Origin: Streptomyces roseicoloratus
Lineage (GTDB): Bacteria; Actinomycetota; Actinomycetes; Streptomycetales; Streptomycetaceae
Assembly: GCF_004117935.1 (NCBI RefSeq)
Contig: NZ_SDOY01000139.1
Span: 1-64,000, forward strand
Direction: 5' to 3'
Length of the DNA stretch: 64,000 bases
Shown here: piece by piece, positions 1-64,000 of the stretch
How positions within the stretch are numbered: the first letter of the stretch is position 1
Layout of the letters: each line of letters starts with the position of its first letter
Made by a program: the position numbers and the translations under genes
The notes under the pieces: generated by a model
What the model was told of the DNA's origin: nothing
Seen by the model: the letters and a program-made list of their open reading frames with translations, nothing else
Database searches by the model: none

Positions 1-855
1 TTCCAGGTCTCCCCGACCACGGCCCAGCGGTGGGCCAGCCGCTACCGGCAGCTCGGCGAGGCAGGCATGCGCGACCGCTCGTCCAGGCCGCACCGCAGCC
101 CGCGTCGGACTCCGACCCGCACCGAGCGCCGGATCATCAAGGTCCGTGTCCTGCGCCGCTGGGGACCGGCCCGCATCGCCTACCTGCTGCGACTGAACCC
201 ATCCACAGTGCACCGAGTCCTGATGCGCTACAAGCTGGCTCGCCTGGCCCACCTCGACCGCGCCACCGGACGGGTCATCCGCCGCTACGAACGGTCCGAG
301 CCAGGCGCGTTGATACACGTGGACATCAAGAAGCTCGGCAACATCCCCGACGGCGGCGGACACAAGACCCTGGGCCGCCAAGCCGGCCGCAAGACCCGCT
401 CAGGGGCCGGCTACAGCTACCTGCACAACGCCGTCGACGACCACTCCCGCCTCGCCTACAGCGAGATCCTCACCGATGAGAAGAAGGAGACCGCGACCGC
501 CTTCTGGACCCGGGCCCAGGCGTTCTTCGCCCAGGCCGGGGTCACGGTCCAGCGGGTGATGACCGACAACGGTTCCTGCTACCGCTCCCGCGACTGGCGC
601 GACCTGCTCACCGCGGCCGGAATCACCCACAAGCGAACCCGGCCCTACCGGCCGCAGACCAACGGCAAGGTCGAACGCTTCAACCGCACCCTGCTCGACG
701 AGTGGGCCTACGCCCGCCCCTACCACTCAGAGCAGGAACGACGCGACACGTTCCCCGGCTGGCTGCACACCTACAATCACCACCGCGGACACACCGCGCT
801 GAAGGGCAAACCACCCGCCAGCCGCGTCCCCAACCTCACAGGGCAGTACAACTAG
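1..855 (+). CDS. IS481-type DDE transposase, 5' end outside window
   Basis: This is the DDE-type integrase/transposase of an insertion sequence; the reading frame is open from base 1, so the N-terminus lies upstream of the window. An HTH-like stretch (VSPTTAQRWASRYRQLGEAG) opens the visible part. The catalytic triad is visible as D108 (HVDIKK), D189 (MTDNGS) and E225 (KVERFNR), counted from base 1, and the spacing of 35 residues between the second Asp and the Glu is the classic DDE35 pattern of the rve domain. The C-terminus ends NLTGQYN, which I recall as the normal end of Streptomyces IS481 transposases, so the 3' end appears complete. A MITE-like repeat starts inside the stop codon. Because the start is not visible, activity cannot be judged. 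Confidence 0.93.
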   Translation, partial: FQVSPTTAQRWASRYRQLGEAGMRDRSSRPHRSPRRTPTRTERRIIKVRVLRRWGPARIAYLLRLNPSTVHRVLMRYKLARLAHLDRATGRVIRRYERSEPGALIHVDIKKLGNIPDGGGHKTLGRQAGRKTRSGAGYSYLHNAVDDHSRLAYSEILTDEKKETATAFWTRAQAFFAQAGVTVQRVMTDNGSCYRSRDWRDLLTAAGITHKRTRPYRPQTNGKVERFNRTLLDEWAYARPYHSEQERRDTFPGWLHTYNHHRGHTALKGKPPASRVPNLTGQYN

Positions 856-1030
856 GGCGTGTGGCGAAAGGAGCGTCGCCTGCCCGAAGGGCAGGCCCGG
901 TGGTGTCCGATGCGTGCGATCACAAGGCGGAGGGTCGCCCCGATACCTGATGTATCGGGGCGATCCCGACAACGCGGCGTGCGTGCGTGCCGGGCGCCGC
1001 CGGGCAGACGGGACTTCCGGCACACGCCCT
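854..1030. mobile_element. MITE-like palindromic element next to the transposase
   Basis: A 177-bp non-coding block begins with AGGGCGTGTG (854-863) and ends with its exact reverse complement (1021-1030). The match continues imperfectly for a few more bases (nCGnAAG). Inside are two perfect hairpins: an 8-bp stem with GAA loop at 878-896, and a 12-bp stem TCGCCCCGATAC with a 5-base loop at 935-963. No open reading frame fits. This is the build of a miniature inverted-repeat element; the ends recall IS5-family termini of Streptomyces, but that link is from memory. No target duplication was recognised. It starts within the transposase stop codon, so it could instead be part of that IS end. Confidence 0.6.
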
Positions 1031-1155
1031 GGGAGCGTCCGACGTCCGCCGCGCGAGCGGCAGGCCGCCTTCCCCCGGACCAGGAGCTGCTGGCACGCTT
1101 CCCCATGTCCAGTGCCCAGCCCTGACCATTCGGGCTCTCATCCCGGGGATTCCCT

Positions 1156-2067
1156 TTGTCTGCCACCGATCCGTACGTGGTCGCCGTCGCGCCGAACGTC
1201 CATGCCTTCGTCCAGCCCGACGGGGGCTGGTGCCTGAACAACGCCGGCTTCGTCGGCGACGGGCGCGAGTCGTTGCTCGTCGACACCGCCGCCACCGAGC
1301 GCCGGGCCGGGCTGCTGCGCGCCGCCGTCCTCGACGCGGGCCTCGCCCTGCCGCGCACGATCGTCTCGACCCACCACCACGGCGACCACACCTACGGGAA
1401 CGGTGTATTCCGGCCCGAGGCCCGGATCGTCGGGCACGAGAACTGCCGCACCGAGCAGCTGGCCGCCGGGCGGCAGCTCCATCTGATCTGGCCGCAGACC
1501 GATTTCGGCGAGGTGGAGATCCTGCCGCCGGACCTCACGTACGGCGACCGCCTCACCCTGTACGTCGGGGAGATCGAGGTACGGGTCGTCCACCCGGGTC
1601 CCGCGCACACGACCGGCGACTCGATCGTCCATCTGCCCGAGCAGGGCGTGGTGTTCACCGGCGACCTGATCTTCCACGGCGGCACGCCGTTCCTACCGAT
1701 GGGCTCGCTGGCCGGTTCGCTGCGCGCGCTCGACCTGCTGCGGTCGCTGGACGCGCACACGGTGGTGCCGGGGCACGGCCGGATCACTGACCCGTCCGCG
1801 TACGACGCGACCGAGCGCTACCTGCGCTGGGTGAGCGAACTGGCGGCCGAGGGCCACGCCAAGAGCGCCACGCCGCTGGAGACGGCGCGCGCGGCGGAGC
1901 TGGGCGAGTTCGCGGCGTGGCAGGAGGGCGAGCGCCTGGTCGCCAACCTGCACCGCGCGTACGCGGAGCTGGACGGTCTGCCGGAGGGTCACCCCCTGGA
2001 CGCGGCGGCCGTGTTCGGAGACATGGCGGCGATGAACGGCGGCATGCCGGTGGCCTGCCACGCGTAG
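1156..2067 (+). CDS. MBL-fold metallo-hydrolase
   Basis: A soluble 303-residue metallo-beta-lactamase-fold hydrolase. The zinc-binding signature HHHGDH is at residues 73-78 (THHHGDHTYGN), followed by a histidine-containing HPGPAHTTGDS segment, a FTGDLIF strand and VVPGHGRI, which together provide the usual set of metal ligands. The substrate cannot be read from sequence; the superfamily includes thioesterases, lactonases and glyoxalases. The start is a TTG, because the in-frame upstream ATG at 1105 is cut off by a stop codon at 1123; no good ribosome binding site is visible, so the true start could be a GTG slightly further in. It stands alone between the mobile element and the kinase/dehydrogenase operon. 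Confidence 0.85.
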   Translation: MSATDPYVVAVAPNVHAFVQPDGGWCLNNAGFVGDGRESLLVDTAATERRAGLLRAAVLDAGLALPRTIVSTHHHGDHTYGNGVFRPEARIVGHENCRTEQLAAGRQLHLIWPQTDFGEVEILPPDLTYGDRLTLYVGEIEVRVVHPGPAHTTGDSIVHLPEQGVVFTGDLIFHGGTPFLPMGSLAGSLRALDLLRSLDAHTVVPGHGRITDPSAYDATERYLRWVSELAAEGHAKSATPLETARAAELGEFAAWQEGERLVANLHRAYAELDGLPEGHPLDAAAVFGDMAAMNGGMPVACHA

Positions 2068-2480
2068 GCGGCGGCTCGGCGGATCGGGGCGGGGGTGGTC
2101 CCGACGCGGGACCGGGGCCCTGTCCGGGGGCCGGCCCGGGGCATGTCCGGGGCCGGCCCGGGGGGGGGGCCAGGCGGCCGGCCCACGGGCGGCGCCGGTC
2201 CGGGCAGCTGTCGGGGGCAGACGGAGCTGGCTCGGCGTGGTCGCGTCCCCCAGGCCGGCGAAGAGCCGGGACCGCCGGACGGCCGAGGGCCCGAAAGGCC
2301 GAGACCGCCGGACGGCGGAGGTGTCGGAGGACCGAGGGCTTCGGTCGGGCACAGCGCCGCCCCCGGCCCACGCCGCGCGGCCGCAGCGGCGCGCCCGCGC
2401 CCGGGTCGGCGTACACCCTGGACGACATACCGACTGGTCGGTCATCATGAGCGGGACGCCGATCCCGGAGGTACGACCGC
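2068..2480. other. GC-rich intergenic stretch
   Basis: This gap has no convincing gene on either strand: open frames here lack the codon bias of the neighbours and are products of high G+C. It contains runs of G around 2160 and degenerate repeats of the phrase gaccgccggacgg at about 2270-2320. The only clear signal is the TetR-type operator at 2429-2442, about 40 bases before the next start codon. Confidence 0.6.
2429..2442. promoter_or_regulatory. TetR-type operator upstream of kinase/dehydrogenase operon
   Basis: ACCGACTGGTCGGT is an inverted repeat of two perfect 6-base arms (ACCGAC / GTCGGT) around TG. A degenerate version sits upstream of the SDR gene at 6700-6713. The TetR gene at 5093-5686 lies between the two targets and is the obvious candidate to bind both. 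Confidence 0.7.
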
Positions 2481-3560
2481 ATGACCACCGCCCCGTCCGG
2501 TTCCCCGCCGCCCGGTCTCGACCCCGAGCGGCTGCGCCGGTTCCTCGACCGCGAGCGGCCCGGCCTCGTCGCGGGTCCCCTCACCGCCCGGCTGATCGAG
2601 GGCGGGCGCTCGAACCTCACGTACGTCGTGACCGACGGCTCCGCCCGGTGGGTCGTCCGCCGCCCGCCGCTCGGTCACGTCCTGGCCACCGCGCACGACA
2701 TGCGCCGCGAGCACCGCGTGATCAGCGCCCTGGGTCCCACCGCCGTACCCGTGCCGGAAGCGGTGCTGCTGTGCGAGGACGAGTCGGTGCTCGGAGCGCC
2801 GTTCTACGTGATGGACTTCGTCGAGGGCACCCCGTACCGCACCGCCGCCGAACTGGCCCCGCTCGGCCCCGAACGCACCCGCGCCGCCGTCCTCGGCCTG
2901 GTCGACACCCTGGTCGACCTGCACGCCGTCGACCCGGCCGCCGTCGGGCTCGCGGACTTCGGCCGGCCCGAGGGCTTCCTCGACCGGCAGCTGCGCCGCT
3001 GGGGCAAGCAGCTCGCCGCCTCCCGGGGCCGCGAGCTGCCCGGCATCGACGAGCTGCACGCCGCCCTCGGCCGCGCGCTGCCCGTCTCCCCCGCCGCCAC
3101 CGTGATCCACGGCGACTACCGCCTCGACAACGTCCTGATCGGCGCGGACGACCGCATCAAGGCGGTCCTGGACTGGGAGATGTCCACCCTCGGCGACCCG
3201 CTCACCGACCTCGGCCTGCTGGTCATGTACAGCACGCCGCTGGACGTCCCGGACTCGCCCGTCTCCACCACCGCGACCACCGCGGGCCACCCCGGCACCA
3301 CCGAGCTGATCGCCCGCTACGCCGAGCGCTCCGGCCGGGACGTCGGCGCCCTCGCCTGGTACACGGCCTTCGCGTGGTTCAAGCTCGCCGTGATCCTCGA
3401 GGGCATCCACTACCGCTACACCCTCGGGCAGACCGTCGGCGCCGGCTTCGACCGCATCGGCGAACTCGTCCCCGTCTTCATCGAGCACGGCCTCACCACC
3501 CTCCGGGGGTCCGGGGAGTCCCACGCACCGCACGAGCCGCGAGAAGGCCAGGAAGGCTGA
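2481..3560 (+). CDS. APH-fold phosphotransferase (ACAD10/11-type kinase partner)
   Basis: A 359-residue aminoglycoside-phosphotransferase-fold kinase. The catalytic loop HGDYRLDN is near residues 209-216 and the metal-binding DWEMSTLGDPLTDLG follows around 231, both typical of the APH/choline kinase clan. Its gene is followed after five bases by an acyl-CoA dehydrogenase whose C-terminus is of the ACAD11 kind; in animals the two activities are fused in ACAD10/ACAD11, which act on 4-hydroxy fatty acids by phosphorylating the hydroxyl group. The inference is that this enzyme phosphorylates a hydroxyacyl(-CoA) substrate in fatty-acid or lactone breakdown. The start has a strong GGAGG site eight bases upstream, and a TetR operator lies about 40 bases before it. 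Confidence 0.85.
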   Translation: MTTAPSGSPPPGLDPERLRRFLDRERPGLVAGPLTARLIEGGRSNLTYVVTDGSARWVVRRPPLGHVLATAHDMRREHRVISALGPTAVPVPEAVLLCEDESVLGAPFYVMDFVEGTPYRTAAELAPLGPERTRAAVLGLVDTLVDLHAVDPAAVGLADFGRPEGFLDRQLRRWGKQLAASRGRELPGIDELHAALGRALPVSPAATVIHGDYRLDNVLIGADDRIKAVLDWEMSTLGDPLTDLGLLVMYSTPLDVPDSPVSTTATTAGHPGTTELIARYAERSGRDVGALAWYTAFAWFKLAVILEGIHYRYTLGQTVGAGFDRIGELVPVFIEHGLTTLRGSGESHAPHEPREGQEG

Positions 3561-3565
3561 TCCTC

Positions 3566-4777
<1,212 letters not shown>

Positions 4778-4780
<3 letters not shown>

Positions 4781-4935
4781 CCGCTGACCTGGCCTCTGGC
4801 CTCGGAGCGCTGACCGCTGACCTCGGACCTCGGAGCGCTGGCCTCGGAGCGCTGGCCGCCGACCTGGCGGTCAGCTCTCTCGGGTGTGGCTACTGGCAAC
4901 CGGCCTACGGCAATTGACCTCTGGCAACTGACCTC
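4778..4935. repeat. degenerate tandem repeats starting at the stop codon
   Basis: Short imperfect repeats fill this stretch. TGACCGCTGACCT occurs at 4778-4790, where its first three bases are the stop codon of the acyl-CoA dehydrogenase, and again at 4811-4823. CTCGGAGCGCTG occurs three times (4801, 4829, 4843). Further on, ggcaaytgacctct is repeated. No coding frame is credible. Confidence 0.75.
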
Positions 4936-5060
4936 TCGTGCGGATGTGTACCGGAGTCGACGGGCTACGCGTGCCGGTCGCTCAGGGCGTCGCCGCCCTC
5001 CGTGACCCGCACCGCCGCGACCGCGGGTGCCTCCGCGGCGGCGGGCTCCGGGTCGGAGCC

Positions 5061-5082
5061 GTCTCCCCCGCGTGGGGGAGAC
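5061..5082. terminator. bidirectional hairpin terminator
   Basis: GTCTCCCCC / GGGGGAGAC form a perfect 9-bp stem around a GCGT loop, placed between the rightward acyl-CoA dehydrogenase operon and the end of the leftward tetR gene. It can serve both convergent transcripts. Confidence 0.75.
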
Positions 5083-5092
5083 GACGTTCCCT

Positions 5093-5686
5093 TTACGGGC
5101 GCAGCGCGCGCAGCAGCAGGTCGGCGAGGTGGTCGGCGACCTGCTGCGGGGTCAGGGGGCCGTCCGGGCGGTACCAGGTCGACAGGTGGTGGACCGAGCC
5201 GAAGTGGTAGTCGACCACCAGGTCGGCGGGCGTCGCGCCGGAGAACACGCCGGACTTCTGGCCCTCCTCGATCAGCGCCCGGAACCGCTCGTGGTAGCGG
5301 CGCCGTTCGGCCCGTACCTGCTTGTTCTTCTCCGGGCTGAGGTGGTGCATGGAGCGGAAGAAGATCGCCGCGTCGTCGAGGTTCTCGATCGTGGTGACGA
5401 CCACGTCGGCGGCGGCGGAGCGCAGCCGGTCCTCGACCGGCGCGTCGGCGTCCGCGAAGGCGTCGAGCCGCTCCTGCTGGAGGCGCAGCACGCGGGCGTA
5501 GACCTCCTGGAGCAGGTCCTCCTTGGAGCCGAAGTAGTGGTAGAGGGCGCCCTTGGTGACGCCCGCCGCCTCCACGATCTCCTGGACGGAGGTCCGGTCG
5601 TAGCCCTGCTCGGCGAAGAGCCGGGTGGCGGCGGCGAGGAGCCTCTGGGGGACGGGGGTGCCGTTCCCGTCCGTCGTCCTGGCCAT
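5093..5686 (-). CDS. TetR family regulator of the kinase/ACAD/SDR regulon
   Basis: A 197-residue TetR/AcrR-type repressor. The N-terminal HTH spans roughly residues 12-58 (RLLAAATRLFAEQGYDRTSVQEIVEAAGVTKGALYHYFGSKEDLL), followed by an alpha-helical ligand domain ending LADLLLRALRP. The ATG at 5686 was chosen because it has a GGAAAGG site and because upstream in-frame sequence has no homology-like character. It lies between the kinase/dehydrogenase operon and the SDR gene, and matching inverted repeats sit in front of both (2429 and 6700), so it probably represses both and responds to an acyl-CoA or related ligand. A palindrome at 5744-5760 in its own leader may be an autoregulatory site. Confidence 0.9.
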   Translation of the reverse strand: MARTTDGNGTPVPQRLLAAATRLFAEQGYDRTSVQEIVEAAGVTKGALYHYFGSKEDLLQEVYARVLRLQQERLDAFADADAPVEDRLRSAAADVVVTTIENLDDAAIFFRSMHHLSPEKNKQVRAERRRYHERFRALIEEGQKSGVFSGATPADLVVDYHFGSVHHLSTWYRPDGPLTPQQVADHLADLLLRALRP

Positions 5687-5743
5687 GCTGGGCCGCCTTT
5701 CCTTCACGCTGGTGACGCTCGTGCTGCTGGTGTTCCCCTGCCG

Positions 5744-5760
5744 GGACCGCGGGTCCCGCC
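5744..5760. promoter_or_regulatory. palindrome in the tetR leader
   Basis: CGGGACC and GGTCCCG form a perfect 7-bp inverted repeat around GCG, about 60 bases upstream of the tetR start. It differs from the ACCGAC-type operator, so it could be a site for another protein or a structural element. Confidence 0.35.
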
Positions 5761-5831
5761 CGAGGATCTTCCCACTTGTCGCCGCGGACGGCTCCGGCAG
5801 GACCACGACCCGGTGCGGGGAACGTGCGCGG

Positions 5832-5855
5832 CGGGCCGCCGTCCGCGGCGGCCCG
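5832..5855 (-). terminator. hairpin between SDR gene and tetR
   Basis: CGGGCCGCC / GGCGGCCCG form a 9-bp stem with a 6-base loop just past the end of the leftward SDR gene; a second small hairpin GGCCGG-AAA-CCGGCC lies at 5873-5887. Together they look like a terminator separating the SDR transcript from tetR. Confidence 0.6.
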
Positions 5856-5899
5856 TACGCCTCGTCCGGCCCGGCCGGAAACCGGCCTCCCGGGTCACG

Positions 5900-6664
5900 T
5901 CATGCGCCGGCGCCTTCCCACTTCCGCTGGATGTGGTTCATGTTGCCGAGCCACCGCTCGGGGTCGGTGGCCCTGGCCCGGTAGTAGTCGGCCACCTCGG
6001 GGTGCGGCAGGACGAGGAACCGGTCGTCGGCCATGGCGTCGAAGAGGGCATCGGCGACGTCCTCGGGTTCGATGGCGGTCGGCGCGAGCACGAGCTCGCC
6101 CGCCGCTCCGGCCGCGGTGAGCATGTCCGTACGCACGCCCTGCGGGCAGATGGCGTGGACCTTGAGGCCGCGGTGGCGGTAGCTCAGCGAGAGCCACTCG
6201 GCGAAGGCGTACGCACCGTGCTTGGAGACGCTGTACGGGGCGGCGCCGACCATGGTGAGCAGTCCGGCGGCGGAGACGGTCGAGACGAAGCGGCCGCTGC
6301 CGCGTTCCAGCCAGTCGGGCAGCAGGGCGCGGGCGGCGCGGACGTGGGCCATCACGTTGACGTCCCAGGCGGCCGCCCACACGTCCTCGTCGGCGGAGGC
6401 GTCGCCGGGCGAGGCGAGTCCGGCGTTGGCGCACCAGACGTCGACGGTGCCGCCCAGCGCGTCGCGGGCCTCCTCGATGACGGCGGAGGCGTCGCCGGAC
6501 ACGGCGAGGGCGCCGATGTCGTCGGCGACGGCCTTGGTGCGGCCGGGGTCGAGGTCGTTGACGACGACACGCGCGCCCTCGGCGGCGAACCGCCGGGCGA
6601 TCGCGGCCCCGATGCCGCCGCCCGCGCCCGTGACGACCACTCCCGCACCCCGCACCGCACTCAT
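5900..6664 (-). CDS. SDR family oxidoreductase
   Basis: A 254-residue classical short-chain dehydrogenase. The nucleotide-binding motif TGAGGGIG is at residues 12-19, and the catalytic tetrad includes the YSVSK segment near residue 144. ATG at 6664 was preferred over an upstream GTG because an AGAGGTGGG site lies at the right distance. A TetR-type operator at 6700-6713 matches the one in front of the kinase/ACAD operon, so the enzyme probably belongs to the same catabolic regulon and may oxidise or reduce the hydroxyacyl substrate. The exact substrate cannot be told. Confidence 0.85.
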   Translation of the reverse strand: MSAVRGAGVVVTGAGGGIGAAIARRFAAEGARVVVNDLDPGRTKAVADDIGALAVSGDASAVIEEARDALGGTVDVWCANAGLASPGDASADEDVWAAAWDVNVMAHVRAARALLPDWLERGSGRFVSTVSAAGLLTMVGAAPYSVSKHGAYAFAEWLSLSYRHRGLKVHAICPQGVRTDMLTAAGAAGELVLAPTAIEPEDVADALFDAMADDRFLVLPHPEVADYYRARATDPERWLGNMNHIQRKWEGAGA

Positions 6665-6699
6665 CCCGGCCCACCTCTCGCTCACGGTTGTGCGGGCAG

Positions 6700-6713
6700 A
6701 CTAACCGGTCGGT
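6700..6713. promoter_or_regulatory. second TetR operator (SDR promoter)
   Basis: On the minus strand this reads ACCGACCGGTTAGT, matching the perfect repeat ACCGACTGGTCGGT at 2429 in 11 of 14 positions with the same half-site spacing. It lies 36 bases upstream of the SDR start. Confidence 0.6.
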
Positions 6714-6854
6714 ATGGAGTCGGGGAAGGGTCGCGGTACCCGGGGCGGGGAGCAGGACGCGGGCGGGGTGCCGCGGTACGCCTCGTTCCGTGGGGAGCGT
6801 CGCGGCGCTAGCGTGCGTGGGCATGTCACGGAAGGCGATCAAGGAGGATTCTTC

Positions 6855-8120
6855 ATGAGCCTGTCCAGACGGGGCCTGCTGGCCGCGAGCGGTGCGCTCG
6901 GAGCGACGGCGGTGACGGCAGCGACGGCGGGGGCCGGGCCGGCCGCCGCCGACGCGCCGCCCGGCCGGGGCCGCCGGGTGCGCACCGGCTTCGAGCGGCT
7001 CGCCGCCGAGGGTTACGCGCAGCTCGCCGGCCGGCGGGTCGGCGTGGTCACGAACCCGACCGGCGTCACCGCGGACGCCCGGCACATCGTGGACGTGATG
7101 CACGCCGACGCGCGCGTCGACCTGGTCGCCGTCTTCGGGCCGGAACACGGCTTCCGCGGCACCGCCCAGGCGGGCGGTTCGGAGGGCCGCTACGACGACC
7201 CGGCGACCGGACTTCCCGTCTACGACACGTACCTGAAGAGCGGTCAGCCGCTCGCGGACGTCTTCACCGCCTCGGGAGTGGACACGGTCGTGTTCGACAT
7301 CCAGGACGTGGGCGCCCGCTTCTACACGTACATCTGGACGCTCTACGACTGCATGGTCGCCGCCTCGCTCGCGGGCAAGCGCTTCGTGGTCCTCGACCGG
7401 CCGAACCCGGTGACCGGGCGGACCGCGCTCGGCCCGGTCCTGGACCGGGCGTTCGCGACCTTCGTGGGCCGCGAACCCATCGCGCAGGCGCACGGGATGA
7501 CGGTGGCCGAGCTGGCCCGGCTGTTCAACGGCGAGTTCCTGGCGAAGCCGGTGCCGCTGGAGACGGTCGCGGTGAGCGGCTGGCGGCGCCAGGACTTCTT
7601 CGACGCGACCGGGCTGCCGTGGGTACCGCCGAGCCCCAACATGCCGACGCCCGACACGGCGCTCGTGTACTCCGGCACCTGCCTCTTCGAGGGCACCAAC
7701 CTGTCCGAGGGCCGCGGCACCACCCGCCCGTTCGAGCTGCTCGGCGCGGAGGGGATCGACGGCCGGTGGGCGGAGGCGGCGAACGCGCTCGGCCTGCCGG
7801 GCGTCCGCTTCCGGGAGGCGTACTTCGCGCCGACGTTCTCGAAGTTCCAGGGCAAGACCGTCGGCGGGGTGCAGCTGATGGTGCACGACCGCGACGCCTT
7901 CGACCCGGTCCGCACCGGCGTCGCGCTGCTGGTCACGGCGCGGCGCGCGTGGAGCGGCTTCGCCTGGCGCCCGGACAACTGGATCGACAAGCTGACCGGG
8001 TCGGCCCGCGTGCGCACGCTGATCGACGCGGGCGCGACGGCGGACGAGGTGGTCGCCGCCTGGGAAACGGACCTCGCGGCGTTCCGCGCGGTGCGGCGGA
8101 AGTACCTGCTCTACCGCTGA
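6855..8120 (+). CDS. NamZ-type exo-beta-N-acetylmuramidase (DUF1343), secreted
   Basis: A 421-residue protein of the DUF1343 family, whose characterised member NamZ removes N-acetylmuramic acid from the non-reducing end of cell-wall fragments. The first 34 residues form a signal peptide with a twin-arginine look (SRRGLLAASGALGA) and an Ala-rich cleavage region. Family hallmarks follow: RVGVVTNPTGV, GPEHGFRG, FDIQDVGARFYTY, RPNPVTG and EGTNLSEGRGTTRPF. The ATG has an excellent AAGGAGG site. Expected role: wall-muropeptide recycling outside the membrane. It is followed by a degenerate tandem repeat whose first unit overlaps the end of the gene. Confidence 0.9.
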   Translation: MSLSRRGLLAASGALGATAVTAATAGAGPAAADAPPGRGRRVRTGFERLAAEGYAQLAGRRVGVVTNPTGVTADARHIVDVMHADARVDLVAVFGPEHGFRGTAQAGGSEGRYDDPATGLPVYDTYLKSGQPLADVFTASGVDTVVFDIQDVGARFYTYIWTLYDCMVAASLAGKRFVVLDRPNPVTGRTALGPVLDRAFATFVGREPIAQAHGMTVAELARLFNGEFLAKPVPLETVAVSGWRRQDFFDATGLPWVPPSPNMPTPDTALVYSGTCLFEGTNLSEGRGTTRPFELLGAEGIDGRWAEAANALGLPGVRFREAYFAPTFSKFQGKTVGGVQLMVHDRDAFDPVRTGVALLVTARRAWSGFAWRPDNWIDKLTGSARVRTLIDAGATADEVVAAWETDLAAFRAVRRKYLLYR

Positions 8121-8375
8121 GGCGACGGGGAGCGTCCTTCTGCCGCCGGGGACCGACAGGGAGTGTTCGCCTACCGCCGGGGAGCCAACAGGGAGTGTTC
8201 ACCTACCGCCGGGGGGCCAACAGGGAGGTTCCCTACCGCCTGGCAACAACAGGGAGCGCGTCCCACACCGGCCGGGGAACACCGGAGAGCGCCCCAAACC
8301 CGCCCGGGAACAACAGAGAGCGGCCCACACCGGCCGGAGAACAACAGTGAGTGCGCGTCCTACCCCTACGGGATC
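8107..8375. repeat. degenerate tandem array of about 31-bp units
   Basis: About eight imperfect units of 29-33 bases follow the pattern ctaccgccggggancaacagggagtgttc and drift progressively. The first unit begins with the last codons and stop of the namZ-like gene (ctaccgctga). It lacks conserved repeats with unique spacers, so it is not a CRISPR array. The 330-base gap holds no other feature apart from the promoter region of the next gene. Confidence 0.75.
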
Positions 8376-8450
8376 AAGGGGGCTGGCACCAGGGAGAGAT
8401 CGGGTGGGACCCCGATGGTCCCGCCCGGTCTCCGGGGCGAAGCTGAGACC

Positions 8451-9857
8451 ATGAAACGTCGCGCACTTCGCTTATCCGTGCCGGGCCTCGTGGCCGCGCT
8501 GTGCCTCGGCCTCATGGCGCCGGCCGCCGCGGCGGCGGGTCCCGCCCCGACACCGGCGGCGGCGAGGTCCGCTCCGGCTCCGTCGGCGGCGGGCTCGCTC
8601 CCGCCGTCGTCCACGGTCACGGACCCTGCCCGTGAACTCGCGGTCACGGCCCGTCCCTTCGAGCACACCCGCACGCTGGAGAGGATCGTCGGCGACGCCA
8701 AGGTCGTCGGCGTCGGCGAGGCCACCCACAGCTCCGCCGAGTTCTTCCGCGCCAAGCACCGGATCTTCGAACACCTCGTGGAGCACCAGGGGTTCACCAC
8801 CTTCGCCCTGGAGGCGAACTGGAGCACCGGCCTGCTCGTCGACGACTACGTGCGCTTCGGCAAGGGCGACATACGGAAGATCATGCGGGACGAGTTCCGT
8901 AACGCGTACGCCTTCTGGAACACCGACGAATACCTCGACCTCTTCCTCTGGATGCGGCAGCACAACCTGCGCCACCCGGACCACCAGGTCCGGTTCATGG
9001 GCAACGACCTCGGCTACGCGGGCCCGAACCTCTTCGACGAGGTCACCGGCTACGTGGCACGGACGCGGCCCGCGCTGCTCCCCCGCTTCCACGGGCTGTA
9101 CCGCGCCTCCCGGCCGTCCGGCGGCGACGTCGACGCCTGGATGAACGCCTACCTGGTCCGGCCGCTCGCCGAGCGGCGGGCGATGGCGGCCGACGTGAAC
9201 CGGGCACTCGCCCTCCTGGAGCGGCAGAAGCCGCCCGCGCGGGACCGCGCCGCCCGTGAGGCGCACGCCTGGGCCGTGCAGCACGCCCGGGTGATAGCCC
9301 AGGTCGGCACGGAGTACGCGTACGACCTCACCTCGGAGGAGCACGTGGGCGAGGCCATGCTCTACCGCGACCGGGTCATGGCCGAGAACACCGTGTGGTG
9401 GCAGCGGCACACCGGCGACCGGATGGTGCTGTCCGCGCACAACGCGCACGTCGGCTACGAGACGACGATGCCCGAGCAGTACCCGCGCATGCAGGGCGCC
9501 TTCCTGCGGGACGCGCTCGGCCGGGACTACGTGACGATCGGCGCGGCGTTCGGGCGGGGCTCGTTCAACGCGCACGACACGGGGACGCCGGGCGAACCGG
9601 TCCGGGTCTTCTCCGTGGGCCCGCTGGGTCCGGACAGCAACGAACACGTCCTGGACCAGGTCGCCTCGCGCCCCTTCCTGCTCGACCTGCGCACGGCCAC
9701 GCCGGCCGCGCGGGAGTGGCTGGGCGTGGCCCGGCCGACCCGGGCGGCGGGCACCGCGTATCCCTGGGTGGGCGACACGGCGCCCGTACGGCTCGCCACC
9801 GCTTACGACGCGGTCGTCTACTTCCCGGAGATATCGGCGGCGCGGCTGCGCGGCTGA
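8451..9857 (+). CDS. erythromycin-esterase-family secreted protein
   Basis: A 468-residue member of the erythromycin esterase (EreA/B-like) family. A signal peptide (roughly 1-30) precedes an Ala/Pro-rich linker to about 60. Family motifs include VVGVGEATHSSAEFF, FALEANWSTG, RFMGNDLGY and LSAHNAHVGYET, with the conserved Glu and His residues. Ere enzymes open macrolide lactones, but many actinomycete homologues have unknown substrates and a secreted one may act on extracellular esters, so resistance should not be assumed. Codon 8 is a rare TTA (8472-8474), placing translation under bldA tRNA control. The ribosome binding site is weak. Confidence 0.82.
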   Translation: MKRRALRLSVPGLVAALCLGLMAPAAAAAGPAPTPAAARSAPAPSAAGSLPPSSTVTDPARELAVTARPFEHTRTLERIVGDAKVVGVGEATHSSAEFFRAKHRIFEHLVEHQGFTTFALEANWSTGLLVDDYVRFGKGDIRKIMRDEFRNAYAFWNTDEYLDLFLWMRQHNLRHPDHQVRFMGNDLGYAGPNLFDEVTGYVARTRPALLPRFHGLYRASRPSGGDVDAWMNAYLVRPLAERRAMAADVNRALALLERQKPPARDRAAREAHAWAVQHARVIAQVGTEYAYDLTSEEHVGEAMLYRDRVMAENTVWWQRHTGDRMVLSAHNAHVGYETTMPEQYPRMQGAFLRDALGRDYVTIGAAFGRGSFNAHDTGTPGEPVRVFSVGPLGPDSNEHVLDQVASRPFLLDLRTATPAAREWLGVARPTRAAGTAYPWVGDTAPVRLATAYDAVVYFPEISAARLRG

Positions 9858-9928
9858 CGACTGGCCATCCCCCGGCCCGGGCAGAATCCCGGAGCCAACG
9901 GCGTACCTCGACGCGGAGGGACGGGCCC

Positions 9929-11218
9929 ATGACGGTGACGAGTGTCGAGCCGTACCGCGAGGTGGACTTCGACAAGGACGGCGACGGCCCGGGCGGCCAG
10001 GCGGAGGCGCTCGCCTCCCTGGCCCGCCGGGGATGCACGGACCTGGTGCTCTTCACGCACGGCTGGAACAACTCGCGGTCGGTCGCGAGCGGCCTCTTCG
10101 ACCGCTTCTTCGCCCCGTTCCCCGGGGTGACCGGCGGCGGGAGGCGGCTCGGGTACGCGGGCCTGGTGTGGCCGTCGATGATGTTCTCGGACGAGCGGAC
10201 GCCGGACTACGCGGCACTGGCGGCGGTCGCCCCCGGCCGGACGGCGACGGTGTCCCGGATCGCGGAGCTGCTCGCGGAGGAGCCGGCGGACGAGGAGGCC
10301 TTCGCCGAGTTCGCGGGCCTGCTCAGGGAGCTGACGGGCATCGCTCCGGCGGGGCAGGCGGATCCGGCGGGACTGGTCGCGGCCGAGGTGCCGGCGTTCC
10401 TGGCCGCCGATCCGCTGACGGTGTACGCGATGTTCGCCGACGCCCGGGAGGCGGAGGCGGAGGCGGCGGGAACGGGGGCGGAGGCAGGAGCCCATGCGGC
10501 CACCGAGGGCATGGCCGGGGCGGCGGCGGGCCCGGGCGTGGGCGGGCCGGGGGCCGAGTCGCTGTTCGGCGGCGATCGGGTCAAGCGGCTGTGGAAGGGT
10601 GCGAAGGAGGCGCTCCGCCAGGCGACGTACTTCACGATGAAGCGCCGGGCGGGCGTCGTCGGGGAACGCGGGCTCGGTCCGCTGCTGGGTGACCTGGGCC
10701 GCCGGGCCCCAGGGCTGCGGGTCCACCTCGTGGGCCACAGCTTCGGCGCGCGGCTCGTCGCACACGCCTTACGGGGGCTGCCGGCGGACGTTCGCACCGT
10801 GAAGTCGGTGACGCTGCTTCAGGGTGCGTTCTCGCACTACGCCTTCGCGGACCGGCTGCCGCACGACCGGGGCCGGCGCGGCTCGCTCGGCGGTCTCCAG
10901 AGCCGGGTCGACGGACCGGTGGTGGCCTGCCACTCGCGCCATGACACGGCACTGAGGGTGTTCTACCCGCTGGCGTCCCGGCTCGCCCGGGACGACGAGT
11001 CGCTGCTCGGCGACGACCGGCGCTGGTGGGCCATCGGCTACGACGGCGTCCAGGCCGTCCCTGGCACGACCGTCCGCACGCTCGGGGCCGCGCTGCGGGA
11101 CGGAGTGCCCGCCGCGGGCTGTGTGAGCGTGGACGCGGCACAGGTCGTGAGCGAGCACAGCGACATATGCCACGCGGACCTGGCCCGCCTGGTGGCCCGA
11201 GCGGGCCGCCTCGCCTGA
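9929..11218 (+). CDS. alpha/beta-hydrolase fold protein, serine-hydrolase type
   Basis: A 429-residue cytosolic protein with an alpha/beta-hydrolase layout. DLVLFTHGWNNSR near residues 34-46 forms the oxyanion strand-loop, and VHLVGHSFGARLVAH carries the nucleophile Ser in a GHSFG elbow. SDICHADL near the C-terminus offers a candidate catalytic His. A low-complexity Ala/Glu/Gly insertion (roughly 170-215) sits between the two. No signal peptide is seen. ATG at 9929 follows a GGAGGG site. Codon 281 is TTA (10769-10771), the second bldA codon in consecutive genes. Substrate unknown. Confidence 0.8.
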   Translation: MTVTSVEPYREVDFDKDGDGPGGQAEALASLARRGCTDLVLFTHGWNNSRSVASGLFDRFFAPFPGVTGGGRRLGYAGLVWPSMMFSDERTPDYAALAAVAPGRTATVSRIAELLAEEPADEEAFAEFAGLLRELTGIAPAGQADPAGLVAAEVPAFLAADPLTVYAMFADAREAEAEAAGTGAEAGAHAATEGMAGAAAGPGVGGPGAESLFGGDRVKRLWKGAKEALRQATYFTMKRRAGVVGERGLGPLLGDLGRRAPGLRVHLVGHSFGARLVAHALRGLPADVRTVKSVTLLQGAFSHYAFADRLPHDRGRRGSLGGLQSRVDGPVVACHSRHDTALRVFYPLASRLARDDESLLGDDRRWWAIGYDGVQAVPGTTVRTLGAALRDGVPAAGCVSVDAAQVVSEHSDICHADLARLVARAGRLA

Positions 11219-11518
11219 CCGCCGCCCCGCCCGCGACGCCCGTCCTGCCCGTCCTGCCCGTCCTGCTCACAACGCCCCTTCCCGCTCACAACGCCCCTTC
11301 CCGCTCACAACGCCCGCGTGGCCCCCGCGTCATCACGCCCGCCCGCGGCGCGCCCGGCGGTCAGCTGCCGGCCACGGTGGCCGGATGACCGGTCCTCCGT
11401 GTCCCGTGAGCGGGGGCCGGTGTCCGGATGGCCGGGTTCCGCCGGTCGATGGAACAGGAAGCGCCGCTCGTTCGTCCCTCTCATATCGCCGGAGTGCTAG
11501 CGACGGAGGTGGCAGACG
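11219..11518. repeat. gap with short tandem repeats and a duplicated gene start
   Basis: The 5' half holds cgtcctgcc in three 9-bp copies and about 2.5 copies of a 19-bp unit with the phrase cgctcacaacgccccttcc (about 11228-11315). The 3' half contains GATGGCCGGGTTCCG at 11427-11441, an exact copy of the start region of the next gene at 11518-11532. No gene is supported; the short open frame from 11428 shifts out of the frame of the real gene. Confidence 0.65.
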
Positions 11519-12130
11519 ATGGCCGGGTTCCGGAGTCTCGCGAGACAGGTCCGCGATCCGGGGTGCGACACGGCGTTGCGAAGGTATTCGCTGCGCAAGT
11601 GCCTGGAGCGGTTCGCGCCCTACGGTCACCGGGCGACCTGGGACCACCTGTGCCGTAGGCACGGGTTCGGTCCCGAGGACCGGGAGGCCGATCCGAGCCG
11701 CCTGGTGGCCGCGCTCGACGAGCTGGAGGCGGCCCGCTCGGTATGGCTCGCGTACGAGAGGGAGTTCGCCGAGCGGCGGCGGCGCGAGAAACACGGCGGA
11801 CTGCGCCGGCCCGGCGGGCTCGACGAGTGGCACCGCAGGATCTGGGGCGGCAACGGGGTGGCCCGCTGCGACGACCCGGCGCGCCATCCGTCACAGCCAC
11901 TGCCGGAGGTGGTGCGCCGGCTGGTGGACGCGTTGCGGAACGGGCCGGGCGAGCACTGCCCGGTGTGCGCGGGCCCGCGCATCGAGTGGCGGTCGGAGCT
12001 GCGGGACGAGCCGTGGTTCGGGCCGGTGTGCGAGGACTGCGGGGTGCTGATACCGCGGGGTCTGCTGACGGCCCGGGCCCTGGCCAGGACCCGTGGTGAC
12101 GTGTCGGTCCGGCTGGCCTCGGTGGCCTGA
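11519..12130 (+). CDS. unrecognised zinc-ribbon protein
   Basis: A 203-residue soluble protein that I do not recognise. The N-terminal two thirds are charged and helical (RRYSLRKCLERFAPYG, AYEREFAERRRREK). Near the C-terminus CPVC (about residue 147) and CEDC (about 174) form a four-cysteine zinc ribbon. The ATG is preceded by a very good GGAGGTGG site. The stop codon overlaps the start of the BKACE-like gene by one base (TGATG), so the two proteins are translationally coupled and probably work together or in the same condition. No nucleic-acid binding motif beyond the ribbon can be claimed. Confidence 0.75.
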   Translation: MAGFRSLARQVRDPGCDTALRRYSLRKCLERFAPYGHRATWDHLCRRHGFGPEDREADPSRLVAALDELEAARSVWLAYEREFAERRRREKHGGLRRPGGLDEWHRRIWGGNGVARCDDPARHPSQPLPEVVRRLVDALRNGPGEHCPVCAGPRIEWRSELRDEPWFGPVCEDCGVLIPRGLLTARALARTRGDVSVRLASVA

Positions 12131-12852
12131 TGCTCCAGGTGTGTCTCAACGGGGGCCGCGGGCCCGGGGACGCGGCCGGGGTGCCGATGTCGCCGGTCGC
12201 GATGGCCGAGGCGGCGGCCGCGTCGGTCGCCGCGGGCGCGGACGAGGTGCACGTCCACCCGAGGACGCCCTGTGGTGGCGACACGCTGTCGCCCCGGGTG
12301 CTCGCCGACACGCTGGCCGCGGTCCGCGCGGCCGTGCCCGCCGGCGTGCCGGTGAGTGTGACGACCGGCGCCCGCGCGGAGCCCGACCCGGTGCGCAGGC
12401 TCGCCCGGGTGCGGTCCTGGACGGTGCTGCCGGACCGCGCGACGGTGATCTGGCACGAGCCCGGCGCCGAGGCCCTCGCGACGGCGCTGCTCGACAGGGG
12501 TGTGGCCGTGGACGCGGTGCTGCGGCAGGGCACCGACGGCCCGGCGCGCTTCCTGCGTTCCTCCCTGGCCCCGCGTGTGCCGCGGATCGTGGCCGCGGCC
12601 GGGTCGGAGGAGGCGGCGCTCGCCCTCCTCGCGATGTTCGCCCGCTCGCCGCACACCCGCCCGGTCCTGCTCCACGGACGCGACGGCGCGGCCTGGCCGC
12701 TCTTCCGGCTGGCGCGCCGGCTCGGGCTGGCCGCCCGCACCGGCCTGGAGGACACCCTGCTCCTCCCGGACGGCACACCGGCCCGCTCCAACGCTCAGCT
12801 GGTCTCGGCGGCCCTCGGCGAGTCCGCCGCCGCGGCGACCGTCTCGTCGTAG
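12130..12852 (+). CDS. BKACE-family (DUF849, 3-keto-5-aminohexanoate cleavage-like) enzyme
   Basis: A 240-residue member of the beta-keto acid cleavage enzyme family, which condenses a beta-keto acid with acetyl-CoA using a zinc ion in a TIM barrel. It starts MLQVCLNGGRGPGD, the usual beginning of the family, and carries the zinc-ligand motif DEVHVHPRTP near residues 38-47. At 240 residues it is shorter than characterised members (about 270-310), with a compact second half, so substrate preference cannot be inferred. It is coupled to the zinc-ribbon gene by a TGATG overlap. Confidence 0.78.
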   Translation: MLQVCLNGGRGPGDAAGVPMSPVAMAEAAAASVAAGADEVHVHPRTPCGGDTLSPRVLADTLAAVRAAVPAGVPVSVTTGARAEPDPVRRLARVRSWTVLPDRATVIWHEPGAEALATALLDRGVAVDAVLRQGTDGPARFLRSSLAPRVPRIVAAAGSEEAALALLAMFARSPHTRPVLLHGRDGAAWPLFRLARRLGLAARTGLEDTLLLPDGTPARSNAQLVSAALGESAAAATVSS

Positions 12853-12965
12853 GCGAGCCGGCGCTTCTCGTACGGGGGTGCGCGCAGCGGGAGCTGGGGG
12901 TCGAGGTGGGAGGCGTGCCGGAGGAACCGGGTCCGGATCTCGGCGAGCGGGTCCGGGACGCGCAT
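12795..12965 (-). CDS. possible small protein or gene remnant, antisense to BKACE 3' end
   Basis: A 56-codon frame on the minus strand starts MRVPDPLAEIRTRFL and ends near ETS; its codons are almost all G/C-ending over the whole length, including the part outside the BKACE gene, which suggests genuine coding history. An in-frame stop lies shortly upstream and the ribosome binding site is poor. It overlaps the last 58 bases of the BKACE-like gene in antisense. It may be a small gene or the tail of a lost one. I recognise no family. Confidence 0.3.
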   Translation of the reverse strand: MRVPDPLAEIRTRFLRHASHLDPQLPLRAPPYEKRRLAYDETVAAAADSPRAAETS

Positions 12966-13352
12966 CACGGCCGGACGTTCTCTCGCCTATTCCGAGTTGT
13001 TGCCGAACATCAATCGATCACGGGTCGTCTGTAGCTCCCCACGCCAAGCCGGTTCAGGGACGTGCGACCGTGCACTGCATCTGTCCAATGAGCACGGGAC
13101 TTGTCGCGCTGGGTATTCGAGCTGGCGGGCGGGTTGGCCCTCGTCGAGGCTGAGCGGGTGGGGTCAGAGACGGCGTGAGCGCTGGACCGAAAGGGTTTGG
13201 CACGGGGGCGTCACATCGACGATGATCACCTCATGACCACCAGAAAGGGCCATGCCTTCTAAGCGCCCCGCTTCGCTCTCCACCGCTCGCGCACCGCCAC
13301 CGCTCACCGCAGCGCCCGAACGCCGTGACCGCCCACCCAGGAGAGCCCGCCC
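12966..13352. other. intergenic stretch at left side of the accessory island
   Basis: No gene is supported here. The composition is visibly less G+C-rich than the surroundings (for example around 13000-13060 and 13190-13260), consistent with imported DNA. A tiny open frame at 13233-13262 (MTTRKGHAF) lies upstream of the next gene but has no ribosome binding site. Confidence 0.5.
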
Positions 13353-14210
13353 GTGCAGAAGACTGCCCTCGTTCCCTACGCCCACCTTCCCCGAGCGCAC
13401 CACGCCCACCACGTCCTGACCAGCACCGTCGACGTCTTCGGCACCGCCCACTGGCTGCTTGCCGACCGCGCTCCGCAGCCCGGCGGCGATGCCCTGCCCT
13501 TCGACGCGCTGGTCGTCTCCGTCCATCCGGGCGGCGAGGTCGAACTCACCGAGCTGAGCGCCGTGCGTGCCCGCTGGCCGCACCTGGACCGCCTGCCTGA
13601 CGGCGGGTTCGTCGTCGCAGCATCCCGCACCCGCCGGTACGAGGACGCGGACCAGGTCCAGGCCTTCAACGCGCTCGGCCGCGAGGCCTCCTCCTTCTCC
13701 GTCGGGGACGCCATCGAGCACCTGCTCGTGGACGAGGCCGGCCACATCTGGGTCGGGCACTTCGACGAAAACCCGGTCGGAATCCGCCGCTGGAGCCCCA
13801 CAGGCCACATCTACTGGACGTCCGACAGCGCAAGCATCCCTGGCCTCTTCGACTGCTACGCCCTGAACGTGTCGGGCACCACCGCCTGGGCGTGCACGTA
13901 CACAGACTTCCCGCTCGTCGAGATACGCCCCGACCGGCCCGTGAGGGTGTGGCCGAACCAGGTACGGGGCGCCAAGGCCGTGGCCATCCACGGCGAGCGG
14001 GTCGCCTTCTACGGCGGCTACGGCGAAGAGGTGGACCGGCTCACCCGCGGAGAGCTCACCGAAGCATCCGTCGAGCCAACGGACGTCGGCCTGCTCACCC
14101 TGCCCGACGGCCACCTGCCCGGCCGCCGCCGTGCCGTCAGCCGAGGAAGCAGGATCTACGTCCAGGCCGAGCCGTTCACCGCGTGGGGCGTGGTTGACCT
14201 CAGCAGCTGA
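13353..14210 (+). CDS. unrecognised protein with beta-propeller-like repeats (1)
   Basis: A 285-residue cytosolic protein of unknown function. Its sequence alternates short strands with Gly/Asp turns (LVDEAGHIWVGHFDE, RRWSPTGHIYWTSD, RDNP-like turns), as in beta-propeller or WD-like proteins. The start is a GTG with an AGGAGA site. It lies directly upstream of a second gene with the same flavour (14248-15480) and may form a unit with it. Codon use is slightly less biased than in core genes. No catalytic motif is visible. Confidence 0.65.
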   Translation: MQKTALVPYAHLPRAHHAHHVLTSTVDVFGTAHWLLADRAPQPGGDALPFDALVVSVHPGGEVELTELSAVRARWPHLDRLPDGGFVVAASRTRRYEDADQVQAFNALGREASSFSVGDAIEHLLVDEAGHIWVGHFDENPVGIRRWSPTGHIYWTSDSASIPGLFDCYALNVSGTTAWACTYTDFPLVEIRPDRPVRVWPNQVRGAKAVAIHGERVAFYGGYGEEVDRLTRGELTEASVEPTDVGLLTLPDGHLPGRRRAVSRGSRIYVQAEPFTAWGVVDLSS

Positions 14211-14247
14211 GCCCCGAAAGAGGAGACATGCGGCAAGATGCGGACGC

Positions 14248-15480
14248 ATGTCCCTCTCATCGCGTTTCACCATGCCGGGTCAGGTCCGGGCTGTGGCCAC
14301 ATCCGACCCCTCTGGGCCACTGACCGTGACCGGCTACGGCCCGAATCCGCTGGCGACCGTCATCACGAGGGTCGACCTTTCAGGCAACGTGGAGTGGCAG
14401 CGGACCTACCCCGGGACAGGCAAGCCGCAATCCCGTCTGGCCACGGACGGCACGCTGTGGCTCGCCTACCCAGACCGCGACGGTCAGCTCCTGGAAGGTA
14501 TTCTGCCGGACGGTTCCACTGGGCCCACCGCCCGCCCGGAGTGCCGCGCCAATGAGGAGGTCGGCGCATTCGTCCTCCTCGACGACGGGTTCGTCATTTC
14601 CTGGGTCAGCGGCTCCCGCATGGTCCGTAGGGAACGAAGCCGACCCACCTCTGTACCGGAGCCTCGCGTGGCCCGGTACACGAGAGAGGGGGAGTGCCTC
14701 TGGTCCACGCCGATTGCGCTCGGTGCGGTCTCGTTCCCGGGTGTGGTGGAGATGGGAGACCGGACCGGATGGGAGATCCGGCCGCGTAGACCTTGGGTCT
14801 CGGAGGAGATCGGTGTTGATCACTGGCAGCCACTGCTCGTATCGGCCGACCGGATCGCAGCCAGTTTCACCGACACACGGAGTGGCATCGGAAGGACGTT
14901 CTTCCTCGACCTGGGCAGTGGCGCGACCATCTCGGTCACCGCTCCCGCTCCCGCAGGCCGAAAGGCGATAGCTGGCCCTGGCCAGTTCCTGCTCGGATCC
15001 CAGGGTTACGGTGCCTTCACGACCGGCCGCTTCGGCCGGGACGGTGTCGAAACCGCGCGCTGGGCTAGCCATGGGGCAATGCTCGTCGGCAAGAACGGCG
15101 GCGTCTGCGGCCCGGAGCTCCGAAACGGCCGGCCTTCGCGATCACGCTTCCGGCGGCTCGCACCGGACAACAGCCTTGTGGGCGGACCGCCCCTGACGGG
15201 TTACTACACGTCCTACCCTGCGATGGACTGCGAGGGAACCGCGGTGTTCTGGCGAGACGGCAAGCTGCTCGCTGTGGACACGGATCTCGCCGGACACGAG
15301 CTGTTCGCCATGGATGACAGCAGAGCGGTTATCGGTCGTGCGCTACTGCTGAGCGAAGGCAGTGTCGTCGTCTCCCTGGACAACGAGGTCCTGGTCTTCC
15401 GTACACCGCTGGGGTCCCTGGCCGAGGGTCCCTGGCCGTGCGGGGAAGCGAACCTCAGGGGCAATCCTCTCCTGAGTTGA
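14248..15480 (+). CDS. unrecognised protein with beta-propeller-like repeats (2)
   Basis: A 410-residue soluble protein without a recognised family. Repeated units such as ITRVDLSGNVEWQRTYPG, DGTLWLAYPDRDGQL and GTAVFWRDGKLLAVDTDLAG resemble PQQ/WD-type propeller blades. Codon usage is less extreme than in the core genes. The start is uncertain: ATG 14248 has no ribosome binding site, whereas an AGGAG just upstream is spaced correctly for ATG 14228, which is in a different frame and stops after about 30 codons. A frameshift near the start, or a leader peptide, is possible. The gene ends about 110 bases before the integrase wreck. Confidence 0.6.
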   Translation: MSLSSRFTMPGQVRAVATSDPSGPLTVTGYGPNPLATVITRVDLSGNVEWQRTYPGTGKPQSRLATDGTLWLAYPDRDGQLLEGILPDGSTGPTARPECRANEEVGAFVLLDDGFVISWVSGSRMVRRERSRPTSVPEPRVARYTREGECLWSTPIALGAVSFPGVVEMGDRTGWEIRPRRPWVSEEIGVDHWQPLLVSADRIAASFTDTRSGIGRTFFLDLGSGATISVTAPAPAGRKAIAGPGQFLLGSQGYGAFTTGRFGRDGVETARWASHGAMLVGKNGGVCGPELRNGRPSRSRFRRLAPDNSLVGGPPLTGYYTSYPAMDCEGTAVFWRDGKLLAVDTDLAGHELFAMDDSRAVIGRALLLSEGSVVVSLDNEVLVFRTPLGSLAEGPWPCGEANLRGNPLLS

Positions 15481-15591
15481 AACTGCCTGCGTGACGGCGG
15501 AGGAGACTGAAGCTGAGCATGGAGCTGGCAGGACGGGTCGACTACAAGACTCGTTCGCAGGACGCGCTCAACAGCCATGTCGCCTCGCCCT

Positions 15592-15986
15592 TCAGGCCCT
15601 GGTGGGCAGGCTCCGGACGGGGCTGCGGTGGGTGGTGCTGTCGGTGCGCCTGTCCAGCTCGGTCCGGAGTTCGTGGATGACCTGGGCATAGACGGCGACG
15701 CGCTCGCGAAGCCGGTCGTTGTCCTCCCGCAGGGCCTGGGCGGCGGCTTCGGCGTCGATGGCGCGGGCGTGCAGGTGTTGGAACGCGGGCGGGATGCCGT
15801 TCGCCTCGGACTTTCGGCGGACGAATTCTTCTTTCAGGTCGACGTGCTTGTGGGTGAGGACCCAGCGCTTGACGCCTGCCTCGGCGGCGAGTTGCAGCGT
15901 GGTGAGCGCGCTCCGGTGGACCGGGTGGGACGTCCGTCGAGCAGCCGCTGGATCGCTGCTGTGATGGCGTCGCGGTCAGTGGCCAT
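15592..15986 (-). pseudogene. DUF6262-type integrase helper, frameshifted
   Basis: Reading from ATG 15986, the protein starts MATDRDAITAAIQRLLDG and then loses its frame at a GCGCGC run (about 15906-15911), where two extra bases are present. Resuming two bases on restores TLQLAAEAGVKRWVLTHKHVDLK and a coiled-coil-like tail ending RSLPTRA. This matches the small DNA-binding/coiled-coil protein (DUF6262, TnpC-like) that accompanies Tn554-type integrase trios. The start overlaps the end of the upstream integrase fragment as expected for an intact module. The frameshift should inactivate it. Confidence 0.7.
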
Positions 15987-16390
15987 CGTGGGGTTCTCCG
16001 GTGCGGTCGTGGGCGGTGACGATGTGCTCCAGGCGGTCGAGCTCGTGCTGTTCGCGTGCGTGTCGGAACGCGGGGGCTAGCGGGTCGTCGACGAGCGGCC
16101 GTAGCTGCTCGATCTGGACGAGGACTTGTTCGATGTCGCGGTCGGTGCGTGCGATGTTGACGCGGTTCGGGCGGCAGTCGTCGAGGTCGGGTGTGCGGCG
16201 GGTGCTGTCCTCCTCGCTGCGCAGGCGGCAGGCTGCTCGCTTGGGGTCCAGGACGCAGGTCATGCCCTTGCCGGGGAAGATCTGGAGGTCGGGGTTGGCG
16301 AGCATGGTGGTGGCGTGCCGCTTGGTGCGCAGGACTCGGCCGGCGAAGCGAGTGGCGGCTTGGACGCGGTGCCGGTAGGTCTCGGCTGCT
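15976..16390 (-). pseudogene. C-terminal fragment of the third Tn554-type integrase
   Basis: About 137 residues remain, including the family hallmark NPDLQIFPGKGMTC followed by CRPNRVNIARTDRDI and PLAPAFRHAREQHELDRL. In intact modules this is the C-terminal tail of a recombinase of about 600-700 residues; here all of the catalytic part is absent and its place is taken by the rightward SDR gene. There is no start codon of its own in a sensible place. Confidence 0.7.
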
Positions 16391-16485
16391 GGGGCCTTGT
16401 GGTGGCTGGGTCTGCGCGTCTCAAGGGGAGTGAACGTGGCAGGGCCCGGGGAAATCGGGTGCCGCGTGAAGGGCGGACCGCCAGG

Positions 16486-17292
16486 ATGAGGATCATGACT
16501 GGCGAGACGCGCGTGGGGAGCCGGCAGGACGTGGGAGAGGCGGGGCGCCCGCTTGCCTTGGTCACGGGGGCGGGACGTTCGGCGGGGATCGCGGCGTGCG
16601 TGGTACTGAATCTGGCCCGGGCCGGTTGGGACGTGGCCTTCACGTTCTGGACTCCGTATGACGCGCGGATGCAGTGGGGCATGGAGCCGGGTGCGCCCGA
16701 AGAGCTGCGGAAGAAGGTGGCGTCCCATGGGGCGAGAACGCTTGCGGTCGAGGCGGACCTGAGCGACCCGGCGGTGCCGGCTCAGCTTTTCGACAGCGTC
16801 GAGCGGGAGCTGGGGAACGTCACGGCGCTGGTGCTCTGTCATTGCGAGTCGGTTGACTCCGGCTTGCTGGACACCACGGTGGAGAGCTTCGACCGACATT
16901 TTGCGGTCAACGCGCGGGCAACGTGGCTGCTGATCCGGGAGTACGGGCTGCGATTCCGCGGGCAGCACGGAAGCGGGCGGATCGTCAGCCTGACCAGCGA
17001 CCACACCGCTGGCAACCTGCCCTACGGGGCGAGCAAGGGGGCTATGGACCGGATCACGCTGGCCGCCGCCCGTGAGCTTGCCCATCTGGGAGTGACCTGT
17101 AACGCGATCAATCCCGGGCCGACTGACACCGGGTGGATGCCCGAAGAGCAAAAGGTGGACATGATCCGCTTCACGCCCCTGGGACGCCTCGGTGTGCCGC
17201 AGGACTGCGCGAATCTGGTCACGTTCCTCTGCTCGGCAGAGGGCGGATGGATCAACGCCCAGCTTCTCCGGAGCAATGGCGGTCTCGGGTAG
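16486..17292 (+). CDS. SDR family oxidoreductase inserted in integrase remnants
   Basis: A 268-residue short-chain dehydrogenase. LVTGAGRSAGIAA is the cofactor loop, NARATW replaces the usual NNAG strand region, LTSDHTAG carries the catalytic Ser and YGASKGAM the Tyr/Lys pair. It ends in a normal substrate loop and a GWINAQLLRSNGG tail like FabG-type reductases. It is the only intact gene inside the integrase module and faces the opposite way, so it looks like cargo or a later insertion. ATG 16486 is one choice; an in-frame ATG at 16495 is equally possible. Confidence 0.8.
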   Translation: MRIMTGETRVGSRQDVGEAGRPLALVTGAGRSAGIAACVVLNLARAGWDVAFTFWTPYDARMQWGMEPGAPEELRKKVASHGARTLAVEADLSDPAVPAQLFDSVERELGNVTALVLCHCESVDSGLLDTTVESFDRHFAVNARATWLLIREYGLRFRGQHGSGRIVSLTSDHTAGNLPYGASKGAMDRITLAAARELAHLGVTCNAINPGPTDTGWMPEEQKVDMIRFTPLGRLGVPQDCANLVTFLCSAEGGWINAQLLRSNGGLG

Positions 17293-17312
17293 CTGAGCGC
17301 ACGAGGCAAGAC

Positions 17313-18090
17313 TCACGGGCAATTCCGGCTGGCGACGTCGGCGGCGTAGGCGGCCCAGTCCCCGGCCGATGCTTTCTGCCACTGGACGGCAACCTTGATG
17401 TGGACGCCGAGCATCCGGGCGAGGATCGCGGCGGGAAGCTCGGTCGCGACTGTGAACAGCGCGGTGGACCGGTCCTGTTTGGGCCGTATCCCGATGCTGT
17501 GGAGGCGCTTGCCGATCTGGCTGTCGGTGAGAGGGCGTCCTGGATGGCCGCCCGGGAACAGCCAGGGGGCATCGTCCGGAGTGCCGATCTTGGCCTTGCC
17601 GCGGCGGGTCGCAACGAGCTCGCGGACCAGGCTGGCCAGCGGCGCGGGGAGGACGACCGGCGAGCTGCCGAATGTGATCGTGACGGTGTCGCCGTCGATG
17701 TGGACGTCGGCAACGGTGAGTTGACTGATGGTGGCGATCTTCTGTGCGTAGAGGATCAGCAGCAGTCCGGCGACGCGGTCCGGGGTCGGCAGTGAGTCGT
17801 CGTTGAGAAGGCGCCGTGCATCGTCCCAGCGCTTCTCGCTGTCGATGGTGCTGAGCGGGCCCTTCCAGCGGACGGTGCCGTAGGTCAGGCCGCGGGCGTG
17901 CCGGTGCTGTACTGACCAGCGGACGAAGTGGCCCGTCTCGTCCCGGTAGCTGACGGTGGAGTCCGCCATCCATCGTTCCAGATCCGGTTGAGCGCAGGTT
18001 CCCAGCGTCAGTTCTTCGCCGGTGAGCCAGGTGAGGAAGTTGTCGGCGGCGTTGACGTGGCAGCGCACCTTCAGATCCTGCAGGCGGGTG
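17313..18090 (-). pseudogene. C-terminal half of a tyrosine-recombinase-like integrase (TnpB type)
   Basis: The readable part begins at about KVRCHVNAADNFLTWLTGEE and runs through DLERWM, FVRWSVQHRHARGLTYG, ILYAQKIATISQLTVADV and LARMLGVHIKVAVQWQKASAGDW to the stop at 17313. This is the C-terminal half of the second recombinase in Streptomyces Tn554-type modules. Its N-terminal half is missing: at about 18071-18090 the frame runs straight into the truncated first recombinase, so a deletion has joined the two genes. Confidence 0.7.
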
Positions 18091-19167
18091 GCGTGATGGC
18101 GGCGGTCCGGCGGAACAGCCTCTCGCGGGCGGCGGGGTCCAGCGAGTCCAGCGACGCGGTGATCCGCCGGCCGCCTGTGTCCCGCATCTCCAGCCGCTTG
18201 CGGGTCCTGCGTTCGACCAGCAGCAGCCCCGGCAACCGCTCGTAGCGGCAAGCGCGCTGAGCCCGGCGGACTGCTGCGGAGCGTTCGCCTTCCTCGTAGG
18301 CCAGGACGTCGGCCAGGACGCTGCGCGGCATCCAGAACCGGCGCCCACGGCCGCCCTTGGCGCATGCCTCCGCCAGCCGACAGGTGTAGTAGGTGCGGGT
18401 CTCGTCGTCGGCGGGCAGCTCCAGGCGCAGGACGCTGGCCCACTCACTCAGCCGCAGCCCGGTGCCGTAGAGCCCGTCGACGAATGCGCAGTCGCGCTGG
18501 CTGTTGCGCCCCCGCCACCCGTCGATCTCCCGACCGCGCAGGTCCAGTCCGCGCAGCCCGACGTCGACCCAGCGGGCGTAGCCGGCCGGGCCCAGCCACT
18601 TCACGTCCTTGCTGCGTACGAGATGCGGGCCTGCCTCGAACGATTCCGTCACCGGGCCCGGGTCAGGGCCGGGAACCTGCCGTCGGGCCACCGGATCGCT
18701 CACTCCGAACCGGACTCCGGCCCAGCGGTAGAGCGCGCTGATCGCGACCAGGTCGTCCAGCACCGTCCCGCCGGCCACGCGCCGGACGTTAGCCTCGGCG
18801 GTCATCCGCCAGAACGTGAAGCCGGCGACGTCCTCTTCGTCGGCGTCGCGCCAGGCCCGGCCCACCGCGTCAAGGAACCCCAGCCAGACGGCTACCGCGA
18901 AGGCGTCCTCCTCCGCGTGCCTGCCCTCGCGTTACGCATACGCGCCGAGGCGAAGAACCCGTTGACCTCCGGCACCGACCACCCATCGGCCCGCAGCAGC
19001 ACCGGCTGCCCCGGCTGCGTACCGTGCATGTGCGCCCACTCCGCCGGCGTCGGCAGGCCCGTCAGCACCGGATCGGCCGCGTACCACGACACCCCCCGCC
19101 ACGGGTGGCACCAATGCACCTGCCACCGCGCTAACGGCCCGGCTTGCACCTCAAGTTCATCGATCAT
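18071..19167 (-). pseudogene. TnpA-type tyrosine recombinase, frameshifted and truncated
   Basis: From ATG 19167 the protein reads MIDELEVQAGPLARWQ, then PVLLRADGWSVPEVNGFFASARMRN. The frame is lost near 18902-18918; the continuation in the next frame reads AVWLGFLDAVGRAWRDADEEDVAGFTFWRM through KWLGPAGYARW, GLYGTGLRLSEW and LFRRTAAITP to a stop at 18071. Conserved N-terminal and core regions of the family are clear, but the C-terminal HxxR...Y catalytic part is gone. It therefore cannot catalyse recombination. Confidence 0.75.
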
Positions 19168-19500
19168 CAATGAGTGACCACACACCCACTCACAGTCACT
19201 GAAATCCCGGCAACAGTTTCTTGTGGCTAGAGACCTCCCGGTCACCGAAGACGCCGGGCGTCTCCCGGCGCATGATCCCCGGACGCCCTCCCCGACGCGG
19301 CGGAGACCGGCGGCAAGGGGCGGGAAGGAGCGGCGCGTCGGGCGCGGCCGGGGTCCCCGGACGGGACTCCACCGGGTCGACGGGCGGCGAAGAGAGCGAC
19401 GCTACCAGGCGATAAACCGTTCGCCCAGCGGAATGAGGAACCGTCAGAGTGGGCGCCGATGAACACCCACGGGAAACCCACCGAGCTGCCGGAGTCCTGA
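19168..19500. other. intergenic stretch between integrase wreck and RNA ligase
   Basis: No gene is supported. A small hairpin GACGCC-G-GGCGTC lies at 19250-19262. The right part must hold the promoter of the RNA ligase gene, whose GGAG site is eight bases before its ATG; no confident -35/-10 pair was picked out. This marks the right border of the island, with no recognisable att duplication. Confidence 0.5.
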
Positions 19501-20574
19501 ATGTCCACGCTGCGCGTCACCGCCGAGACCCTGACCGTCCACGACCATCCGAACGCCGACGCGCTCGAGCTCGCGCAGGTCGGCCTCTACCGGGCGGTCG
19601 TCGCGAAGGGTCGTTTCCGGACGGGTGACGTGGCGGTCTACATCCCGGAACAGGCCGTGCTGCCCGCCCCGCTGATCGAGGAGCTGGGGCTGACCGGACG
19701 GCTCGCCGGAAAGGCCTCCGACCGGGTCAAGGCGGTACGGCTGCGCGGGGAGTTGTCGCAGGGTCTAGTGTGCCTGCCGGCGGCGCTCGACGGGGTGGAC
19801 CTGAAGCAGGCGGCACAGGACGGCACGGACTTCGCGGAGTTGCTCGGGATCACCAAGTGGGTACCGCCGATCCCGCCGACGATGAGCGGGGACGTGGAGG
19901 CGGCGCCGGATCTGCTGCCGTGGGTGGACATCGAGAACCTGCACCGCTTCCCGGAGATGTTCGAGCCGGGCGAGCCGGTGGTCCTCACCGAGAAGCTGCA
20001 CGGCACGGCCTGCCTCGTCACGTATCTCGCCGAGGAGGAGCGGACCGTCGTCTCGTCCAAGGGTTTCGGCGCGAAGGGCCTGGCGCTGAAGGAGGATCCG
20101 CGCAACCTGTACTGGCGCGCGGTGCACGGCCACGGCCTGTCCGCGGTCGCGGCCCGGCTCGCCGCCCGGCTCGGCGCCCGGCGGGTCGGGCTGTTCGGCG
20201 AGGTGTACGGCGCCGGGGTGCAGGACCTGGCGTACGGGGCGAACGCCCGCTCCGACGGCGGCGTCGGCTTCGCGTTGTTCGACCTGTCCGCCGAGATCGA
20301 CGGGCAGGTGCGCTGGCTCGATCCGGCCGAGGTGCTGGAACCGGGCGAACTCCCGCTCGTCCCACGGCTGTTCACCGGGCCGTACGACCTGGACACCGTC
20401 CTGGCGCTGGCGAGCGGCCGGGAGACGGTGTCCGGGACCGAGCTGCATCTGCGCGAGGGCGTGGTGATCCGGCCGGTCGCCGAGCGGTACAGCCCCGTCA
20501 CCGGCGGACGCGCGATAGCGAAGGCGGTCAGCCCCGCCTATCTGACCCGCAAGGGCGGCACCGAGTACGAGTGA
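19501..20574 (+). CDS. ATP-dependent RNA ligase, Rnl5 (Deinococcus DraRnl) type
   Basis: A 357-residue RNA ligase that seals 3'-OH/5'-PO4 RNA nicks through an AMP-lysine intermediate. The N-terminal OB-fold-like domain occupies roughly residues 1-110. The nucleotidyltransferase domain follows, with motif I TEKLHGTA (Lys165 is the AMP acceptor), motif III VGLFGEVYGAG, motif IV LREGVVIRP and motif V AIAKAVSP. This domain order and length fit the Deinococcus radiodurans DraRnl family. It stands alone with its own promoter and terminator; no partner such as a phosphatase/kinase or RtcB-type gene is adjacent. Biological substrate unknown. Confidence 0.9.
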   Translation: MSTLRVTAETLTVHDHPNADALELAQVGLYRAVVAKGRFRTGDVAVYIPEQAVLPAPLIEELGLTGRLAGKASDRVKAVRLRGELSQGLVCLPAALDGVDLKQAAQDGTDFAELLGITKWVPPIPPTMSGDVEAAPDLLPWVDIENLHRFPEMFEPGEPVVLTEKLHGTACLVTYLAEEERTVVSSKGFGAKGLALKEDPRNLYWRAVHGHGLSAVAARLAARLGARRVGLFGEVYGAGVQDLAYGANARSDGGVGFALFDLSAEIDGQVRWLDPAEVLEPGELPLVPRLFTGPYDLDTVLALASGRETVSGTELHLREGVVIRPVAERYSPVTGGRAIAKAVSPAYLTRKGGTEYE

Positions 20575-20596
20575 CGCCCGCTTCCCGGACCGAGCG

Positions 20597-20625
20597 GGGG
20601 CCCGCCCACGGGGGTGGCGGGCCCC
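20597..20625 (+). terminator. rho-independent-like terminator of the RNA ligase gene
   Basis: GGGGCCCGCCCAC pairs with GTGGCGGGCCCC (one bulged base) and is followed by TTTT at 20633-20636, just after the RNA ligase stop codon. Confidence 0.75.
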
Positions 20626-20639
20626 TGCTCCGTTTTCAC

Positions 20640-20765
20640 CCCGCCGCGCCTTCTCCCGTGCTCCTCCACCCCGTACTCCCCCGCGCCGCACGCCTCCCAC
20701 CTCGTACTCCTCCACCCCGTACTCCCCCCGCCCCGTACCCCTCCCACCCCGTGCTCCTCCGCCGG
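20640..20765. repeat. degenerate CT-rich repeat cluster
   Basis: Loose repeats of the phrase ctccaccccgtactcccc fill the space between the RNA ligase terminator and the soxR stop codon. They have no coding potential and resemble the other satellite-like gaps of the window in position. Confidence 0.55.
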
Positions 20766-20772
20766 CCCGCCC

Positions 20773-21237
20773 CTACGCGTCCCGGCGTTCCGGCATCAGC
20801 CGCGAGCCGGTGAGGCGCTCGCCGAAGACGTCGTCGGGGTTGGACAGCACGCAGTTCTCCAGGGACAGACAGCCGCAGCCGATGCAGTCGCTCAGGTGGT
20901 CGCGCAGCCGCCCGAGCTGCGTGATCCGCTCGTCGAGCTCGGCGCGCCAGGTTCCGGAGAGCCGGGCCCAGTCCTCGCGGGTCGGGGTGCGCTCCTCGGG
21001 GAGCTGGGCCAGCGCGTCGCGGACCGTGGCGAGCGGGATGCCGACCCGCTGGGCGGCGCGGATGAAGGCGACCCTGCGGAGGGTGTCGCGGCCGTAGCGG
21101 CGCTGGTTCCCGCTCGTGCGGCGGCTGCTGATCAGGCCCTTGGTCTCGTAGAAGTGCAGGGCCGAGACGGCCGCGCCGCTGCGCGCGGACAGCTGGCCGA
21201 CGGTGAGTTCGTGGATCTTCTCGGGAATCTGCGGCAC
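20773..21237 (-). CDS. soxR: redox-sensing MerR-type activator SoxR
   Basis: A 154-residue MerR-family regulator. The N-terminal winged HTH reads [26 protein letters not shown], with the [12 protein letters not shown] wing after it. A dimerisation helix follows, then the [2Fe-2S] ligand set [12 protein letters not shown] near residues 115-126 with four cysteines. In Streptomyces SoxR senses redox-active compounds such as actinorhodin directly. The GTG at 21237 gives the standard N-terminus [12 protein letters not shown]. It is transcribed divergently from the MaoC-type gene, but no known SoxR box was recognised here, so its targets probably lie elsewhere. Confidence 0.95.
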
Positions 21238-21313
21238 CCGTCCGAGCCTACGTGAGGGAGCCGGTCTTCCCGGCGGCCGGTTCCGTTGACAGGAGCCCGC
21301 CCGCCGCACATGC

Positions 21314-21329
21314 TGAGCAAGCGCTTAGA
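21314..21329. promoter_or_regulatory. TetR operator copy 1 (MaoC-gene promoter)
   Basis: TGAGCAAGCGCTTAGA, built around the palindrome AAGCGCTT, occurs here 28 bases before the MaoC-type start and as an identical 16-mer at 22485-22500 before the TetR gene. The form resembles KstR2-like CAAGnnCTTG operators. Confidence 0.8.
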
Positions 21330-21356
21330 CACGTCCACCTGAGAGGGAGCGGGAAC

Positions 21357-21818
21357 ATGGCCGAGCCGAGGATCTTCACGTCCGCCGAGGAGCTGCGCGC
21401 CGGGATCGGCGAGCAGCTCGGCCCCAGCGAATGGCTGGAGATCGAGCAGAAGCGGATCGACCTGTTCGCCGAGGCCACGGGCGACCACCAGTGGATCCAC
21501 GTCGACCCGGAGCGCGCCGCGGCCGGCCCGTTCGGCAGGACGATCGCGCACGGCTATCTGACGCTGTCCCTGCTGCCCGTCCTGGTGCCGCAGATCATGC
21601 GGGTCGAGGGCATGAAGATGGGCCTCAACTACGGCACGAACAAGGTCCGTTTCCCCGCTCCCGTGCCGGTGGGTTCACGGCTGCGCGCCACCGCCGTGCT
21701 CACCGAGGTGACCGAGGCCGGCGGCGGCGTGCAGGTCACGGCGACGGTGACGGTGGAACGGGAGGGCGGCGACAAGCCGGTCTGCGTCGCGGAGTCGGTC
21801 TCCCGCTACTACTTCTGA
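21357..21818 (+). CDS. MaoC-type hot-dog enoyl-CoA hydratase
   Basis: A 153-residue hot-dog-fold dehydratase. The hydratase motif FAEATGDHQWIHVDPERA (about residues 38-55) contains the Asp and His of R-specific enoyl-CoA hydratases, and AHGYLTLSL is the conserved helix after it. It likely hydrates an enoyl-CoA in the same pathway as the acyl-CoA dehydrogenase at 22847. ATG 21357 has a GAGGGAGCGGG site. It overlaps the converging tetR gene by ten bases, and carries that regulator's operator in its promoter. Confidence 0.88.
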   Translation: MAEPRIFTSAEELRAGIGEQLGPSEWLEIEQKRIDLFAEATGDHQWIHVDPERAAAGPFGRTIAHGYLTLSLLPVLVPQIMRVEGMKMGLNYGTNKVRFPAPVPVGSRLRATAVLTEVTEAGGGVQVTATVTVEREGGDKPVCVAESVSRYYF

Positions 21819-22435
21819 GCGCCGACCATCCGCAGCACGAGGTCCGCGTAGAGCGCGCCGACCTCGTCGGCGGTGTGGCGGCCCTGGGTGTTGAACCAGC
21901 GCGAGACGTCGATGCACAGGGAGAGCACCGCGACGGTGGTGCCGGCCACGTCGGGAACGTCGAACTCGCCCGCCGCCACGCCTTCGTTGAGGATCCGCCG
22001 CACGGTCGCCTCGGACTCGCGGCGCAGCGCCACGATCTCGGTGCGGTGCTCGGGGCCGAGGGCGTCGAGCTCGTACTGCACGACCCGGGCGGTGGTGTGC
22101 CGCTCGGCGTGCCAGCGGACGAAGGAGCGCACGGCGTCGGCGAGCCGCTCGGCGGCCGTGCCGGGGCCGTCGGCGGCGGCCCGCAGGATGTCCAGGGCCT
22201 TGTCGTGACCGATCCGGCTGATCCGGTGGAGCAGCTCTTCCTTGGTCTTGTAGTGGATGTAGAGCGCGGCCGGGCTCATGCCGGCCCGGCCCGCGATGTC
22301 CCGGGTCGTCGTGGCGTGGTAGCCGCGCTCGGCGAACGCGTCGACGGCCGCGACCAGCAGACGCCGGGCGGCCTCGGGCGTGACCTCACCCCACGGGATG
22401 TCCTCGCCGCCGGGCGTCTCCTCCGCCGCGCTCAT
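21809..22435 (-). CDS. TetR family regulator of the MaoC gene (autoregulated)
   Basis: A 208-residue TetR-type repressor. The HTH spans about residues 20-66 (AAVDAFAERGYHATTTRDIAGRAGMSPAALYIHYKTKEELL); the rest is the ligand-binding helical domain with a TetR_C_33-like look. ATG 22435 has a GAGGAGT site. An identical 16-base operator lies before this gene and before the facing MaoC gene, so both are probably repressed together until an acyl-CoA type ligand appears. Confidence 0.9.
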   Translation of the reverse strand: MSAAEETPGGEDIPWGEVTPEAARRLLVAAVDAFAERGYHATTTRDIAGRAGMSPAALYIHYKTKEELLHRISRIGHDKALDILRAAADGPGTAAERLADAVRSFVRWHAERHTTARVVQYELDALGPEHRTEIVALRRESEATVRRILNEGVAAGEFDVPDVAGTTVAVLSLCIDVSRWFNTQGRHTADEVGALYADLVLRMVGAQK

Positions 22436-22484
22436 CGCACACTCCTCTTCGGGCCGTCCAGGGACGAACACCATACAACGACGG

Positions 22485-22500
22485 TGAGCAAGCGCTTAGA
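22485..22500. promoter_or_regulatory. TetR operator copy 2 (tetR promoter)
   Basis: An identical 16-mer TGAGCAAGCGCTTAGA sits 50 bases upstream of the tetR start, implying autoregulation by the protein encoded at 21809-22435. Confidence 0.8.
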
Positions 22501-22555
22501 GACCGCGGAGAGGCAGCGCCCGGGGGACGCTCGGAGAGGGCGCCCCGGGGGACGC

Positions 22556-22786
22556 TCAGAGAGGGCGGGTGCCGGAGTCCTGCCGGTCGCGGACGACCTT
22601 GGCGAGGGTGAAGGCGGACGTGGTGAGGTAGAGGACCGCCACGGCGAGGAAGGCGCGCACCCAGGCGCTGGCATCGAGCTTGTAGATCCCGACGGTCACG
22701 GCCAGCAGGGCGAGACCGAAGGAGACCACGGCCTGCACGTAGTAGGCGGCGGTGTTCTGCTGCTGCTTGACGAATGGATCGCTCAT
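22556..22786 (-). CDS. YiaA/YiaB-type small membrane protein
   Basis: A 76-residue protein with two transmembrane helices (about AAYYVQAVVSFGLALLAVTV and WVRAFLAVAVLYLTTSAFTL) separated by a short loop with GIYKLDAS, as in the YiaA/YiaB domain family. The C-terminus is charged and cytoplasmic. Function of the family is unknown. The start at 22786 gives MSDPFVKQQQN; an in-frame ATG four codons upstream is possible. It lies between a TetR gene and the acyl-CoA dehydrogenase gene on the same strand. Confidence 0.75.
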   Translation of the reverse strand: MSDPFVKQQQNTAAYYVQAVVSFGLALLAVTVGIYKLDASAWVRAFLAVAVLYLTTSAFTLAKVVRDRQDSGTRPL

Positions 22787-22846
22787 GGGGAACACCATCG
22801 GGCGGGTGTGGCCCTCGCCACATCCGCCCTCGTACTCAGGGGGTAC

Positions 22847-23998
22847 TCAGAACGCCGACACACCCGTCAGCGCCCGGCCGATGATGAGCTTCTGGATCTG
22901 GCTGGTGCCCTCGTAGAGCGTCATGACGCGGGCGTCCCGGAGCAGCTTGCCGACCGGGTACTCGTCGATGTAGCCGTAGCCGCCGAAGACCTGGAGGGCG
23001 TTGTTCGCCGCACGCACGGCGGCCTCGGAGGCGTACAGCTTGGCCTGGGACGCGGCGGTGGCGAACTCCTGGCCGCGGTCGACGAGGTCGGCGACCCGCC
23101 AGGTGAGCAGCCGGGCCGCGTCCACGTCCACGGCGATGTCGCTGATGAGCTCCTGGACCAGCTGGTACGAGGCGATGGGCCGGCCGAACTGCTCGCGCTC
23201 CCCCGCGTAGCGCACGGCCGCGTCGAGGGCGGCCTGGGCGATGCCGACGCAGCCCGCCGCGACCGACATCCGGCCCTTGGCGAGGGCGGACATGGCGACG
23301 GAGAAGCCCTTGCCCTCCGGGCCGAGCATCGCGCTCGCCGGCACCCGGACGCCCTCCAGGACCAGCTCGGCGGTGGCCTGGCCGCGCAGGCCGAGCTTGC
23401 CGTGGATGGTGCGGCGGGTGAGGCCGGGGGTGTCGGCGGGGACGAGGAAGGCGGAGACGCCCTTGTGGCCGGGCGCGGCGCCGGTGCGGGCGAAGAGCAG
23501 CACGACGTCGGCCCAGGTGCCGTTGGTGATGAACATCTTGCCGCCGTCGATCACGTACGCGTCGCCGTCGCGGACCGCCCTGGTGGTCAGGTTCCCGGCG
23601 TCGGAGCCGGTGCCGGGCTCGGTGAGGCCGAAGCAGCCGACGGCCTCGCCGGAGGTGAGACGGGGCAGCCAGGCGCGCTTCTGCTCCTCGGTTCCCCAGG
23701 CGGCGACGGTCTTGGCGACGAGACCGAGGGAGACGGAGACGATGCCGCGGACCGAGGAGTCGCCGCGGCCGAGCTCCTCGGTGACGAGGCAGTAGGAGAG
23801 GTGGTCGCCGCCGGAGCCGCCGTACTCCTCGGGGACGGTCAGGCCGAGGAAGCCGACGGCGCCGAGCTTCCCCACGATCGCCCGGTCGACGCTCTCCGCG
23901 CGGTCCCAGGCGACGGCGTGCGGGGTGACCTCGCTGGCGACGAAGTCCCGCGCGAGCCGCCGTACGGCCTCCTGCTCCTCGCTGAGCTCCAGGTTCAT
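22847..23998 (-). CDS. acyl-CoA dehydrogenase, short/medium-chain type
   Basis: A 383-residue FAD-dependent acyl-CoA dehydrogenase. CFGLTEPGTGSDAGN and MFITNGTWAD are the flavin and substrate signatures, ERFQFGRPIA-like AGEREQFGRPIASYQ and QVFGGYGYIDEYPVGKLLRDARV follow, and MTLYEGTSQIQKLIIGR contains the catalytic Glu of the canonical branch. It is transcribed away from the TetR gene at 24113, and that regulator's operator lies in the shared promoter. It probably carries out the first oxidation step of a branched- or short-chain acyl-CoA. Confidence 0.92.
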   Translation of the reverse strand: MNLELSEEQEAVRRLARDFVASEVTPHAVAWDRAESVDRAIVGKLGAVGFLGLTVPEEYGGSGGDHLSYCLVTEELGRGDSSVRGIVSVSLGLVAKTVAAWGTEEQKRAWLPRLTSGEAVGCFGLTEPGTGSDAGNLTTRAVRDGDAYVIDGGKMFITNGTWADVVLLFARTGAAPGHKGVSAFLVPADTPGLTRRTIHGKLGLRGQATAELVLEGVRVPASAMLGPEGKGFSVAMSALAKGRMSVAAGCVGIAQAALDAAVRYAGEREQFGRPIASYQLVQELISDIAVDVDAARLLTWRVADLVDRGQEFATAASQAKLYASEAAVRAANNALQVFGGYGYIDEYPVGKLLRDARVMTLYEGTSQIQKLIIGRALTGVSAF

Positions 23999-24067
23999 CG
24001 CGCCGCCTCCCGCCGCTGCCCGGCGGCCGCCCGCCGACGGGTCGCCGTCCGGGCTGTGCCCGCACTT

Positions 24068-24086
24068 TAATTACCACTGCTAGTTT
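24068..24086. promoter_or_regulatory. TetR operator between acyl-CoA dehydrogenase and tetR
   Basis: TAATTACCACTGCTAGTTT has two AT-rich arms, 7 bases apart. The same TAGTTT arm and 7-base spacing recur at 28003-28021 before the aldehyde dehydrogenase gene, in an otherwise very GC-rich sequence, so the two sites are probably bound by the same protein. Confidence 0.65.
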
Positions 24087-24112
24087 TATGGCTCCCGCCT
24101 ACTATGTGCGCC

Positions 24113-24874
24113 ATGGCCCGACCGCGCAAGCCCCTGCTCAGCCGAGACCGCATCGTCGAGACGGCGGGAGCGCTCGTGGACGCCGAGGGGCTCGCCGCCC
24201 TCTCCACCCGGCGTCTCGCGGCCGAACTGGGCGTCAGCGGCCCCTCGCTCTACAACCACTTCCGCACCAAGGACGAGATCCTGGACGCCGTCGCCGACGG
24301 CGTCAGCGCCAGGATCGACCTGTCGATGTTCGCGCCGGAGGACTCCCGCGACTGGCGAACCGCCCTGCACGACTGGGCCGTCTCCTACCGCGCCGCGCTC
24401 ACCGACCACCCGAACCTCGTTCCGCTGCTCGCCCAGGGACCGGGCCGCCGCCCGGCCGGCCTCAGGGTCGCCGACGCCGTCTTCGGCGCGATGGTGCGGG
24501 CCGGCTGGCCGCCCGCCCAGGCCACCCGCATCGGCGCCCTGATGCGCTACTTCATCACCGGCTCCGCCCTCGGCTCCTTCGCCCGCGGCTTCGTCGACGA
24601 CGAGGCCGCCTACGACCCCGCCGACTATCCGCACCTCGGCCAGGCCCACCTGCTCGCGGAGCGCCGCGAACAGGTCGACGAGAGCGCCTTCGAGGCGGGG
24701 CTGCGGGCACTGCTCGACGGCCTCGCCCTGCAGTACGAGACCCGTGGCCAGGCCGCCGGCCACGACGTCCTCCAGGACGGCGACCGGAACGCCGGCCGAG
24801 GCGCCGGCGAGGACCTCGCCCACGATGCCGACCAGCGCACCGGTCAGGACGCTTCGGCCACGACCGAAGCATGA
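24113..24874 (+). CDS. TetR family regulator of acyl-CoA/aldehyde catabolism
   Basis: A 253-residue TetR-type regulator. The HTH is at about residues 11-57 (RIVETAGALVDAEGLAALSTRRLAAELGVSGPSLYNHFRTKDEIL); helices of the ligand domain continue to about 215. The C-terminal 35 residues are a charged, low-complexity extension beyond the usual end. There is no ribosome binding site before ATG 24113 or ATG 24104, so the message may be leaderless. Its operator at 24068 and the twin at 28003 imply control of the acyl-CoA dehydrogenase, itself, and the ALDH/ADH operon. Confidence 0.85.
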   Translation: MARPRKPLLSRDRIVETAGALVDAEGLAALSTRRLAAELGVSGPSLYNHFRTKDEILDAVADGVSARIDLSMFAPEDSRDWRTALHDWAVSYRAALTDHPNLVPLLAQGPGRRPAGLRVADAVFGAMVRAGWPPAQATRIGALMRYFITGSALGSFARGFVDDEAAYDPADYPHLGQAHLLAERREQVDESAFEAGLRALLDGLALQYETRGQAAGHDVLQDGDRNAGRGAGEDLAHDADQRTGQDASATTEA

Positions 24875-24892
24875 GCGCGGCGCCCTGACGGC

Positions 24893-25045
24893 ATGGCTCC
24901 CCGACACCTCGCCGCCCTCGCCGCCCTGTTCGCCGACGAGACCCGCGCCTCCTTCCCGCTCGCCCTCCTCGACGGCCGGGCCTGGACCGCCGGGGAGCGG
25001 GCGCTGCACGGGGAACTGGGCATCGAGGCCGCGACGCTCCGCTGA
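24893..25045 (+). pseudogene. truncated ArsR-type HTH regulator
   Basis: Fifty codons read RHLAALAALFADETRASFPL then ALLDGRAWTAGERALHGEL before a stop. The first part is the N-terminal helix region of an ArsR/SmtB winged-helix regulator family common in Streptomyces; the recognition helix and C-terminus are missing. The following 290 bases hold no recognisable continuation. It looks like a gene remnant left by deletion. Confidence 0.55.
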
Positions 25046-25331
25046 CCGGCGCCGACGCGCCACGCGACGCCGCGGGCGACCGTGCGGTGACCGGGCCGGT
25101 GCCGCCAGGCGACGCCTCGGGCGACACCGCGGTGACCGCCGAACCGTCCGCGCCCCACGGTCGTGCCATGCCGAACCAGCCGCCCTCCGCCCCCTCTTCC
25201 GGTTCCTCCTCCGCCTCCGGACCGTCCTCTTCCGGGTCTGCTCCCGGCCCGTCGGCGAGTCCCCCACGGTGTCCCGGTCCCGGCCGCGCGCCGTCGCCGG
25301 ATCCCCGGACGCCGCCGGCTGACCCGTACGG

Positions 25332-26411
25332 TCAGAAGACGACGAGCGCGCGGCCGCCCTTGCCCGCGAGCATGTTCTCGAAGGCGCCGGGGATGCCCTC
25401 CAGGGTGATCCGCTCGGTGACCAGGGCGCCGAGGTCGAGCCGGCCGGCCCGGATGTGCTCGGCCAGGACCGGGAGGTCCGCCGCCGGGTCGGAGTTTCCG
25501 TACACGCAGCCGGACAGGGTGCGGCCCCAGTGGAAGAGCTCCAGCGCGTTGAAGGTGACCTGCTGGTCCTTGCCGCCGATGCCGACGACCGTGGTGCGGC
25601 CGCCGCGCCGCGTGGCGTCCCAGGCCGTGCGGATGGTGGCGGCGCGGCCGACGCACTCGACGGACACGTCGGCGCCGTGGCCTCCGGTCAGCCGCCGGAT
25701 CTCCTTGGCGGTGGTCTCGGAGGCGAGGACGTAGTCGGTGGCTCCGGCGGCCCGGGCCAGGGCCTCCTTCGCGGGCGAGACGTCGACCGCGACGACGGTC
25801 GAGGCCCCGGCGATCCGCGCGGCCTGGAGAGTGGCGAGGCCGACGCCGCCGACGCCGAAGACGGCGACGGACTCGCCGGCCCGCACCCGCGCGGAGTGGT
25901 GCACGGCGCCCCAGCCGGTGAGGACGGCGCAGCCGAGGAGGGCGGCGTCGGTGAGCGGTACGCCGTCGGGGACGGGCAGCACGCAGTTCGCCGCGACGAC
26001 GGTCTCCTCGGCGAAGGCGGCGACGTTGAGCCCGGGGTGGAGCCCGGTGCCGTCCTCGGTGCGGGCGTACACGTTCGCCGCGCCGGTCAGCGCGTTCGCG
26101 CAGAGCCAGACCTCGCCGAGGCCGCAGTGGTGGCAGGCGCCGCAGGACGGCGCCCAGTTGAGGACGACGCCGTCTCCGGGCGCGACGTGGGTGACGCCCT
26201 CGCCGACGGAGACGACCGTGCCGGCGCCCTCGTGGCCGAGGACGGCGGGCACCGGCACCCGCATGGTGCCGTCGGACAGCGACAGGTCGGAGTGGCAGAC
26301 CCCCGCTGCGGCGAGCCGGACCCGGACCTGCCCGGGGCCGGGCTCGGGCAGGTGGATGCCGGTGATCTCCAGGGGAGATCCGACGGCGGGCAGGACGGCG
26401 GCGCGGATCAC
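25332..26411 (-). CDS. zinc-dependent alcohol dehydrogenase
   Basis: A 359-residue medium-chain dehydrogenase. Catalytic zinc ligands are visible as CHSD (about residue 38) and GHEGAG; the structural zinc loop is CGACHHCGLGEVWLC; the Rossmann motif is VFGVGGVG near 190. The start GTG has an AGGAG site. It lies 56 bases downstream of the aldehyde dehydrogenase on the same strand, so the pair would convert an alcohol through an aldehyde to an acid. The operon promoter carries the TetR operator at 28003. Confidence 0.9.
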   Translation of the reverse strand: MIRAAVLPAVGSPLEITGIHLPEPGPGQVRVRLAAAGVCHSDLSLSDGTMRVPVPAVLGHEGAGTVVSVGEGVTHVAPGDGVVLNWAPSCGACHHCGLGEVWLCANALTGAANVYARTEDGTGLHPGLNVAAFAEETVVAANCVLPVPDGVPLTDAALLGCAVLTGWGAVHHSARVRAGESVAVFGVGGVGLATLQAARIAGASTVVAVDVSPAKEALARAAGATDYVLASETTAKEIRRLTGGHGADVSVECVGRAATIRTAWDATRRGGRTTVVGIGGKDQQVTFNALELFHWGRTLSGCVYGNSDPAADLPVLAEHIRAGRLDLGALVTERITLEGIPGAFENMLAGKGGRALVVF

Positions 26412-26467
26412 GCGTGGGCTCCTTCGGTGCGTACGCGGTCGGGAACGTGCGGTCGGTCGGAACGTCC

Positions 26468-27859
26468 TCAGAACTGCAGGGACTTGGTCTGGAGGTACTC
26501 GGCGAGGCCGTGCGCGCCGAGCTCGCGGCCGACTCCTGACTGCTTCCAGCCGCCGAACGGCGCCAGCGGGTTGAAGCGGCCGCCGTTGATGTCGACCTGG
26601 CCGGTCTCCATGCGGCGGGCGAAGGCGACGGCCTCCTCGGGTTCGCCCCACACGGCGCCGGCGAGCCCGTACACGGTGCCGTTGGCGATGGCGAGGGCGT
26701 CGGCCTCGTCCTCGTAGCGGATGAGCGAGACGACCGGCCCGAAGATCTCCTCCTGGGCGATGGTCATGTCCGGGGTGACGTCGGCGAAGACGGTCGGCGA
26801 GACGTAGTAGCCGGTGTCGCGCGGGGCGTCGGGGCCGCCGGCGACGAGCCGGGCGCCCTCCGCGAGGCCCTTCTCGATGTAGCCGCGGACCCGGTCGCGC
26901 TGCCCGGCGCTGACGAGCGGGCCGACGCGCTCGCCGGGGACGTACTTGGCGACGGCCGCGGCGGCGAGACCGACCGCCTCCTCGTACCGGTCGGCGTGCA
27001 CCAGCATCCGGGTCCAGGCACTGCACGTCTGGCCGGAGTTGGACATGACGTTGGCGATGCCGACGGCGACGGCCTTGCCGAGGTCGGCGCTGGGCAGGAT
27101 GACGTTGGCGGACTTGCCCCCGAGTTCGAGGGCGACGCGCTTGACGGCGCCGCCGGCCAGCGCGCCGATCTTCCTGCCGACGGCGGTGGAGCCGGTGAAG
27201 GAGACCAGGTCGACGCCGGGGTGCTCGGCGAGGGCCTGTCCGGCGACCGTGCCCAGCCCGGTGACCAGATTGAAGACTCCGGCCGGTACGCCCGCCTCGT
27301 GGACGACCTCGGCGAACAGCTGGGCGGTGAGCGGAGTGTCCTCGGCGGGCTTGAGGACGATCGCGCAGCCGGCGGCGAGCGCCGGGGCGACCTTGGCGAC
27401 GATCTGGTGGAGCGGGTAGTTCCAGGGCGTGATCGCGGCGACCACGCCGACCGGCTCGGAGTAGACGGTGGAGTTGCCGACCTTCTCCTCGAAGGCGTGG
27501 GTGGCGGCGAGTTCGGCGTACGAGCCGGCCACGGCGATCGGCAGTCCGGTGTGCACGGCGGCGGCGAGCTGCGGCGGGGCGCCGAGCTCGGTGGTGACGG
27601 TGGCGGCGATCTCCTCGGCGCGCGCGGCGAGCGCGTCGCGCAGGGCGGCGAGCCGGGCGGCCCGCTCGGCGGGCGGAGTGGCCGCCCAGCCGGGGAGGGC
27701 TGCGCGGGCGGCGCGCACGGCGGCGTCGACGTCCTCGGCGGTACCGGCCGGGACCCGGGCGACGACCTGCTCGGTGGCAGGGTCGATCACGGGAACGGTC
27801 TCCGTGGAGGCGGCGGGGCGCCACTCCCCGCCGATGTACATCGCGTCGTGGGCCTTCAT
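26468..27859 (-). CDS. NAD(P)-dependent aldehyde dehydrogenase
   Basis: A 463-residue aldehyde dehydrogenase. PWNYPLHQIVAKVAPALAAG and FTGSTAVGRKI are cofactor-binding motifs, ELGGKSANVI holds the general-base Glu, and NSGQTCSAWTRM carries the catalytic Cys. EEIFGPVVSLI and PFGGWKQSGVGRELG are standard C-terminal signatures. ATG 27859 has a GGAG site 12 bases upstream. It is the first gene of an ALDH-ADH operon likely controlled by the TetR at 24113. Confidence 0.93.
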   Translation of the reverse strand: MKAHDAMYIGGEWRPAASTETVPVIDPATEQVVARVPAGTAEDVDAAVRAARAALPGWAATPPAERAARLAALRDALAARAEEIAATVTTELGAPPQLAAAVHTGLPIAVAGSYAELAATHAFEEKVGNSTVYSEPVGVVAAITPWNYPLHQIVAKVAPALAAGCAIVLKPAEDTPLTAQLFAEVVHEAGVPAGVFNLVTGLGTVAGQALAEHPGVDLVSFTGSTAVGRKIGALAGGAVKRVALELGGKSANVILPSADLGKAVAVGIANVMSNSGQTCSAWTRMLVHADRYEEAVGLAAAAVAKYVPGERVGPLVSAGQRDRVRGYIEKGLAEGARLVAGGPDAPRDTGYYVSPTVFADVTPDMTIAQEEIFGPVVSLIRYEDEADALAIANGTVYGLAGAVWGEPEEAVAFARRMETGQVDINGGRFNPLAPFGGWKQSGVGRELGAHGLAEYLQTKSLQF

Positions 27860-28002
27860 CCGCCGTCTCTCCTCGCGTGTCGGGCACGGGTACGGGTACG
27901 CGCGCGGCCGTGCGGCGCGCACGCCGACCGGCCGGCCGGCCGGGCCGGAGCGCCGGCGCCGGGCGGCCGTTCACGGCTGCCGGGACCGCGCACCGAAGAC
28001 CC

Positions 28003-28021
28003 AAACTAGCGCTGTTAGTTT
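28003..28021. promoter_or_regulatory. TetR operator of the ALDH/ADH operon
   Basis: AAACTAGCGCTGTTAGTTT is a perfect AAACTA/TAGTTT inverted repeat with a 7-base spacer. The site shares its TAGTTT half and spacing with the one at 24068, 4 kb away. Confidence 0.7.
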
Positions 28022-28090
28022 TCCGGCGCCAGGGGGTCCTGCCCTGAGCGTGCTCCCACCCCCGCGTTCCCGATCCCGCACGGCGCTGGA

Positions 28091-28206
28091 CACCGCACGA
28101 TCCTTGCACCGCACGGTCCTCGGCACCGCACGATCCTCGCCACCGCACGGTCCTCGGCACCGCACGATCCTCGGCACCGCACGGTCCTCGCCACCGCACG
28201 GCTCCG
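28091..28206. repeat. 17-bp tandem satellite, about seven copies
   Basis: The unit caccgcacggtcctcgg alternates A/G at one position and G/C at another over seven near-perfect copies. It lies between the ALDH promoter and the sortase terminator and codes for nothing credible. Confidence 0.85.
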
Positions 28207-28214
28207 GGTACGGC

Positions 28215-28267
28215 GAAGACCTCCTGCGCGGCGGAGCTCTGCGGCTCCGTCGCGCACGGAGGTCTTC
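28215..28267 (-). terminator. long hairpin terminator of the sortase gene
   Basis: GAAGACCTCC (28215) pairs with GGAGGTCTTC (28267), enclosing a 13-bp inner stem with one mismatch (TGCGCGGCGGAGC with GCTCCGTCGCGCA). The 53-base structure is the longest stem in the window and sits just past the sortase stop codon. Confidence 0.8.
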
Positions 28268-28285
28268 ATGACCCGCCGGCCCGGG

Positions 28286-29212
28286 TCAGATCTGCCGGTC
28301 GACGCCCGTGAGGTGGGCGAAGACCACGATGTTGGAGGCGTAGCCCTCCTTGCGGTCGAAGGCTCCGCCGCAGGTGAGGACGCGGAGTTCGGGACGCTTG
28401 GCGGGTCCGTACACCTCGTCGCTGGGGAAGGCCGACTTGGCGTACGTACGGACCCGGTCGACGGTGAAGACGGCGACGCGTCCGTCGGCTCGGGCGACCC
28501 GGATCGTGTTGCCGGGGTTGAGCGCGTTGAGGTTGATGAAGATCGCCGGTCCGGTGCGGGTGTCGCGGTGGCCGACGACGACGGCGGTGCCGCGTTCCCC
28601 CGGCGAGACGCCGTTGGCGTACCAGCCGACGACCCGGGGGTTGTCGACGGGCGGGGTGGCGAGCCGGCCGGAGCCGTCGAGGCCGAGGTCGACGACGGGC
28701 GCCTCGACGGTGATCGCGGGAACGGCGAGCGTGGTGGGCCGCGATCGGTTCAGGGGCGCGGGCGGGCGCTGGGGCTTCGGCGCGACGGCCGCGCCACGGG
28801 CCCCGGGCCCGGCGGCGGCCGGGGCGGCGCCCGGATGACCGGACGCCCCCTTGCCGTTGCCGCCGTTGCCGTCGGCGGCCTTTCCGTTGGCCGCCTTTCC
28901 GTTGGCGGCGCTGCCGCCGGCACCGGGTCCGTCGCCGTTCGCGCCGCCGTTCGTCGTGACGCCGTGGGCGGCGAGCGCCGGGCCCGCCGGCTCCTCGCCC
29001 TGGGCCCACCAGACGCCGCCGACGACCAGGGTGACGGTCACGGCGACGGTTCTGGCGAGCCGGAGGAGCCGGCGCTGCCGCCGGGTGGTGCGCCCGCGCC
29101 GGGCGGACCCGCGCGGGTGGGGCCGGCGCGGGCTCCGCCCGTACGGGGACGGGGCCGTGGCCCGGCCGGCGGGCGCCGCCGCGCGCGGGAGGTCGGACCT
29201 ACGCGGCGCCAT
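28286..29212 (-). CDS. class F-like sortase
   Basis: A 308-residue membrane-anchored cysteine transpeptidase. The N-terminal 50 residues are Arg-rich and cytoplasmic, followed by a transmembrane helix (TVAVTVTLVVGGVWWAQ) and a Gly/Asn/Ala-rich spacer to about 140. The sortase fold carries the catalytic His in VVVGHRDT and the catalytic Cys in LRVLTCGGAFDRKEGY; the nearby Arg expected of sortases is present in that region. It starts within the last codons of the upstream secreted-protein gene (14-base overlap), so the two are co-translated and that protein is a likely substrate or partner. Confidence 0.88.
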   Translation of the reverse strand: MAPRRSDLPRAAAPAGRATAPSPYGRSPRRPHPRGSARRGRTTRRQRRLLRLARTVAVTVTLVVGGVWWAQGEEPAGPALAAHGVTTNGGANGDGPGAGGSAANGKAANGKAADGNGGNGKGASGHPGAAPAAAGPGARGAAVAPKPQRPPAPLNRSRPTTLAVPAITVEAPVVDLGLDGSGRLATPPVDNPRVVGWYANGVSPGERGTAVVVGHRDTRTGPAIFINLNALNPGNTIRVARADGRVAVFTVDRVRTYAKSAFPSDEVYGPAKRPELRVLTCGGAFDRKEGYASNIVVFAHLTGVDRQI

Positions 29213-29837
29213 CGTTGCGGCGGCGCGAACGGCGGATGAGGATCAGGCCGGCGGTGCCCGCGAGACCCGCGGCGATGGCCGATCCGACGCCGAAGGCGGA
29301 GCCGTCAGTGGTGGAGGAGGCCGGGTCGGCCGCTCCGCCGCCACCGGCACCGACCGGCCCGTGCGGCGGCTTGTGGTGCGGCGGCTTGCTGGTCGGCGGC
29401 GTGGTGGTCGGCGGCGTGGTGGGCGGGGTCACGCACTCGACCCGGAACACCTTGCTCTTCTTGGCGCCCTGCTGGCCCTCCCAGGTCCACTCGACCTTGT
29501 ACATGCCGTCGGGCAGCGACATGTCGGCGGTGTAGCCGTCGCCGTTCTGGTCGAGGACGATGCTGCCCGTCTTCACGGGCGTGTTGTTGCCTGGCTGGTT
29601 GAAGATCTGCCAGTCGACGTCCTGGAGGCCGTCGAAGTTGAAGGCGGCGATGTGGAACTCGCAGACCTTGGGGTCGTTGCTCGGGTCGGGCTCGACCGTG
29701 CCCTTCTCGTGGATCTTGATGTCACCGTTGTCGCCGGGCGCGGCGAACGCCGAGGGTGCGGCCACGAGGGCGGTGGAGCTGATCACGAGCGCGGTGGCGG
29801 CGGTGGTGAGCAGGGGACGGAGCGCCGGAACGGTCAT
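29199..29837 (-). CDS. secreted, C-terminally anchored protein paired with the sortase
   Basis: A 212-residue exported protein. Residues 1-33 are a signal peptide (ending SAFAAP). A globular domain of about 100 residues follows (CEFHIAAFNFDGLQDVDWQIF, DMSLPDGMYKVEWTW), then a Thr/Pro/Lys/His-rich stalk, and finally a hydrophobic helix (GSAIAAGLAGTAGLILI) with a RRSRRR tail. That is the architecture of a sortase substrate, yet no LPXTG or LAXTG pentapeptide is visible before the helix, where the sequence reads ADPASSTTDGS. The ATG has a GGAGG site. The gene overlaps the sortase start by 14 bases. Confidence 0.75.
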   Translation of the reverse strand: MTVPALRPLLTTAATALVISSTALVAAPSAFAAPGDNGDIKIHEKGTVEPDPSNDPKVCEFHIAAFNFDGLQDVDWQIFNQPGNNTPVKTGSIVLDQNGDGYTADMSLPDGMYKVEWTWEGQQGAKKSKVFRVECVTPPTTPPTTTPPTSKPPHHKPPHGPVGAGGGGAADPASSTTDGSAFGVGSAIAAGLAGTAGLILIRRSRRRNDGAA

Positions 29838-30092
29838 GCGGGAATCCTCCAGTCGGTCAGGTATCGGATCTCTCGGGCCGATAATCTGACTATTGGTCAC
29901 CGCATGGCCGCGGAGGGCGACACCGTGCCGTGGCACCCTCCGACTTCCACCCGTCCGGCCCCCGGCGCCCCCCGTCCGGCCCTCTCCTCCGGCTCCGCCC
30001 GACCGCGCCCGACCCCGGTCCGACTCCTGTCCGACTCCTGCCCGGCCCTGGTCCAGCCCTTGGTCCGGCCGGTCCCGGCCCGGCCCGCGGGC

Positions 30093-31586
30093 TCAGATGA
30101 TCCCGAACAGGATGCCCGCCGCGAGCACCACCAGCGAGGTCAGCGCGGCCCACTTCACCGTGAACCGGGTGTGGTCGCCGAACTCCACCTTCGCCATGCC
30201 GACGAGCACGTACACCGCCGGGACGAGCGGGCTCGACATGTGCAGCGCCTGGCCGACCAGGGAGGCGCGGGCGATCTCCAGCGGGGACACGCCGTGCGCC
30301 GCTCCCGCCTCGGCGAGCACCGGCAGGACGCCGAAGTAGAAGCCGTCGTTGGACATGAAGTACGTGAGCGGCAGGCTGAGCACGCCCGTGACCAGGGCCA
30401 TGTGCGGGCCCATGCCCTCGGGGACGGCTCCGACCAGCCAGTCGGCCATGTGCTTCACCATGCCCGTACCGGTGAGCACGCCCGTGAACACGGCGGCGGC
30501 GAAGACCATGCCGGCGACGTTGAGGACGTTGTCGGCGTGGGCGGCGAGCCGGGCCTTCTGAGCGGCCGGCCGGGGGAAGTTCACGGTGAGCGCGAGCGCG
30601 GCGCCGATCAGGAACAGCACCGGGATCGGCAGCAGTTCCGTGATCATCGCGGTGAGCAGGGCGACGGTCAGGCCGGCGTTGAACCAGTACAGCCGGGGGC
30701 GGAGCGTCTCGCGGCGCGGGTCGAGCCCCTGAAAGCCGGCCTCGGTCCCGGCGTCCGCGTCCACGTCCACGTCCGCATCCGCATCCGCGGCCGTGTCCGG
30801 GGCACCGGGCCCGCCGCCCGTGCAGCCCCCGCCGCTGCCCGTACCAGCACCGCCAGCGCGGCCCTTGCCCGCGCCCTCGCCACCGTCGGCCGTGCCGCCC
30901 TCGGCCGTGCCGGCGCCGGCCGCGACCAGCACGGTCTCGCTCCGCGGCGCGAGGACCTCGTCCAGGCTGAGGTGGCCGATGCGCCTGCGCTCGCGCCGGC
31001 CCAGGACGTACGCGAGGACGAAGACGAAGAGCAGTCCGACGCCGAGCGCCGGGATCATCGGGACGAAGACGTCACCCGCGTCGAGCTTGAGCGCGGTGGC
31101 CGCGCGGGCCGTCGGGCCGCCCCACGGAAGGGTGTTCATGACGCCGTTGGCGGTGGCGGCGACACCGGTCATGACGACCAGGCTCATCCCGAGCCGCTTG
31201 TAGAGCGGATACATCGCCGAGACCGTGATCATGAAGGTGGTCGAGCCGTCGCCGTCCAGCGAGACGATCGCGGCGAGCAGCGCCGTACCGACCACCACGC
31301 GTACCGGGTCGGCCTTGCAGAAGCGCAGGATGGCGCGGACGATCGGGTCGAAGAGACCGACGTCGATCATCACGCCGAAGTAGACGATCGCGAACATCAG
31401 CATCGCGGCCGTGGGCGCCAGCTTGCCGACGCCCTCGACGACGTAGTCGCCCAGCTGGGCGCCTTGGCCGACGGCGACGCAGAACAACGCGGGAATCAGC
31501 ACGAGCGCCGCGATCGGCGACATCTTCTTCATCATGATCAGGACCAGGAAGGTCGCGATCATGGCGAAGCCGAGGATGGTCAGCAT
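30093..31586 (-). CDS. CitMHS-family metal-citrate/H+ symporter
   Basis: A 497-residue membrane protein of the citrate-Mg2+:H+ symporter family, with about twelve hydrophobic segments and the signatures SLDGDGSTTFMIT and LPWGGPTARAAT in the first half and YFMSNDGFYFGVLP in the second, related inverted-repeat halves. The central cytoplasmic loop (about residues 215-290) carries a large low-complexity insertion, Gly/Ala/Thr-rich and ending in DADADVDVDAD, which makes the protein longer than the usual 440-460. It probably imports citrate complexed with a divalent metal. A 9-bp inverted repeat lies 50 bases upstream. Confidence 0.88.
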   Translation of the reverse strand: MLTILGFAMIATFLVLIMMKKMSPIAALVLIPALFCVAVGQGAQLGDYVVEGVGKLAPTAAMLMFAIVYFGVMIDVGLFDPIVRAILRFCKADPVRVVVGTALLAAIVSLDGDGSTTFMITVSAMYPLYKRLGMSLVVMTGVAATANGVMNTLPWGGPTARAATALKLDAGDVFVPMIPALGVGLLFVFVLAYVLGRRERRRIGHLSLDEVLAPRSETVLVAAGAGTAEGGTADGGEGAGKGRAGGAGTGSGGGCTGGGPGAPDTAADADADVDVDADAGTEAGFQGLDPRRETLRPRLYWFNAGLTVALLTAMITELLPIPVLFLIGAALALTVNFPRPAAQKARLAAHADNVLNVAGMVFAAAVFTGVLTGTGMVKHMADWLVGAVPEGMGPHMALVTGVLSLPLTYFMSNDGFYFGVLPVLAEAGAAHGVSPLEIARASLVGQALHMSSPLVPAVYVLVGMAKVEFGDHTRFTVKWAALTSLVVLAAGILFGII

Positions 31587-31636
31587 GGGAGGGACACCTC
31601 ACGTTCACCCTTGAACTCCCGCCAGAGCGGCGGTGC

Positions 31637-31663
31637 GGATGACGGTAGGTGCCGCCGTCATCC
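31637..31663. promoter_or_regulatory. inverted repeat upstream of the citrate transporter
   Basis: GGATGACGG and CCGTCATCC form a perfect 9-bp repeat around a 9-base spacer, 50 bases before the transporter start and 70 bases after the oxidoreductase stop. It could be an operator of the transporter or the terminator of the oxidoreductase gene. Confidence 0.5.
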
Positions 31664-31731
31664 GTGAACAAGACGTCGACGCGTGAGCAATACGAGCAAA
31701 ACCCCAGGTCACAGCATGGGTGACGGCCAGG

Positions 31732-34047
31732 TCACGGTGTGGGCGACGGAACGGGGCCGACCCGCACGGGGAAGCCGTTGAGGACGGCGGTGCCCGACAG
31801 GGGGTCGAGCCGCGAGCCGTCGAGCAGCTGGTTGACGTTGACTCCGGGGTCGCCCGCGGCGACGCCGAGCCGGGTGCCGGGACGGTCGTGGCCCCAGCCG
31901 TGCGGCAGGCTCACCACACCGGGGCGCACGGCGTCGGTGATCTCCACCTCGGCCTCCAGCTCGCCGCCCTCGCCCCTGACGAGCGCGGGGGCACCGGCCG
32001 TGAGCCCGAGCCTGGCCGCGTCGTCCGGATGGACCTGGAGGGTGCAGCGGTTCGAACCGCCGGTCAGCGCCGGGATGTTGTGCAGCCAGCTGTTGTTGGA
32101 GCGCAGGTGGCGCCGGCCGACGAGCCGAAGGGTGCCGGACGCGCCGTGGGATCCGGCACGGGGCTCGGCATCGGCGTCCGCGACGGCGTCCGCGACGGCG
32201 TCCGCGACGGCGTCCGCGACGGCATCCGCGTCGGCGTCCGCGTCGAGGGCCGCGCGCAGCCTCGGCAGGTCGGCGGCGATCGGCGCGGGCAACAGCTCGA
32301 TCCGGCCGCTGCGGGTCTTCAGCAGTCCGGGCAGCCGCGGCCGGAGCGGCCCGAGGTCGATGCCGTGCGGAGCGGCGCGCAGCACGTCGAGGGTGAGCCC
32401 GTGGGAGCGTGCGTACGGGCCGAGGCGCAGCATCAGGTCGAGGCGCCGCTCGGGCCCGGTGGCTCCGGCGAGACGCGCGGCCACTTCCTTGGGGTCCTCT
32501 CCGTACACGGGCGAGTGCTCCTGTGCGACGGCCTTGGCGAGCATGGTGTCGACGGCCAGGTCGTCCACGGCGGACGGCGGGGCACCGTGCATCCCCGAGA
32601 CGGCGAGGATCAGCCGGGCGTGGATCTCGCACTCGTCCATGCGGCCGTCGGCGAGCGGCAGGGCGGCCGGCGTGTACCGGACCTGGTTGCGTACGGCGAA
32701 CTGGTTGAAGGCGAAGTCGAAGTGCGCACTCTGCGAGGGCGGCGGCGGGGGCAGCAGGACGTCGGCGTGCCGGGTCGTCTCGTTGAGGTACGGGTCGACG
32801 GCGACCATGAAGTCGAGGGACTCCAGGGCGGCGTCGAGGCGGCGGCCGTCGGGCGCGGACAGGACGGGGTTGGCGGCGACGCTGATCACCGCCCGGATCC
32901 GCCCCTCCCCCGGTGTGTCGATCTCCTCGGCGAGGGCAGCCAGCGGCAGTTCGCCCTTGGCCTCGGGCCGGCCGGAGACCCGGCTGGTCCAGCGACCGAG
33001 CGCGAAACCCTTGCCGGGGCCGGCGGGCCGGGGCGCGGGAGCGGTCGCGGACAGCGGGAAGAGGGCGCCGCCGGGCCGGTCGAGGTTGCCGGTGAGGACG
33101 TTGAGGACGTCGACGAGCCAGTTCCCGAGCGTGCCGTACGCGACGGTGGACGCGCCCATCCGCCCGTACACGGCGGCGGTGGGTGCGGCGGCGAGTTCGC
33201 GGGCGGTGGTACGGATGGCGTCCGCGTCGAGGTCGCACGCGGCGGCCACCGCCTCGGGGCTGAACTCCCGTACGGCGTCCCGGACGTCGTCGATGCCTTC
33301 GACGTGGTCGGCGAGCGCACCCGGGTCCGTGAGGCCCTCGGCGAAGAGGGTGTGGACGAGGGCCGCGAGGAAGAGCGCGTCGGCGCCGGGGCGGATGGCG
33401 AGGTGGCGGTCGGCGAGCCGGGCGGTGCGGGTGCGCCGCGGGTCGACGACGGTGAGGGTGCCGCCACGGCGGCGCAGCGCCTTGAGCCGGCCCGGGAAGT
33501 CGGGTGCGGTGCACAGACTGCCGTTGGAGTCCAGCGGGTTGGCGCCGAGCATCAGGAGGTGGTCGGTGCGGTCGAGATCGGGCACGGCGATGGCGAAGGC
33601 GTCGCCGAAGAGCAGTCCGCTGGAGACGTGCTTGGGCATCTGGTCCAGCGTGGAGGCGGTGAAGAGGCTGCGGCTGCGCAGGGCGCCGACAAGGAGCGGC
33701 GGATAGAGGGCGCCGGCGACGGTGTGGGCGTTGGGGTTGCCGAGGACGATGCCGACGGCGTGCGGCCCGTGTTCCTCGACCAGCGGGCGGATCCGGGCGG
33801 CGACGACGTCGAACGCCTCGGCCCAGTCGGCCTCGCGGAGGGTTCCGTTCTCGCGGACGAGCGGCCGGGTGAGCCGGTCGGGGTCGGCGTCGATGGCGGG
33901 GAACGAGGCTCCCTTCGGGCAGACGAAGCCCTGGCTGAAGACGTCGTCCCGGTCGCCGCGCGCACCGGTGACCCGGTCGCCGTCGAGCGTGAGGGTCAGC
34001 CCGCAGGTCGCTTCGCACAGGGGACAGATGCGCAGGGCGGTGGACAT
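31732..34047 (-). CDS. molybdopterin-dependent oxidoreductase (formate dehydrogenase/nitrate reductase-like)
   Basis: A 771-residue soluble molybdopterin oxidoreductase of the DMSO-reductase family. The N-terminal CPLCEATCG...CPKG motif binds a [4Fe-4S] cluster. The central molybdopterin domains carry GANPLDSNGS, VVDPRRTRTARLADRHLAIRPG and YGRMGASTVAYGT; the C-terminal molydopterin-dinucleotide domain begins near SNNSWLHNIPALTGG. Neither signal peptide nor partner electron-transfer subunit is present, so it likely works in the cytosol with a generic acceptor; substrate unknown. A tandem ADAV peptide repeat lies between the domains. ATG 34047 has a GGGAGA site. Confidence 0.88.
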   Translation of the reverse strand: MSTALRICPLCEATCGLTLTLDGDRVTGARGDRDDVFSQGFVCPKGASFPAIDADPDRLTRPLVRENGTLREADWAEAFDVVAARIRPLVEEHGPHAVGIVLGNPNAHTVAGALYPPLLVGALRSRSLFTASTLDQMPKHVSSGLLFGDAFAIAVPDLDRTDHLLMLGANPLDSNGSLCTAPDFPGRLKALRRRGGTLTVVDPRRTRTARLADRHLAIRPGADALFLAALVHTLFAEGLTDPGALADHVEGIDDVRDAVREFSPEAVAAACDLDADAIRTTARELAAAPTAAVYGRMGASTVAYGTLGNWLVDVLNVLTGNLDRPGGALFPLSATAPAPRPAGPGKGFALGRWTSRVSGRPEAKGELPLAALAEEIDTPGEGRIRAVISVAANPVLSAPDGRRLDAALESLDFMVAVDPYLNETTRHADVLLPPPPPSQSAHFDFAFNQFAVRNQVRYTPAALPLADGRMDECEIHARLILAVSGMHGAPPSAVDDLAVDTMLAKAVAQEHSPVYGEDPKEVAARLAGATGPERRLDLMLRLGPYARSHGLTLDVLRAAPHGIDLGPLRPRLPGLLKTRSGRIELLPAPIAADLPRLRAALDADADADAVADAVADAVADAVADADAEPRAGSHGASGTLRLVGRRHLRSNNSWLHNIPALTGGSNRCTLQVHPDDAARLGLTAGAPALVRGEGGELEAEVEITDAVRPGVVSLPHGWGHDRPGTRLGVAAGDPGVNVNQLLDGSRLDPLSGTAVLNGFPVRVGPVPSPTP
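32174..32245. repeat. in-frame 12-bp repeat in the oxidoreductase gene
   Basis: Four exact copies of GCGTCCGCGACG followed by two variants encode the tetrapeptide Ala-Asp-Ala-Val repeatedly on the minus strand. Being a multiple of three, the repeat can vary in number without breaking the gene; it sits in an interdomain linker. Confidence 0.85.
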
Positions 34048-34102
34048 GGTGGTCTCCCTGGGGCGGCGGCGACGACGGTGACGCGCGGGCAAGCGCGAGC
34101 AT

Positions 34103-34116
34103 ACCGACCAGTAGGG
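34103..34116. promoter_or_regulatory. possible TetR operator before the oxidoreductase
   Basis: ACCGACCAGTAGGG, 56 bases upstream of the oxidoreductase start, resembles the ACCGAC(YR)GTCGGT operator class with two mismatches in the right arm. The TetR gene at 34344 is the nearest candidate; the match is imperfect. Confidence 0.35.
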
Positions 34117-34200
34117 ACGCCCGACAGACCCCGCGGCGCACCGCTCGGGACCGGACCGACAGGCCGCCGGGGGCGGAGGCGCCGGGCGTCAGACCCCAGG

Positions 34201-34325
34201 CATCGGGCACGGGCATCGGGCATCGGGCATCGGGCATCGGGCATCGGGCATCCAACGACAGGCGACAGGCGACAGGCGACAGGCGACAGGCGACAGGCGA
34301 CAGGCAACAGGCAACAGGCGACAGG
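34201..34325. repeat. two adjacent 7-bp satellites
   Basis: About seven copies of CGGGCAT (34201-34252) are followed directly by about ten copies of AGGCGAC (34254-34325). Both have a 7-bp period but unrelated sequences. They lie just past the stop of the leftward TetR gene and upstream of the oxidoreductase promoter. Confidence 0.9.
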
Positions 34326-34343
34326 GACTCCGGCGTCCGCCCG

Positions 34344-35009
34344 TCAGGCGAGGACCGGGCCGAGATACGCGTGGAGCAGCGCGCGGGCCTCGGCGACGAG
34401 GGCGGGATCGCCGGCCGGGTCGGTGCGGAAGGCGAGCCGGAGCAGGGCGTCGGTGGCCTCGACGCAGACGAGGACCTTGCGCGACAGGGTCTCGTCGACG
34501 GGGCGGCCGAGCGCCGCGGCGATCAGTCCGCAGATCCGGTCGGCGACACGGAGGTTGGGGTCCTCGTCCCCGGCCGCTTCGCCGGGCGCCGCGGCCGGGA
34601 TCCCGAAGTCGACCAGTCCGAATCCGGGCACGGTCCGCTTCATCCCGATGTACGCGTCGAGGACGGTGTCGATGACGGCGAGGGCGTCGCCGTCCGGCAG
34701 TTCGGCGAGCCCGGCGGTGATGCGGGTGGCGTAGCTGTCGAGGTTGCGGTGTGCGAGGGCGGCGGCCATGGCCCGCTTGTTGCCGAAGAAGCGGTAGACG
34801 GAGCCGATCGGGACACCGGCCCGGACCGCGACGGCCCGGGTGCTCAGCTGCTCGTAGCCGGTCTCGTCGAGGAGTTCGGCGCAGGCGTCGAGGATGCGGG
34901 CGAGGCGTTCGGCGCTGCGCTGCTGGACGGGGGCGCGGCGCAGCGCCGGCGCCGGGCCCGCGGCGGGCGAGGCGGGTTTCCGGGTGGGCTGGGGCACGGG
35001 GACCATCAT
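34344..35009 (-). CDS. TetR family regulator
   Basis: A 221-residue TetR-type regulator with a Pro/Ala-rich N-terminal arm of about 30 residues before the HTH (RILDACAELLDETGYEQLSTRAVAVRAGVPIGSVYRFFGNKRAMA, about 37-82). The C-terminal domain is helical and typical of TetR_C_41-like proteins (VLVCVEATDALLRLAF). It may start at either of two adjacent ATG codons. Its target is not certain: candidates are the oxidoreductase gene downstream, whose promoter has an imperfect TetR-like site, or itself. Confidence 0.85.
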   Translation of the reverse strand: MMVPVPQPTRKPASPAAGPAPALRRAPVQQRSAERLARILDACAELLDETGYEQLSTRAVAVRAGVPIGSVYRFFGNKRAMAAALAHRNLDSYATRITAGLAELPDGDALAVIDTVLDAYIGMKRTVPGFGLVDFGIPAAAPGEAAGDEDPNLRVADRICGLIAAALGRPVDETLSRKVLVCVEATDALLRLAFRTDPAGDPALVAEARALLHAYLGPVLA

Positions 35010-35160
35010 GCCGCTCCGGACCGCGCGCGGGTGAGGGCGGACGGCATCCGTCGTTTTTGACCCCTCGTTCAGGAACCCGTCGCCCCCGCGGCGCGTCCAA
35101 GGGGCCCGGCGCGCGTCCGGAGAAGGGCCAGGAGGGCGGGAAGGACCCGGAAAGTCCCCG

Positions 35161-35189
35161 TTGACGCGAGCGGGAGCGGAATCCTACGG
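35161..35189 (+). promoter_or_regulatory. likely hmgA promoter
   Basis: TTGACG (35161-35166) and TACGGT (35184-35189) are 17 bases apart, a good housekeeping -35/-10 pair, 42 bases upstream of the hmgA start. The -10 overlaps the inverted repeat at 35180-35203. Confidence 0.5.
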
Positions 35190-35203
35190 TCATGCATAGG
35201 ATT
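35180..35203. promoter_or_regulatory. inverted repeat over the hmgA promoter
   Basis: AATCCTA and TAGGATT are perfect 7-bp arms, ten bases apart, centred on the proposed -10 region. The position is that of a repressor operator; the bound protein could be the GntR at 36609 or an unlinked regulator. Confidence 0.6.
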
Positions 35204-35231
35204 GTTGTGAGCGTCAGGACAGGAGCACGCG

Positions 35232-36557
35232 ATGAGCGCGGAGAGCAACGCGGAACAGGCCAGGAAGACCGCCGCAGCGCTGACCTACAGCACGGGTTTC
35301 GGCAACGAGCACAGCTCCGAGGCCGTCCCCGGCGCCCTCCCGGAGGGCCGGAACTCGCCGCAGCGGGCGCCGCTCGGGCTGTACGCGGAGCAGCTGAGCG
35401 GGAGCGCGTTCACCGAGCCCCGGGCGCACAACCGGCGCTCGTGGCTGTACCGGATCCGGCCCTCGGCCGCGCATCCGCCGTTCACCCGGATCGACAACGG
35501 CGCGGTGCGTTCCGCGCCCTTCACCGAGGCGGCGCCGGACCCCAACCGGCTGCGCTGGAACCCGCTGCCCGACCCGGCACCGGGTACGGACTGGCTGGCG
35601 GGCCTGTGGACGCTCGGCGGCAACGGCGACGCGACCCAGCGGGCCGGCATGGCCGTGCACCTCTACCACGCGAACGCGCCGATGGAGCGGGTCTTCAGCG
35701 ACGCCGACGGCGAGCTGCTGATCGTCCCCGAGCACGGCGGTCTGCTGCTGCGCACCGAGCTGGGCAACCTCGCGGCCCGGCCCGGCGAGGTCGCCCTGAT
35801 CCCGCGCGGCGTCCGGTTCCGGGTCGAGCTCCTCGACGAGACGGCCCGCGGCTACGTCTGCGAGAACTACGGCGCCCCGTTCCAGCTGCCCGACCTCGGC
35901 CCGATCGGTGCCAACGGCCTGGCCAACGCCCGCGACTTCCGGGCGCCGGTCGCCGCGTACGAGGACACCGACGGCCCGGTCGAGGTGGTCAACAAGTACT
36001 GCGGCAACCTGTGGTCGGCGACGTACACCCACTCGCCGCTGGACGTCGTCGCCTGGCACGGCAACCACACCCCGTACGTCTACGACCTGCGCCGTTTCAA
36101 CGTCATCGGGACGATCTCGTACGACCACCCGGACCCGTCGATCTTCACGGTGCTGACGTCGCCGTCCGACACCCCCGGTCTCGCGGGCGTCGACTTCGTC
36201 GTCTTCGCGCCGCGCTGGCTGGTCGGCGAGGACACGTTCCGGCCGCCGTACTTCCACCGCAACGTGATGAGCGAGTACATGGGCCTGATCGAGGGCGCGT
36301 ACGACGCGAAGGCGGAGGGCTTCGTGCCGGGCGGCGGCTCGCTGCACAACATGATGTCCGCGCACGGCCCTGACCGGGACACCTTCGACAAGGCCAGCGC
36401 CGCCGAGCTGAAGCCGCAGAAGATCGACGACGGCCTCGCCTTCATGTTCGAGACGCGCTGGCCGATCACCGCCACCTCCCAGGCAGCCGGTGCCGACCAC
36501 CTGCAGCGCGGTTACGACGACGTGTGGCAGGGTCTGGAGCGCCACTTCCGACCGTGA
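35232..36557 (+). CDS. hmgA: homogentisate 1,2-dioxygenase
   Basis: A 441-residue iron(II) dioxygenase that opens the ring of homogentisate to maleylacetoacetate in tyrosine and phenylalanine breakdown. Family signatures are [13 protein letters not shown] at the N-terminus, [61 protein letters not shown], the metal-binding [18 protein letters not shown] and [15 protein letters not shown]. The start has a GGAG site eight bases upstream. No other homogentisate-pathway gene is adjacent. A clear promoter and inverted repeat lie upstream, and a GntR gene follows. Confidence 0.97.
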
Positions 36558-36608
36558 ACACCCGTAGCATCCGGCCGGGTGTCCCGTAGTCGCCGTACGG
36601 AGAGAACC

Positions 36609-37358
36609 GTGACCGCCTTCGCTCCCGACTCGCTGGTCCTGAACCGGAAGCTTCCGCTCTGGTACCAGGTCTCGCAGTCGCTGCGCGCCTCCATACTGGG
36701 CCGCACCCCCGACGCCTCGCTGCGGCTGCCCACCGAGGAGCAGCTCGCGGCGCACTACGGGGTGAGCGTGCTCACCATGCGCCAGGCCCTCAAGGAGCTG
36801 GAGGAGGAGGGCCTGATCAGCAGGCACCGGCGGCGCGGCACCTTCATCGAACCGGGCGCCCGGCGCTCGAGTCCACGCCGGCTGCTCGGCTCGATCGACG
36901 CGATCGTGGCCCAGCAGTCCGGCGAGCGGACCACCGTGCTCGGCCACGGCACCGAGCCGGTCCCCGGCGAGCTCGCCGAGCACTTCCCCGGCACCCCGGA
37001 GGTGGCGGTCTTCCGCCGCCTCCGCGCGGACGGCGAGAGCGGCGAGCCCACGAACTGGGCGGAGAACGCGGTGCTGCCGGAGATCGGCGCGGGCATCGAC
37101 CCGGCGGATCTGGAGCGCTGGCCGATGACGAAGGTGCTCCGTGACGTCGTCGGCGTCCGGATCAGCCGGATCACCGACACCGTCGAGGCCCGCCTCGCGG
37201 ACCCGGAGACCGCCCACCTCCTCCAGGTCCCGCTGCTCTCGCCGATCCTCCACTACACGGGCGTGACGTACGACGAGGACGGCCGGGTCGTCGACGTGGC
37301 CCGCATCCGCTACCGGGGCGACCGCTTCTCCTTCACGGTGACGGTGGAGGCGCAGTAG
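36609..37358 (+). CDS. GntR/HutC family regulator
   Basis: A 249-residue GntR regulator with the winged HTH at about 15-80 (LPLWYQVSQSLRASILG, LPTEEQLAAHYGVSVLTMRQALKELEEEGLISRHRRRGTFI) and a UTRA-type ligand domain after it (VFRRLRADGESGEPTNW, ILHYTGVTYDEDGRVVDVARIRYRGDRF). GTG 36609 has a GGAGAG site and follows hmgA by 52 bases on the same strand, so it may be the local repressor of hmgA or of an aromatic-acid pathway. The ligand is unknown. Confidence 0.88.
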   Translation: MTAFAPDSLVLNRKLPLWYQVSQSLRASILGRTPDASLRLPTEEQLAAHYGVSVLTMRQALKELEEEGLISRHRRRGTFIEPGARRSSPRRLLGSIDAIVAQQSGERTTVLGHGTEPVPGELAEHFPGTPEVAVFRRLRADGESGEPTNWAENAVLPEIGAGIDPADLERWPMTKVLRDVVGVRISRITDTVEARLADPETAHLLQVPLLSPILHYTGVTYDEDGRVVDVARIRYRGDRFSFTVTVEAQ

Positions 37359-37395
37359 AGGCCGGTCGGGCCGAGGAAGGGCGCCACGACGCCCA

Positions 37396-37615
37396 CGGAC
37401 CCGTGAAGCGGACCAGTGAAGCGGACCCGTGGACCGGACCCGTGAAGCGGACCCGTGGACCGGACCCGTGAAGCGGACCCGTGGACCGGACCCGTGGACC
37501 GGACCCGTGGACCGGACCCGTGAAGCGGACCCGTGGACCGGACCCGAAGCAGACCCGTGAAGCCGACCCGAAGCGGACCCGTGGACCGGACCCGAAGCGG
37601 ACCCGTGGAGCGCAC
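37396..37615. repeat. 13-bp tandem satellite, about 17 copies
   Basis: Two variant units, ggacccgtgaagc and ggacccgtggacc, alternate irregularly over 220 bases, with a few shortened copies near the right end. Open frames across it give periodic peptides on both strands because three units make 13 codons, but there is no start or ribosome binding site that would support translation. Confidence 0.9.
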
Positions 37616-37632
37616 GGAGGGCCCTCGTTAGC

Positions 37633-38853
37633 ATGCGGGGCGTGACGGAAGACGCGGCGCTGGTGGACCTGCCCCTGCTCGACGACCTCATGCCGTGGTC
37701 CGTGGCGCCGTTGCGGCTCGGGCGTGCCTGGATCGTCGCGCCGGATCCACGGACGCTGCGGGCCCGCTGGGCGCGGCTCGCGGCTGCCGAGGGCGCGGAG
37801 CGCGAGGCGCTGTTCCGGCCGAGCCGGGCGCGGACGCCGGAGAGTTCGGTGGCCGCGCTGCCCGGGCAGCGGACCGGGACGGTGCGGCTGTCGCGGGAGC
37901 CGGGCCCCTGTCCCGAGCCGGTGCGGTTCGCGCACGGGCCGTTCGACGAGCAGTGGCTGCTGCCCGACCACCGGCTGATCGACACGGCGCGGCCCGAGCT
38001 CTGGCGGGTGGCCGACGGGCACCAGCTGTTCGCCGTCGAGCAGGGTCGCGTGCCGGGCGCGGCGGGTCCCGCGCTGCTGGTGAGCGCCGTCCTGCCCGGC
38101 GGCCGCTCCCCCGCGGGCCGTCCCGGCCGGATCCGGCCGCTCTTCCGCCGTCCCGGCGGCCTGGAGCCCAACCTGGCACCGGGGCTGCGGGAGTTCCTCG
38201 GCGAGTGCTACGGCGGCGAGGTGACCGCGGCCGACGTGTTCGCGTGGGCCGTGGCGGCGGCGCTGCCCTCCGCCGCCGGCTGCCGGGTGCCGCTGCCCGC
38301 GGACCCGGAGGTGTGGGCGGCGGGCGTGGCGCTCGGCCGGGAGCTGGTCGAGGTGCAGGTGCGCGGGGCCCGCGGCGGGGCGCGGCCGCGGCTTCCGGGC
38401 GGGCGCAGGCCCTACGTACGGGCGGCGCTGCCGGCCCGGCCGTCCGGGCTCGCGTACGACCCGGTGGAGGAGGTGCTGTCCCTGGGCGAGGGCCGGATCT
38501 CCCCCGTGCCGGCCGAGGCGTGGGAGTTCGAGGTCGGCGGGGTGCGGATGCTCGAGCAGTGGTTCGCGCACCGGACGGCGCCGGCCGAGCCGGGGAGCCT
38601 GGAGGCGATCGGTCCCGCCGCGTGGCCGCAGGAGTGGACCTCGGAGCTGCTGGAGCTCGTCACGGTCCTGGCCCTGCTCGCCGGCCGCGAGCCGGAGCGC
38701 GCGGCGCCCGCCGCGCGTGCGGTGGCGGACGGGGTGACCAGGACGGCGCTGCGGGCGGCCGGGGTGCTGCCGGTGCCGGACGGGGCGCGTCGCCCGGCGT
38801 CCGTGTTCGACCACCAGGAGGAGGGCCCGGAGGGCCAGTTCGCCCTGCTGTGA
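37633..38853 (+). CDS. orphan type ISP restriction/modification-like protein
   Basis: A 406-residue protein that matches, from memory, the C-terminal specificity (target-recognition) region annotated as type ISP restriction/modification enzyme in Streptomyces: MPWSVAPLRLGR, LFRPSRARTPESSVAALPGQ, FDEQWLLPDHRLID, NLAPGLREFLG, GGRRPYVRAALPARP and VRMLEQWFAHRTAP. It contains none of the nuclease, helicase or methyltransferase motifs (no PD-(D/E)xK, DExH or NPPY) that the full enzymes carry, so it is not by itself a restriction system. A short GGAGGG site precedes ATG 37633 at an unusual distance. Function unknown. Confidence 0.6.
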   Translation: MRGVTEDAALVDLPLLDDLMPWSVAPLRLGRAWIVAPDPRTLRARWARLAAAEGAEREALFRPSRARTPESSVAALPGQRTGTVRLSREPGPCPEPVRFAHGPFDEQWLLPDHRLIDTARPELWRVADGHQLFAVEQGRVPGAAGPALLVSAVLPGGRSPAGRPGRIRPLFRRPGGLEPNLAPGLREFLGECYGGEVTAADVFAWAVAAALPSAAGCRVPLPADPEVWAAGVALGRELVEVQVRGARGGARPRLPGGRRPYVRAALPARPSGLAYDPVEEVLSLGEGRISPVPAEAWEFEVGGVRMLEQWFAHRTAPAEPGSLEAIGPAAWPQEWTSELLELVTVLALLAGREPERAAPAARAVADGVTRTALRAAGVLPVPDGARRPASVFDHQEEGPEGQFALL

Positions 38854-38917
38854 CGGGGTGCGGCCCGCCTCCCGCACCCGCGGCGGAGCCCGCCCGCCCC
38901 GCCGCGCCCGCTCCCGG

Positions 38918-39628
38918 TCAGTCCTTCACGAACGAGTTCAGGACCCGGTCCAGGGTCCGGGTGAAGACCTCCTCCGCGTCGGGCGGCGGGACCGCGCCGG
39001 TCAAGACCGCGGTCAGGTGCGGATAGTCGCCGGTGGCGAGACGGCTCGCCAGATAGGCCTGGCGGACGGCCTGTTCCTCCTCCTCGGACCACGGCAGGGA
39101 GCGGGCACGCTCGGCGAGGGCGAGTTCGTTGGCCACGATCGTCATCACGGTGCCGTTGACCGTGGCGATCAGCTCCATCTTGGTGCCGCCGGGCAGGTCG
39201 AGCCCGTCCAGGCAGGTCATGCAGTGCTCGAGGAACCGGAGGGCGTGCGGTCCGAAGGCGTACCCGGTGGTCATCAGCCGGATCACCCACGGGTGGCGGC
39301 GCAGGATGCCGCGGGCGTCGCGGGCGACGGCCGTCATGTCGGCGCGCCAGTCGCCGCTGGGCCCGTCGAGCGCGTACTCGCCGCTGACCCGGTCGACCAT
39401 CAGCTCGTACAGGTCCTCCTTGCGCGGCACGTAGTTGTAGAGCGACATGGTGCCGCAGCCGAGTTCGGCGGCGACGCGCCGCATGGAGACCGCGTCGATG
39501 CCGTCGGCGTCGGCGATGCGGACGGCGGCGTCCGTGACGTCGTCCCGGCTGTAGGCCGGTTTCGGGCCGCGGCCGGTGCGCTCGGGGCGCGCCCAGATCA
39601 CTTCGGGTCGGGCCGCTCGGCCTGTCAT
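38918..39628 (-). CDS. TetR family repressor of the DrrAB-like exporter
   Basis: A 236-residue TetR-type regulator. The HTH (about 31-75: DDVTDAAVRIADADGIDAVSMRRVAAELGCGTMSLYNYVPRKEDLY) and the C-terminal domain ending FTRTLDRVLNSFVKD are of the TetR_C_11/drug-response type. It is divergent from a daunorubicin-resistance-like ABC exporter, and two near-identical palindromes sit in the intervening region and at the start of the ABC gene. It most likely represses the exporter and itself until bound by a drug-like ligand. ATG 39628 has a GAGGT site. Confidence 0.9.
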   Translation of the reverse strand: MTGRAARPEVIWARPERTGRGPKPAYSRDDVTDAAVRIADADGIDAVSMRRVAAELGCGTMSLYNYVPRKEDLYELMVDRVSGEYALDGPSGDWRADMTAVARDARGILRRHPWVIRLMTTGYAFGPHALRFLEHCMTCLDGLDLPGGTKMELIATVNGTVMTIVANELALAERARSLPWSEEEEQAVRQAYLASRLATGDYPHLTAVLTGAVPPPDAEEVFTRTLDRVLNSFVKD

Positions 39629-39678
39629 CACTCATCACCTCGCCGCTCATCGTAGTGACGCCCGCACCGCCCACCCGC

Positions 39679-39697
39679 TTACGTACACCGTACGTAA
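39679..39697. promoter_or_regulatory. operator O1 of the exporter regulator
   Basis: TTACGTACACCGTACGTAA is a perfect 8-bp palindrome with a 3-base spacer in the divergent promoter region. Confidence 0.85.
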
Positions 39698-39714
39698 TGC
39701 GCTAGGGTCGCCGC

Positions 39715-40656
39715 ATGACAACAACTACGTACGCTGTACTTAGTGAGGGCCTGTGCAAGCGCTACGGCGACGTCCACGCGCTGAGCGGGCTCGACCTCGC
39801 CGTGCCCGAAGGCACCGTCTGCGGGGTGCTCGGGCCCAACGGCGCGGGGAAGACCACGGCGGTCCGGGTCCTCACCACGCTCACCTCGCCCGACTCCGGC
39901 AGCGCCCGGGTCGCCGGGCGGGACGTGGTCCGCGACCCGGCCGGCGTCCGTGAGCGGATCGCGGTCACGGGCCAGTACGCCTCCGTCGACGGCGACCTCA
40001 CCGGCGCCGAGAACCTGCGGCTCTTCGCCGGGCTGCTGCGCGCCCCGCGTTCCCGCGCCGACGAGCTGCTCGAGCGCTTCGGCCTCGCCGAGGCCGCCGG
40101 CCGCCCCGCCCGCACCTACTCCGGCGGCATGCGGCGGCGCCTCGACCTGGCCGCGAGCCTGATCGTCCCGCCGAGCGTGCTGTTCCTCGACGAGCCGACC
40201 ACCGGACTCGACCCGCACAGCCGGAACGGGATCTGGGACGCCGTACGGGGGTTGGCGTCCCAGGGCACGACCGTGCTGCTCACCACGCAGTACCTGGAGG
40301 AGGCCGACCGGCTCGCCGACGAGGTCGTCCTCGTCGACGGGGGCCGCGCCGCCCACCGGGGCACGCCGGCCGAACTCAAGGCGCGGATCGGCAGCTACGC
40401 CGAGGTGGTGGTCGCCGAGCCCGCGCGGCTGGAGGCGGCCGCGGCCGTGCTCGACCGGCTCACCGGCTCGCTGCCGGCCCTGGACGCCGAGCGCCGCACG
40501 GTCGGCGCGGTCACCACCGATCCGACGCTGACCCTGCCCCGGCTCGTCCGGGAGATCGACGCGGCGGGCGTGCCGATCCTCGACGCCTCGCTGCGCCCGC
40601 CCACCCTCGACGAGGTGTTCCTGCGCCTCACCGACCGCAAGGAGCTCGCCGCATGA
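39715..40656 (+). CDS. ABC transporter ATP-binding protein, DrrA type
   Basis: A 313-residue ATP-binding subunit of a drug exporter. Walker A is GPNGAGKTT (about 40-48), the signature is YSGGMRRRLDLA, Walker B is VLFLDEPTTGLDP, and a DUF4162-type C-terminal domain completes the DrrA/NodI family layout. Operator O2 lies inside codons 4-10. The gene overlaps the permease start by four bases (ATGA). Substrate unknown; homologues confer daunorubicin-type or lipid/drug export. Confidence 0.93.
   Translation: MTTTTYAVLSEGLCKRYGDVHALSGLDLAVPEGTVCGVLGPNGAGKTTAVRVLTTLTSPDSGSARVAGRDVVRDPAGVRERIAVTGQYASVDGDLTGAENLRLFAGLLRAPRSRADELLERFGLAEAAGRPARTYSGGMRRRLDLAASLIVPPSVLFLDEPTTGLDPHSRNGIWDAVRGLASQGTTVLLTTQYLEEADRLADEVVLVDGGRAAHRGTPAELKARIGSYAEVVVAEPARLEAAAAVLDRLTGSLPALDAERRTVGAVTTDPTLTLPRLVREIDAAGVPILDASLRPPTLDEVFLRLTDRKELAA
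39725..39743. promoter_or_regulatory. operator O2 inside the ABC gene start
   Basis: CTACGTACGCTGTACTTAG matches O1 in arm sequence and 3-base spacing with one arm mismatch. Its centre is 46 bases from O1, and it lies within the first coding codons, so bound repressor would block elongation as well as initiation. Confidence 0.75.
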
Positions 40657-41429
40657 GCAGCCTCGTCCACGACGGCACCGCGATCCTCGGCCGTCATCTG
40701 CTGCGGATCCGGCACGCCCCGGCGATCACGGTCATGACCCAGACCATGCCGATCGTGTTCCTGCTCTTCTTCGGTTACGTGTTCGGTGGCGCGCTCGCCA
40801 TGCCGGGCGCCGACTACCGCGCCTTCCTGGTGCCGGGAATGCTGGTGGCGACGGCCGCGAACGGCGTCATGACCGGGATGTTCCAGGCCGCGCAGGACAC
40901 CCACCGCGGTGTCACGGACCGGCTGCGCACGATGCCGGTGAGCCGGGCCGCGGTGCCGCTGGGGCAGGCGCTCGCCGACCTGGTCACCAGCACGGTCGGC
41001 ATGGTCCCGGTGCTGCTGGTCGGCCTGGCGATGGGCTGGCGGATCGAGGGAACGGCCGTCGAGGCCCTGGGCGCCCTCGGACTGCTGGTGCTCTTCCGCT
41101 TCGCGGCGACCTGGGTGGGCATCCTGCTCGGTCTCGCGTCGGAAAGCGAGGAAGCCGCCGGGCAGCTGGGCAGCGCGACCTTCATGCTGCCGCTGCTGTC
41201 CAACGCCTACATCCCGACCGACGGGATGCCGGGCTGGCTGCGCACGGTCGCGGAGTGGAATCCGATCTCCGCGGTGACGACCGCCGTACGGGACCTGTTC
41301 GGCAACGCACCCGTGCCGGCGGACGGCGCCTGGCCCGTGACGCACCCGGTGGCGGGGGCGCTGCTCTGGTCACTGGCGCTGATCGCGCTGTGCGCCCCGG
41401 CGGCCGTCAGGCGCTACGCCCGCGGCTGA
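40653..41429 (+). CDS. ABC-2 type permease, DrrB type
   Basis: A 258-residue membrane subunit with six hydrophobic segments and the ABC-2 signature near the end ([43 protein letters not shown]-like region). It pairs with the upstream ATPase (ATGA overlap) as a DrrAB-type exporter, moving a hydrophobic compound outward. A satellite-like gap follows. Confidence 0.92.
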   Translation: [258 protein letters not shown]

Positions 41430-41763
41430 GGAGCCGCACGCCCGCGAGGCCCCGCGTCCGCCGGGGCCTCGCGTCTGCGCGGGGTCTCGCGTCTGCGTGG
41501 GGTCTCGCGTCTGCGCAGGGCCTCGCCGCTGCCGGGCTTCCTCGCGTCCGCCCGCGCGTCCACCGGGTCTCGCGCGTACGGGCCTTGCCGGGCACCTGTC
41601 TCGCGGAGTGCGGGTCGCGGTCGCGGGGGCGTCGCGCGGGTAGGGAAAGACGCCGGACGGGCGGGGACACGTCCGGCGGTCGGTCAGGGACGGGCCGCGG
41701 GCCGAGCGGGTTCGGGCGGGAGCGGCGCCTCGGGGTGCGCGGGTGCCCGGCCCGGACGGCCCG
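41430..41763. repeat. gap with an 18-bp tandem satellite
   Basis: Four copies of the 18-base phrase ggggtctcgcgtctgcgc run from 41463 to 41534, just past the exporter operon. The rest of the gap is GC-rich without a recognisable gene or motif. Confidence 0.8.
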
Positions 41764-42036
41764 TCAGCTGTGGTTGCCGAAGAGCGAGCGGCGCAGTCGG
41801 CGCAGCGGGGCGAAGAGCGAGACCCGCGCACTGCGGCTGCGGTGGCCCTGCACCGGCACCTCGCGCGTACGCGTCGTCAGTTCCCGCATGAGCAGCGTCG
41901 CCTCGGCCGCCTCGCGCTGCGGCACGGCGGGACCGCCGAGCACCGCGAGATGGCGGTCGAGCCGCGAACTGGTCGCGCTGCTCCCGCAGGTGATGGCAGG
42001 CACACGCGGCCTGCTGCGCATCGTTATCTGTTCCAT
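41764..42036 (-). CDS. small conserved basic protein of unknown function
   Basis: A 90-residue protein with an Arg/Ser-rich C-terminal half (RSRSARVSLFAPLRRLRRSLFG). The N-terminus MEQITMRSRPRVPAITCGSS, from ATG 42036 with a GGGAG site, is conserved in my recollection of Streptomyces genomes, but no function is known. No secretion signal or membrane helix. Confidence 0.7.
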   Translation of the reverse strand: MEQITMRSRPRVPAITCGSSATSSRLDRHLAVLGGPAVPQREAAEATLLMRELTTRTREVPVQGHRSRSARVSLFAPLRRLRRSLFGNHS

Positions 42037-42311
42037 GTCACTCCCCACCCGTACGAGGGCACCCGGCCCGGGCAGGTTAACCCTATCGCCCCGCTACGAC
42101 ACCCGTGTATTCCGGCCGCAGGATTCACCGCTCGTGTACGGGGGTTGACGATCACTGTCCGAATCCGTCTGATTCCAGGGTGAGTTGGACAGCGATCGAA
42201 CACCTGTCGAACCGTCACGAACCATCCTGCACGCGCGGCCCCCGCCGACGGGGCCGTGAGCGGGTGTGATCTCCGCCACCAAAAGCCGGAGCCCTCCGCT
42301 ACCGTGGAGTG
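42037..42311. other. divergent promoter region before the kinase gene
   Basis: No gene is supported. TTGACG at 42145-42150 is a possible -35 element towards the kinase gene, with only a weak -10 (TCTGAT region) 17 bases on. A small GAATC/GATTC inverted repeat lies near 42160. Confidence 0.4.
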
Positions 42312-43976
42312 ATGACGGTCATCGCGGGTCGTTATCGGCTGCTCGACGTGCTCGGCGAAGGCGGGATGGGCACCGTCTGGCGCGCCCGGGACGAGGTCCT
42401 GGGACGCGAGGTGGCGGTCAAGGAGGTCCGGGCGGGAGCCGGGCTGCCGGCCGCCGACCGCGAGCGCCTCCACGCCCGGCTGGAGCGGGAGGCGAGGTCC
42501 GCCGCCCGGATCACCCATCGCAACGTCGTCACCGTCTACGACGTGGCCCTGGACGACGACCGCCCGTGGATCGTGATGGAGCTGGTCCCGGGGCTCACGC
42601 TGGCCGAGACCCTGGAGGCCGAGGGCCCGCTGCCGCCGCGGCGGGCGGCGCACGTCGGAGCCGAGGTGTGCGCGGCGCTGCGGGCCGCGCACGAGGCGGG
42701 CGTGCTGCACCGGGACGTCAAGCCGGCCAACGTGCAGCTGGCCAACGACGGGCGGGTGGTGCTCACCGACTTCGGGATCGCCGCCGTCGAGGGCGTCTCG
42801 CCGCTCACCATGACCGGTGAGCTGATCGGCTCGCCGGAGTACCTCGCGCCCGAGCGGGCCCTGGGCCGCACGCCGGGCCCGGCGGCCGACCTGTGGTCGC
42901 TGGGCATCCTCTTGTACGCGGCGGTGGAGGGCGTCTCGCCGTTCCGCCGCGAGACGGCGCTCGACACGCTGCGCACGGTGGTGGACGAGGAGCCCGCGCC
43001 GCCCGCGCACGCGGGCCCGCTGGCACCGGTGATCGAGGGGCTGCTGCGCAAGGACCCGGAGCAGCGGCCGTCGGCGGCGGCCGTGGAGGAACAGCTGCGG
43101 CTGATCGGCGCGGGCGGCACGCCGCGTACGGAGCCACTGCGGGCGGGACCCTACGCGCCCGTCCCGCCGCGCGGCACCGGCGGCGGAAGCCGTGCGGCCG
43201 GTCCGATGGGCGCGGGCGCGCCGGGCGGTCCCGGCGGTCCGGTGGGGCCGGGGGCGACCGCTCCCCTGCCGGCACCGGGTGCGGGCGGCGGGTCCGGGTC
43301 CCGGCCGCGCGGGCGCTGGGGACTCGTCGCCGGGATCGCGGCGCTGCTGCTGGTGGCGGGCGGGCTGACGTACGCGGCGCTGCGGGACACCGACGCGGAC
43401 GGGACGCCCACGGTGCCGCCGACCACGACGAGCGCGCCCACGACGGCGCCGACGGCCGCGCCGACGACGTCCGCGGAGACCACGAGTGCCACGCCGAGCG
43501 AGGCGACGACTCCGCCGGTGTCCGTCCTGGTGAACGTACGGGCGGTGCGCGACTCCTACAGCGGGGCGTGCCCGCCGCCGGAGGACGCGGCCCCGTCGTT
43601 CACGGCGGCGGTCACGGTGGACCGGACGCCGGCGACCGTGTCGTACCGCTGGGTGACGGAGAGCGGCGAGGTCCAGGACGCGCAGTGGCGGACGCTGGAG
43701 TTCGCGGAGGGCGGGCCCACCGAACAGCTGCTGAACCGCACCCAGGCGGGGTACGGGGCGGGCTCGCAGGTGAGCGACCGGATCCGGGTCGAGGTCCGTG
43801 AGCCGGTCGCGCGGCAGTCGAACTGGGTGGAGTTCTCGGTGACCTGTGAGGAGACGGTCCCGCCGTCGGCTCCGCCGACGACGGCGACGCCTTCGGGCGG
43901 GACCGCCTCCCCCGGTGGAGCCCCGGCCGGTGCCTCCGGCGGCGCGCCGGGAGGTTCCGTTACGCCACGGCCCTGA
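42312..43976 (+). CDS. membrane-anchored Ser/Thr protein kinase
   Basis: A 554-residue PknB-type receptor kinase. The kinase domain covers about residues 1-260 with K37 (VAVKEV), the catalytic HRD/D135 (HRDVKPANV), DFG/D153 and the GSPEYLAPE activation-end motif. A Gly/Pro-rich linker leads to a transmembrane helix near 336-357 (WGLVAGIAALLLVAGG), then a Thr/Ala-rich stalk and an extracellular domain of about 110 residues with two cysteines (CPPPEDAAPSF...VTCEE). It would sense something outside and signal inward. It overlaps the converging lipase gene by 17 bases. No good ribosome binding site was found. Confidence 0.9.
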   Translation: MTVIAGRYRLLDVLGEGGMGTVWRARDEVLGREVAVKEVRAGAGLPAADRERLHARLEREARSAARITHRNVVTVYDVALDDDRPWIVMELVPGLTLAETLEAEGPLPPRRAAHVGAEVCAALRAAHEAGVLHRDVKPANVQLANDGRVVLTDFGIAAVEGVSPLTMTGELIGSPEYLAPERALGRTPGPAADLWSLGILLYAAVEGVSPFRRETALDTLRTVVDEEPAPPAHAGPLAPVIEGLLRKDPEQRPSAAAVEEQLRLIGAGGTPRTEPLRAGPYAPVPPRGTGGGSRAAGPMGAGAPGGPGGPVGPGATAPLPAPGAGGGSGSRPRGRWGLVAGIAALLLVAGGLTYAALRDTDADGTPTVPPTTTSAPTTAPTAAPTTSAETTSATPSEATTPPVSVLVNVRAVRDSYSGACPPPEDAAPSFTAAVTVDRTPATVSYRWVTESGEVQDAQWRTLEFAEGGPTEQLLNRTQAGYGAGSQVSDRIRVEVREPVARQSNWVEFSVTCEETVPPSAPPTTATPSGGTASPGGAPAGASGGAPGGSVTPRP

Positions 43977-44766
43977 ACGTCGGCAGGTAGCCGCCGGACT
44001 GGCCGGACGCGGTGGGGTGGTACGACTCGCCGATGTTGAGCCAGTTGACGCTGTGCAGCCACGCCGAGCCCGAGCAGATCTCGTGACCGGTGAAGGCGGG
44101 TACGACGCTGGCGAAGGTGAAGCCGTGGTTGGCGGCGCGCTTGGCGGTGGCCGCGTTGAGGTAGTCGGCGGCGCCGTTGATGGCGCGGCGCTCGTTCTCG
44201 CTGAGGCCGGCGATGCAGCTGCCGCCCAGCTGGTAGAAGCGCGGGTAGCCGAGGACGACGACGCGGGCGTTGGGGGCCTTGTTTCTGACGGCCGTGTAGA
44301 CCGAGTCGAGTTTGCCGGGCAGCGTCGAGTCGACGTAGGCCTTGGCCTGATTCACTCGGTTGATACAGGTCGACTCGGACTGCAGGACGCAGGTGGTCAT
44401 GACGTCGGCGAAACCGGCGTCGTTGCCGCCGATGGTGAGGGAGACCAGGTCGGTGCCGCTGTTGAGGGGTCCGAGCTGATTGGCCGTGACATCACCCGTT
44501 CGGGCGCCCGAGCAAGCGGTGAAGGCGAAGGACGAGGGGGCGTTGGCGTTCTTCCAGAGGACCGGATAGGCCTTGGTGGAGCGCTTGCAGGCGCCGCTGG
44601 CGCTGTCGTAGCTCCCCGCGCCGACACCGGAGGAGTACGAGTCGCCCAGGGCCACGTAGTCCACCGCGGCGGTTTCCGCGGCGGCGGCGACGCCGGCCCC
44701 GGTGAGGGCGAGGACGGCACCGAGGAGCAGCGAGGACGAGAAAGCCGTAAAACGGGACAGTTTCAT
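43960..44766 (-). CDS. secreted SGNH/GDSL lipase
   Basis: A 268-residue exported esterase. The signal peptide occupies roughly residues 1-31 (MKLSRFTAFSSSLLLGAVLA...AAAAE), and the mature enzyme has block I GDSYSSG with the catalytic Ser43, the oxyanion Asn in GGNDAGF, and block V SYHPTASG with the catalytic His. Cysteine pairs match the well-studied S. rimosus/S. coelicolor extracellular lipase, to which it appears orthologous. ATG 44766 has an excellent GGGAGG site. It converges on the kinase gene. Confidence 0.92.
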   Translation of the reverse strand: MKLSRFTAFSSSLLLGAVLALTGAGVAAAAETAAVDYVALGDSYSSGVGAGSYDSASGACKRSTKAYPVLWKNANAPSSFAFTACSGARTGDVTANQLGPLNSGTDLVSLTIGGNDAGFADVMTTCVLQSESTCINRVNQAKAYVDSTLPGKLDSVYTAVRNKAPNARVVVLGYPRFYQLGGSCIAGLSENERRAINGAADYLNAATAKRAANHGFTFASVVPAFTGHEICSGSAWLHSVNWLNIGESYHPTASGQSGGYLPTFRAVA

Positions 44767-44978
44767 GGAACCTCCCTGTAGCAGGATCTCTGCGTTACCA
44801 GGTAGTAGCAGCGGATCCGGCGTGGTGGAAGTGTTCATGTCAAAACTGGGGTCGCACGCCTCCCGTCACCCCTTCACAAACCGTCGATATCAAGCCACTT
44901 CGGCCTCGCCCGTCACCCGACGGACCGCCCGCCGCAAAACCCGGTGCGCGCAGCGCGCGAGTGACAGATCATGACCGC

Positions 44979-46088
44979 ATGTCAGGCACCCCGGACGCAC
45001 TGCCCGATCCGCTCCACACCCTTCCCCTGCGACTCAACCTCGACGACGGCGACTCGCCGTCCGACGTCGTCGACGCCCTGTTCCTCGGCCGCTTCACCAA
45101 CGGCGCGCAGCCCTACGCGCACGGCGCCCGGCTGGAACGGGTCAAGCCGTCCTCGTCCCTGCTCCCCGCGGACGCCCGGATCCTGCGCGCCGCGAAGGAC
45201 GGCGACCGCGGAGCCGTCCTCGCCGAGGGCGAGGGCTGGACGCTGCTCGCCTCCCGCTTCAACTGGGGCGCCCACGTCACCGTCACCGCGACCGAGCCCG
45301 AACTCGCCAGGCGCGTCCTCAAGGAGGCCACCGACGGCGCCGTGGAGGAGCCGGAACCGAGCCCGGACAACGTCACCATGGGCTTCTGGCACCTGTCGCC
45401 CCGACGCGGCCCCGACCGGACCACCCGCCAGATCGGCGCCGCCACCTGGGAGGATGTCCGCCCCAACTACACCGCGCCGGCCGCCGAGCGGATGGACCGG
45501 CTGATGGCCCTCACCCCGGACGACATCACCGGCAGGCTGCTGCTGCTCCACGGCCCGCCCGGCACCGGCAAGACCTCAGCGCTGCGCACCCTCGCCCGCT
45601 CCTGGCGCGACTGGTGCCAGGTCGACTGCGTCCTCGACCCCGAGCAGCTCTTCGGGGACGTCGGCTACCTCATGGACATCGCGATCGGCGAGGACGACGG
45701 GACCGAGGAGGGCCGCTGGCGGCTGCTCCTCCTGGAGGACTGCGACGAGCTGATCCGCGGCGAGGCCAAGCACGCGGCGGGCCAGGCGCTCTCCCGGCTG
45801 CTCAACCTCACCGACGGCCTGCTCGGCCAGGGCCGCAACGTGCTCGTCGCCGTCACCACCAACGAGGACCTGGAACGGCTCCACCCCGCCGTGGTGCGGC
45901 CCGGCCGCTGCCTGGCCCGGATCGAGGTGGGTCCGCTCAGCCACGCCGAGGCGGTCACCTGGCTCGGCCGCGAGGAGGGCGTCGGACGGGACGGCGCCAC
46001 CCTCGCCGAACTGTTCGCCCTGCGCCGCGGGACGCCCGCGCCGGGCATGCCGGAGCAGCGCACGCCGAGCCAGGGGCTGTACCTGTGA
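44979..46088 (+). CDS. AAA ATPase with DUF5925 N-terminal domain
   Basis: A 369-residue protein, probably cytosolic. An N-terminal domain of the DUF5925 type (LRLNLDDGDSPSDVVDALFLGRF, GFWHLSPRRGPDRTTRQI) is followed by an AAA core with Walker A GPPGTGKTS (about 192-200), Walker B LLLLEDCDE and an arginine-finger region VVRPGRCLARIEVG. No protease or helicase domain is attached, so it may act as a remodelling or loading ATPase. The start could be GTG 44961 or ATG 44979. It is divergent from the lipase gene. Confidence 0.85.
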   Translation: MSGTPDALPDPLHTLPLRLNLDDGDSPSDVVDALFLGRFTNGAQPYAHGARLERVKPSSSLLPADARILRAAKDGDRGAVLAEGEGWTLLASRFNWGAHVTVTATEPELARRVLKEATDGAVEEPEPSPDNVTMGFWHLSPRRGPDRTTRQIGAATWEDVRPNYTAPAAERMDRLMALTPDDITGRLLLLHGPPGTGKTSALRTLARSWRDWCQVDCVLDPEQLFGDVGYLMDIAIGEDDGTEEGRWRLLLLEDCDELIRGEAKHAAGQALSRLLNLTDGLLGQGRNVLVAVTTNEDLERLHPAVVRPGRCLARIEVGPLSHAEAVTWLGREEGVGRDGATLAELFALRRGTPAPGMPEQRTPSQGLYL

Positions 46089-46125
46089 GGACGCGGCCGC
46101 CGCGGAGGCGCCGGCGGCGGCCCGT

Positions 46126-46500
46126 TCAGTCGTCGTACGCCGCCCGCAGCGCGTCCCGCACCGCCGCCTCGGCCTCCTCGCGGCTCAGGCCCAGCCGGTG
46201 GGCCTCGGTCGCGTAGGCCGCGGCGGCCGTGGCGGCGAGGCGGGAGGCGGCGTCCGAAGCGGCGGCGACGAAGGTGCCGTTGCGGCCCCTGGTCTCGATC
46301 ACCCCGTCCGACTCCAGGGCCTTGTACGCCTTGGCGACCGTGTTCGCCGCGAGCCCCAGGTCCTCCGCGAGACCCCGCACCGTCGGCAGCTTGTAGCCGA
46401 CCGGCAGCTCGCCCGAGCGGGCACTCTCCGAGATCTGGGCGCGCAGTTGTTCGTACGGAGCGGTGGTGGAACGGGCATCCACGCTGATTCGAAGCGTCAC
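46126..46500 (-). CDS. YtrA-type GntR regulator
   Basis: A 124-residue short GntR protein of the YtrA subfamily: a winged HTH at about 8-72 (APYEQLRAQISESARSGELPVGYKLPTVRGLAEDLGLAANTVAKAYKALESDGVIETRGRNGTFV) with only a short two-helix C-terminal part. YtrA regulators usually control an adjacent ABC transporter; here none is next door, and the neighbour is a GNAT enzyme divergently transcribed, so its target is unclear. GTG 46500 gives the family N-terminus MTLRISVD. Confidence 0.85.
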   Translation of the reverse strand: MTLRISVDARSTTAPYEQLRAQISESARSGELPVGYKLPTVRGLAEDLGLAANTVAKAYKALESDGVIETRGRNGTFVAAASDAASRLAATAAAAYATEAHRLGLSREEAEAAVRDALRAAYDD

Positions 46501-46573
46501 CGCCCGATTGTGCACCGGGCCCGCCGGAAAAGGGGAGGCGGCCGGACGCGGACCGCGCCTAGCGTGCGGTCAC

Positions 46574-47503
46574 ATGACTGTGATCGTCCGTGATGTACGG
46601 CCCGGAGTCCCCGAGGACGCCGAGGCGTTCGCCCGGGTCCGGCGCGCCGCGCTGCCCTACATGCTCGCGACCGGCCCGCAGGTGGCCCACGACCTGGCAC
46701 ACGCCCATCCCGGCGCCCGCAGCCGGCCGCTGATCGCCGAGATCGACGGCGAGGCCGTCGGCACCGCGGAGGTCTCCCTCGCCCACGAGTCCCCCGTCCC
46801 GGGGATCGGCGAGGCCAACGTCTTCGTCCACCCCGACCGCACGCGGCGCGGCGCCGGCGCGCTCCTGCTGCGCACGGCGGAGGAGCACCTGGCGGAGGCG
46901 GGGGCGACGACGCTGTACGGCTGGGCCTTCGATCAGCCCTCGTCCCGCGCGTTCGCCGCGAAGCACGGCTACCGGCCGAGCCGTTCGGCGTACTTCCTGC
47001 GGCTCGACCTCGCCACGACCGAGCTGCCGCCGCTCCAGGCACCGCCCGCGGGCGTCGAACTGCGCACGGCGGCCGACTTCGCCGCCGACCCGCGGCCGCT
47101 GTTCGAGCTGGACGCGCTGACCACGGCCGACGAGCCGGGTGACGTGGCCACCGAGCTGGACGACTACGAGCACTGGCTGGCGGCCGTCTGGAACCATCCG
47201 CTGCTCGACCGGGAGCTCACCACGGTGGCCGTGGCCGGGGGACGTCCGGTGGCGTTCAGCGCGGCCCGCACCGACGGCCTGGGCCGCTACGGCTCCGCGA
47301 TGACCGGCACCCATCCGGGTCACCGGGGCCTGGGACTCGCCAAGCTGGCGAAGAACGACTCGCTGCACCGGGCCCGCGCGGCCGGCTGCACGGAGGCGTT
47401 CACCGGGAACGACGCGGAGAACGGCCCGATGCTGGCGATCAACACGTGGTTCGGCTACGAGATCCGCGCGAAGGAGACCCGGTATGTCCGCGAGCTCGGC
47501 TGA
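46574..47503 (+). CDS. double GNAT-domain acetyltransferase
   Basis: A 309-residue protein with two GNAT domains: the first about residues 1-160 (EANVFVHPDRTRRGAGALLLRTAEEHL is motif A) and the second about 165-309 (GTHPGHRGLGLAKLAKNDSLHRA, AINTWFGYEI). Its substrate is unknown; proteins of this build acetylate small molecules or peptides. It overlaps the DUF402 gene by 20 bases and so is translationally coupled to it. Confidence 0.82.
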   Translation: MTVIVRDVRPGVPEDAEAFARVRRAALPYMLATGPQVAHDLAHAHPGARSRPLIAEIDGEAVGTAEVSLAHESPVPGIGEANVFVHPDRTRRGAGALLLRTAEEHLAEAGATTLYGWAFDQPSSRAFAAKHGYRPSRSAYFLRLDLATTELPPLQAPPAGVELRTAADFAADPRPLFELDALTTADEPGDVATELDDYEHWLAAVWNHPLLDRELTTVAVAGGRPVAFSAARTDGLGRYGSAMTGTHPGHRGLGLAKLAKNDSLHRARAAGCTEAFTGNDAENGPMLAINTWFGYEIRAKETRYVRELG

Positions 47504-47987
47504 GCCCGCCGGCACGGTCGAGGTCGTCCTGGTGAAGGCCGGCCGGACGAAGATCCGCTACCCGGCGGAGCGGGTGTCCGACGACGGCGTCCGGCTCACC
47601 GTCCGCGCGCCGTGGGCGGGCGACGGGGTACGGGACTTCGGCTTCGTGCGCTTCGAGCCGGGCGACGTCTTCACGGAGCACTACTGGCGCGACCGGTGGT
47701 ACGCGGTGAAGGAGGTCCGTTCCGGCGACGGCACGCCGAAGGGCTGGTACTGCGACGTGACCCGGCCCGCCGCCGTCGGCGCCGCGGAGGTGGTGGTCGA
47801 GGACCTGGACCTGGACCTGTGGGTGCCGGCGGACGGCGGCGAGGTGCTGCGGCTCGACGAGGACGAGTTCGCGGCGAGCGGCCTGGCCGCCGCCGACCCG
47901 GAGGCCGCCCGGAACGCGGTGCTCGCCCTCGACGAACTGGCCGCCCTGGGCCGGGACGGACTGCTCGGGCTGCTCAGCCGAGCGTGA
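47484..47987 (+). CDS. DUF402 (FomD-like) protein
   Basis: A 167-residue protein with the DUF402 domain, whose characterised relatives are nucleoside phosphohydrolases of the FomD kind: GFVRFEPGDVFTEHYWRDRWYAVKEV, PKGWYCDVTRPA and EDLDLDLWVPADGGEVLRLDEDE. It begins within the GNAT gene (20-base overlap) and converges on the DUF6299-like gene with a short overlap. A role in nucleotide or cofactor hydrolysis is plausible but unproven. Confidence 0.75.
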   Translation: MSASSAEPAGTVEVVLVKAGRTKIRYPAERVSDDGVRLTVRAPWAGDGVRDFGFVRFEPGDVFTEHYWRDRWYAVKEVRSGDGTPKGWYCDVTRPAAVGAAEVVVEDLDLDLWVPADGGEVLRLDEDEFAASGLAAADPEAARNAVLALDELAALGRDGLLGLLSRA

Positions 47988-48390
47988 CGGCCGACTCCTC
48001 GGCGGCGAGGAAGCCGGGCAGCGGCAGACCCAGCGGGCCCTGGGTGGTGAGCTGCATCAGCGTGGCCTCCACCCGGGCCGCGCCCGGGCGGTAGCCCGGC
48101 TCCTTCACGACGGCGCTGTTGGTCCAGGCGTGGACCCGGCCGTCGCAGACGGCCCGGGTGCCGCCGATGCCGGCGGAGCGGTCGTCCTGGACCAGCGTGG
48201 AGCTGACGAAGACGGGACCGGCGGTGTCGTCCAGGCAGCGGTACGACCCGGAGAGGGTGACCGTGCCGTCCTCGGCGAGGGTCCCGCGCGGGGTGACGGA
48301 CAGGCCGTCGCCCGCACCGGCGTGGGCGGTCGGGGCGGTGGCGGCGGCGGTGGCCAGCAGGGCGCCTGCGAGGACGAGGCGAGCACGCAT
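47974..48390 (-). CDS. small secreted protein, DUF6299-like
   Basis: A 138-residue exported protein: signal peptide about 1-24, then a single beta-rich domain with two cysteines (YRCLDD and RAVCDGR) that could form a disulfide. It matches, from memory, a family of small Streptomyces secreted proteins labelled DUF6299. No catalytic motif. It converges on the DUF402 gene. Confidence 0.65.
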   Translation of the reverse strand: MRARLVLAGALLATAAATAPTAHAGAGDGLSVTPRGTLAEDGTVTLSGSYRCLDDTAGPVFVSSTLVQDDRSAGIGGTRAVCDGRVHAWTNSAVVKEPGYRPGAARVEATLMQLTTQGPLGLPLPGFLAAEESAVTLG

Positions 48391-48785
48391 GAGCGGGGAT
48401 CCCTTCGGGGTGCGGCGAATGCCGCTGTCGTTACGGATGCTGCGGATTCTGCGGATGCTGCCCGCCAGGGATACCGAATCCGGCCTCGACGTGTCCGAAA
48501 CTCACTCTATCGGCGGCGAGTTGAGCACGTTGCGGCCAGGAATGCGGTCGTACGGGCCGGTCCGGCGGCGCTGGGCGACCTCGTGGCCGCACCGCGGGTA
48601 CACGGCGGCACGTCGACCCCGGCGCCGGGTCGGCGCGCCGGTGTCTGTGGTGCTGCTTAGAGGCTCCTTAACGCGACCATAAGGATCGGCTTCCGGGCCT
48701 CCGGAGGGCCGGAACGGCGCATCCCGAGGGCTAGTTTGCTGGGCGTCCCCCCACCGGCCCACCCTCGTGAAGGAGTTGTCCCCCC
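48391..48785. other. gap upstream of the LPMO gene
   Basis: No gene is firmly supported. The left part has several copies of the phrase tgcggat. On the minus strand a 53-codon frame (48502-48660) with strong codon bias contains YPRCGHEVAQRRRTG, but it lacks a usable start codon. Otherwise the region holds the divergent promoters. Confidence 0.5.
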
Positions 48786-49778
48786 ATGACCTCACGCCGT
48801 ACCACCGCAGTCTCCGCCACCGCCGCCGCGCTGGTCCTGTCCGGACTCGCCGCCGCGCCCGGCGCGCTCGCGCACGGCTCGATGACCGATCCGGTGAGCC
48901 GGGTCGCGGGCTGCTACGCGGAGGGGCCGGAGAGCCCGGACTCGGCGGCGTGCAAGGCGGCCGTGGCGGCCGGCGGGACCCAGGCGCTCTACGACTGGAA
49001 CGAGGTGAACATCGGGGACGCGGCCGGCCGGCACCGGGAACTGATCCCGGACGGCAGGCTGTGCAGCGCCGGGAAGGAGAAGTACCGCGGGTTCGACCAG
49101 GCGCGCGCGGACTGGCCGGCGACTCCGATGAACGCCGGTGCGCACACCTTCCGCTACAAGGCGACCGCTCCGCACAGGGGCACCTTCGCGCTGTACGTGA
49201 CGAAGGACGGCTACGACCCGTCGAAGCCGCTCGCGTGGTCGGACCTGGAGGCGAAGCCGTTCGCCACGGCGACCGACCCCGGCATGCGGGACGGCGCCTA
49301 TGTGTTCACCGGCACCGTGCCGAAGAAGTCGGGCCGTCACCTGATCTACTCGATCTGGCAGCGCTCCGACTCCCCGGAGGCCTTCTACACCTGCTCGGAC
49401 GTGGTGTTCGGGAAGGACAACGGAGGCGGCGCCCCGGCGCCGGCGCCGGGCGTTCCCTCCGAGAAGCCCGCCCAGTCCGGGCCCGGGCACGGCGACCAGG
49501 GCAACCAGGACAACCTGGGCAACCACGGTGACCACGGCGGTCACACCGCCCCGGCCACCACGCCCCCCGCCACCACCGGCCCCGCCACCGCCCCCGCCCC
49601 GGACACGACCGCCCCGGGCGCCGCGGCTCCCGCGCCCGCCGCCCACGGTTCCGGCGAGGAACTCGCCGAGACCGGGGGCGACGTCTCCGCCGGGTACCTC
49701 GCGGCGGGCGGCGCCGCCGTGCTCGCCCTGGGCGCGGGCCTGCTGTTCGCGACCGCCCGCCGCAGGGCGTCCCGCTGA
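48786..49778 (+). CDS. cell-wall-anchored AA10 lytic polysaccharide monooxygenase
   Basis: A 330-residue secreted AA10 (chitin/cellulose-active) LPMO. The signal peptide ends just before His30 (ALA-HGSMTDPVSR), which becomes the N-terminal copper ligand after cleavage; the second histidine of the brace lies in AGAHTFRYKATAPHRG. After the catalytic domain (to about 210) a His/Asn/Gly-rich and then Pro/Thr/Ala-rich stalk leads to LAETG (293-297), a hydrophobic helix and a RRRASR tail, the class E sortase substrate arrangement. So the enzyme is probably displayed on the cell wall rather than released. ATG 48786 has a GGAG site. Confidence 0.92.
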   Translation: MTSRRTTAVSATAAALVLSGLAAAPGALAHGSMTDPVSRVAGCYAEGPESPDSAACKAAVAAGGTQALYDWNEVNIGDAAGRHRELIPDGRLCSAGKEKYRGFDQARADWPATPMNAGAHTFRYKATAPHRGTFALYVTKDGYDPSKPLAWSDLEAKPFATATDPGMRDGAYVFTGTVPKKSGRHLIYSIWQRSDSPEAFYTCSDVVFGKDNGGGAPAPAPGVPSEKPAQSGPGHGDQGNQDNLGNHGDHGGHTAPATTPPATTGPATAPAPDTTAPGAAAPAPAAHGSGEELAETGGDVSAGYLAAGGAAVLALGAGLLFATARRRASR

Positions 49779-49800
49779 CCGTGCGCGGGCGCGGGCGCGG

Positions 49801-50682
49801 CTAACCCACGACCGACAGGCAGGTGGTCGGGGTCGCGCGGGCCGGGTCGAGGGCGTTGTTCACCTCGTGGAAGACGACCCGGTCCAGCGTTCCGATCGCC
49901 ACGTGCTCGGACAGGTCGAGCACGCAGAGGTCCTGGAGCAGGACGTTGCGGACGTTCGGTCCGGACAGCCAGCCCGACTGGTACGGGGTGACGACCTCGT
50001 CGTACTTGGTGGCGATCACCGTGTACCGGACGCCGGGCACGGTGTCGCCGCCCGCGTTCAGCTTGGTGAGGAACGCCGAGCCGGCGATCTGGTCGGCGAG
50101 CGCGGGTGTGTGGGTGCCGATCAGGTCCTCGACGCCGGGGAAGTACGGCAGGAGCCGGGTGAGGCCGTTGAGGGTGGTGCCGTGGTTGTCGGGGGCGATG
50201 GCGACGAGGGCGTTCACCTTGGCGGCGCCGCCGAGGAACTTGAGGTAGTAGCGGGGCATCATGCCGCCCTGGGAGTGTCCGACCAGGTCGACCTCGGCGG
50301 CCCCGGTCGAGGCGAGGACCCGGTCGACGTAGGAGGCGAGCTGGCCCGCCGACTTGTCGATCGGGCCGAGGCCGTTGAAGAACGGCACTCCGGGCAGCTG
50401 CCCGTAGTCGAGCGAGAAGACGCAGTAGCCCCGGTTGACGAGGTAGGGCGCGAGGCCCAGCCAGTTGTCGACGGAGTTGCCGAAGGTGCCGTGGACGAGG
50501 ACGACCGGACGGGGGTGGGCGGCGGACGGCTTGCAGGTGAAGTCGTTCCAGCCACGGCTGGTGACGGTGGCCTGGGTGGTGGCGGCCTGGGCGGCGGCGG
50601 TCGGTGCGAGGGTGGCGGCGGCGGTCAGGAGCAGTACGGACAGCGCTCTGACGGCCCGCTTCCAGGGCTTCCTGGGCAGCAT
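49801..50682 (-). CDS. secreted triacylglycerol lipase/esterase
   Basis: A 293-residue exported alpha/beta-hydrolase. After a signal peptide (about 1-34), PVVLVHGTFGNSVDNW is the oxyanion loop and VDLVGHSQGGMMPRYYL carries the catalytic Ser; the Asp is in VIATKYDEVVTPY and the His in DLSEHVAIGT. This is the Streptomyces LipA-type family. ATG 50682 has an AGGAG site eight bases upstream. It converges on the LPMO gene. Confidence 0.9.
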   Translation of the reverse strand: MLPRKPWKRAVRALSVLLLTAAATLAPTAAAQAATTQATVTSRGWNDFTCKPSAAHPRPVVLVHGTFGNSVDNWLGLAPYLVNRGYCVFSLDYGQLPGVPFFNGLGPIDKSAGQLASYVDRVLASTGAAEVDLVGHSQGGMMPRYYLKFLGGAAKVNALVAIAPDNHGTTLNGLTRLLPYFPGVEDLIGTHTPALADQIAGSAFLTKLNAGGDTVPGVRYTVIATKYDEVVTPYQSGWLSGPNVRNVLLQDLCVLDLSEHVAIGTLDRVVFHEVNNALDPARATPTTCLSVVG

Positions 50683-50962
50683 CGGGCGATCTCCTTGCGG
50701 CTCAAGGGGAATGAGGGGTGCTCTACGCCCTGCGGTCCGGACCACAAGTGGGGATGTGCGCTTTCCGCCAAGTTACGTACGGGTAGCCGCAGGGGGAAGT
50801 TACGCGTCGGTAAAAAGTCCCCGTGTCCCGTACACCGTGGTGTAAAGCGCCTCAGGCGTGCCCTCGCGCCTCACGTGTCACTCACGCCCTCGCGCCCCAC
50901 CGGTGCTCACGCCGTCCCGTACGGGCGTCGGTGCGCCCGCACGCCGCCCGGAGCCGGGTCGC

Positions 50963-51922
50963 TCACGCCTCCAGGGAGCCCGGCACGATCGCCCGCGGGC
51001 CGTACTTCGCGCGGGCCCGGTCCGCCGCCTCCTCGATGCGGCGGGCCTTGTCGTCGGCCGGGTCGAAGGTGAGCTGGTGGGCGGCGCCCTCGGCCGGGGC
51101 CAGGCCCTCGGCGCGCAGCGCGATGCCCCGGACCCGGGCGCGCTGGAGGCCGAAGGAGGCGTGGATCGCGTACGCGAGCGCGGTGAGGTCCGCCGAGTGG
51201 GCGGTGGGTTCGCGCAGGGTGCGGGTGCGGCTCGTCGTGGTGCGGTCCGCGTAGCGCACGGTCACGGTCAGGGAGCGGCACACCTGGTCCTCCGTGCGCA
51301 TCCGGGCGCCCAGTTCGCCGGTGAGCGAGAGCAGCGCCCTGCGGTGTTCGGCGGTGTCCAGCTCGTCGTGCGGGAAGGAGCGTTCGGCGGCGAGCGAGCG
51401 GGAGACCTCGCCGGGGACGACCGGGGTGCGGTCGATGCCGCGGGCCCGTTCCCACAGTTCGCGGCCGGTCCTGGCGCCGACCAGCCGCTGGAGCACGGCG
51501 AGCGGTGCGTCCGCGACCCGGCCGGCGGAGTCGAGGCCGTAGCCGCAGAGGGTGCGGGCGGTGGCGCGGCCCACGCCGTCGAGGGCGGCGACCGGCTTGC
51601 CCCGCAGGAAGGCCGCCGGGTCCTCGACGACCACGGTGGCGCCGGGCCTGGCCTCGCGGGCCGCCATCCGGGCCAGCATCGGGTTGGGGCCCGCGCCGAT
51701 GACGCAGTCGATCCCGTACAGGGCGAGTGCCCTGACCCGGATCACGGAGGCGAGTTCGACCGGGCTCCAGCCGAAGTAGCGCAGCGCGCCGCGCACGTCG
51801 GCGAGCGCCTCGGCGGGCGGGGCGGCTTCGACGACGGGGGTGAACTCGCCGAGCAGGTCGAGCAGCCGAGGGAGCATCACCTCCCCCAGGGGCTCCAGTC
51901 GGAACCGTACGCAAAGGATCAT
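50963..51922 (-). CDS. ImuB-like, catalytically degenerate Y-family polymerase subunit
   Basis: A 319-residue protein built like the C-terminal two thirds of a DinB-type polymerase: IGAGPNPMLARMAA and the thumb-type VAALDGVGRATARTLCGYGL are clear, and a little-finger domain follows. But the palm is shortened by about 60 residues at the N-terminus (no HVDMDAF), and the second catalytic motif SxDEAF is replaced by PAEAL, losing an Asp while keeping the Glu. It cannot be an ordinary polymerase. HQLTFDP near 282 resembles a clamp-binding motif. Its start overlaps the dnaE2 stop by four bases (ATGA), so it is co-made with DnaE2, the arrangement expected of an ImuB-type mutasome subunit. Confidence 0.85.
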   Translation of the reverse strand: MILCVRFRLEPLGEVMLPRLLDLLGEFTPVVEAAPPAEALADVRGALRYFGWSPVELASVIRVRALALYGIDCVIGAGPNPMLARMAAREARPGATVVVEDPAAFLRGKPVAALDGVGRATARTLCGYGLDSAGRVADAPLAVLQRLVGARTGRELWERARGIDRTPVVPGEVSRSLAAERSFPHDELDTAEHRRALLSLTGELGARMRTEDQVCRSLTVTVRYADRTTTSRTRTLREPTAHSADLTALAYAIHASFGLQRARVRGIALRAEGLAPAEGAAHQLTFDPADDKARRIEEAADRARAKYGPRAIVPGSLEA

Positions 51923-54900
51923 CCCGCGCTCCCCGGACTGCTGTGCCACAGCTTCCGCGACGGCGTCGCGGCGCCTTCCCCGGCGGGCCGGAGGTCGGCC
52001 CAGGGGTTCATCTCGTAGCCGGTGGGCAGGGTGATGCGCCTGCCGGTGTCGCCGGTCCCCTCGGGGGTCTGCCCCGGCTGTTCGGAGAGCCGTTCGCCCA
52101 CCGCCTCCAGGCCGCCGCTCTCCCGCAGTTCGGCGAGTTCGGCGAGGTTCCAGGCGGCGGCGCCGACCACGCTGAGGCTGCGCGGGCCGCGCCGCTGCAC
52201 CACGCCGCGGACGAGCAGCAGCCAGGAGTGGAAGACGGTGTGGGCGCAGCGCTCGTGGGAGTCGTCGAAGAAGGCGAGGTCGACCAGGCCGGTGCCGTCG
52301 TCGAGGGTGGTGAAGATGACCCGCTTGCCGGAGCGGATCGGCGGGGTCTGGGTGGCCGCCTTGGCGCCGGCGACCAGGACGGTCTGTCCGTGGGCGGCCG
52401 AGCGCAGCCGGCGGGCGGAGACCACGCCGAGTTCGCGCAGGAAGGCCTGGTGGTCGCCCATGAGGTGGCGGGAGGCGTCCATGCCGAGGATGCCGAGTTC
52501 GGCGCTGAGCCGTTCGCTCTCGTCGAGGTCGGGCAGGCCGACGGGGGCCGTCCTGCGGCCCTGGGCGAGCGGGAGTTGTCCGCCGTAGGAGGCGGCGCCC
52601 CGCTGGGTGCGGTGGAGTTCGGTGAGGTGCAGCAGCAGGTCGCGGCGGTTGGCGCCGAAGGCGTCGAGCGCGCCGACCTGGGCGAGCCGTTCGGCGACGG
52701 GTTTGCGCGGGCGGGCCCGCTCCCAGAAGTCGAGCAGCGAGGCGTAGGGCTGTCCGGCCTCGATGCGGGCGCTCTCGGCCTCGCTGATGCCGTGCACGTC
52801 GGCGAGGCCGAGCCGGAGGCCGAACACCGGCGCCGCACCAGGCTCTTCGGATACCAGTTCGATGCGATGGGCGGCCGCCGACCGGTTCACGTCGAGCGGC
52901 AGCACGGGCACCCCGCGCCGCCGGGCGTCCGCGAGCAGCAGCCGCTTCGGGTACATGCCGGGGTCGTGGGTGAGCAGCCCGGCGTAGAAGGCGGCCGGGT
53001 GGTGCGCCTTGAGCCAGGCGGACTGGTAGGTCGGCACGGCGAAGGCCACCGCGTGCGCCTTGCAGAAGCCGTACGAGCCGAAGGCCTCGACGATCTCCCA
53101 GGTACGGGCGACGACCTCGTCCGCGTAGCCCTTCGACCGCGCCCGCTCGGCGAACCAGTTCCTGATCCTGCCCTGCGACTCGGGGTGGGAGAGGCCGCGG
53201 CGCACCTGGTCGGCCTCGTCGCGGCCGCAGCCGGTCATGACGGAGACGATCTCGATGATCTGCTCGTGGAAGACGACGACGCCGTACGTCTCCTTCAGCG
53301 CGTCCTCCAGGTCGGGGTGCGGGTAGCGGACCGGCGCGCGGCCGTGCCGGGCGGCGATGAACGGGCGGACCATGTCGGCGGCGACCGGTCCCGGGCGGAA
53401 GAGGGAGATGTCCACGACCAGGTCGTGGAAGGTCTCCGGCTGGAGCCGGCCCACCAGGTCGCGCTGGCCGGGCGACTCGATCTGGAAGCAGCCGAGGGTC
53501 TCGGTGGAGCGGATCAGCCGGTACGTGTCGGGGTCGCCGGGCGGGATCGCGTCGACGTCCGGGCGGGTGCCGGTGGCCCGTTCGACCTCGGCGACCGCGT
53601 GCGCCATCGCCGACTGCATCCGTACGCCGAGGACGTCGAGCTTGAGCAGGCCGAGGTCCTCCACGTCCTCCTTGTCGAACTGCGACATGGGCAGCCCCTC
53701 GCCGCTGGTCGGCACGACGGGGGTGCGGGCGAGCAGCGAGGCGTCGGAGAGGAGCACGCCGCAGGGGTGCATGGCGATGCCGCGGGGCAGCGCGTCGAGG
53801 GCCTCGACCAGCTCCCAGAAGCGCTCGCGTCCTTCCGTCTCCGCCTTCAGCCCGCGCAGTTCGGGCAGTTCGCCGAGGGCGGCGCGGGCGTCCCGGGCGC
53901 GGATGTGCGGGAAGGCCTTGGCGATCCGGTCGATCTCGGCCGGGTCCATGGACAGGGCGGCGCCGACGTCGCGTACCGCGTGGCGGACCCGGTAGGTCTC
54001 GGGCATGGCGACGGTGACGACCCGCTCGGCGCCGAAGCGGTCGAGGATCGCCCGGTAGACCTCGATGCGGCGGGCGGACTCCACGTCGACGTCGATGTCG
54101 GGCAGTGCGGTGCGGCGCTTGGACAGGAAGCGCTCCATCAGCAGTCCGTGCTCGACCGGGTCGGCGTGGGCGATGCCGAGGAGGTGGTTGACGAGGGAGC
54201 CGGCGCCGGAGCCGCGGGCGGCCACCCGGATGCCCATGTCCCGTACGTCGTCCACGACCTGGGCGACCGTCAGGAAGTAGCTGGCGAAGCCGTGGTGGGC
54301 GATGATGTCCAGCTCGTGGTGCATCCGGTCCCAGTAGACGCGCCGGTCGGGGCGCCGGTCGTAGCCCTTGAGGACCATGCCGGCGGCGGCCCGGGAGGCC
54401 AGCACGCGCTGGGCGGTGCGGTGGGCGGCGCCGACCAGGTACGGCTCGGGGAAGTGCGCGGAGCCCATGCCGAGGTCGTCCTGGGGGTCGACGAGGCAGG
54501 CCGCGGCGACGGCCTCGGTCCGCTCCAGGAGCCGGTGCGCGGCGTCCCGGCGGAAGCCCGCGGCCTCCACCACCCGCTCGGCCGTGGCCAGCATGGCGGC
54601 GGCGTCCTTGAGCCAGGCCTCGCCGCTGTCGAGCCCGGCGCGCGGGTCGACCGGGACGAGCCGGCGGGCCGCGTCGAGGACGTCGGCGATCGGGCCCTGG
54701 CCAGGGTCGGCGTACCGCACCTCGTTGGCGAGCACGGGGCGGACGCCCTGCTCGGCGGCGAAGCCGACGGTACGGGCGGCGAGCCGCAGCGAGCCGGGGC
54801 CGGTGCCGGAGCGTCCGTGGTGCACGACCTCCAGGCACAGGGCGTCGCCGTACCGCTCGCGCCAGGGCACGAGCAGCCGCGCGGCCCGGTCGGGGCGGCC

Positions 54901-55443
54901 CGCGGCGAGGGCCCGGCCGACGTCGGAGCCCGGGCCGAGCAGGACGAAGAGGTCCTCGCCCTGGTTGGCCGCCCAGGGCAGCACGGGCGGCCCCTCCCCC
55001 GCGTGGGCGTGGGCGGCGGTGACGAGCGCGCAGAGCCCGGCCCAGCCGGCCCGGGACCGGGCGAGGAAGACGGCGCGGGGTGCGGACTCGTCCACGAAGG
55101 CGCCGCCGCGCACGGGCGCGCGCCGCGCGGAGGTGACCCCCGCGCCCGTACCCGCCCGGCCCGTCCCGGCGCCGCCCGTCCGGGCTCCGTCGTGCCCGGC
55201 GCCGTGCGGAGGGACGGCGGTCAGGAAGGGCTCACAGGCGAGGTCCACGCCGAAGAGCGGACGGACGCCCGCCTGCTCGCAGGCCTTGGCGAAGCGGACC
55301 ACGCCCGCGACCGTGTCGCGGTCGGTCAGGGCGAGGGCGTCCATGCCGCGCTCGACGGCGCGCTCGGCCAGCCGGGCGGGGTGCGAGGCGCCGTGGCGCA
55401 GGGAGAAGCCCGACGCGGTGTGCAGATGCGTGAACCCCGGCAT
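51919..55443 (-). CDS. dnaE2: error-prone DNA polymerase III alpha subunit DnaE2
   Basis: A 1174-residue C-family polymerase. The PHP domain occupies about residues 1-220 (FTHLHTASGFSLRHGASHP, DRDTVAGVVRFAK); the catalytic palm contains LPDIDVDVESARR near 447-455, the Asp pair of polymerase III alpha, and the fingers and helix-hairpin-helix follow (GYADEVVARTWEIVEAFGSYGFCKAHA). An OB-fold near 1010-1090 ends the protein; there is no long C-terminal tail as in DnaE1. ATG 55443 has a GGGAGG site. Two LexA-type boxes lie upstream, so it is expected to be SOS-induced. It forms an operon with the ImuB-like gene. Confidence 0.95.
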   Translation of the reverse strand: MPGFTHLHTASGFSLRHGASHPARLAERAVERGMDALALTDRDTVAGVVRFAKACEQAGVRPLFGVDLACEPFLTAVPPHGAGHDGARTGGAGTGRAGTGAGVTSARRAPVRGGAFVDESAPRAVFLARSRAGWAGLCALVTAAHAHAGEGPPVLPWAANQGEDLFVLLGPGSDVGRALAAGRPDRAARLLVPWRERYGDALCLEVVHHGRSGTGPGSLRLAARTVGFAAEQGVRPVLANEVRYADPGQGPIADVLDAARRLVPVDPRAGLDSGEAWLKDAAAMLATAERVVEAAGFRRDAAHRLLERTEAVAAACLVDPQDDLGMGSAHFPEPYLVGAAHRTAQRVLASRAAAGMVLKGYDRRPDRRVYWDRMHHELDIIAHHGFASYFLTVAQVVDDVRDMGIRVAARGSGAGSLVNHLLGIAHADPVEHGLLMERFLSKRRTALPDIDVDVESARRIEVYRAILDRFGAERVVTVAMPETYRVRHAVRDVGAALSMDPAEIDRIAKAFPHIRARDARAALGELPELRGLKAETEGRERFWELVEALDALPRGIAMHPCGVLLSDASLLARTPVVPTSGEGLPMSQFDKEDVEDLGLLKLDVLGVRMQSAMAHAVAEVERATGTRPDVDAIPPGDPDTYRLIRSTETLGCFQIESPGQRDLVGRLQPETFHDLVVDISLFRPGPVAADMVRPFIAARHGRAPVRYPHPDLEDALKETYGVVVFHEQIIEIVSVMTGCGRDEADQVRRGLSHPESQGRIRNWFAERARSKGYADEVVARTWEIVEAFGSYGFCKAHAVAFAVPTYQSAWLKAHHPAAFYAGLLTHDPGMYPKRLLLADARRRGVPVLPLDVNRSAAAHRIELVSEEPGAAPVFGLRLGLADVHGISEAESARIEAGQPYASLLDFWERARPRKPVAERLAQVGALDAFGANRRDLLLHLTELHRTQRGAASYGGQLPLAQGRRTAPVGLPDLDESERLSAELGILGMDASRHLMGDHQAFLRELGVVSARRLRSAAHGQTVLVAGAKAATQTPPIRSGKRVIFTTLDDGTGLVDLAFFDDSHERCAHTVFHSWLLLVRGVVQRRGPRSLSVVGAAAWNLAELAELRESGGLEAVGERLSEQPGQTPEGTGDTGRRITLPTGYEMNPWADLRPAGEGAATPSRKLWHSSPGSAG

Positions 55444-55469
55444 GCGCCGTCCCACCTCCCACAGCGAAA

Positions 55470-55485
55470 TCGTACATACGTTCCC
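55470..55485. promoter_or_regulatory. second, weaker LexA-like box
   Basis: TCGTACATACGTTCCC matches the actinobacterial SOS consensus TCGAAC-n4-GTTCGA in nine of twelve fixed positions. It lies between the better box and the dnaE2 start. Confidence 0.45.
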
Positions 55486-55513
55486 ACCCCCTCGGTCTCA
55501 CCCTAACCCATTT

Positions 55514-55529
55514 TCGAACGCTCGTACGA
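55514..55529. promoter_or_regulatory. LexA (SOS) box of dnaE2
   Basis: TCGAACGCTCGTACGA fits TCGAAC-n4-GTTCGA with one mismatch (GTaCGA). It lies 71-86 bases upstream of the dnaE2 start and predicts LexA repression relieved by DNA damage. Confidence 0.85.
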
Positions 55530-55644
55530 TAACCGGGTGCGGCGGACGTTCCGCTCGGCGTCCGGCCGCCGCTCAGGCCGCCCACCTCAGCCATTCGGCC
55601 CCTTCCCACCTGCGGGGACACCACCCGCCCCGGAGCGTGGGGGC

Positions 55645-56685
55645 ATGAGTCTCGTCGACGAACTGAAGAGCGCGGTCACCCCGCGGGCAGCCCTGCTGGT
55701 CCTCGGCGTCTTCGCGCTCCAGATGCTGTTCATCACCTCGTACGTCGGGGCCCTGCACAGTCCGAAACCGACGGACGTGCCCTTCGGCGTGGTCGCCCCG
55801 CCGCAGGTCTCCACCGCCCTCATGGACCGGCTGGAGAAGCTGCCCGGCGATCCGCTCGCCCCGCGCACGGTCGCGGACGCGCAGGCGGCACGGGACCAGA
55901 TCGTGAACAGGGAGATCGACGGGGCGCTGATCGTCGACCCGAGGGGCCGCACCGACACCCTGCTCGTCGCCTCCGGCGGCGGCACCGTGCTCTCCTCCGC
56001 GCTGGAGAAGATGTTCACCCAGGTGGAGGCGGCCAACCAGCGCACCGTCCGGACCGTCGACGTCGCTCCCGCCTCCTCCGAGGACTTCGACGGGCTCTCC
56101 GCCTTCTACCTGGTGGTCGGCTGGTGCGTCGGCGGCTACATCTGCGCGGCGATCCTGGCGATCAGCGCCGGCGCCCGGCCCGCCAACGGGGAGCGGGCGG
56201 TCATCCGGCTCGGGACGCTGGCGGTCTACTCGGTTGTCAGCGGTCTCGGCGGCGCGGTCATCATCGGCCCGATCCTGGGCGCCCTGCCCGGCAGCGTCGC
56301 CGCGCTGTGGGGACTCGGCACCCTGGTGGTCTTCGCGGTCGGCGCGGCCACCCTCGCCCTGCAGTCCCTCTTCGGGATCGTCGGCATCGGCCTGGCGATC
56401 CTCCTCATCGTCGTCGCCGGCAACCCCAGCGCGGGCGGCGCCTTCCCGCTGCCGATGCTGCCGCCGTTCTGGAAGGCGATCGGCCCGGCCCTGCCCCCGG
56501 GCGCCGGCACCTGGGCGGCACGCTCGATCGCGTACTTCAAGGGCAACGACATGACCGCCTCGATGCTGGTCCTGTCGGCCTGGGCGGTCGTCGGCTCCGC
56601 CGTCACCCTGGTGATGGCCTCACTGAGGCCCGCCCGTCCGGAGCCGGAGCCGCCCGCCCCGGAGCCGGCCGGGGCCCGGGCCTGA
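55645..56685 (+). CDS. DUF3533/ABC-2-like membrane protein
   Basis: A 346-residue membrane protein: one N-terminal helix (ALLVLGVFALQMLFITSYVG), an extracytoplasmic domain of about 130 residues (VPFGVVAPPQVSTALMDRL, EIDGALIVDP), then five or six helices (SAFYLVVGWCVGGYICAAILAIS onward), and a Pro/Glu-rich tail. This is the layout of YhgE/Pip- and ABC-2-related exporter subunits (DUF3533). No ATPase is adjacent. It ends at a strong terminator. Function unproven, possibly export of lipids or drugs. Confidence 0.75.
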   Translation: MSLVDELKSAVTPRAALLVLGVFALQMLFITSYVGALHSPKPTDVPFGVVAPPQVSTALMDRLEKLPGDPLAPRTVADAQAARDQIVNREIDGALIVDPRGRTDTLLVASGGGTVLSSALEKMFTQVEAANQRTVRTVDVAPASSEDFDGLSAFYLVVGWCVGGYICAAILAISAGARPANGERAVIRLGTLAVYSVVSGLGGAVIIGPILGALPGSVAALWGLGTLVVFAVGAATLALQSLFGIVGIGLAILLIVVAGNPSAGGAFPLPMLPPFWKAIGPALPPGAGTWAARSIAYFKGNDMTASMLVLSAWAVVGSAVTLVMASLRPARPEPEPPAPEPAGARA

Positions 56686-56689
56686 GAGA

Positions 56690-56725
56690 CCTCGCGGAAG
56701 GGCGCGCGGAGGCCCTTCCGCGAGG
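56690..56725 (+). terminator. 14-bp hairpin terminator
   Basis: CCTCGCGGAAGGGC pairs perfectly with GCCCTTCCGCGAGG around an 8-base loop, starting five bases after the membrane-protein stop codon. It is the strongest perfect stem in the window. Confidence 0.85.
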
Positions 56726-56749
56726 CAACGCACCGGATACCCTCCCCTC

Positions 56750-57643
56750 ATGGGAACACCCGTGCGCACCGACGACGGCCGCTTACTGGTGGCCGAGGAA
56801 TGGGGGAACCCCTCGGGTACCCCCGTGCTCCTGTTCCACGGAACTCCCGGCAGCCGCCTCGCCACCGCGCTGCCCGGACTGGCCGGGCGGCACCCCGGCG
56901 TCCGGTTCCTCTCCTACGACCGTCCGGGATACGGGGACTCCGTCCGCAGCCCGGGCCGCCGCGTCGCCGACGCCGCCCGGGACGCCGCCGCGGTCGCCGA
57001 CGCCTTCGGTGTGGACCGGTTCGCGGTCGTCGGCCGCTCCGGCGGCGGCCCGCACGCCCTGGCCTGCGCCGCCCTGCTCCCCCACCGGGTCCGGGCGGCC
57101 GCCGTCCTGGTGGGGCTCGCACCGCCGGACGCCGACGGTCTGGACTGGCACGCGGACATGACCCCGTTCAACGTCCGTGAGTACGGCCTGGCGCGGGACT
57201 GCCTGGACGGGACCGACCCGGCCGGGCTCGACCGGGAGCTCGCCGCCCGCGCCGCCGCCGTACGGCGGGATCCGGAGCGGCTCGTCGACGACCTGCGCGC
57301 CGACCTCTCCCCGTACGACCGGCCCGTCATCGAGGACCCGCGGGTGCGCACCGTGCTGCTGCGCGGCTATCGCGAGGCACTGCGGGTCTCGCACCACGGC
57401 TGGCTCGACGACTGCCTCGCCTTCGTCGGCCCCTGGGGCTTCGACGTCTCCTCCGTCGCCGTGCCGGTGCTGCTGTGGCACGGCCTCGACGACGGCTTCT
57501 CCCCCGTCGGCCACACCCGCTGGCTCGCCGGCCGCATTCCCGGGGCCCGGCCCGTCCTCGTGCCCGGCGCCGGGCACTTCGCCGCCCAGTACGCGCTGCC
57601 CGAGGTGCTCCACTGGCTGGACGGTCAGGACACGGTGCGCTGA
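56750..57643 (+). CDS. alpha/beta hydrolase
   Basis: A 297-residue cytosolic hydrolase with LFHGTPGSR (oxyanion), VGRSGGGPHAL (nucleophile Ser in an unusual GRSGG elbow), HGLDDGFSPV (Asp) and VPGAGHFAAQY (His). The family covers esterases, haloperoxidases and lactone hydrolases. Codon 12 is TTA (56783-56785), so translation should need bldA tRNA. It is the first gene after the hairpin and converges with the next gene. Confidence 0.85.
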   Translation: MGTPVRTDDGRLLVAEEWGNPSGTPVLLFHGTPGSRLATALPGLAGRHPGVRFLSYDRPGYGDSVRSPGRRVADAARDAAAVADAFGVDRFAVVGRSGGGPHALACAALLPHRVRAAAVLVGLAPPDADGLDWHADMTPFNVREYGLARDCLDGTDPAGLDRELAARAAAVRRDPERLVDDLRADLSPYDRPVIEDPRVRTVLLRGYREALRVSHHGWLDDCLAFVGPWGFDVSSVAVPVLLWHGLDDGFSPVGHTRWLAGRIPGARPVLVPGAGHFAAQYALPEVLHWLDGQDTVR

Positions 57644-58335
57644 TACGCGGTGGACCGGGCGCCCTTGAGGGCGTCCAGTATCCGCTCGTGGCTGTCTCCG
57701 ACGGTGTCGGTCACCCGGACCCTGAGGTACAGGGCCTCCACCTCGTCGACGAAGCGCGGGGAGAACGCCCCCAGCATCGTCGTCTCGTAGCTGCCCGTGC
57801 CCACCAGCGGGAAGTTGCCCATCGTGACCAGCTGGAAGTCCTCCCCGGCGGTGAGCCCGGCCGCGGTCAGCGCCGCCGCCGCTCCCTGGACATCGGTCCA
57901 CGGCCCGGCGGGATCGGGCGTGTCGCCCCGCGGGACCACGAGGCACGCGTACTCCTCCACCACGACCGTGTGCGAGCCCCCGTTGAGCAGGCCCACCTGC
58001 CACTCGGACACGCCACCGCGCAGGTTTCCGGTGGTCCAGTCGGCGCGCCAGCCCAGGTACGGCCGTACGGTACGGGCGTACTGGGCTCGGGCGAGTACCG
58101 CGCCGGCCGCGACGGCCAGCAGACTGCCGAGGGGCTCCATGTCGAGCAGCTGGAGACGCCACGGCCACTCGGCCCGCGCCTCGGCGGTCATGTTGGCCCG
58201 GACGATCTCCCAGCCGAGCACGCCCGTCAGCAGGACGAGCAGCACGATCGGTGCCGTGAAGAGCAACGGGCTGCGGCGCACCCGGCGCTGGGCGTCGGAG
58301 ACCGTGAGGGGTCTCCGATTCCTGAAGACGGCCAC
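57625..58335 (-). CDS. unrecognised membrane protein with extracytoplasmic domain
   Basis: A 236-residue protein with two hydrophobic helices near the N-terminus (LFTAPIVLLVLLTGVLGWEIV and GSLLAVAAGAVLARAQYA) and a soluble C-terminal domain of about 130 residues with LGWRADWTTGNLRGG and FSPRFVDEVEALYLRVRV. I do not recognise the family. It starts with a GTG preceded by GGGGGA. It overlaps the converging hydrolase gene by 19 bases. Confidence 0.65.
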   Translation of the reverse strand: MAVFRNRRPLTVSDAQRRVRRSPLLFTAPIVLLVLLTGVLGWEIVRANMTAEARAEWPWRLQLLDMEPLGSLLAVAAGAVLARAQYARTVRPYLGWRADWTTGNLRGGVSEWQVGLLNGGSHTVVVEEYACLVVPRGDTPDPAGPWTDVQGAAAALTAAGLTAGEDFQLVTMGNFPLVGTGSYETTMLGAFSPRFVDEVEALYLRVRVTDTVGDSHERILDALKGARSTAYQRTVS

Positions 58336-58504
58336 GTGTGTTCCCCCGGTTCACGGACAACGTCCCCCGGCCGGTGTGCGGCCGGGGGACCTTGGTTGTG
58401 CTCATGGTGCCCGGAACCGGGCGACGGGTCCAGGCCGTCTCCTCCGGATCTCGCCGGGCTTCCGGCGCCCGGCCGCCGATCCGGCCCGATCCCGAGGAAG
58501 CGGC

Positions 58505-59404
58505 CTAGTAGACGTGGACGCCGTACGCGTTCAGCGCCTCCGTGACCGGCTGGAAGAACGTGGTGCCGCCGGAGGAGCAGTTGCCGCTGCCGCCGGAGGT
58601 GAGGCCGATGGCGCGGCTGCCGGAGTAGAGCGGGCCACCGGAGTCACCGGGCTCGGCGCAGACGTTGGTCCGGATCATGCCGTAGACGATGTCGCCGCCG
58701 CCGTAGTTGACGGTGGCGTTGAGGCCGGTGACCGAGCCGCTGTGGGTGCCGGTGGTGGAGCCGCGGCGGGTGACGGACATGCCGACGGTGGCGTTGGCGG
58801 CGCTGGTGATGTCGACGCTGCCGACCGAACCGGACTTGGTCACCGTGCTGTTGGTGTAGCGCACGATGCCGTAATCGTTGTTCGGGAAGCTGGATCCGGC
58901 GGTGGAGCCGAGCACCGTGGTCCGGGAGGAGTTGGAGTACCAGGTGCCCGCGCCGTCGGTGCAGTGGCCGGCGGTCAGGAAGTAGTAGTTGCCCGCGCCG
59001 TCCCGGACGTTGAAGCCGAGGGAGCAGCGCCAGCTGCTCGCGTAGATGGCGTCGCCGCCGGAGATCAGCTTGGTGAACCTGCCCGGGGTCCGCTCGATGC
59101 GCAGGGCGCCCGCGTTGACGCCGGCCTGGCGCTTGATCTTCGCGATCTCCGCCTGCGAGACGGTCGAGTCAGCGGTGACGACCACCTTGCCGGTGGCGGC
59201 GTCGGTGTGCCAGGCGGTGCCCGCGACGTCGGCGGCGAGGACGGCGTCGCTCGCGGCGGCGAGCTGGGCGGTGCCGAAGGCCGGTGCGGAGTCGGCGCTC
59301 GCGGTGGGGACGGCGAGCGCCGCGGCGGCGACCAGACCGGTCGCCACGGCGGCCATCCTGACGGTGCCGGTCTTTCTCGTGGGGGTGGTGCGCTTGATCC
59401 TCAC
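58505..59404 (-). CDS. streptogrisin-type secreted serine protease (1)
   Basis: A 299-residue chymotrypsin-fold S1 protease with an alpha-lytic-type prodomain. Signal peptide about 1-37, propeptide to about 110, mature domain from [13 protein letters not shown]. Catalytic residues: His in LTAGHC, Asp in NNDYGIV, Ser in [10 protein letters not shown]; the CSLGF and AGHC cysteines form the first disulfide. Typical product is a secreted digestive protease of the streptogrisin A/B family. GTG start with a GAGG site. A paralogue lies immediately upstream. Confidence 0.93.
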
Positions 59405-59574
59405 TTCGCGTTCCTCCAGAGGGGAATCGGGGACCCGTCAGTGGGGTGCCGGGCCCGTGAGGCGCGGCCTTGGGGGGCCTGCGCTGTGGGGGAGTCTCCG
59501 GCCGCGCGAATTCGGGCCGCAAGGGCGGCTTTCGGTCGCACGGCCTTCAACCGACCAGCTGGGTGCGGGAGTCG

Positions 59575-60429
59575 CTAGAGGAGGCTCACCTTGTACTTGG
59601 CGAGCGCCTCGGGCACCGGCTGGTAGAACGTGGTGCCGCCGGAGGAGCAGTTGCCGCTGCCGCCGGAGGTGATGCCGAGCGCCTTGGTGCCGTCGTAGAG
59701 GGCACCACCCGAGTCGCCGGGCTCGGCGCAGACGTTGGTCTGGATCATGCCGCGCACGGTGCCGCCGCCGGAGTAGTGGACGGTGGCGTTCACACCGGTG
59801 ACGGTGCCGCTGCGGGTGCCGGTGGTCGAGCCGGAACGCTTGACGGACTCGCCCACGTAGGCGTCGGCGGCGGTGAAGCCGCCGGTGCGGCCGAGCGAGG
59901 TGTTGTCGTAGCGGACCAGGGCGTAGTCGTTGCCCGGGAAGCTCGATCCGACCGTGGGACCGATCAGCGTGGACTGGGCCGAGTTGGCGTACCAGGTCTT
60001 CACGACGTTTCCGCAGTGGCCGGCGGTCAGGAAGTAGGGCGTGCCGCCCTTGACCACGTTGAAGCCGAGCGAACAGCGGTAGCCACTGCCGTAGATGGCG
60101 TCGCCCGGTCCGAGCAGGGGCGTGAAGACCCCGGCGGTTCTCTCGACCCGCAGCGCCGCGGCGTCGGCGCCGGCCGCCCGGCGGATCTTCGCGATGCCGG
60201 CCTCGCCGACCGTGGAGTCGACGGTGACGACGACCCGGCCCGCGGCCTTGTCGACGTACCAGGCGGTGCCGCCGACGTCCGCCTTCAGGACGGCGGCGTC
60301 GGCACGGGCGAGCGCCTGGGCGCTCGCCGGTCCGGGCGTGGGGGCGGCGTGGGCGCCGGGAAGGCCGAGGGCGGTGGCCGCCGTGGCGGCGGCGACGACG
60401 GCGAGCAGTCGGATGCGTGTGGTCCTCAC
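59575..60429 (-). CDS. streptogrisin-type secreted serine protease (2)
   Basis: A 284-residue paralogue of the preceding gene, with signal peptide, alpha-lytic-type propeptide ([18 protein letters not shown]) and the same catalytic set: [15 protein letters not shown] and [10 protein letters not shown]. The GTG start has an AGGAG site close by. The two proteases are tandem duplicates with differing propeptides and loops, so they may differ in specificity. Both are last in their short transcripts on the minus strand. Confidence 0.92.
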
Positions 60430-60703
60430 TGGTCTCCTTCGGGTAGACACCGGAGGAACCCGCGGGTGGCGGGCCCATGAGGCATCGTCAGGTGACGTGT
60501 ACCTGACATGCACCGCGAGCGATACTGGCCCACCGATCCGGAACGCACAAGACCGCCCCCGCCCCGGCTCTACGCGCGTGGGCGGTGCGGGCCCCGGGGC
60601 CCGCACCGCCCGTCGGCTCCGTGACGGAACGCGGGCCGGCGTCCGCGGAAGGTCCGCACGGCAGCCGCACGGGGGCGGCGTCAGCCGTCCGCGCGGACCG
60701 ACG

Positions 60704-61519
60704 TCAGGCGCCCGCCACCCGCCGCTCCCCCGCCGCGACCGCCGTGTCCAGGGTGTTGCCCGGCGGCGGGAACGGGCAGATGAAGTGCGCCGCGAACGCG
60801 CACGGCGGCAGCAGCGCCCGGTTGAAGTCCACCGTCACCGAACCGTCCGCCGCCGGGGCGGCCGGCCGCAGGAAGCGGAAGCGGTAGCTGTCCCGGCCGC
60901 TGGTGGCGTCCGCGAACACCGCCCACAGCGTGCCGTCGTCCTCCACCGCCACCTGGAGGCCGTGCTCGGCGCCGTTCAGGTCGAAGACCAGCTCGCCGGA
61001 GAGCCCCAGACCGCGCTCCCTGCCGTCCGCGTTCGCGACGCGGACGTGCCGGTCCTCCCGGTACGGGCGGAACACTCCCGGCCGCACCCACTTCTCGTCG
61101 TACGGCGTGGCCTCGATGCCCCGGAAGGCGCGGCGCGCCTCCGACTCGGGGTCGAAGTCCCGTACCGCCCACTCGCCCTCGCGGCGCAGCACGACGAGGC
61201 GCCGTCCCGCCGACTCGGCCCGGGACTCGTGGATCGGGCCGTGGTCGGCGGTCAGCCGCACGGTGCCGATCAGCGGCTTGCCGTCGACCGTGACGGCGTC
61301 CTCGGCGCCCGCGCCGAGGACCACCTCGTCACCGTCCGCCCGCCACTCCCCCGGAACCGCCGGAATCCGCCCCTGCGGGTAGTCCGACAGCCAGTAGGTG
61401 CCGGTCAGCGAGAGCGGCCCGTACGACGACGCGACCGCCGCGTTCCGCTGCTCGTGCCAGCGCTGTCAGTCCTGCCGTTCCCGCCCGTCCTGCCGGTCCC
61501 GAGATGCATCCGTACTCAT
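60704..61519 (-). pseudogene. DUF1684 gene interrupted by a nonsense codon
   Basis: From ATG 61519 the reading frame gives MSTDASRDRQDGRERQD, then TGA at 61466-61468 (codon 18), then QRWHEQRNAAVASSYGPLSLTG and a complete DUF1684 domain to the stop at 60704 ([43 protein letters not shown]). The TGA stands exactly where a TGG (Trp) would give a normal start, so a single G-to-A change explains it. Downstream GTG codons (61324 onward) could allow re-initiation of a shortened protein. No ribosome binding site precedes either start. Confidence 0.7.
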
Positions 61520-61612
61520 GGTGAGCCACTGTTCCACAGCGCGGCCCCCCGACCGGTGCGGCCGGGGCGGACGTCACGCCGCGTTCACCTCACGCATGCA
61601 CCCGACGGCACG

Positions 61613-62953
61613 TCAGCAGCCGTCGCAAGGGCAGCAACAGTCACAGCCGTTGCAGCAGTTGCCGTCGCAGTTGCAGTCCCGGCAGCAGCCCTCGCGCTTC
61701 TTCCGCGACCACGGGCCCTCGTACTCCTTGGCGCAGCAGATCCGGCAGGTGCAGAAGAGCCAGGTGAACATGGCGCAGCCGGCCAGGAAGCCGCGGGGCT
61801 TCTTCGGCTGCTGCGGCCCTCCGGCACCGAACTGCGGCGGCAGCCCGCCGGGCCCGCCCGGGCCGCCGAAGCCACCGGAACCGCCATGGCCGCCATGGCC
61901 GCCGTACCCGCCCGGCCCGCCCGGCCCGCCGGGACCCACCGGGCCGCCGCCGTACGGATGCTGCCCGCCCTGCGGGTGCCCGCCGTACTGGCCGCCCCCG
62001 TACGGGTTTCCACCGCCGTACGGGTGGGGCTGCGAGCCGTACGGTCCGGGCGTCCCGCCCTGGGGGGCGCCCGGCGCGCCGTGGGAGCAGGTCGTCGTGC
62101 CGAAGGCGCGGTCGACGGAGGCGCGCAGTTCGTGCGCGAGGAGGACATGCGCGAGGTGCCCGTCGGTGAACTCGGCGTCCTTCAGCGCGAGGCGTATGCC
62201 GTGCAGCGCGTCGTCGGCGAGCCGGCGGGCCTCCTCGCGGGAGGTGCCGGTCGCGGTGAGCGGGTTCCAGGCGCCGGTCGCGTCGTCGGCGGCCTGGTCC
62301 TCGACGGCGTCCAGGAGGTGGGCGAGGCGCCCGAAGAGGCGGCCCGCCTCGGCGAGCGGTTCGGCGTTGCCGGGGCGGCCGGCGAGGACCGCGGTGTGCG
62401 CGAAGGCGGCCGCGGTCGCCGTCTCGGTCGGCTCGGTGACGACGAGCAGCGACGTGCCGGGGCCGGCCAGGGCCTCGAGACCGGTCTGGCGGTCGACCGC
62501 GTCGACCAGGACGGCGGTGTCGAAGCCGAGCTCGCGGCCGGTGCGGGCGCCGGCCCGGTCCCAGGAGCGGGCCACCCGGCGGGCCGCGGCGGCGACCGGC
62601 CGGCGGGCCAGCAGCCCGTCCCGGTCGGCGACGTGGTCGCGGATCTTCGCGGAGGCGAGGACCAGGGAGACGGCGGCGGCGAGCCGCGCGCCCTCGCCGC
62701 GGGCGACGGGCGCGGTGCGCATGGCGCGCAGCGGGCAGGGGCCCGCGGTGCGCCGGCCGGCCTCCGTCAGGCCGGCCTGAGCCTCCGTCAGGACCGAGAC
62801 GATCAGACCGTCGTAGTTGGTGACGACCCGGGCGAACTGCCCGTGGTCGGCGCGAAGTGCCAGGCAGAGGCCGCAGAGATGGGCCATCCACTCCACCTTG
62901 AGGCCTTCGGTGAGGCGGTGCGCGCAGGGCCTGACGATTCCGAACAAAGACAC
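61613..62953 (-). CDS. DUF5685 protein with Gly-rich linker and Cys-rich tail
   Basis: A 446-residue protein. The N-terminal DUF5685 domain (about 1-285) starts SLFGIVRPCAHRLTEGLKVEWMAHLCGLCLAL with clustered His/Cys residues and is mostly helical. A Gly/Pro/His/Tyr-rich repeat region (PYGG, GGPGG) follows, then a hydrophobic segment and a tail with about twenty cysteines in fifty residues (CTCRICC, GCCRDCNCDGNCCNGCDCCCPCDGC type). Cysteine-rich ends suggest metal binding or disulfide cross-linking, but the function is unknown. The tail has no signal peptide. It is divergent from the sflA-like gene. Confidence 0.85.
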   Translation of the reverse strand: MSLFGIVRPCAHRLTEGLKVEWMAHLCGLCLALRADHGQFARVVTNYDGLIVSVLTEAQAGLTEAGRRTAGPCPLRAMRTAPVARGEGARLAAAVSLVLASAKIRDHVADRDGLLARRPVAAAARRVARSWDRAGARTGRELGFDTAVLVDAVDRQTGLEALAGPGTSLLVVTEPTETATAAAFAHTAVLAGRPGNAEPLAEAGRLFGRLAHLLDAVEDQAADDATGAWNPLTATGTSREEARRLADDALHGIRLALKDAEFTDGHLAHVLLAHELRASVDRAFGTTTCSHGAPGAPQGGTPGPYGSQPHPYGGGNPYGGGQYGGHPQGGQHPYGGGPVGPGGPGGPGGYGGHGGHGGSGGFGGPGGPGGLPPQFGAGGPQQPKKPRGFLAGCAMFTWLFCTCRICCAKEYEGPWSRKKREGCCRDCNCDGNCCNGCDCCCPCDGC

Positions 62954-63279
62954 TCCCCCGGGGACCGGCGCGCGGATCCCGCGCGGCTGCGTCGGGCATC
63001 GTACCGAGGGGGCGGCCGGAAACCGTTCACCCGTACGCCCTCGTCCTCACCCTTCTGGCCCGTCTTTCATATTTTAAGTTGCGCGCCCCGATCCGACCCC
63101 CTGTCAGCCCCCGTAAACCGCCTCATCCCTGACGATTCGCCAGATTTCGGCCCTCACGTTCTGCACCAGTACCGTCACGAATCCCCTGCGCGCCGACTAT
63201 CCACTTGGCGCGCGATCCGCATCATGGACGACGATAGGGATTGCGGAACCACGAGTGACCGCGCTGAAAGGAGGCGTCC
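62954..63279. other. divergent promoter region before the sflA-like gene
   Basis: No gene is supported. Near 63070-63080 an AT-rich patch (atattttaagttg) stands out and may be a promoter element. The rest is GC-rich with no satellite. Confidence 0.4.
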
Positions 63280-63714
63280 ATGGGATCGGTGCGCAAGGCC
63301 AGTGCCTGGCTGGGACTCGTCGAGGACAACGACGAGCGTTACTACGACGACGAGTACGCCGACGGTGCCGAGAGCAACGACGCCTGGGTGACGGACCCGC
63401 GGGTGCGGGTGGCGTCCGACACGGCGCAGGAGCATGGCCGTCGGATCGCGACCCTCTCGCCCGACGGGTTCCGGGACGCCCGGGGCATCGGCGAGCTGTT
63501 CCGGGACGGCGTCCCGGTGATCGTGAACCTGACCGCGATGGAGCCGAACGACGCCAAGCGCGTGGTCGACTTCTGCGCCGGTCTCGCCTTCGGTCTGCGC
63601 GGCTCGATCGAGCGGGTGGCCACCCGGGTCTTCCTGCTGACGCCGGCGGACACGGAGATCGTCAGCGGCGAACCCGGCGGCCGTTCACAGGACGGCTTCT
63701 TCAACCAGAGCTGA
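63280..63714 (+). CDS. sflA: SepF-like protein SflA
   Basis: A 144-residue member of the SepF family, the membrane-FtsZ tether of cell division. The C-terminal SepF fold is clear ([54 protein letters not shown], then [12 protein letters not shown]). The N-terminus has [17 protein letters not shown], an amphipathic membrane-targeting helix, and an acidic linker. Streptomyces has SepF plus two paralogues, SflA and SflB; this gene is not next to ftsZ, and its setting and short length point to SflA. The ATG has an excellent GGAGG site. Confidence 0.85.
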
Positions 63715-63720
63715 CACCGG

Positions 63721-63736
63721 CGCCCCGCCGGGGGCG
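63721..63736. terminator. short hairpin between sflA and the MFS gene
   Basis: CGCCCC / GGGGCG form a 6-bp stem with a 4-base loop between the converging sflA-like and MFS-like genes, suited to end transcription from both sides. Confidence 0.5.
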
Positions 63737-63758
63737 TTCCTCCGGCCCGCCGGGAGCG

Positions 63759-64000
63759 TCAGTGTCCCTGCAGGCCCGAGCCGGCCGGCTCGGCATGGCC
63801 CCGCGTGGCGGGGACCCGTACGGCATCCGCGATCCCGCCCCCCGTTCGCGGCCCGCCGTCCGGGTCCGCCGGCCCGCGCACGGCGGTGTCCGGTTCCGCC
63901 GGGCACTCCATGACGCGCGGCAGCCGCAGCGCCATGAGCGCGCCGAGCAGCAGCAGTCCCGCGCTCACGAACAGGGTCACGTGCAGGCCGTTCACGAAGG
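63759..64000 (-). CDS. C-terminus of an MFS-type transporter (gene runs off window)
   Basis: The last 80 codons of a minus-strand gene whose start is beyond the window. One transmembrane helix (GLHVTLFVSAGLLLLGALMAL) with a basic RLPRVME end, followed by a 50-residue Pro/Gly-rich cytoplasmic tail. This fits the final helix of a 14-helix DHA2 family drug transporter, but only one helix is visible. Confidence 0.45.
   Translation of the reverse strand, partial: FVNGLHVTLFVSAGLLLLGALMALRLPRVMECPAEPDTAVRGPADPDGGPRTGGGIADAVRVPATRGHAEPAGSGLQGH

Follow-up and report, generated by a model that had tools for sequence, protein, structure and literature searches.

ComQ, PalQ and ChrPC are peptide prenyltransferases resembling trans-isoprenyl-diphosphate synthases, and ComQ has a dedicated polypeptide partner, ComX, with the comQ and comX genes adjoining. 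ComQ and PalQ prenylate peptides (PMC13290415; accessible part of PMC5331326), and a change in the first Asp motif of ComQ abolished pheromone signalling (accessible part of PMC5331326). According to a 2026 review, all characterised isoprenoid-synthase-like peptide prenyltransferases of the ComQ/PalQ/ChrPC type target tryptophan, and ComQ-like enzymes carry a Gln just upstream of the second Asp motif (PMC13290415); in eukaryotic protein prenyltransferases zinc activates the cysteine (PMC13290415, in the portion available). The J protein CSP carries a string of 13-15 Cys, mostly palmitoylated (accessible part of PMC6747476). CYSTM (PF12734) is a Cys-rich tail-anchored module described in eukaryotic stress proteins (accessible parts of PMC10217909 and PMC8049917) and implicated in plant and yeast metal tolerance (accessible part of PMC10217909).

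Here we compare these systems with a DUF5685 protein of Streptomyces roseicoloratus, encoded in a window (the whole stretch of DNA analysed) of 64,000 nucleotides, positions 1 to 64,000 of contig NZ_SDOY01000139.1. DUF5685 is a Pfam family separate from ComQ, PalQ and ChrPC, with which its modelled domain shares a predicted isoprenoid-synthase fold. Just as ComQ has ComX, DUF5685 has a dedicated tail or partner, which is Cys-rich, where the characterised enzymes target tryptophan, and is often fused to the domain; the window protein reads HLLDAVED, i.e. it has no Gln directly before the second Asp motif. The PF00348 polyprenyl and geranylgeranyl diphosphate synthases have the modelled fold and two Asp-rich motifs in common with DUF5685, which differs in lacking a match to their profile and in having a relaxed first motif, extra conserved Cys residues and a Cys tail. 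CSP (DNAJC5) and the J protein that accompanies a split form of DUF5685 (see below) both combine a J domain with a cysteine string, the latter mostly with a DnaK-like gene adjoining; CSP is neuronal, whereas the bacterial J partners have TPR repeats and 5-9 Cys at the very C-terminus, and to our knowledge CSP has no isoprenoid-synthase partner. The likeness to CYSTM consists of a variable linker, a hydrophobic Cys-rich segment and an acidic residue, to which DUF5685 proteins add a Cys/Asp tail and fusion to an enzyme-like domain. Metallothioneins are alike in Cys density, but the DUF5685 tail has acidic partners, an attached hydrophobic segment and no match to their families. The features of the locus are as follows.

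61613-62953, minus strand: gene for the DUF5685 protein (446 amino acids, GTG start, TGA stop; ORF bounds exact)
62225-62947, minus strand: DUF5685 domain, residues 3-243, by Pfam (predicted isoprenoid-synthase fold in the model of residues 1-290)
62864-62875, minus strand: CGLC motif (C27, C30), a CxxC also found in Clostridia and the split-form class
62735-62737, minus strand: C73, conserved in the alignment
62624-62638, minus strand: first Asp motif, DHVAD, residues 106-110, at the end of helix 87-109
62285-62311, minus strand: second Asp motif, DAVEDQAAD, residues 215-223, followed by GAWNP, at the end of helix 194-218
61796-62086, minus strand: linker rich in G/P/Q/H/Y, residues 290-386, with no predicted structure
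61733-61795, minus strand: hydrophobic Cys segment RGFLAGCAMFTWLFCTCRICC, residues 387-407, CYSTM-like in some relatives but not in this copy
61616-61714, minus strand: PWS, basic patch and terminal Cys/Asp/Gly tail, residues 414-446, with 12 Cys
62954-63279, no strand: intergenic region of 326 bp between the divergent DUF5685 and SepF-like genes
63280-63714, plus strand: SepF-like gene, divergent neighbour
60704-61324, minus strand: DUF1684 gene, a neighbour that is probably unrelated

Residues 3-243 match PF18937 (DUF5685) with an E-value of 3.1e-18 and 66.6 bits against a cut-off of 26.7. The protein contains 22 Cys (positions 10, 27, 30, 73, 289, 393, 401, 403, 406, 407, 423, 424, 427, 429, 433, 434, 437, 439, 440, 441, 443 and 446), 17 of which fall within the final 60 residues (16 within the final 50). 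The initial annotation was right about the Cys-rich end and slightly high in counting about twenty there. The Gly/His/Tyr-rich linker, the short hydrophobic stretch and the helical domain with its own Cys and His that it described are all present (residues 290-386, residues 387-407, and Cys 10, 27, 30 and 73 respectively); the isoprenoid-synthase fold predicted for this helical domain lies beyond what a sequence-only reading could see. At the local background Cys frequency (28 of 3085 residues in eight neighbouring ORFs taken as genes), at least 17 Cys in 60 residues has a probability of about 5e-21, and this figure, together with the conservation of the tail, leads us to reject chance composition.

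Conservation was followed in 104 loci (L001-L104, including the window's gene), made up of the best 80 of 140 loci from a contig scan, all titled Streptomyces bar one titled Microtetraspora, and 24 from relatives. In 98 of the proteins as extracted, the final 60 residues include 8 or more Cys (9-24, with a median of 20). The six exceptions comprise L013, whose tail region contains unread bases; L071 and L095, both truncated by a contig end; and L024, L082 and L089, whose extracted frames, perhaps broken, end without such a tail. The part after the PW motif spans 21-57 residues with 8-21 Cys and consists of 39.6% Cys, 16.2% Asp and 14.7% Gly (96 of the 104 loci, omitting four that are incomplete or short and four without a PW motif). 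Across these 96 tails the amount of Cys is kept while its order and spacing vary freely, mostly as CC, CxC and CxxC. The Cys pattern whose conservation in close homologues the initial annotation had looked to is therefore retained as Cys content and as the hydrophobic segment, and not as exact terminal spacing.

The family occurs in 57 of 296 genomes across the class Actinomycetes, and all 29 loci drawn from that survey have at least 12 Cys after residue 230. A class-wide fetch yielded 40 loci, of which one is from Streptomyces and 39 come from 34 of the 35 non-Streptomyces genomes with a match; L238 is cut by its contig, a fragment in G245 was left out, and 21 genes are shared with the 29-locus set. 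These loci cover five families by the tool's labels, and all 39 readable ones have 8-22 Cys in the last 60 residues. DUF5685 proteins in plasmid-collection records of Nocardia, Tsukamurella and Nonomuraea also end Cys-rich. Within Streptomyces the family was found in 24 of 25 genomes of a sample of relatives and in 22 of 28 genomes among the matches listed, two genomes being in both samples; a search of the seven Streptomyces lacking it with the window protein, run without a positive control, was also empty. In the S. roseicoloratus genome a profile of the tail returned the gene itself and one weak match (E 0.057; 150 of 391 candidates scored).

Several loci depart from the single-copy arrangement. 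Some Streptomyces have a second, diverged DUF5685 copy with a long Gly/Ser-repeat linker, whose tail ends CCNPCKCCCDCCD (L054 and L088, both of strain NRRL F-5727, and L251), and four genomes of family f19 (L247, L248, L249 and L250) have a second copy with a shorter tail of 8-11 Cys in the last 60 residues. In Tsukamurella (L136:7386-7931) the DUF5685 gene comes after a gene annotated as an Imm51 immunity protein. In another family of the phylum, G372 shows a weak DUF5685 match over two frames (L154:4584-5524), perhaps the remains of a decaying copy or an artefact of sequencing.

The hydrophobic segment follows the ordered consensus RG-x-x-AGC-x(7)-C-T-C-x-x-CC and its hydropathy over 17 residues peaks at a mean of 1.76 (range 1.35-2.18), a borderline value for a membrane helix. 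Of 117 tails, 24 matched CYSTM at E <=0.1 (best 3e-6), no other Pfam family being reported, and a rescan of ten tails put two above the Pfam cut-off (25.4 and 25.6 against 25.2 bits). The window's own tail gave no CYSTM match, and the S. roseicoloratus genome none above the cut-off. A full-length structure model has a mean pLDDT of 51.4, with the tail and linker mostly below 50 and the domain also worse than when modelled alone; within the tail, on which it is uninformative, it contains a single low-confidence helix at 390-401. In actinobacteria the terminal part of the tail is acidic and hydrophilic, its mean charge being -5.9 beyond the first ten residues.

The AlphaFold2 model of residues 1-290, built from an alignment of 30 sequences, reached a pLDDT of 79.7 and a pTM of 0.82, the first 13 residues being poor. 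In Foldseek against the PDB, every one of the best 50 of 411 matches was a prenyl synthase or prenyltransferase, often with several chains of one entry among them; the best was 5zlf, an octaprenyl pyrophosphate synthase (E 2.6e-4), and three of the 411 had E <=0.001. On VIA realignment the polyprenyl synthase 4jxy gave a Z of 22.1 (2.7 A over 243 residues) and row 50 a Z of 19.2, on a scale where values under about 13 mean little for helical bundles. Of the 50 rows, 49 bear prenyl synthase or prenyltransferase names, the remaining one is an 'ACP-HEPS2' model, and squalene/phytoene synthases are not among them. The domain is thus predicted to have the all-alpha isoprenoid-synthase fold over its whole length. 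Profile searches of the window protein returned DUF5685 alone at E up to 1, with no match to PF00348 or any other Pfam family. The best phmmer match in the PDB, a polyprenyl synthetase, was not significant (E 0.047; domain i-Evalues 2.5 and 200), and in its alignment both Asp motifs fall opposite the synthetase's own. Pairwise hhalign placed the second motif against that of polyprenyl synthases (E 0.059) and that of squalene/phytoene synthases (E 0.26), neither significantly.

Both Asp motifs sit at helix ends in the model. Residue conservation was counted in 67 proteins (11 and 39 from actinomycetes, 15 from the split-form class and 2 from Clostridia), in which D106, D215, D219, D223, E160 and N230 are invariant and D110 is found in 66. 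C27, C30, C73 and D48 are each found in 66 of the 67, the remaining row being a gap, though C27 and C30 are conserved by construction in the 15 split-form-class rows because these were picked for YCGLC; the three rows left out (L172, L173 and L175) read YCGVC and have both Asp motifs. The strict DDxxD form of the first motif is absent from the window protein (DHVAD), Asp at position 107 being found in 13 of the 67, namely 12 of the 15 split-form-class rows and one of the two Clostridia. Judged from the alignment, such conservation of Asp, Glu and Asn is what an active Mg2+ enzyme would show.

In some bacteria outside the Actinomycetes the tail and the domain are found on separate proteins. Two Clostridia records of the plasmid collection, from Subdoligranulum (L134) and Pusillibacter (L155), have a DUF5685 gene without a Cys tail, followed by a gene for a J-domain and TPR protein with a Cys-rich end. 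The same arrangement occurs in a second actinobacterial class, which we take to be the Coriobacteriia, where DUF5685 was detected in 18 of 197 genomes. A profile of the J protein (TPR plus tail; A2, built from four of the 18 J proteins and the two of Clostridia) matched the same 18 genomes at E 7.2e-28 or better, and 46 others weakly (best E 4.2e-8), the matched positions suggesting that the latter are TPR proteins. Fisher's test for this co-occurrence gives P 7e-26 with kinship ignored, which overstates the case because genomes within a clade are not independent. Three sampled genomes of genus g195 have both genes and a fourth, G434, has neither.

In 16 of the 18 genomes the J gene comes immediately after the DUF5685 gene and in the same orientation; in G493 and G571 it is elsewhere in the genome and again encodes a Cys tail. 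For 15 of these 16 pairs, and for the two of Clostridia, the J gene starts between -8 and +123 bp from the DUF5685 stop (start codons being our choice and L180 unassigned). Sequence similarity (phmmer) identified a DnaK-like gene after the J gene in 13 of the 16 and on the opposite flank in L178; none was seen in L170 or L179. In Pusillibacter the next annotated gene past the J gene is another one, not DnaK-like. At most one Cys (0-1) occurs in the last 60 residues of each of the 18 DUF5685 proteins from this class; the J proteins (17 measured) end in hydrophobic tails that contain 5-9 Cys within the last 40 residues. HPD is present in 16 of the 17 measured J partners and NPD in one, and the one scanned matched the DnaJ family of Pfam. 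Among 26 genomes of Actinomycetes with the fused form, the J-Cys protein gave weak matches alone, in five (best E 4.6e-7), and with no strong match we reject such a partner there. One scan of viral contigs returned no relative of the Subdoligranulum protein.

What the fused and split forms have in common is the Cys-rich tail rather than the J domain, and most simply the DUF5685 domain would act on this tail or depend on it. We favour, tentatively and at somewhat below even chances, an account in which DUF5685 is a family of Mg-dependent enzymes of isoprenoid-synthase fold dedicated to a Cys-rich membrane tail, which they perhaps prenylate. The narrower proposal that DUF5685 is a cysteine prenyltransferase, which lipidates cysteine strings within its own chain in Actinomycetes and on its dedicated J protein in Coriobacteriia and Clostridia, is possible but doubtful. 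The tail is fused to the DUF5685 domain in Actinomycetes and carried in the split form by the J-domain/TPR protein usually encoded right after it. As the likely mechanism on the favoured account, the two Asp-rich motifs would hold Mg2+ and allow a prenyl diphosphate to be ionised, the prenyl chain would pass to the cysteines of the tail, and the prenylated cysteines would anchor it to the membrane; the CxxC and C73 might, speculatively, form a thiolate or zinc site. Catalysis, cysteine as the acceptor and membrane anchoring are all steps that we infer. The split form might then, by analogy and with the same doubt, be a bacterial, prenyl-based counterpart of the palmitoylated cysteine string protein. 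The initial annotation had offered a metal store, a redox sensor or a cross-linked surface anchor, of which an anchor fits best, as a membrane tail rather than a cross-linked surface structure, because of the CYSTM-like segment in relatives and the Cys tail on the J protein beside a tail-less DUF5685.

It is rather unlikely that the domain instead makes or modifies a small isoprenoid, with the Cys tail a mere membrane anchor, the J and DnaK-like proteins chaperones and the cysteines no substrate. The modelled fold and the Asp motifs would fit such an enzyme too, the CYSTM-like segment of relatives resembles that of proteins described as tail-anchored (accessible part of PMC10217909), and the pairing of J and DnaK-like genes with DUF5685 agrees with it, since the J proteins may do no more than chaperone the enzyme. 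Genes for isoprenoid synthesis, ispD and ispF, lie a few kb upstream in one Clostridium-type record, which may be coincidence, and among the top 14 clusters of shared neighbours in Actinomycetes no isoprenoid gene was recognised. An anchored enzyme also leaves unexplained why Cys content stays while its order changes, and why the 26 fused-form genomes show no strong J-Cys partner. In that record, from Pusillibacter, the DUF5685/J pair (L155:637-5996) comes after cdaA, CdaR-family and RseC-family genes, with ispD and ispF further upstream.

A metallothionein-like metal-thiolate store or metal sensor, with the enzyme-like features of the scaffold incidental, is unlikely too, but the acidic, hydrophilic actinomycete tail sits badly with lipidation and so keeps metal binding alive. 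A tail of about 40% Cys in CC, CxC and CxxC spacings with acidic partners would suit metal at least as well as lipid, and CYSTM proteins are tied to metal tolerance in plants and yeast (accessible part of PMC10217909); regulator genes of the Fur and ArsR types are found about 7.5 kb from the Tsukamurella gene, too far away to count for much. Metallothionein families matched none of the 117 tails at E 0.1, a search in which HMMER filters can hide low-complexity matches, and we reject a simple metallothionein on that result. A metal role would also have to accommodate the hydrophobic J-protein tails, with their 5-9 Cys per last 40 residues, and Asp motifs retained as in an active enzyme.

That the tail serves as a redox switch or as a disulfide cross-linker, linked in Streptomyces to SepF and septation, is favoured by the densely paired Cys and the divergent SepF-like gene of 56 of 78 Streptomyces-type loci (from L025-L104), but is very improbable, as it leaves the modelled fold and the J-protein split unexplained and SepF (queried with the window's own) was found in none of 38 loci of the class-wide fetch, where the tail is present. 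The SepF neighbour being restricted to Streptomyces-type loci, a septation function was rejected. A scan of the divergent promoter region for motifs found one GGAAC only, which is not meaningful. Among 47 loci compared across actinomycete families, the top 14 clusters held no broadly shared neighbour, the largest cluster other than DUF5685 comprising 8 loci of two families and partly ORFs that overlap the gene on the opposite strand; on these clusters we reject a conserved operon partner in Actinomycetes, and the result fits a largely self-contained protein. A response-regulator-like gene lies 10-215 bp downstream on the same strand in seven of eight loci of family f20 (L226, L234, L235 and L239-L243). 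Elsewhere in the window, two tandem minus-strand genes encode trypsin-like (streptogrisin-type) proteases, that at 59575-60606 matching Trypsin and the alpha-lytic prodomain and that at 58505-59404 being recognised by sequence similarity alone. The 1178-amino-acid minus-strand ORF at 51919-55455 looks like one for an error-prone DNA polymerase III alpha subunit.

SCO1749 is a SepF-like gene. A single mention of it was found in the portions of the literature available, in a group of genes that sigma-E and BldC both likely regulate; SCO1750 is likewise named once, among lipid degradation proteins, and nothing on SCO1748 was found in the literature searched. DUF5685 itself receives a bare mention in one paper in the accessible portions of the full-text literature, a scope that leaves out most subscription journals. 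Among the matches listed from full text there was no case of a bacterial cysteine-string J protein (best 10 of 11 and best 10 of 59) and no description of bacterial cysteine prenylation by such a system (best 12 of 16). Even without prenylation, a cysteine-string J protein that co-occurs in 18 of 18 genomes with a protein of predicted isoprenoid-synthase fold is a pairing that we did not find in the literature searched. If the proposal is true, a cysteine-directed enzyme with a fused or adjoining substrate would add a route of protein lipidation in bacteria, and would explain an uncharacterised gene of most sampled Streptomyces and of some Clostridia and Coriobacteriia-like genomes.
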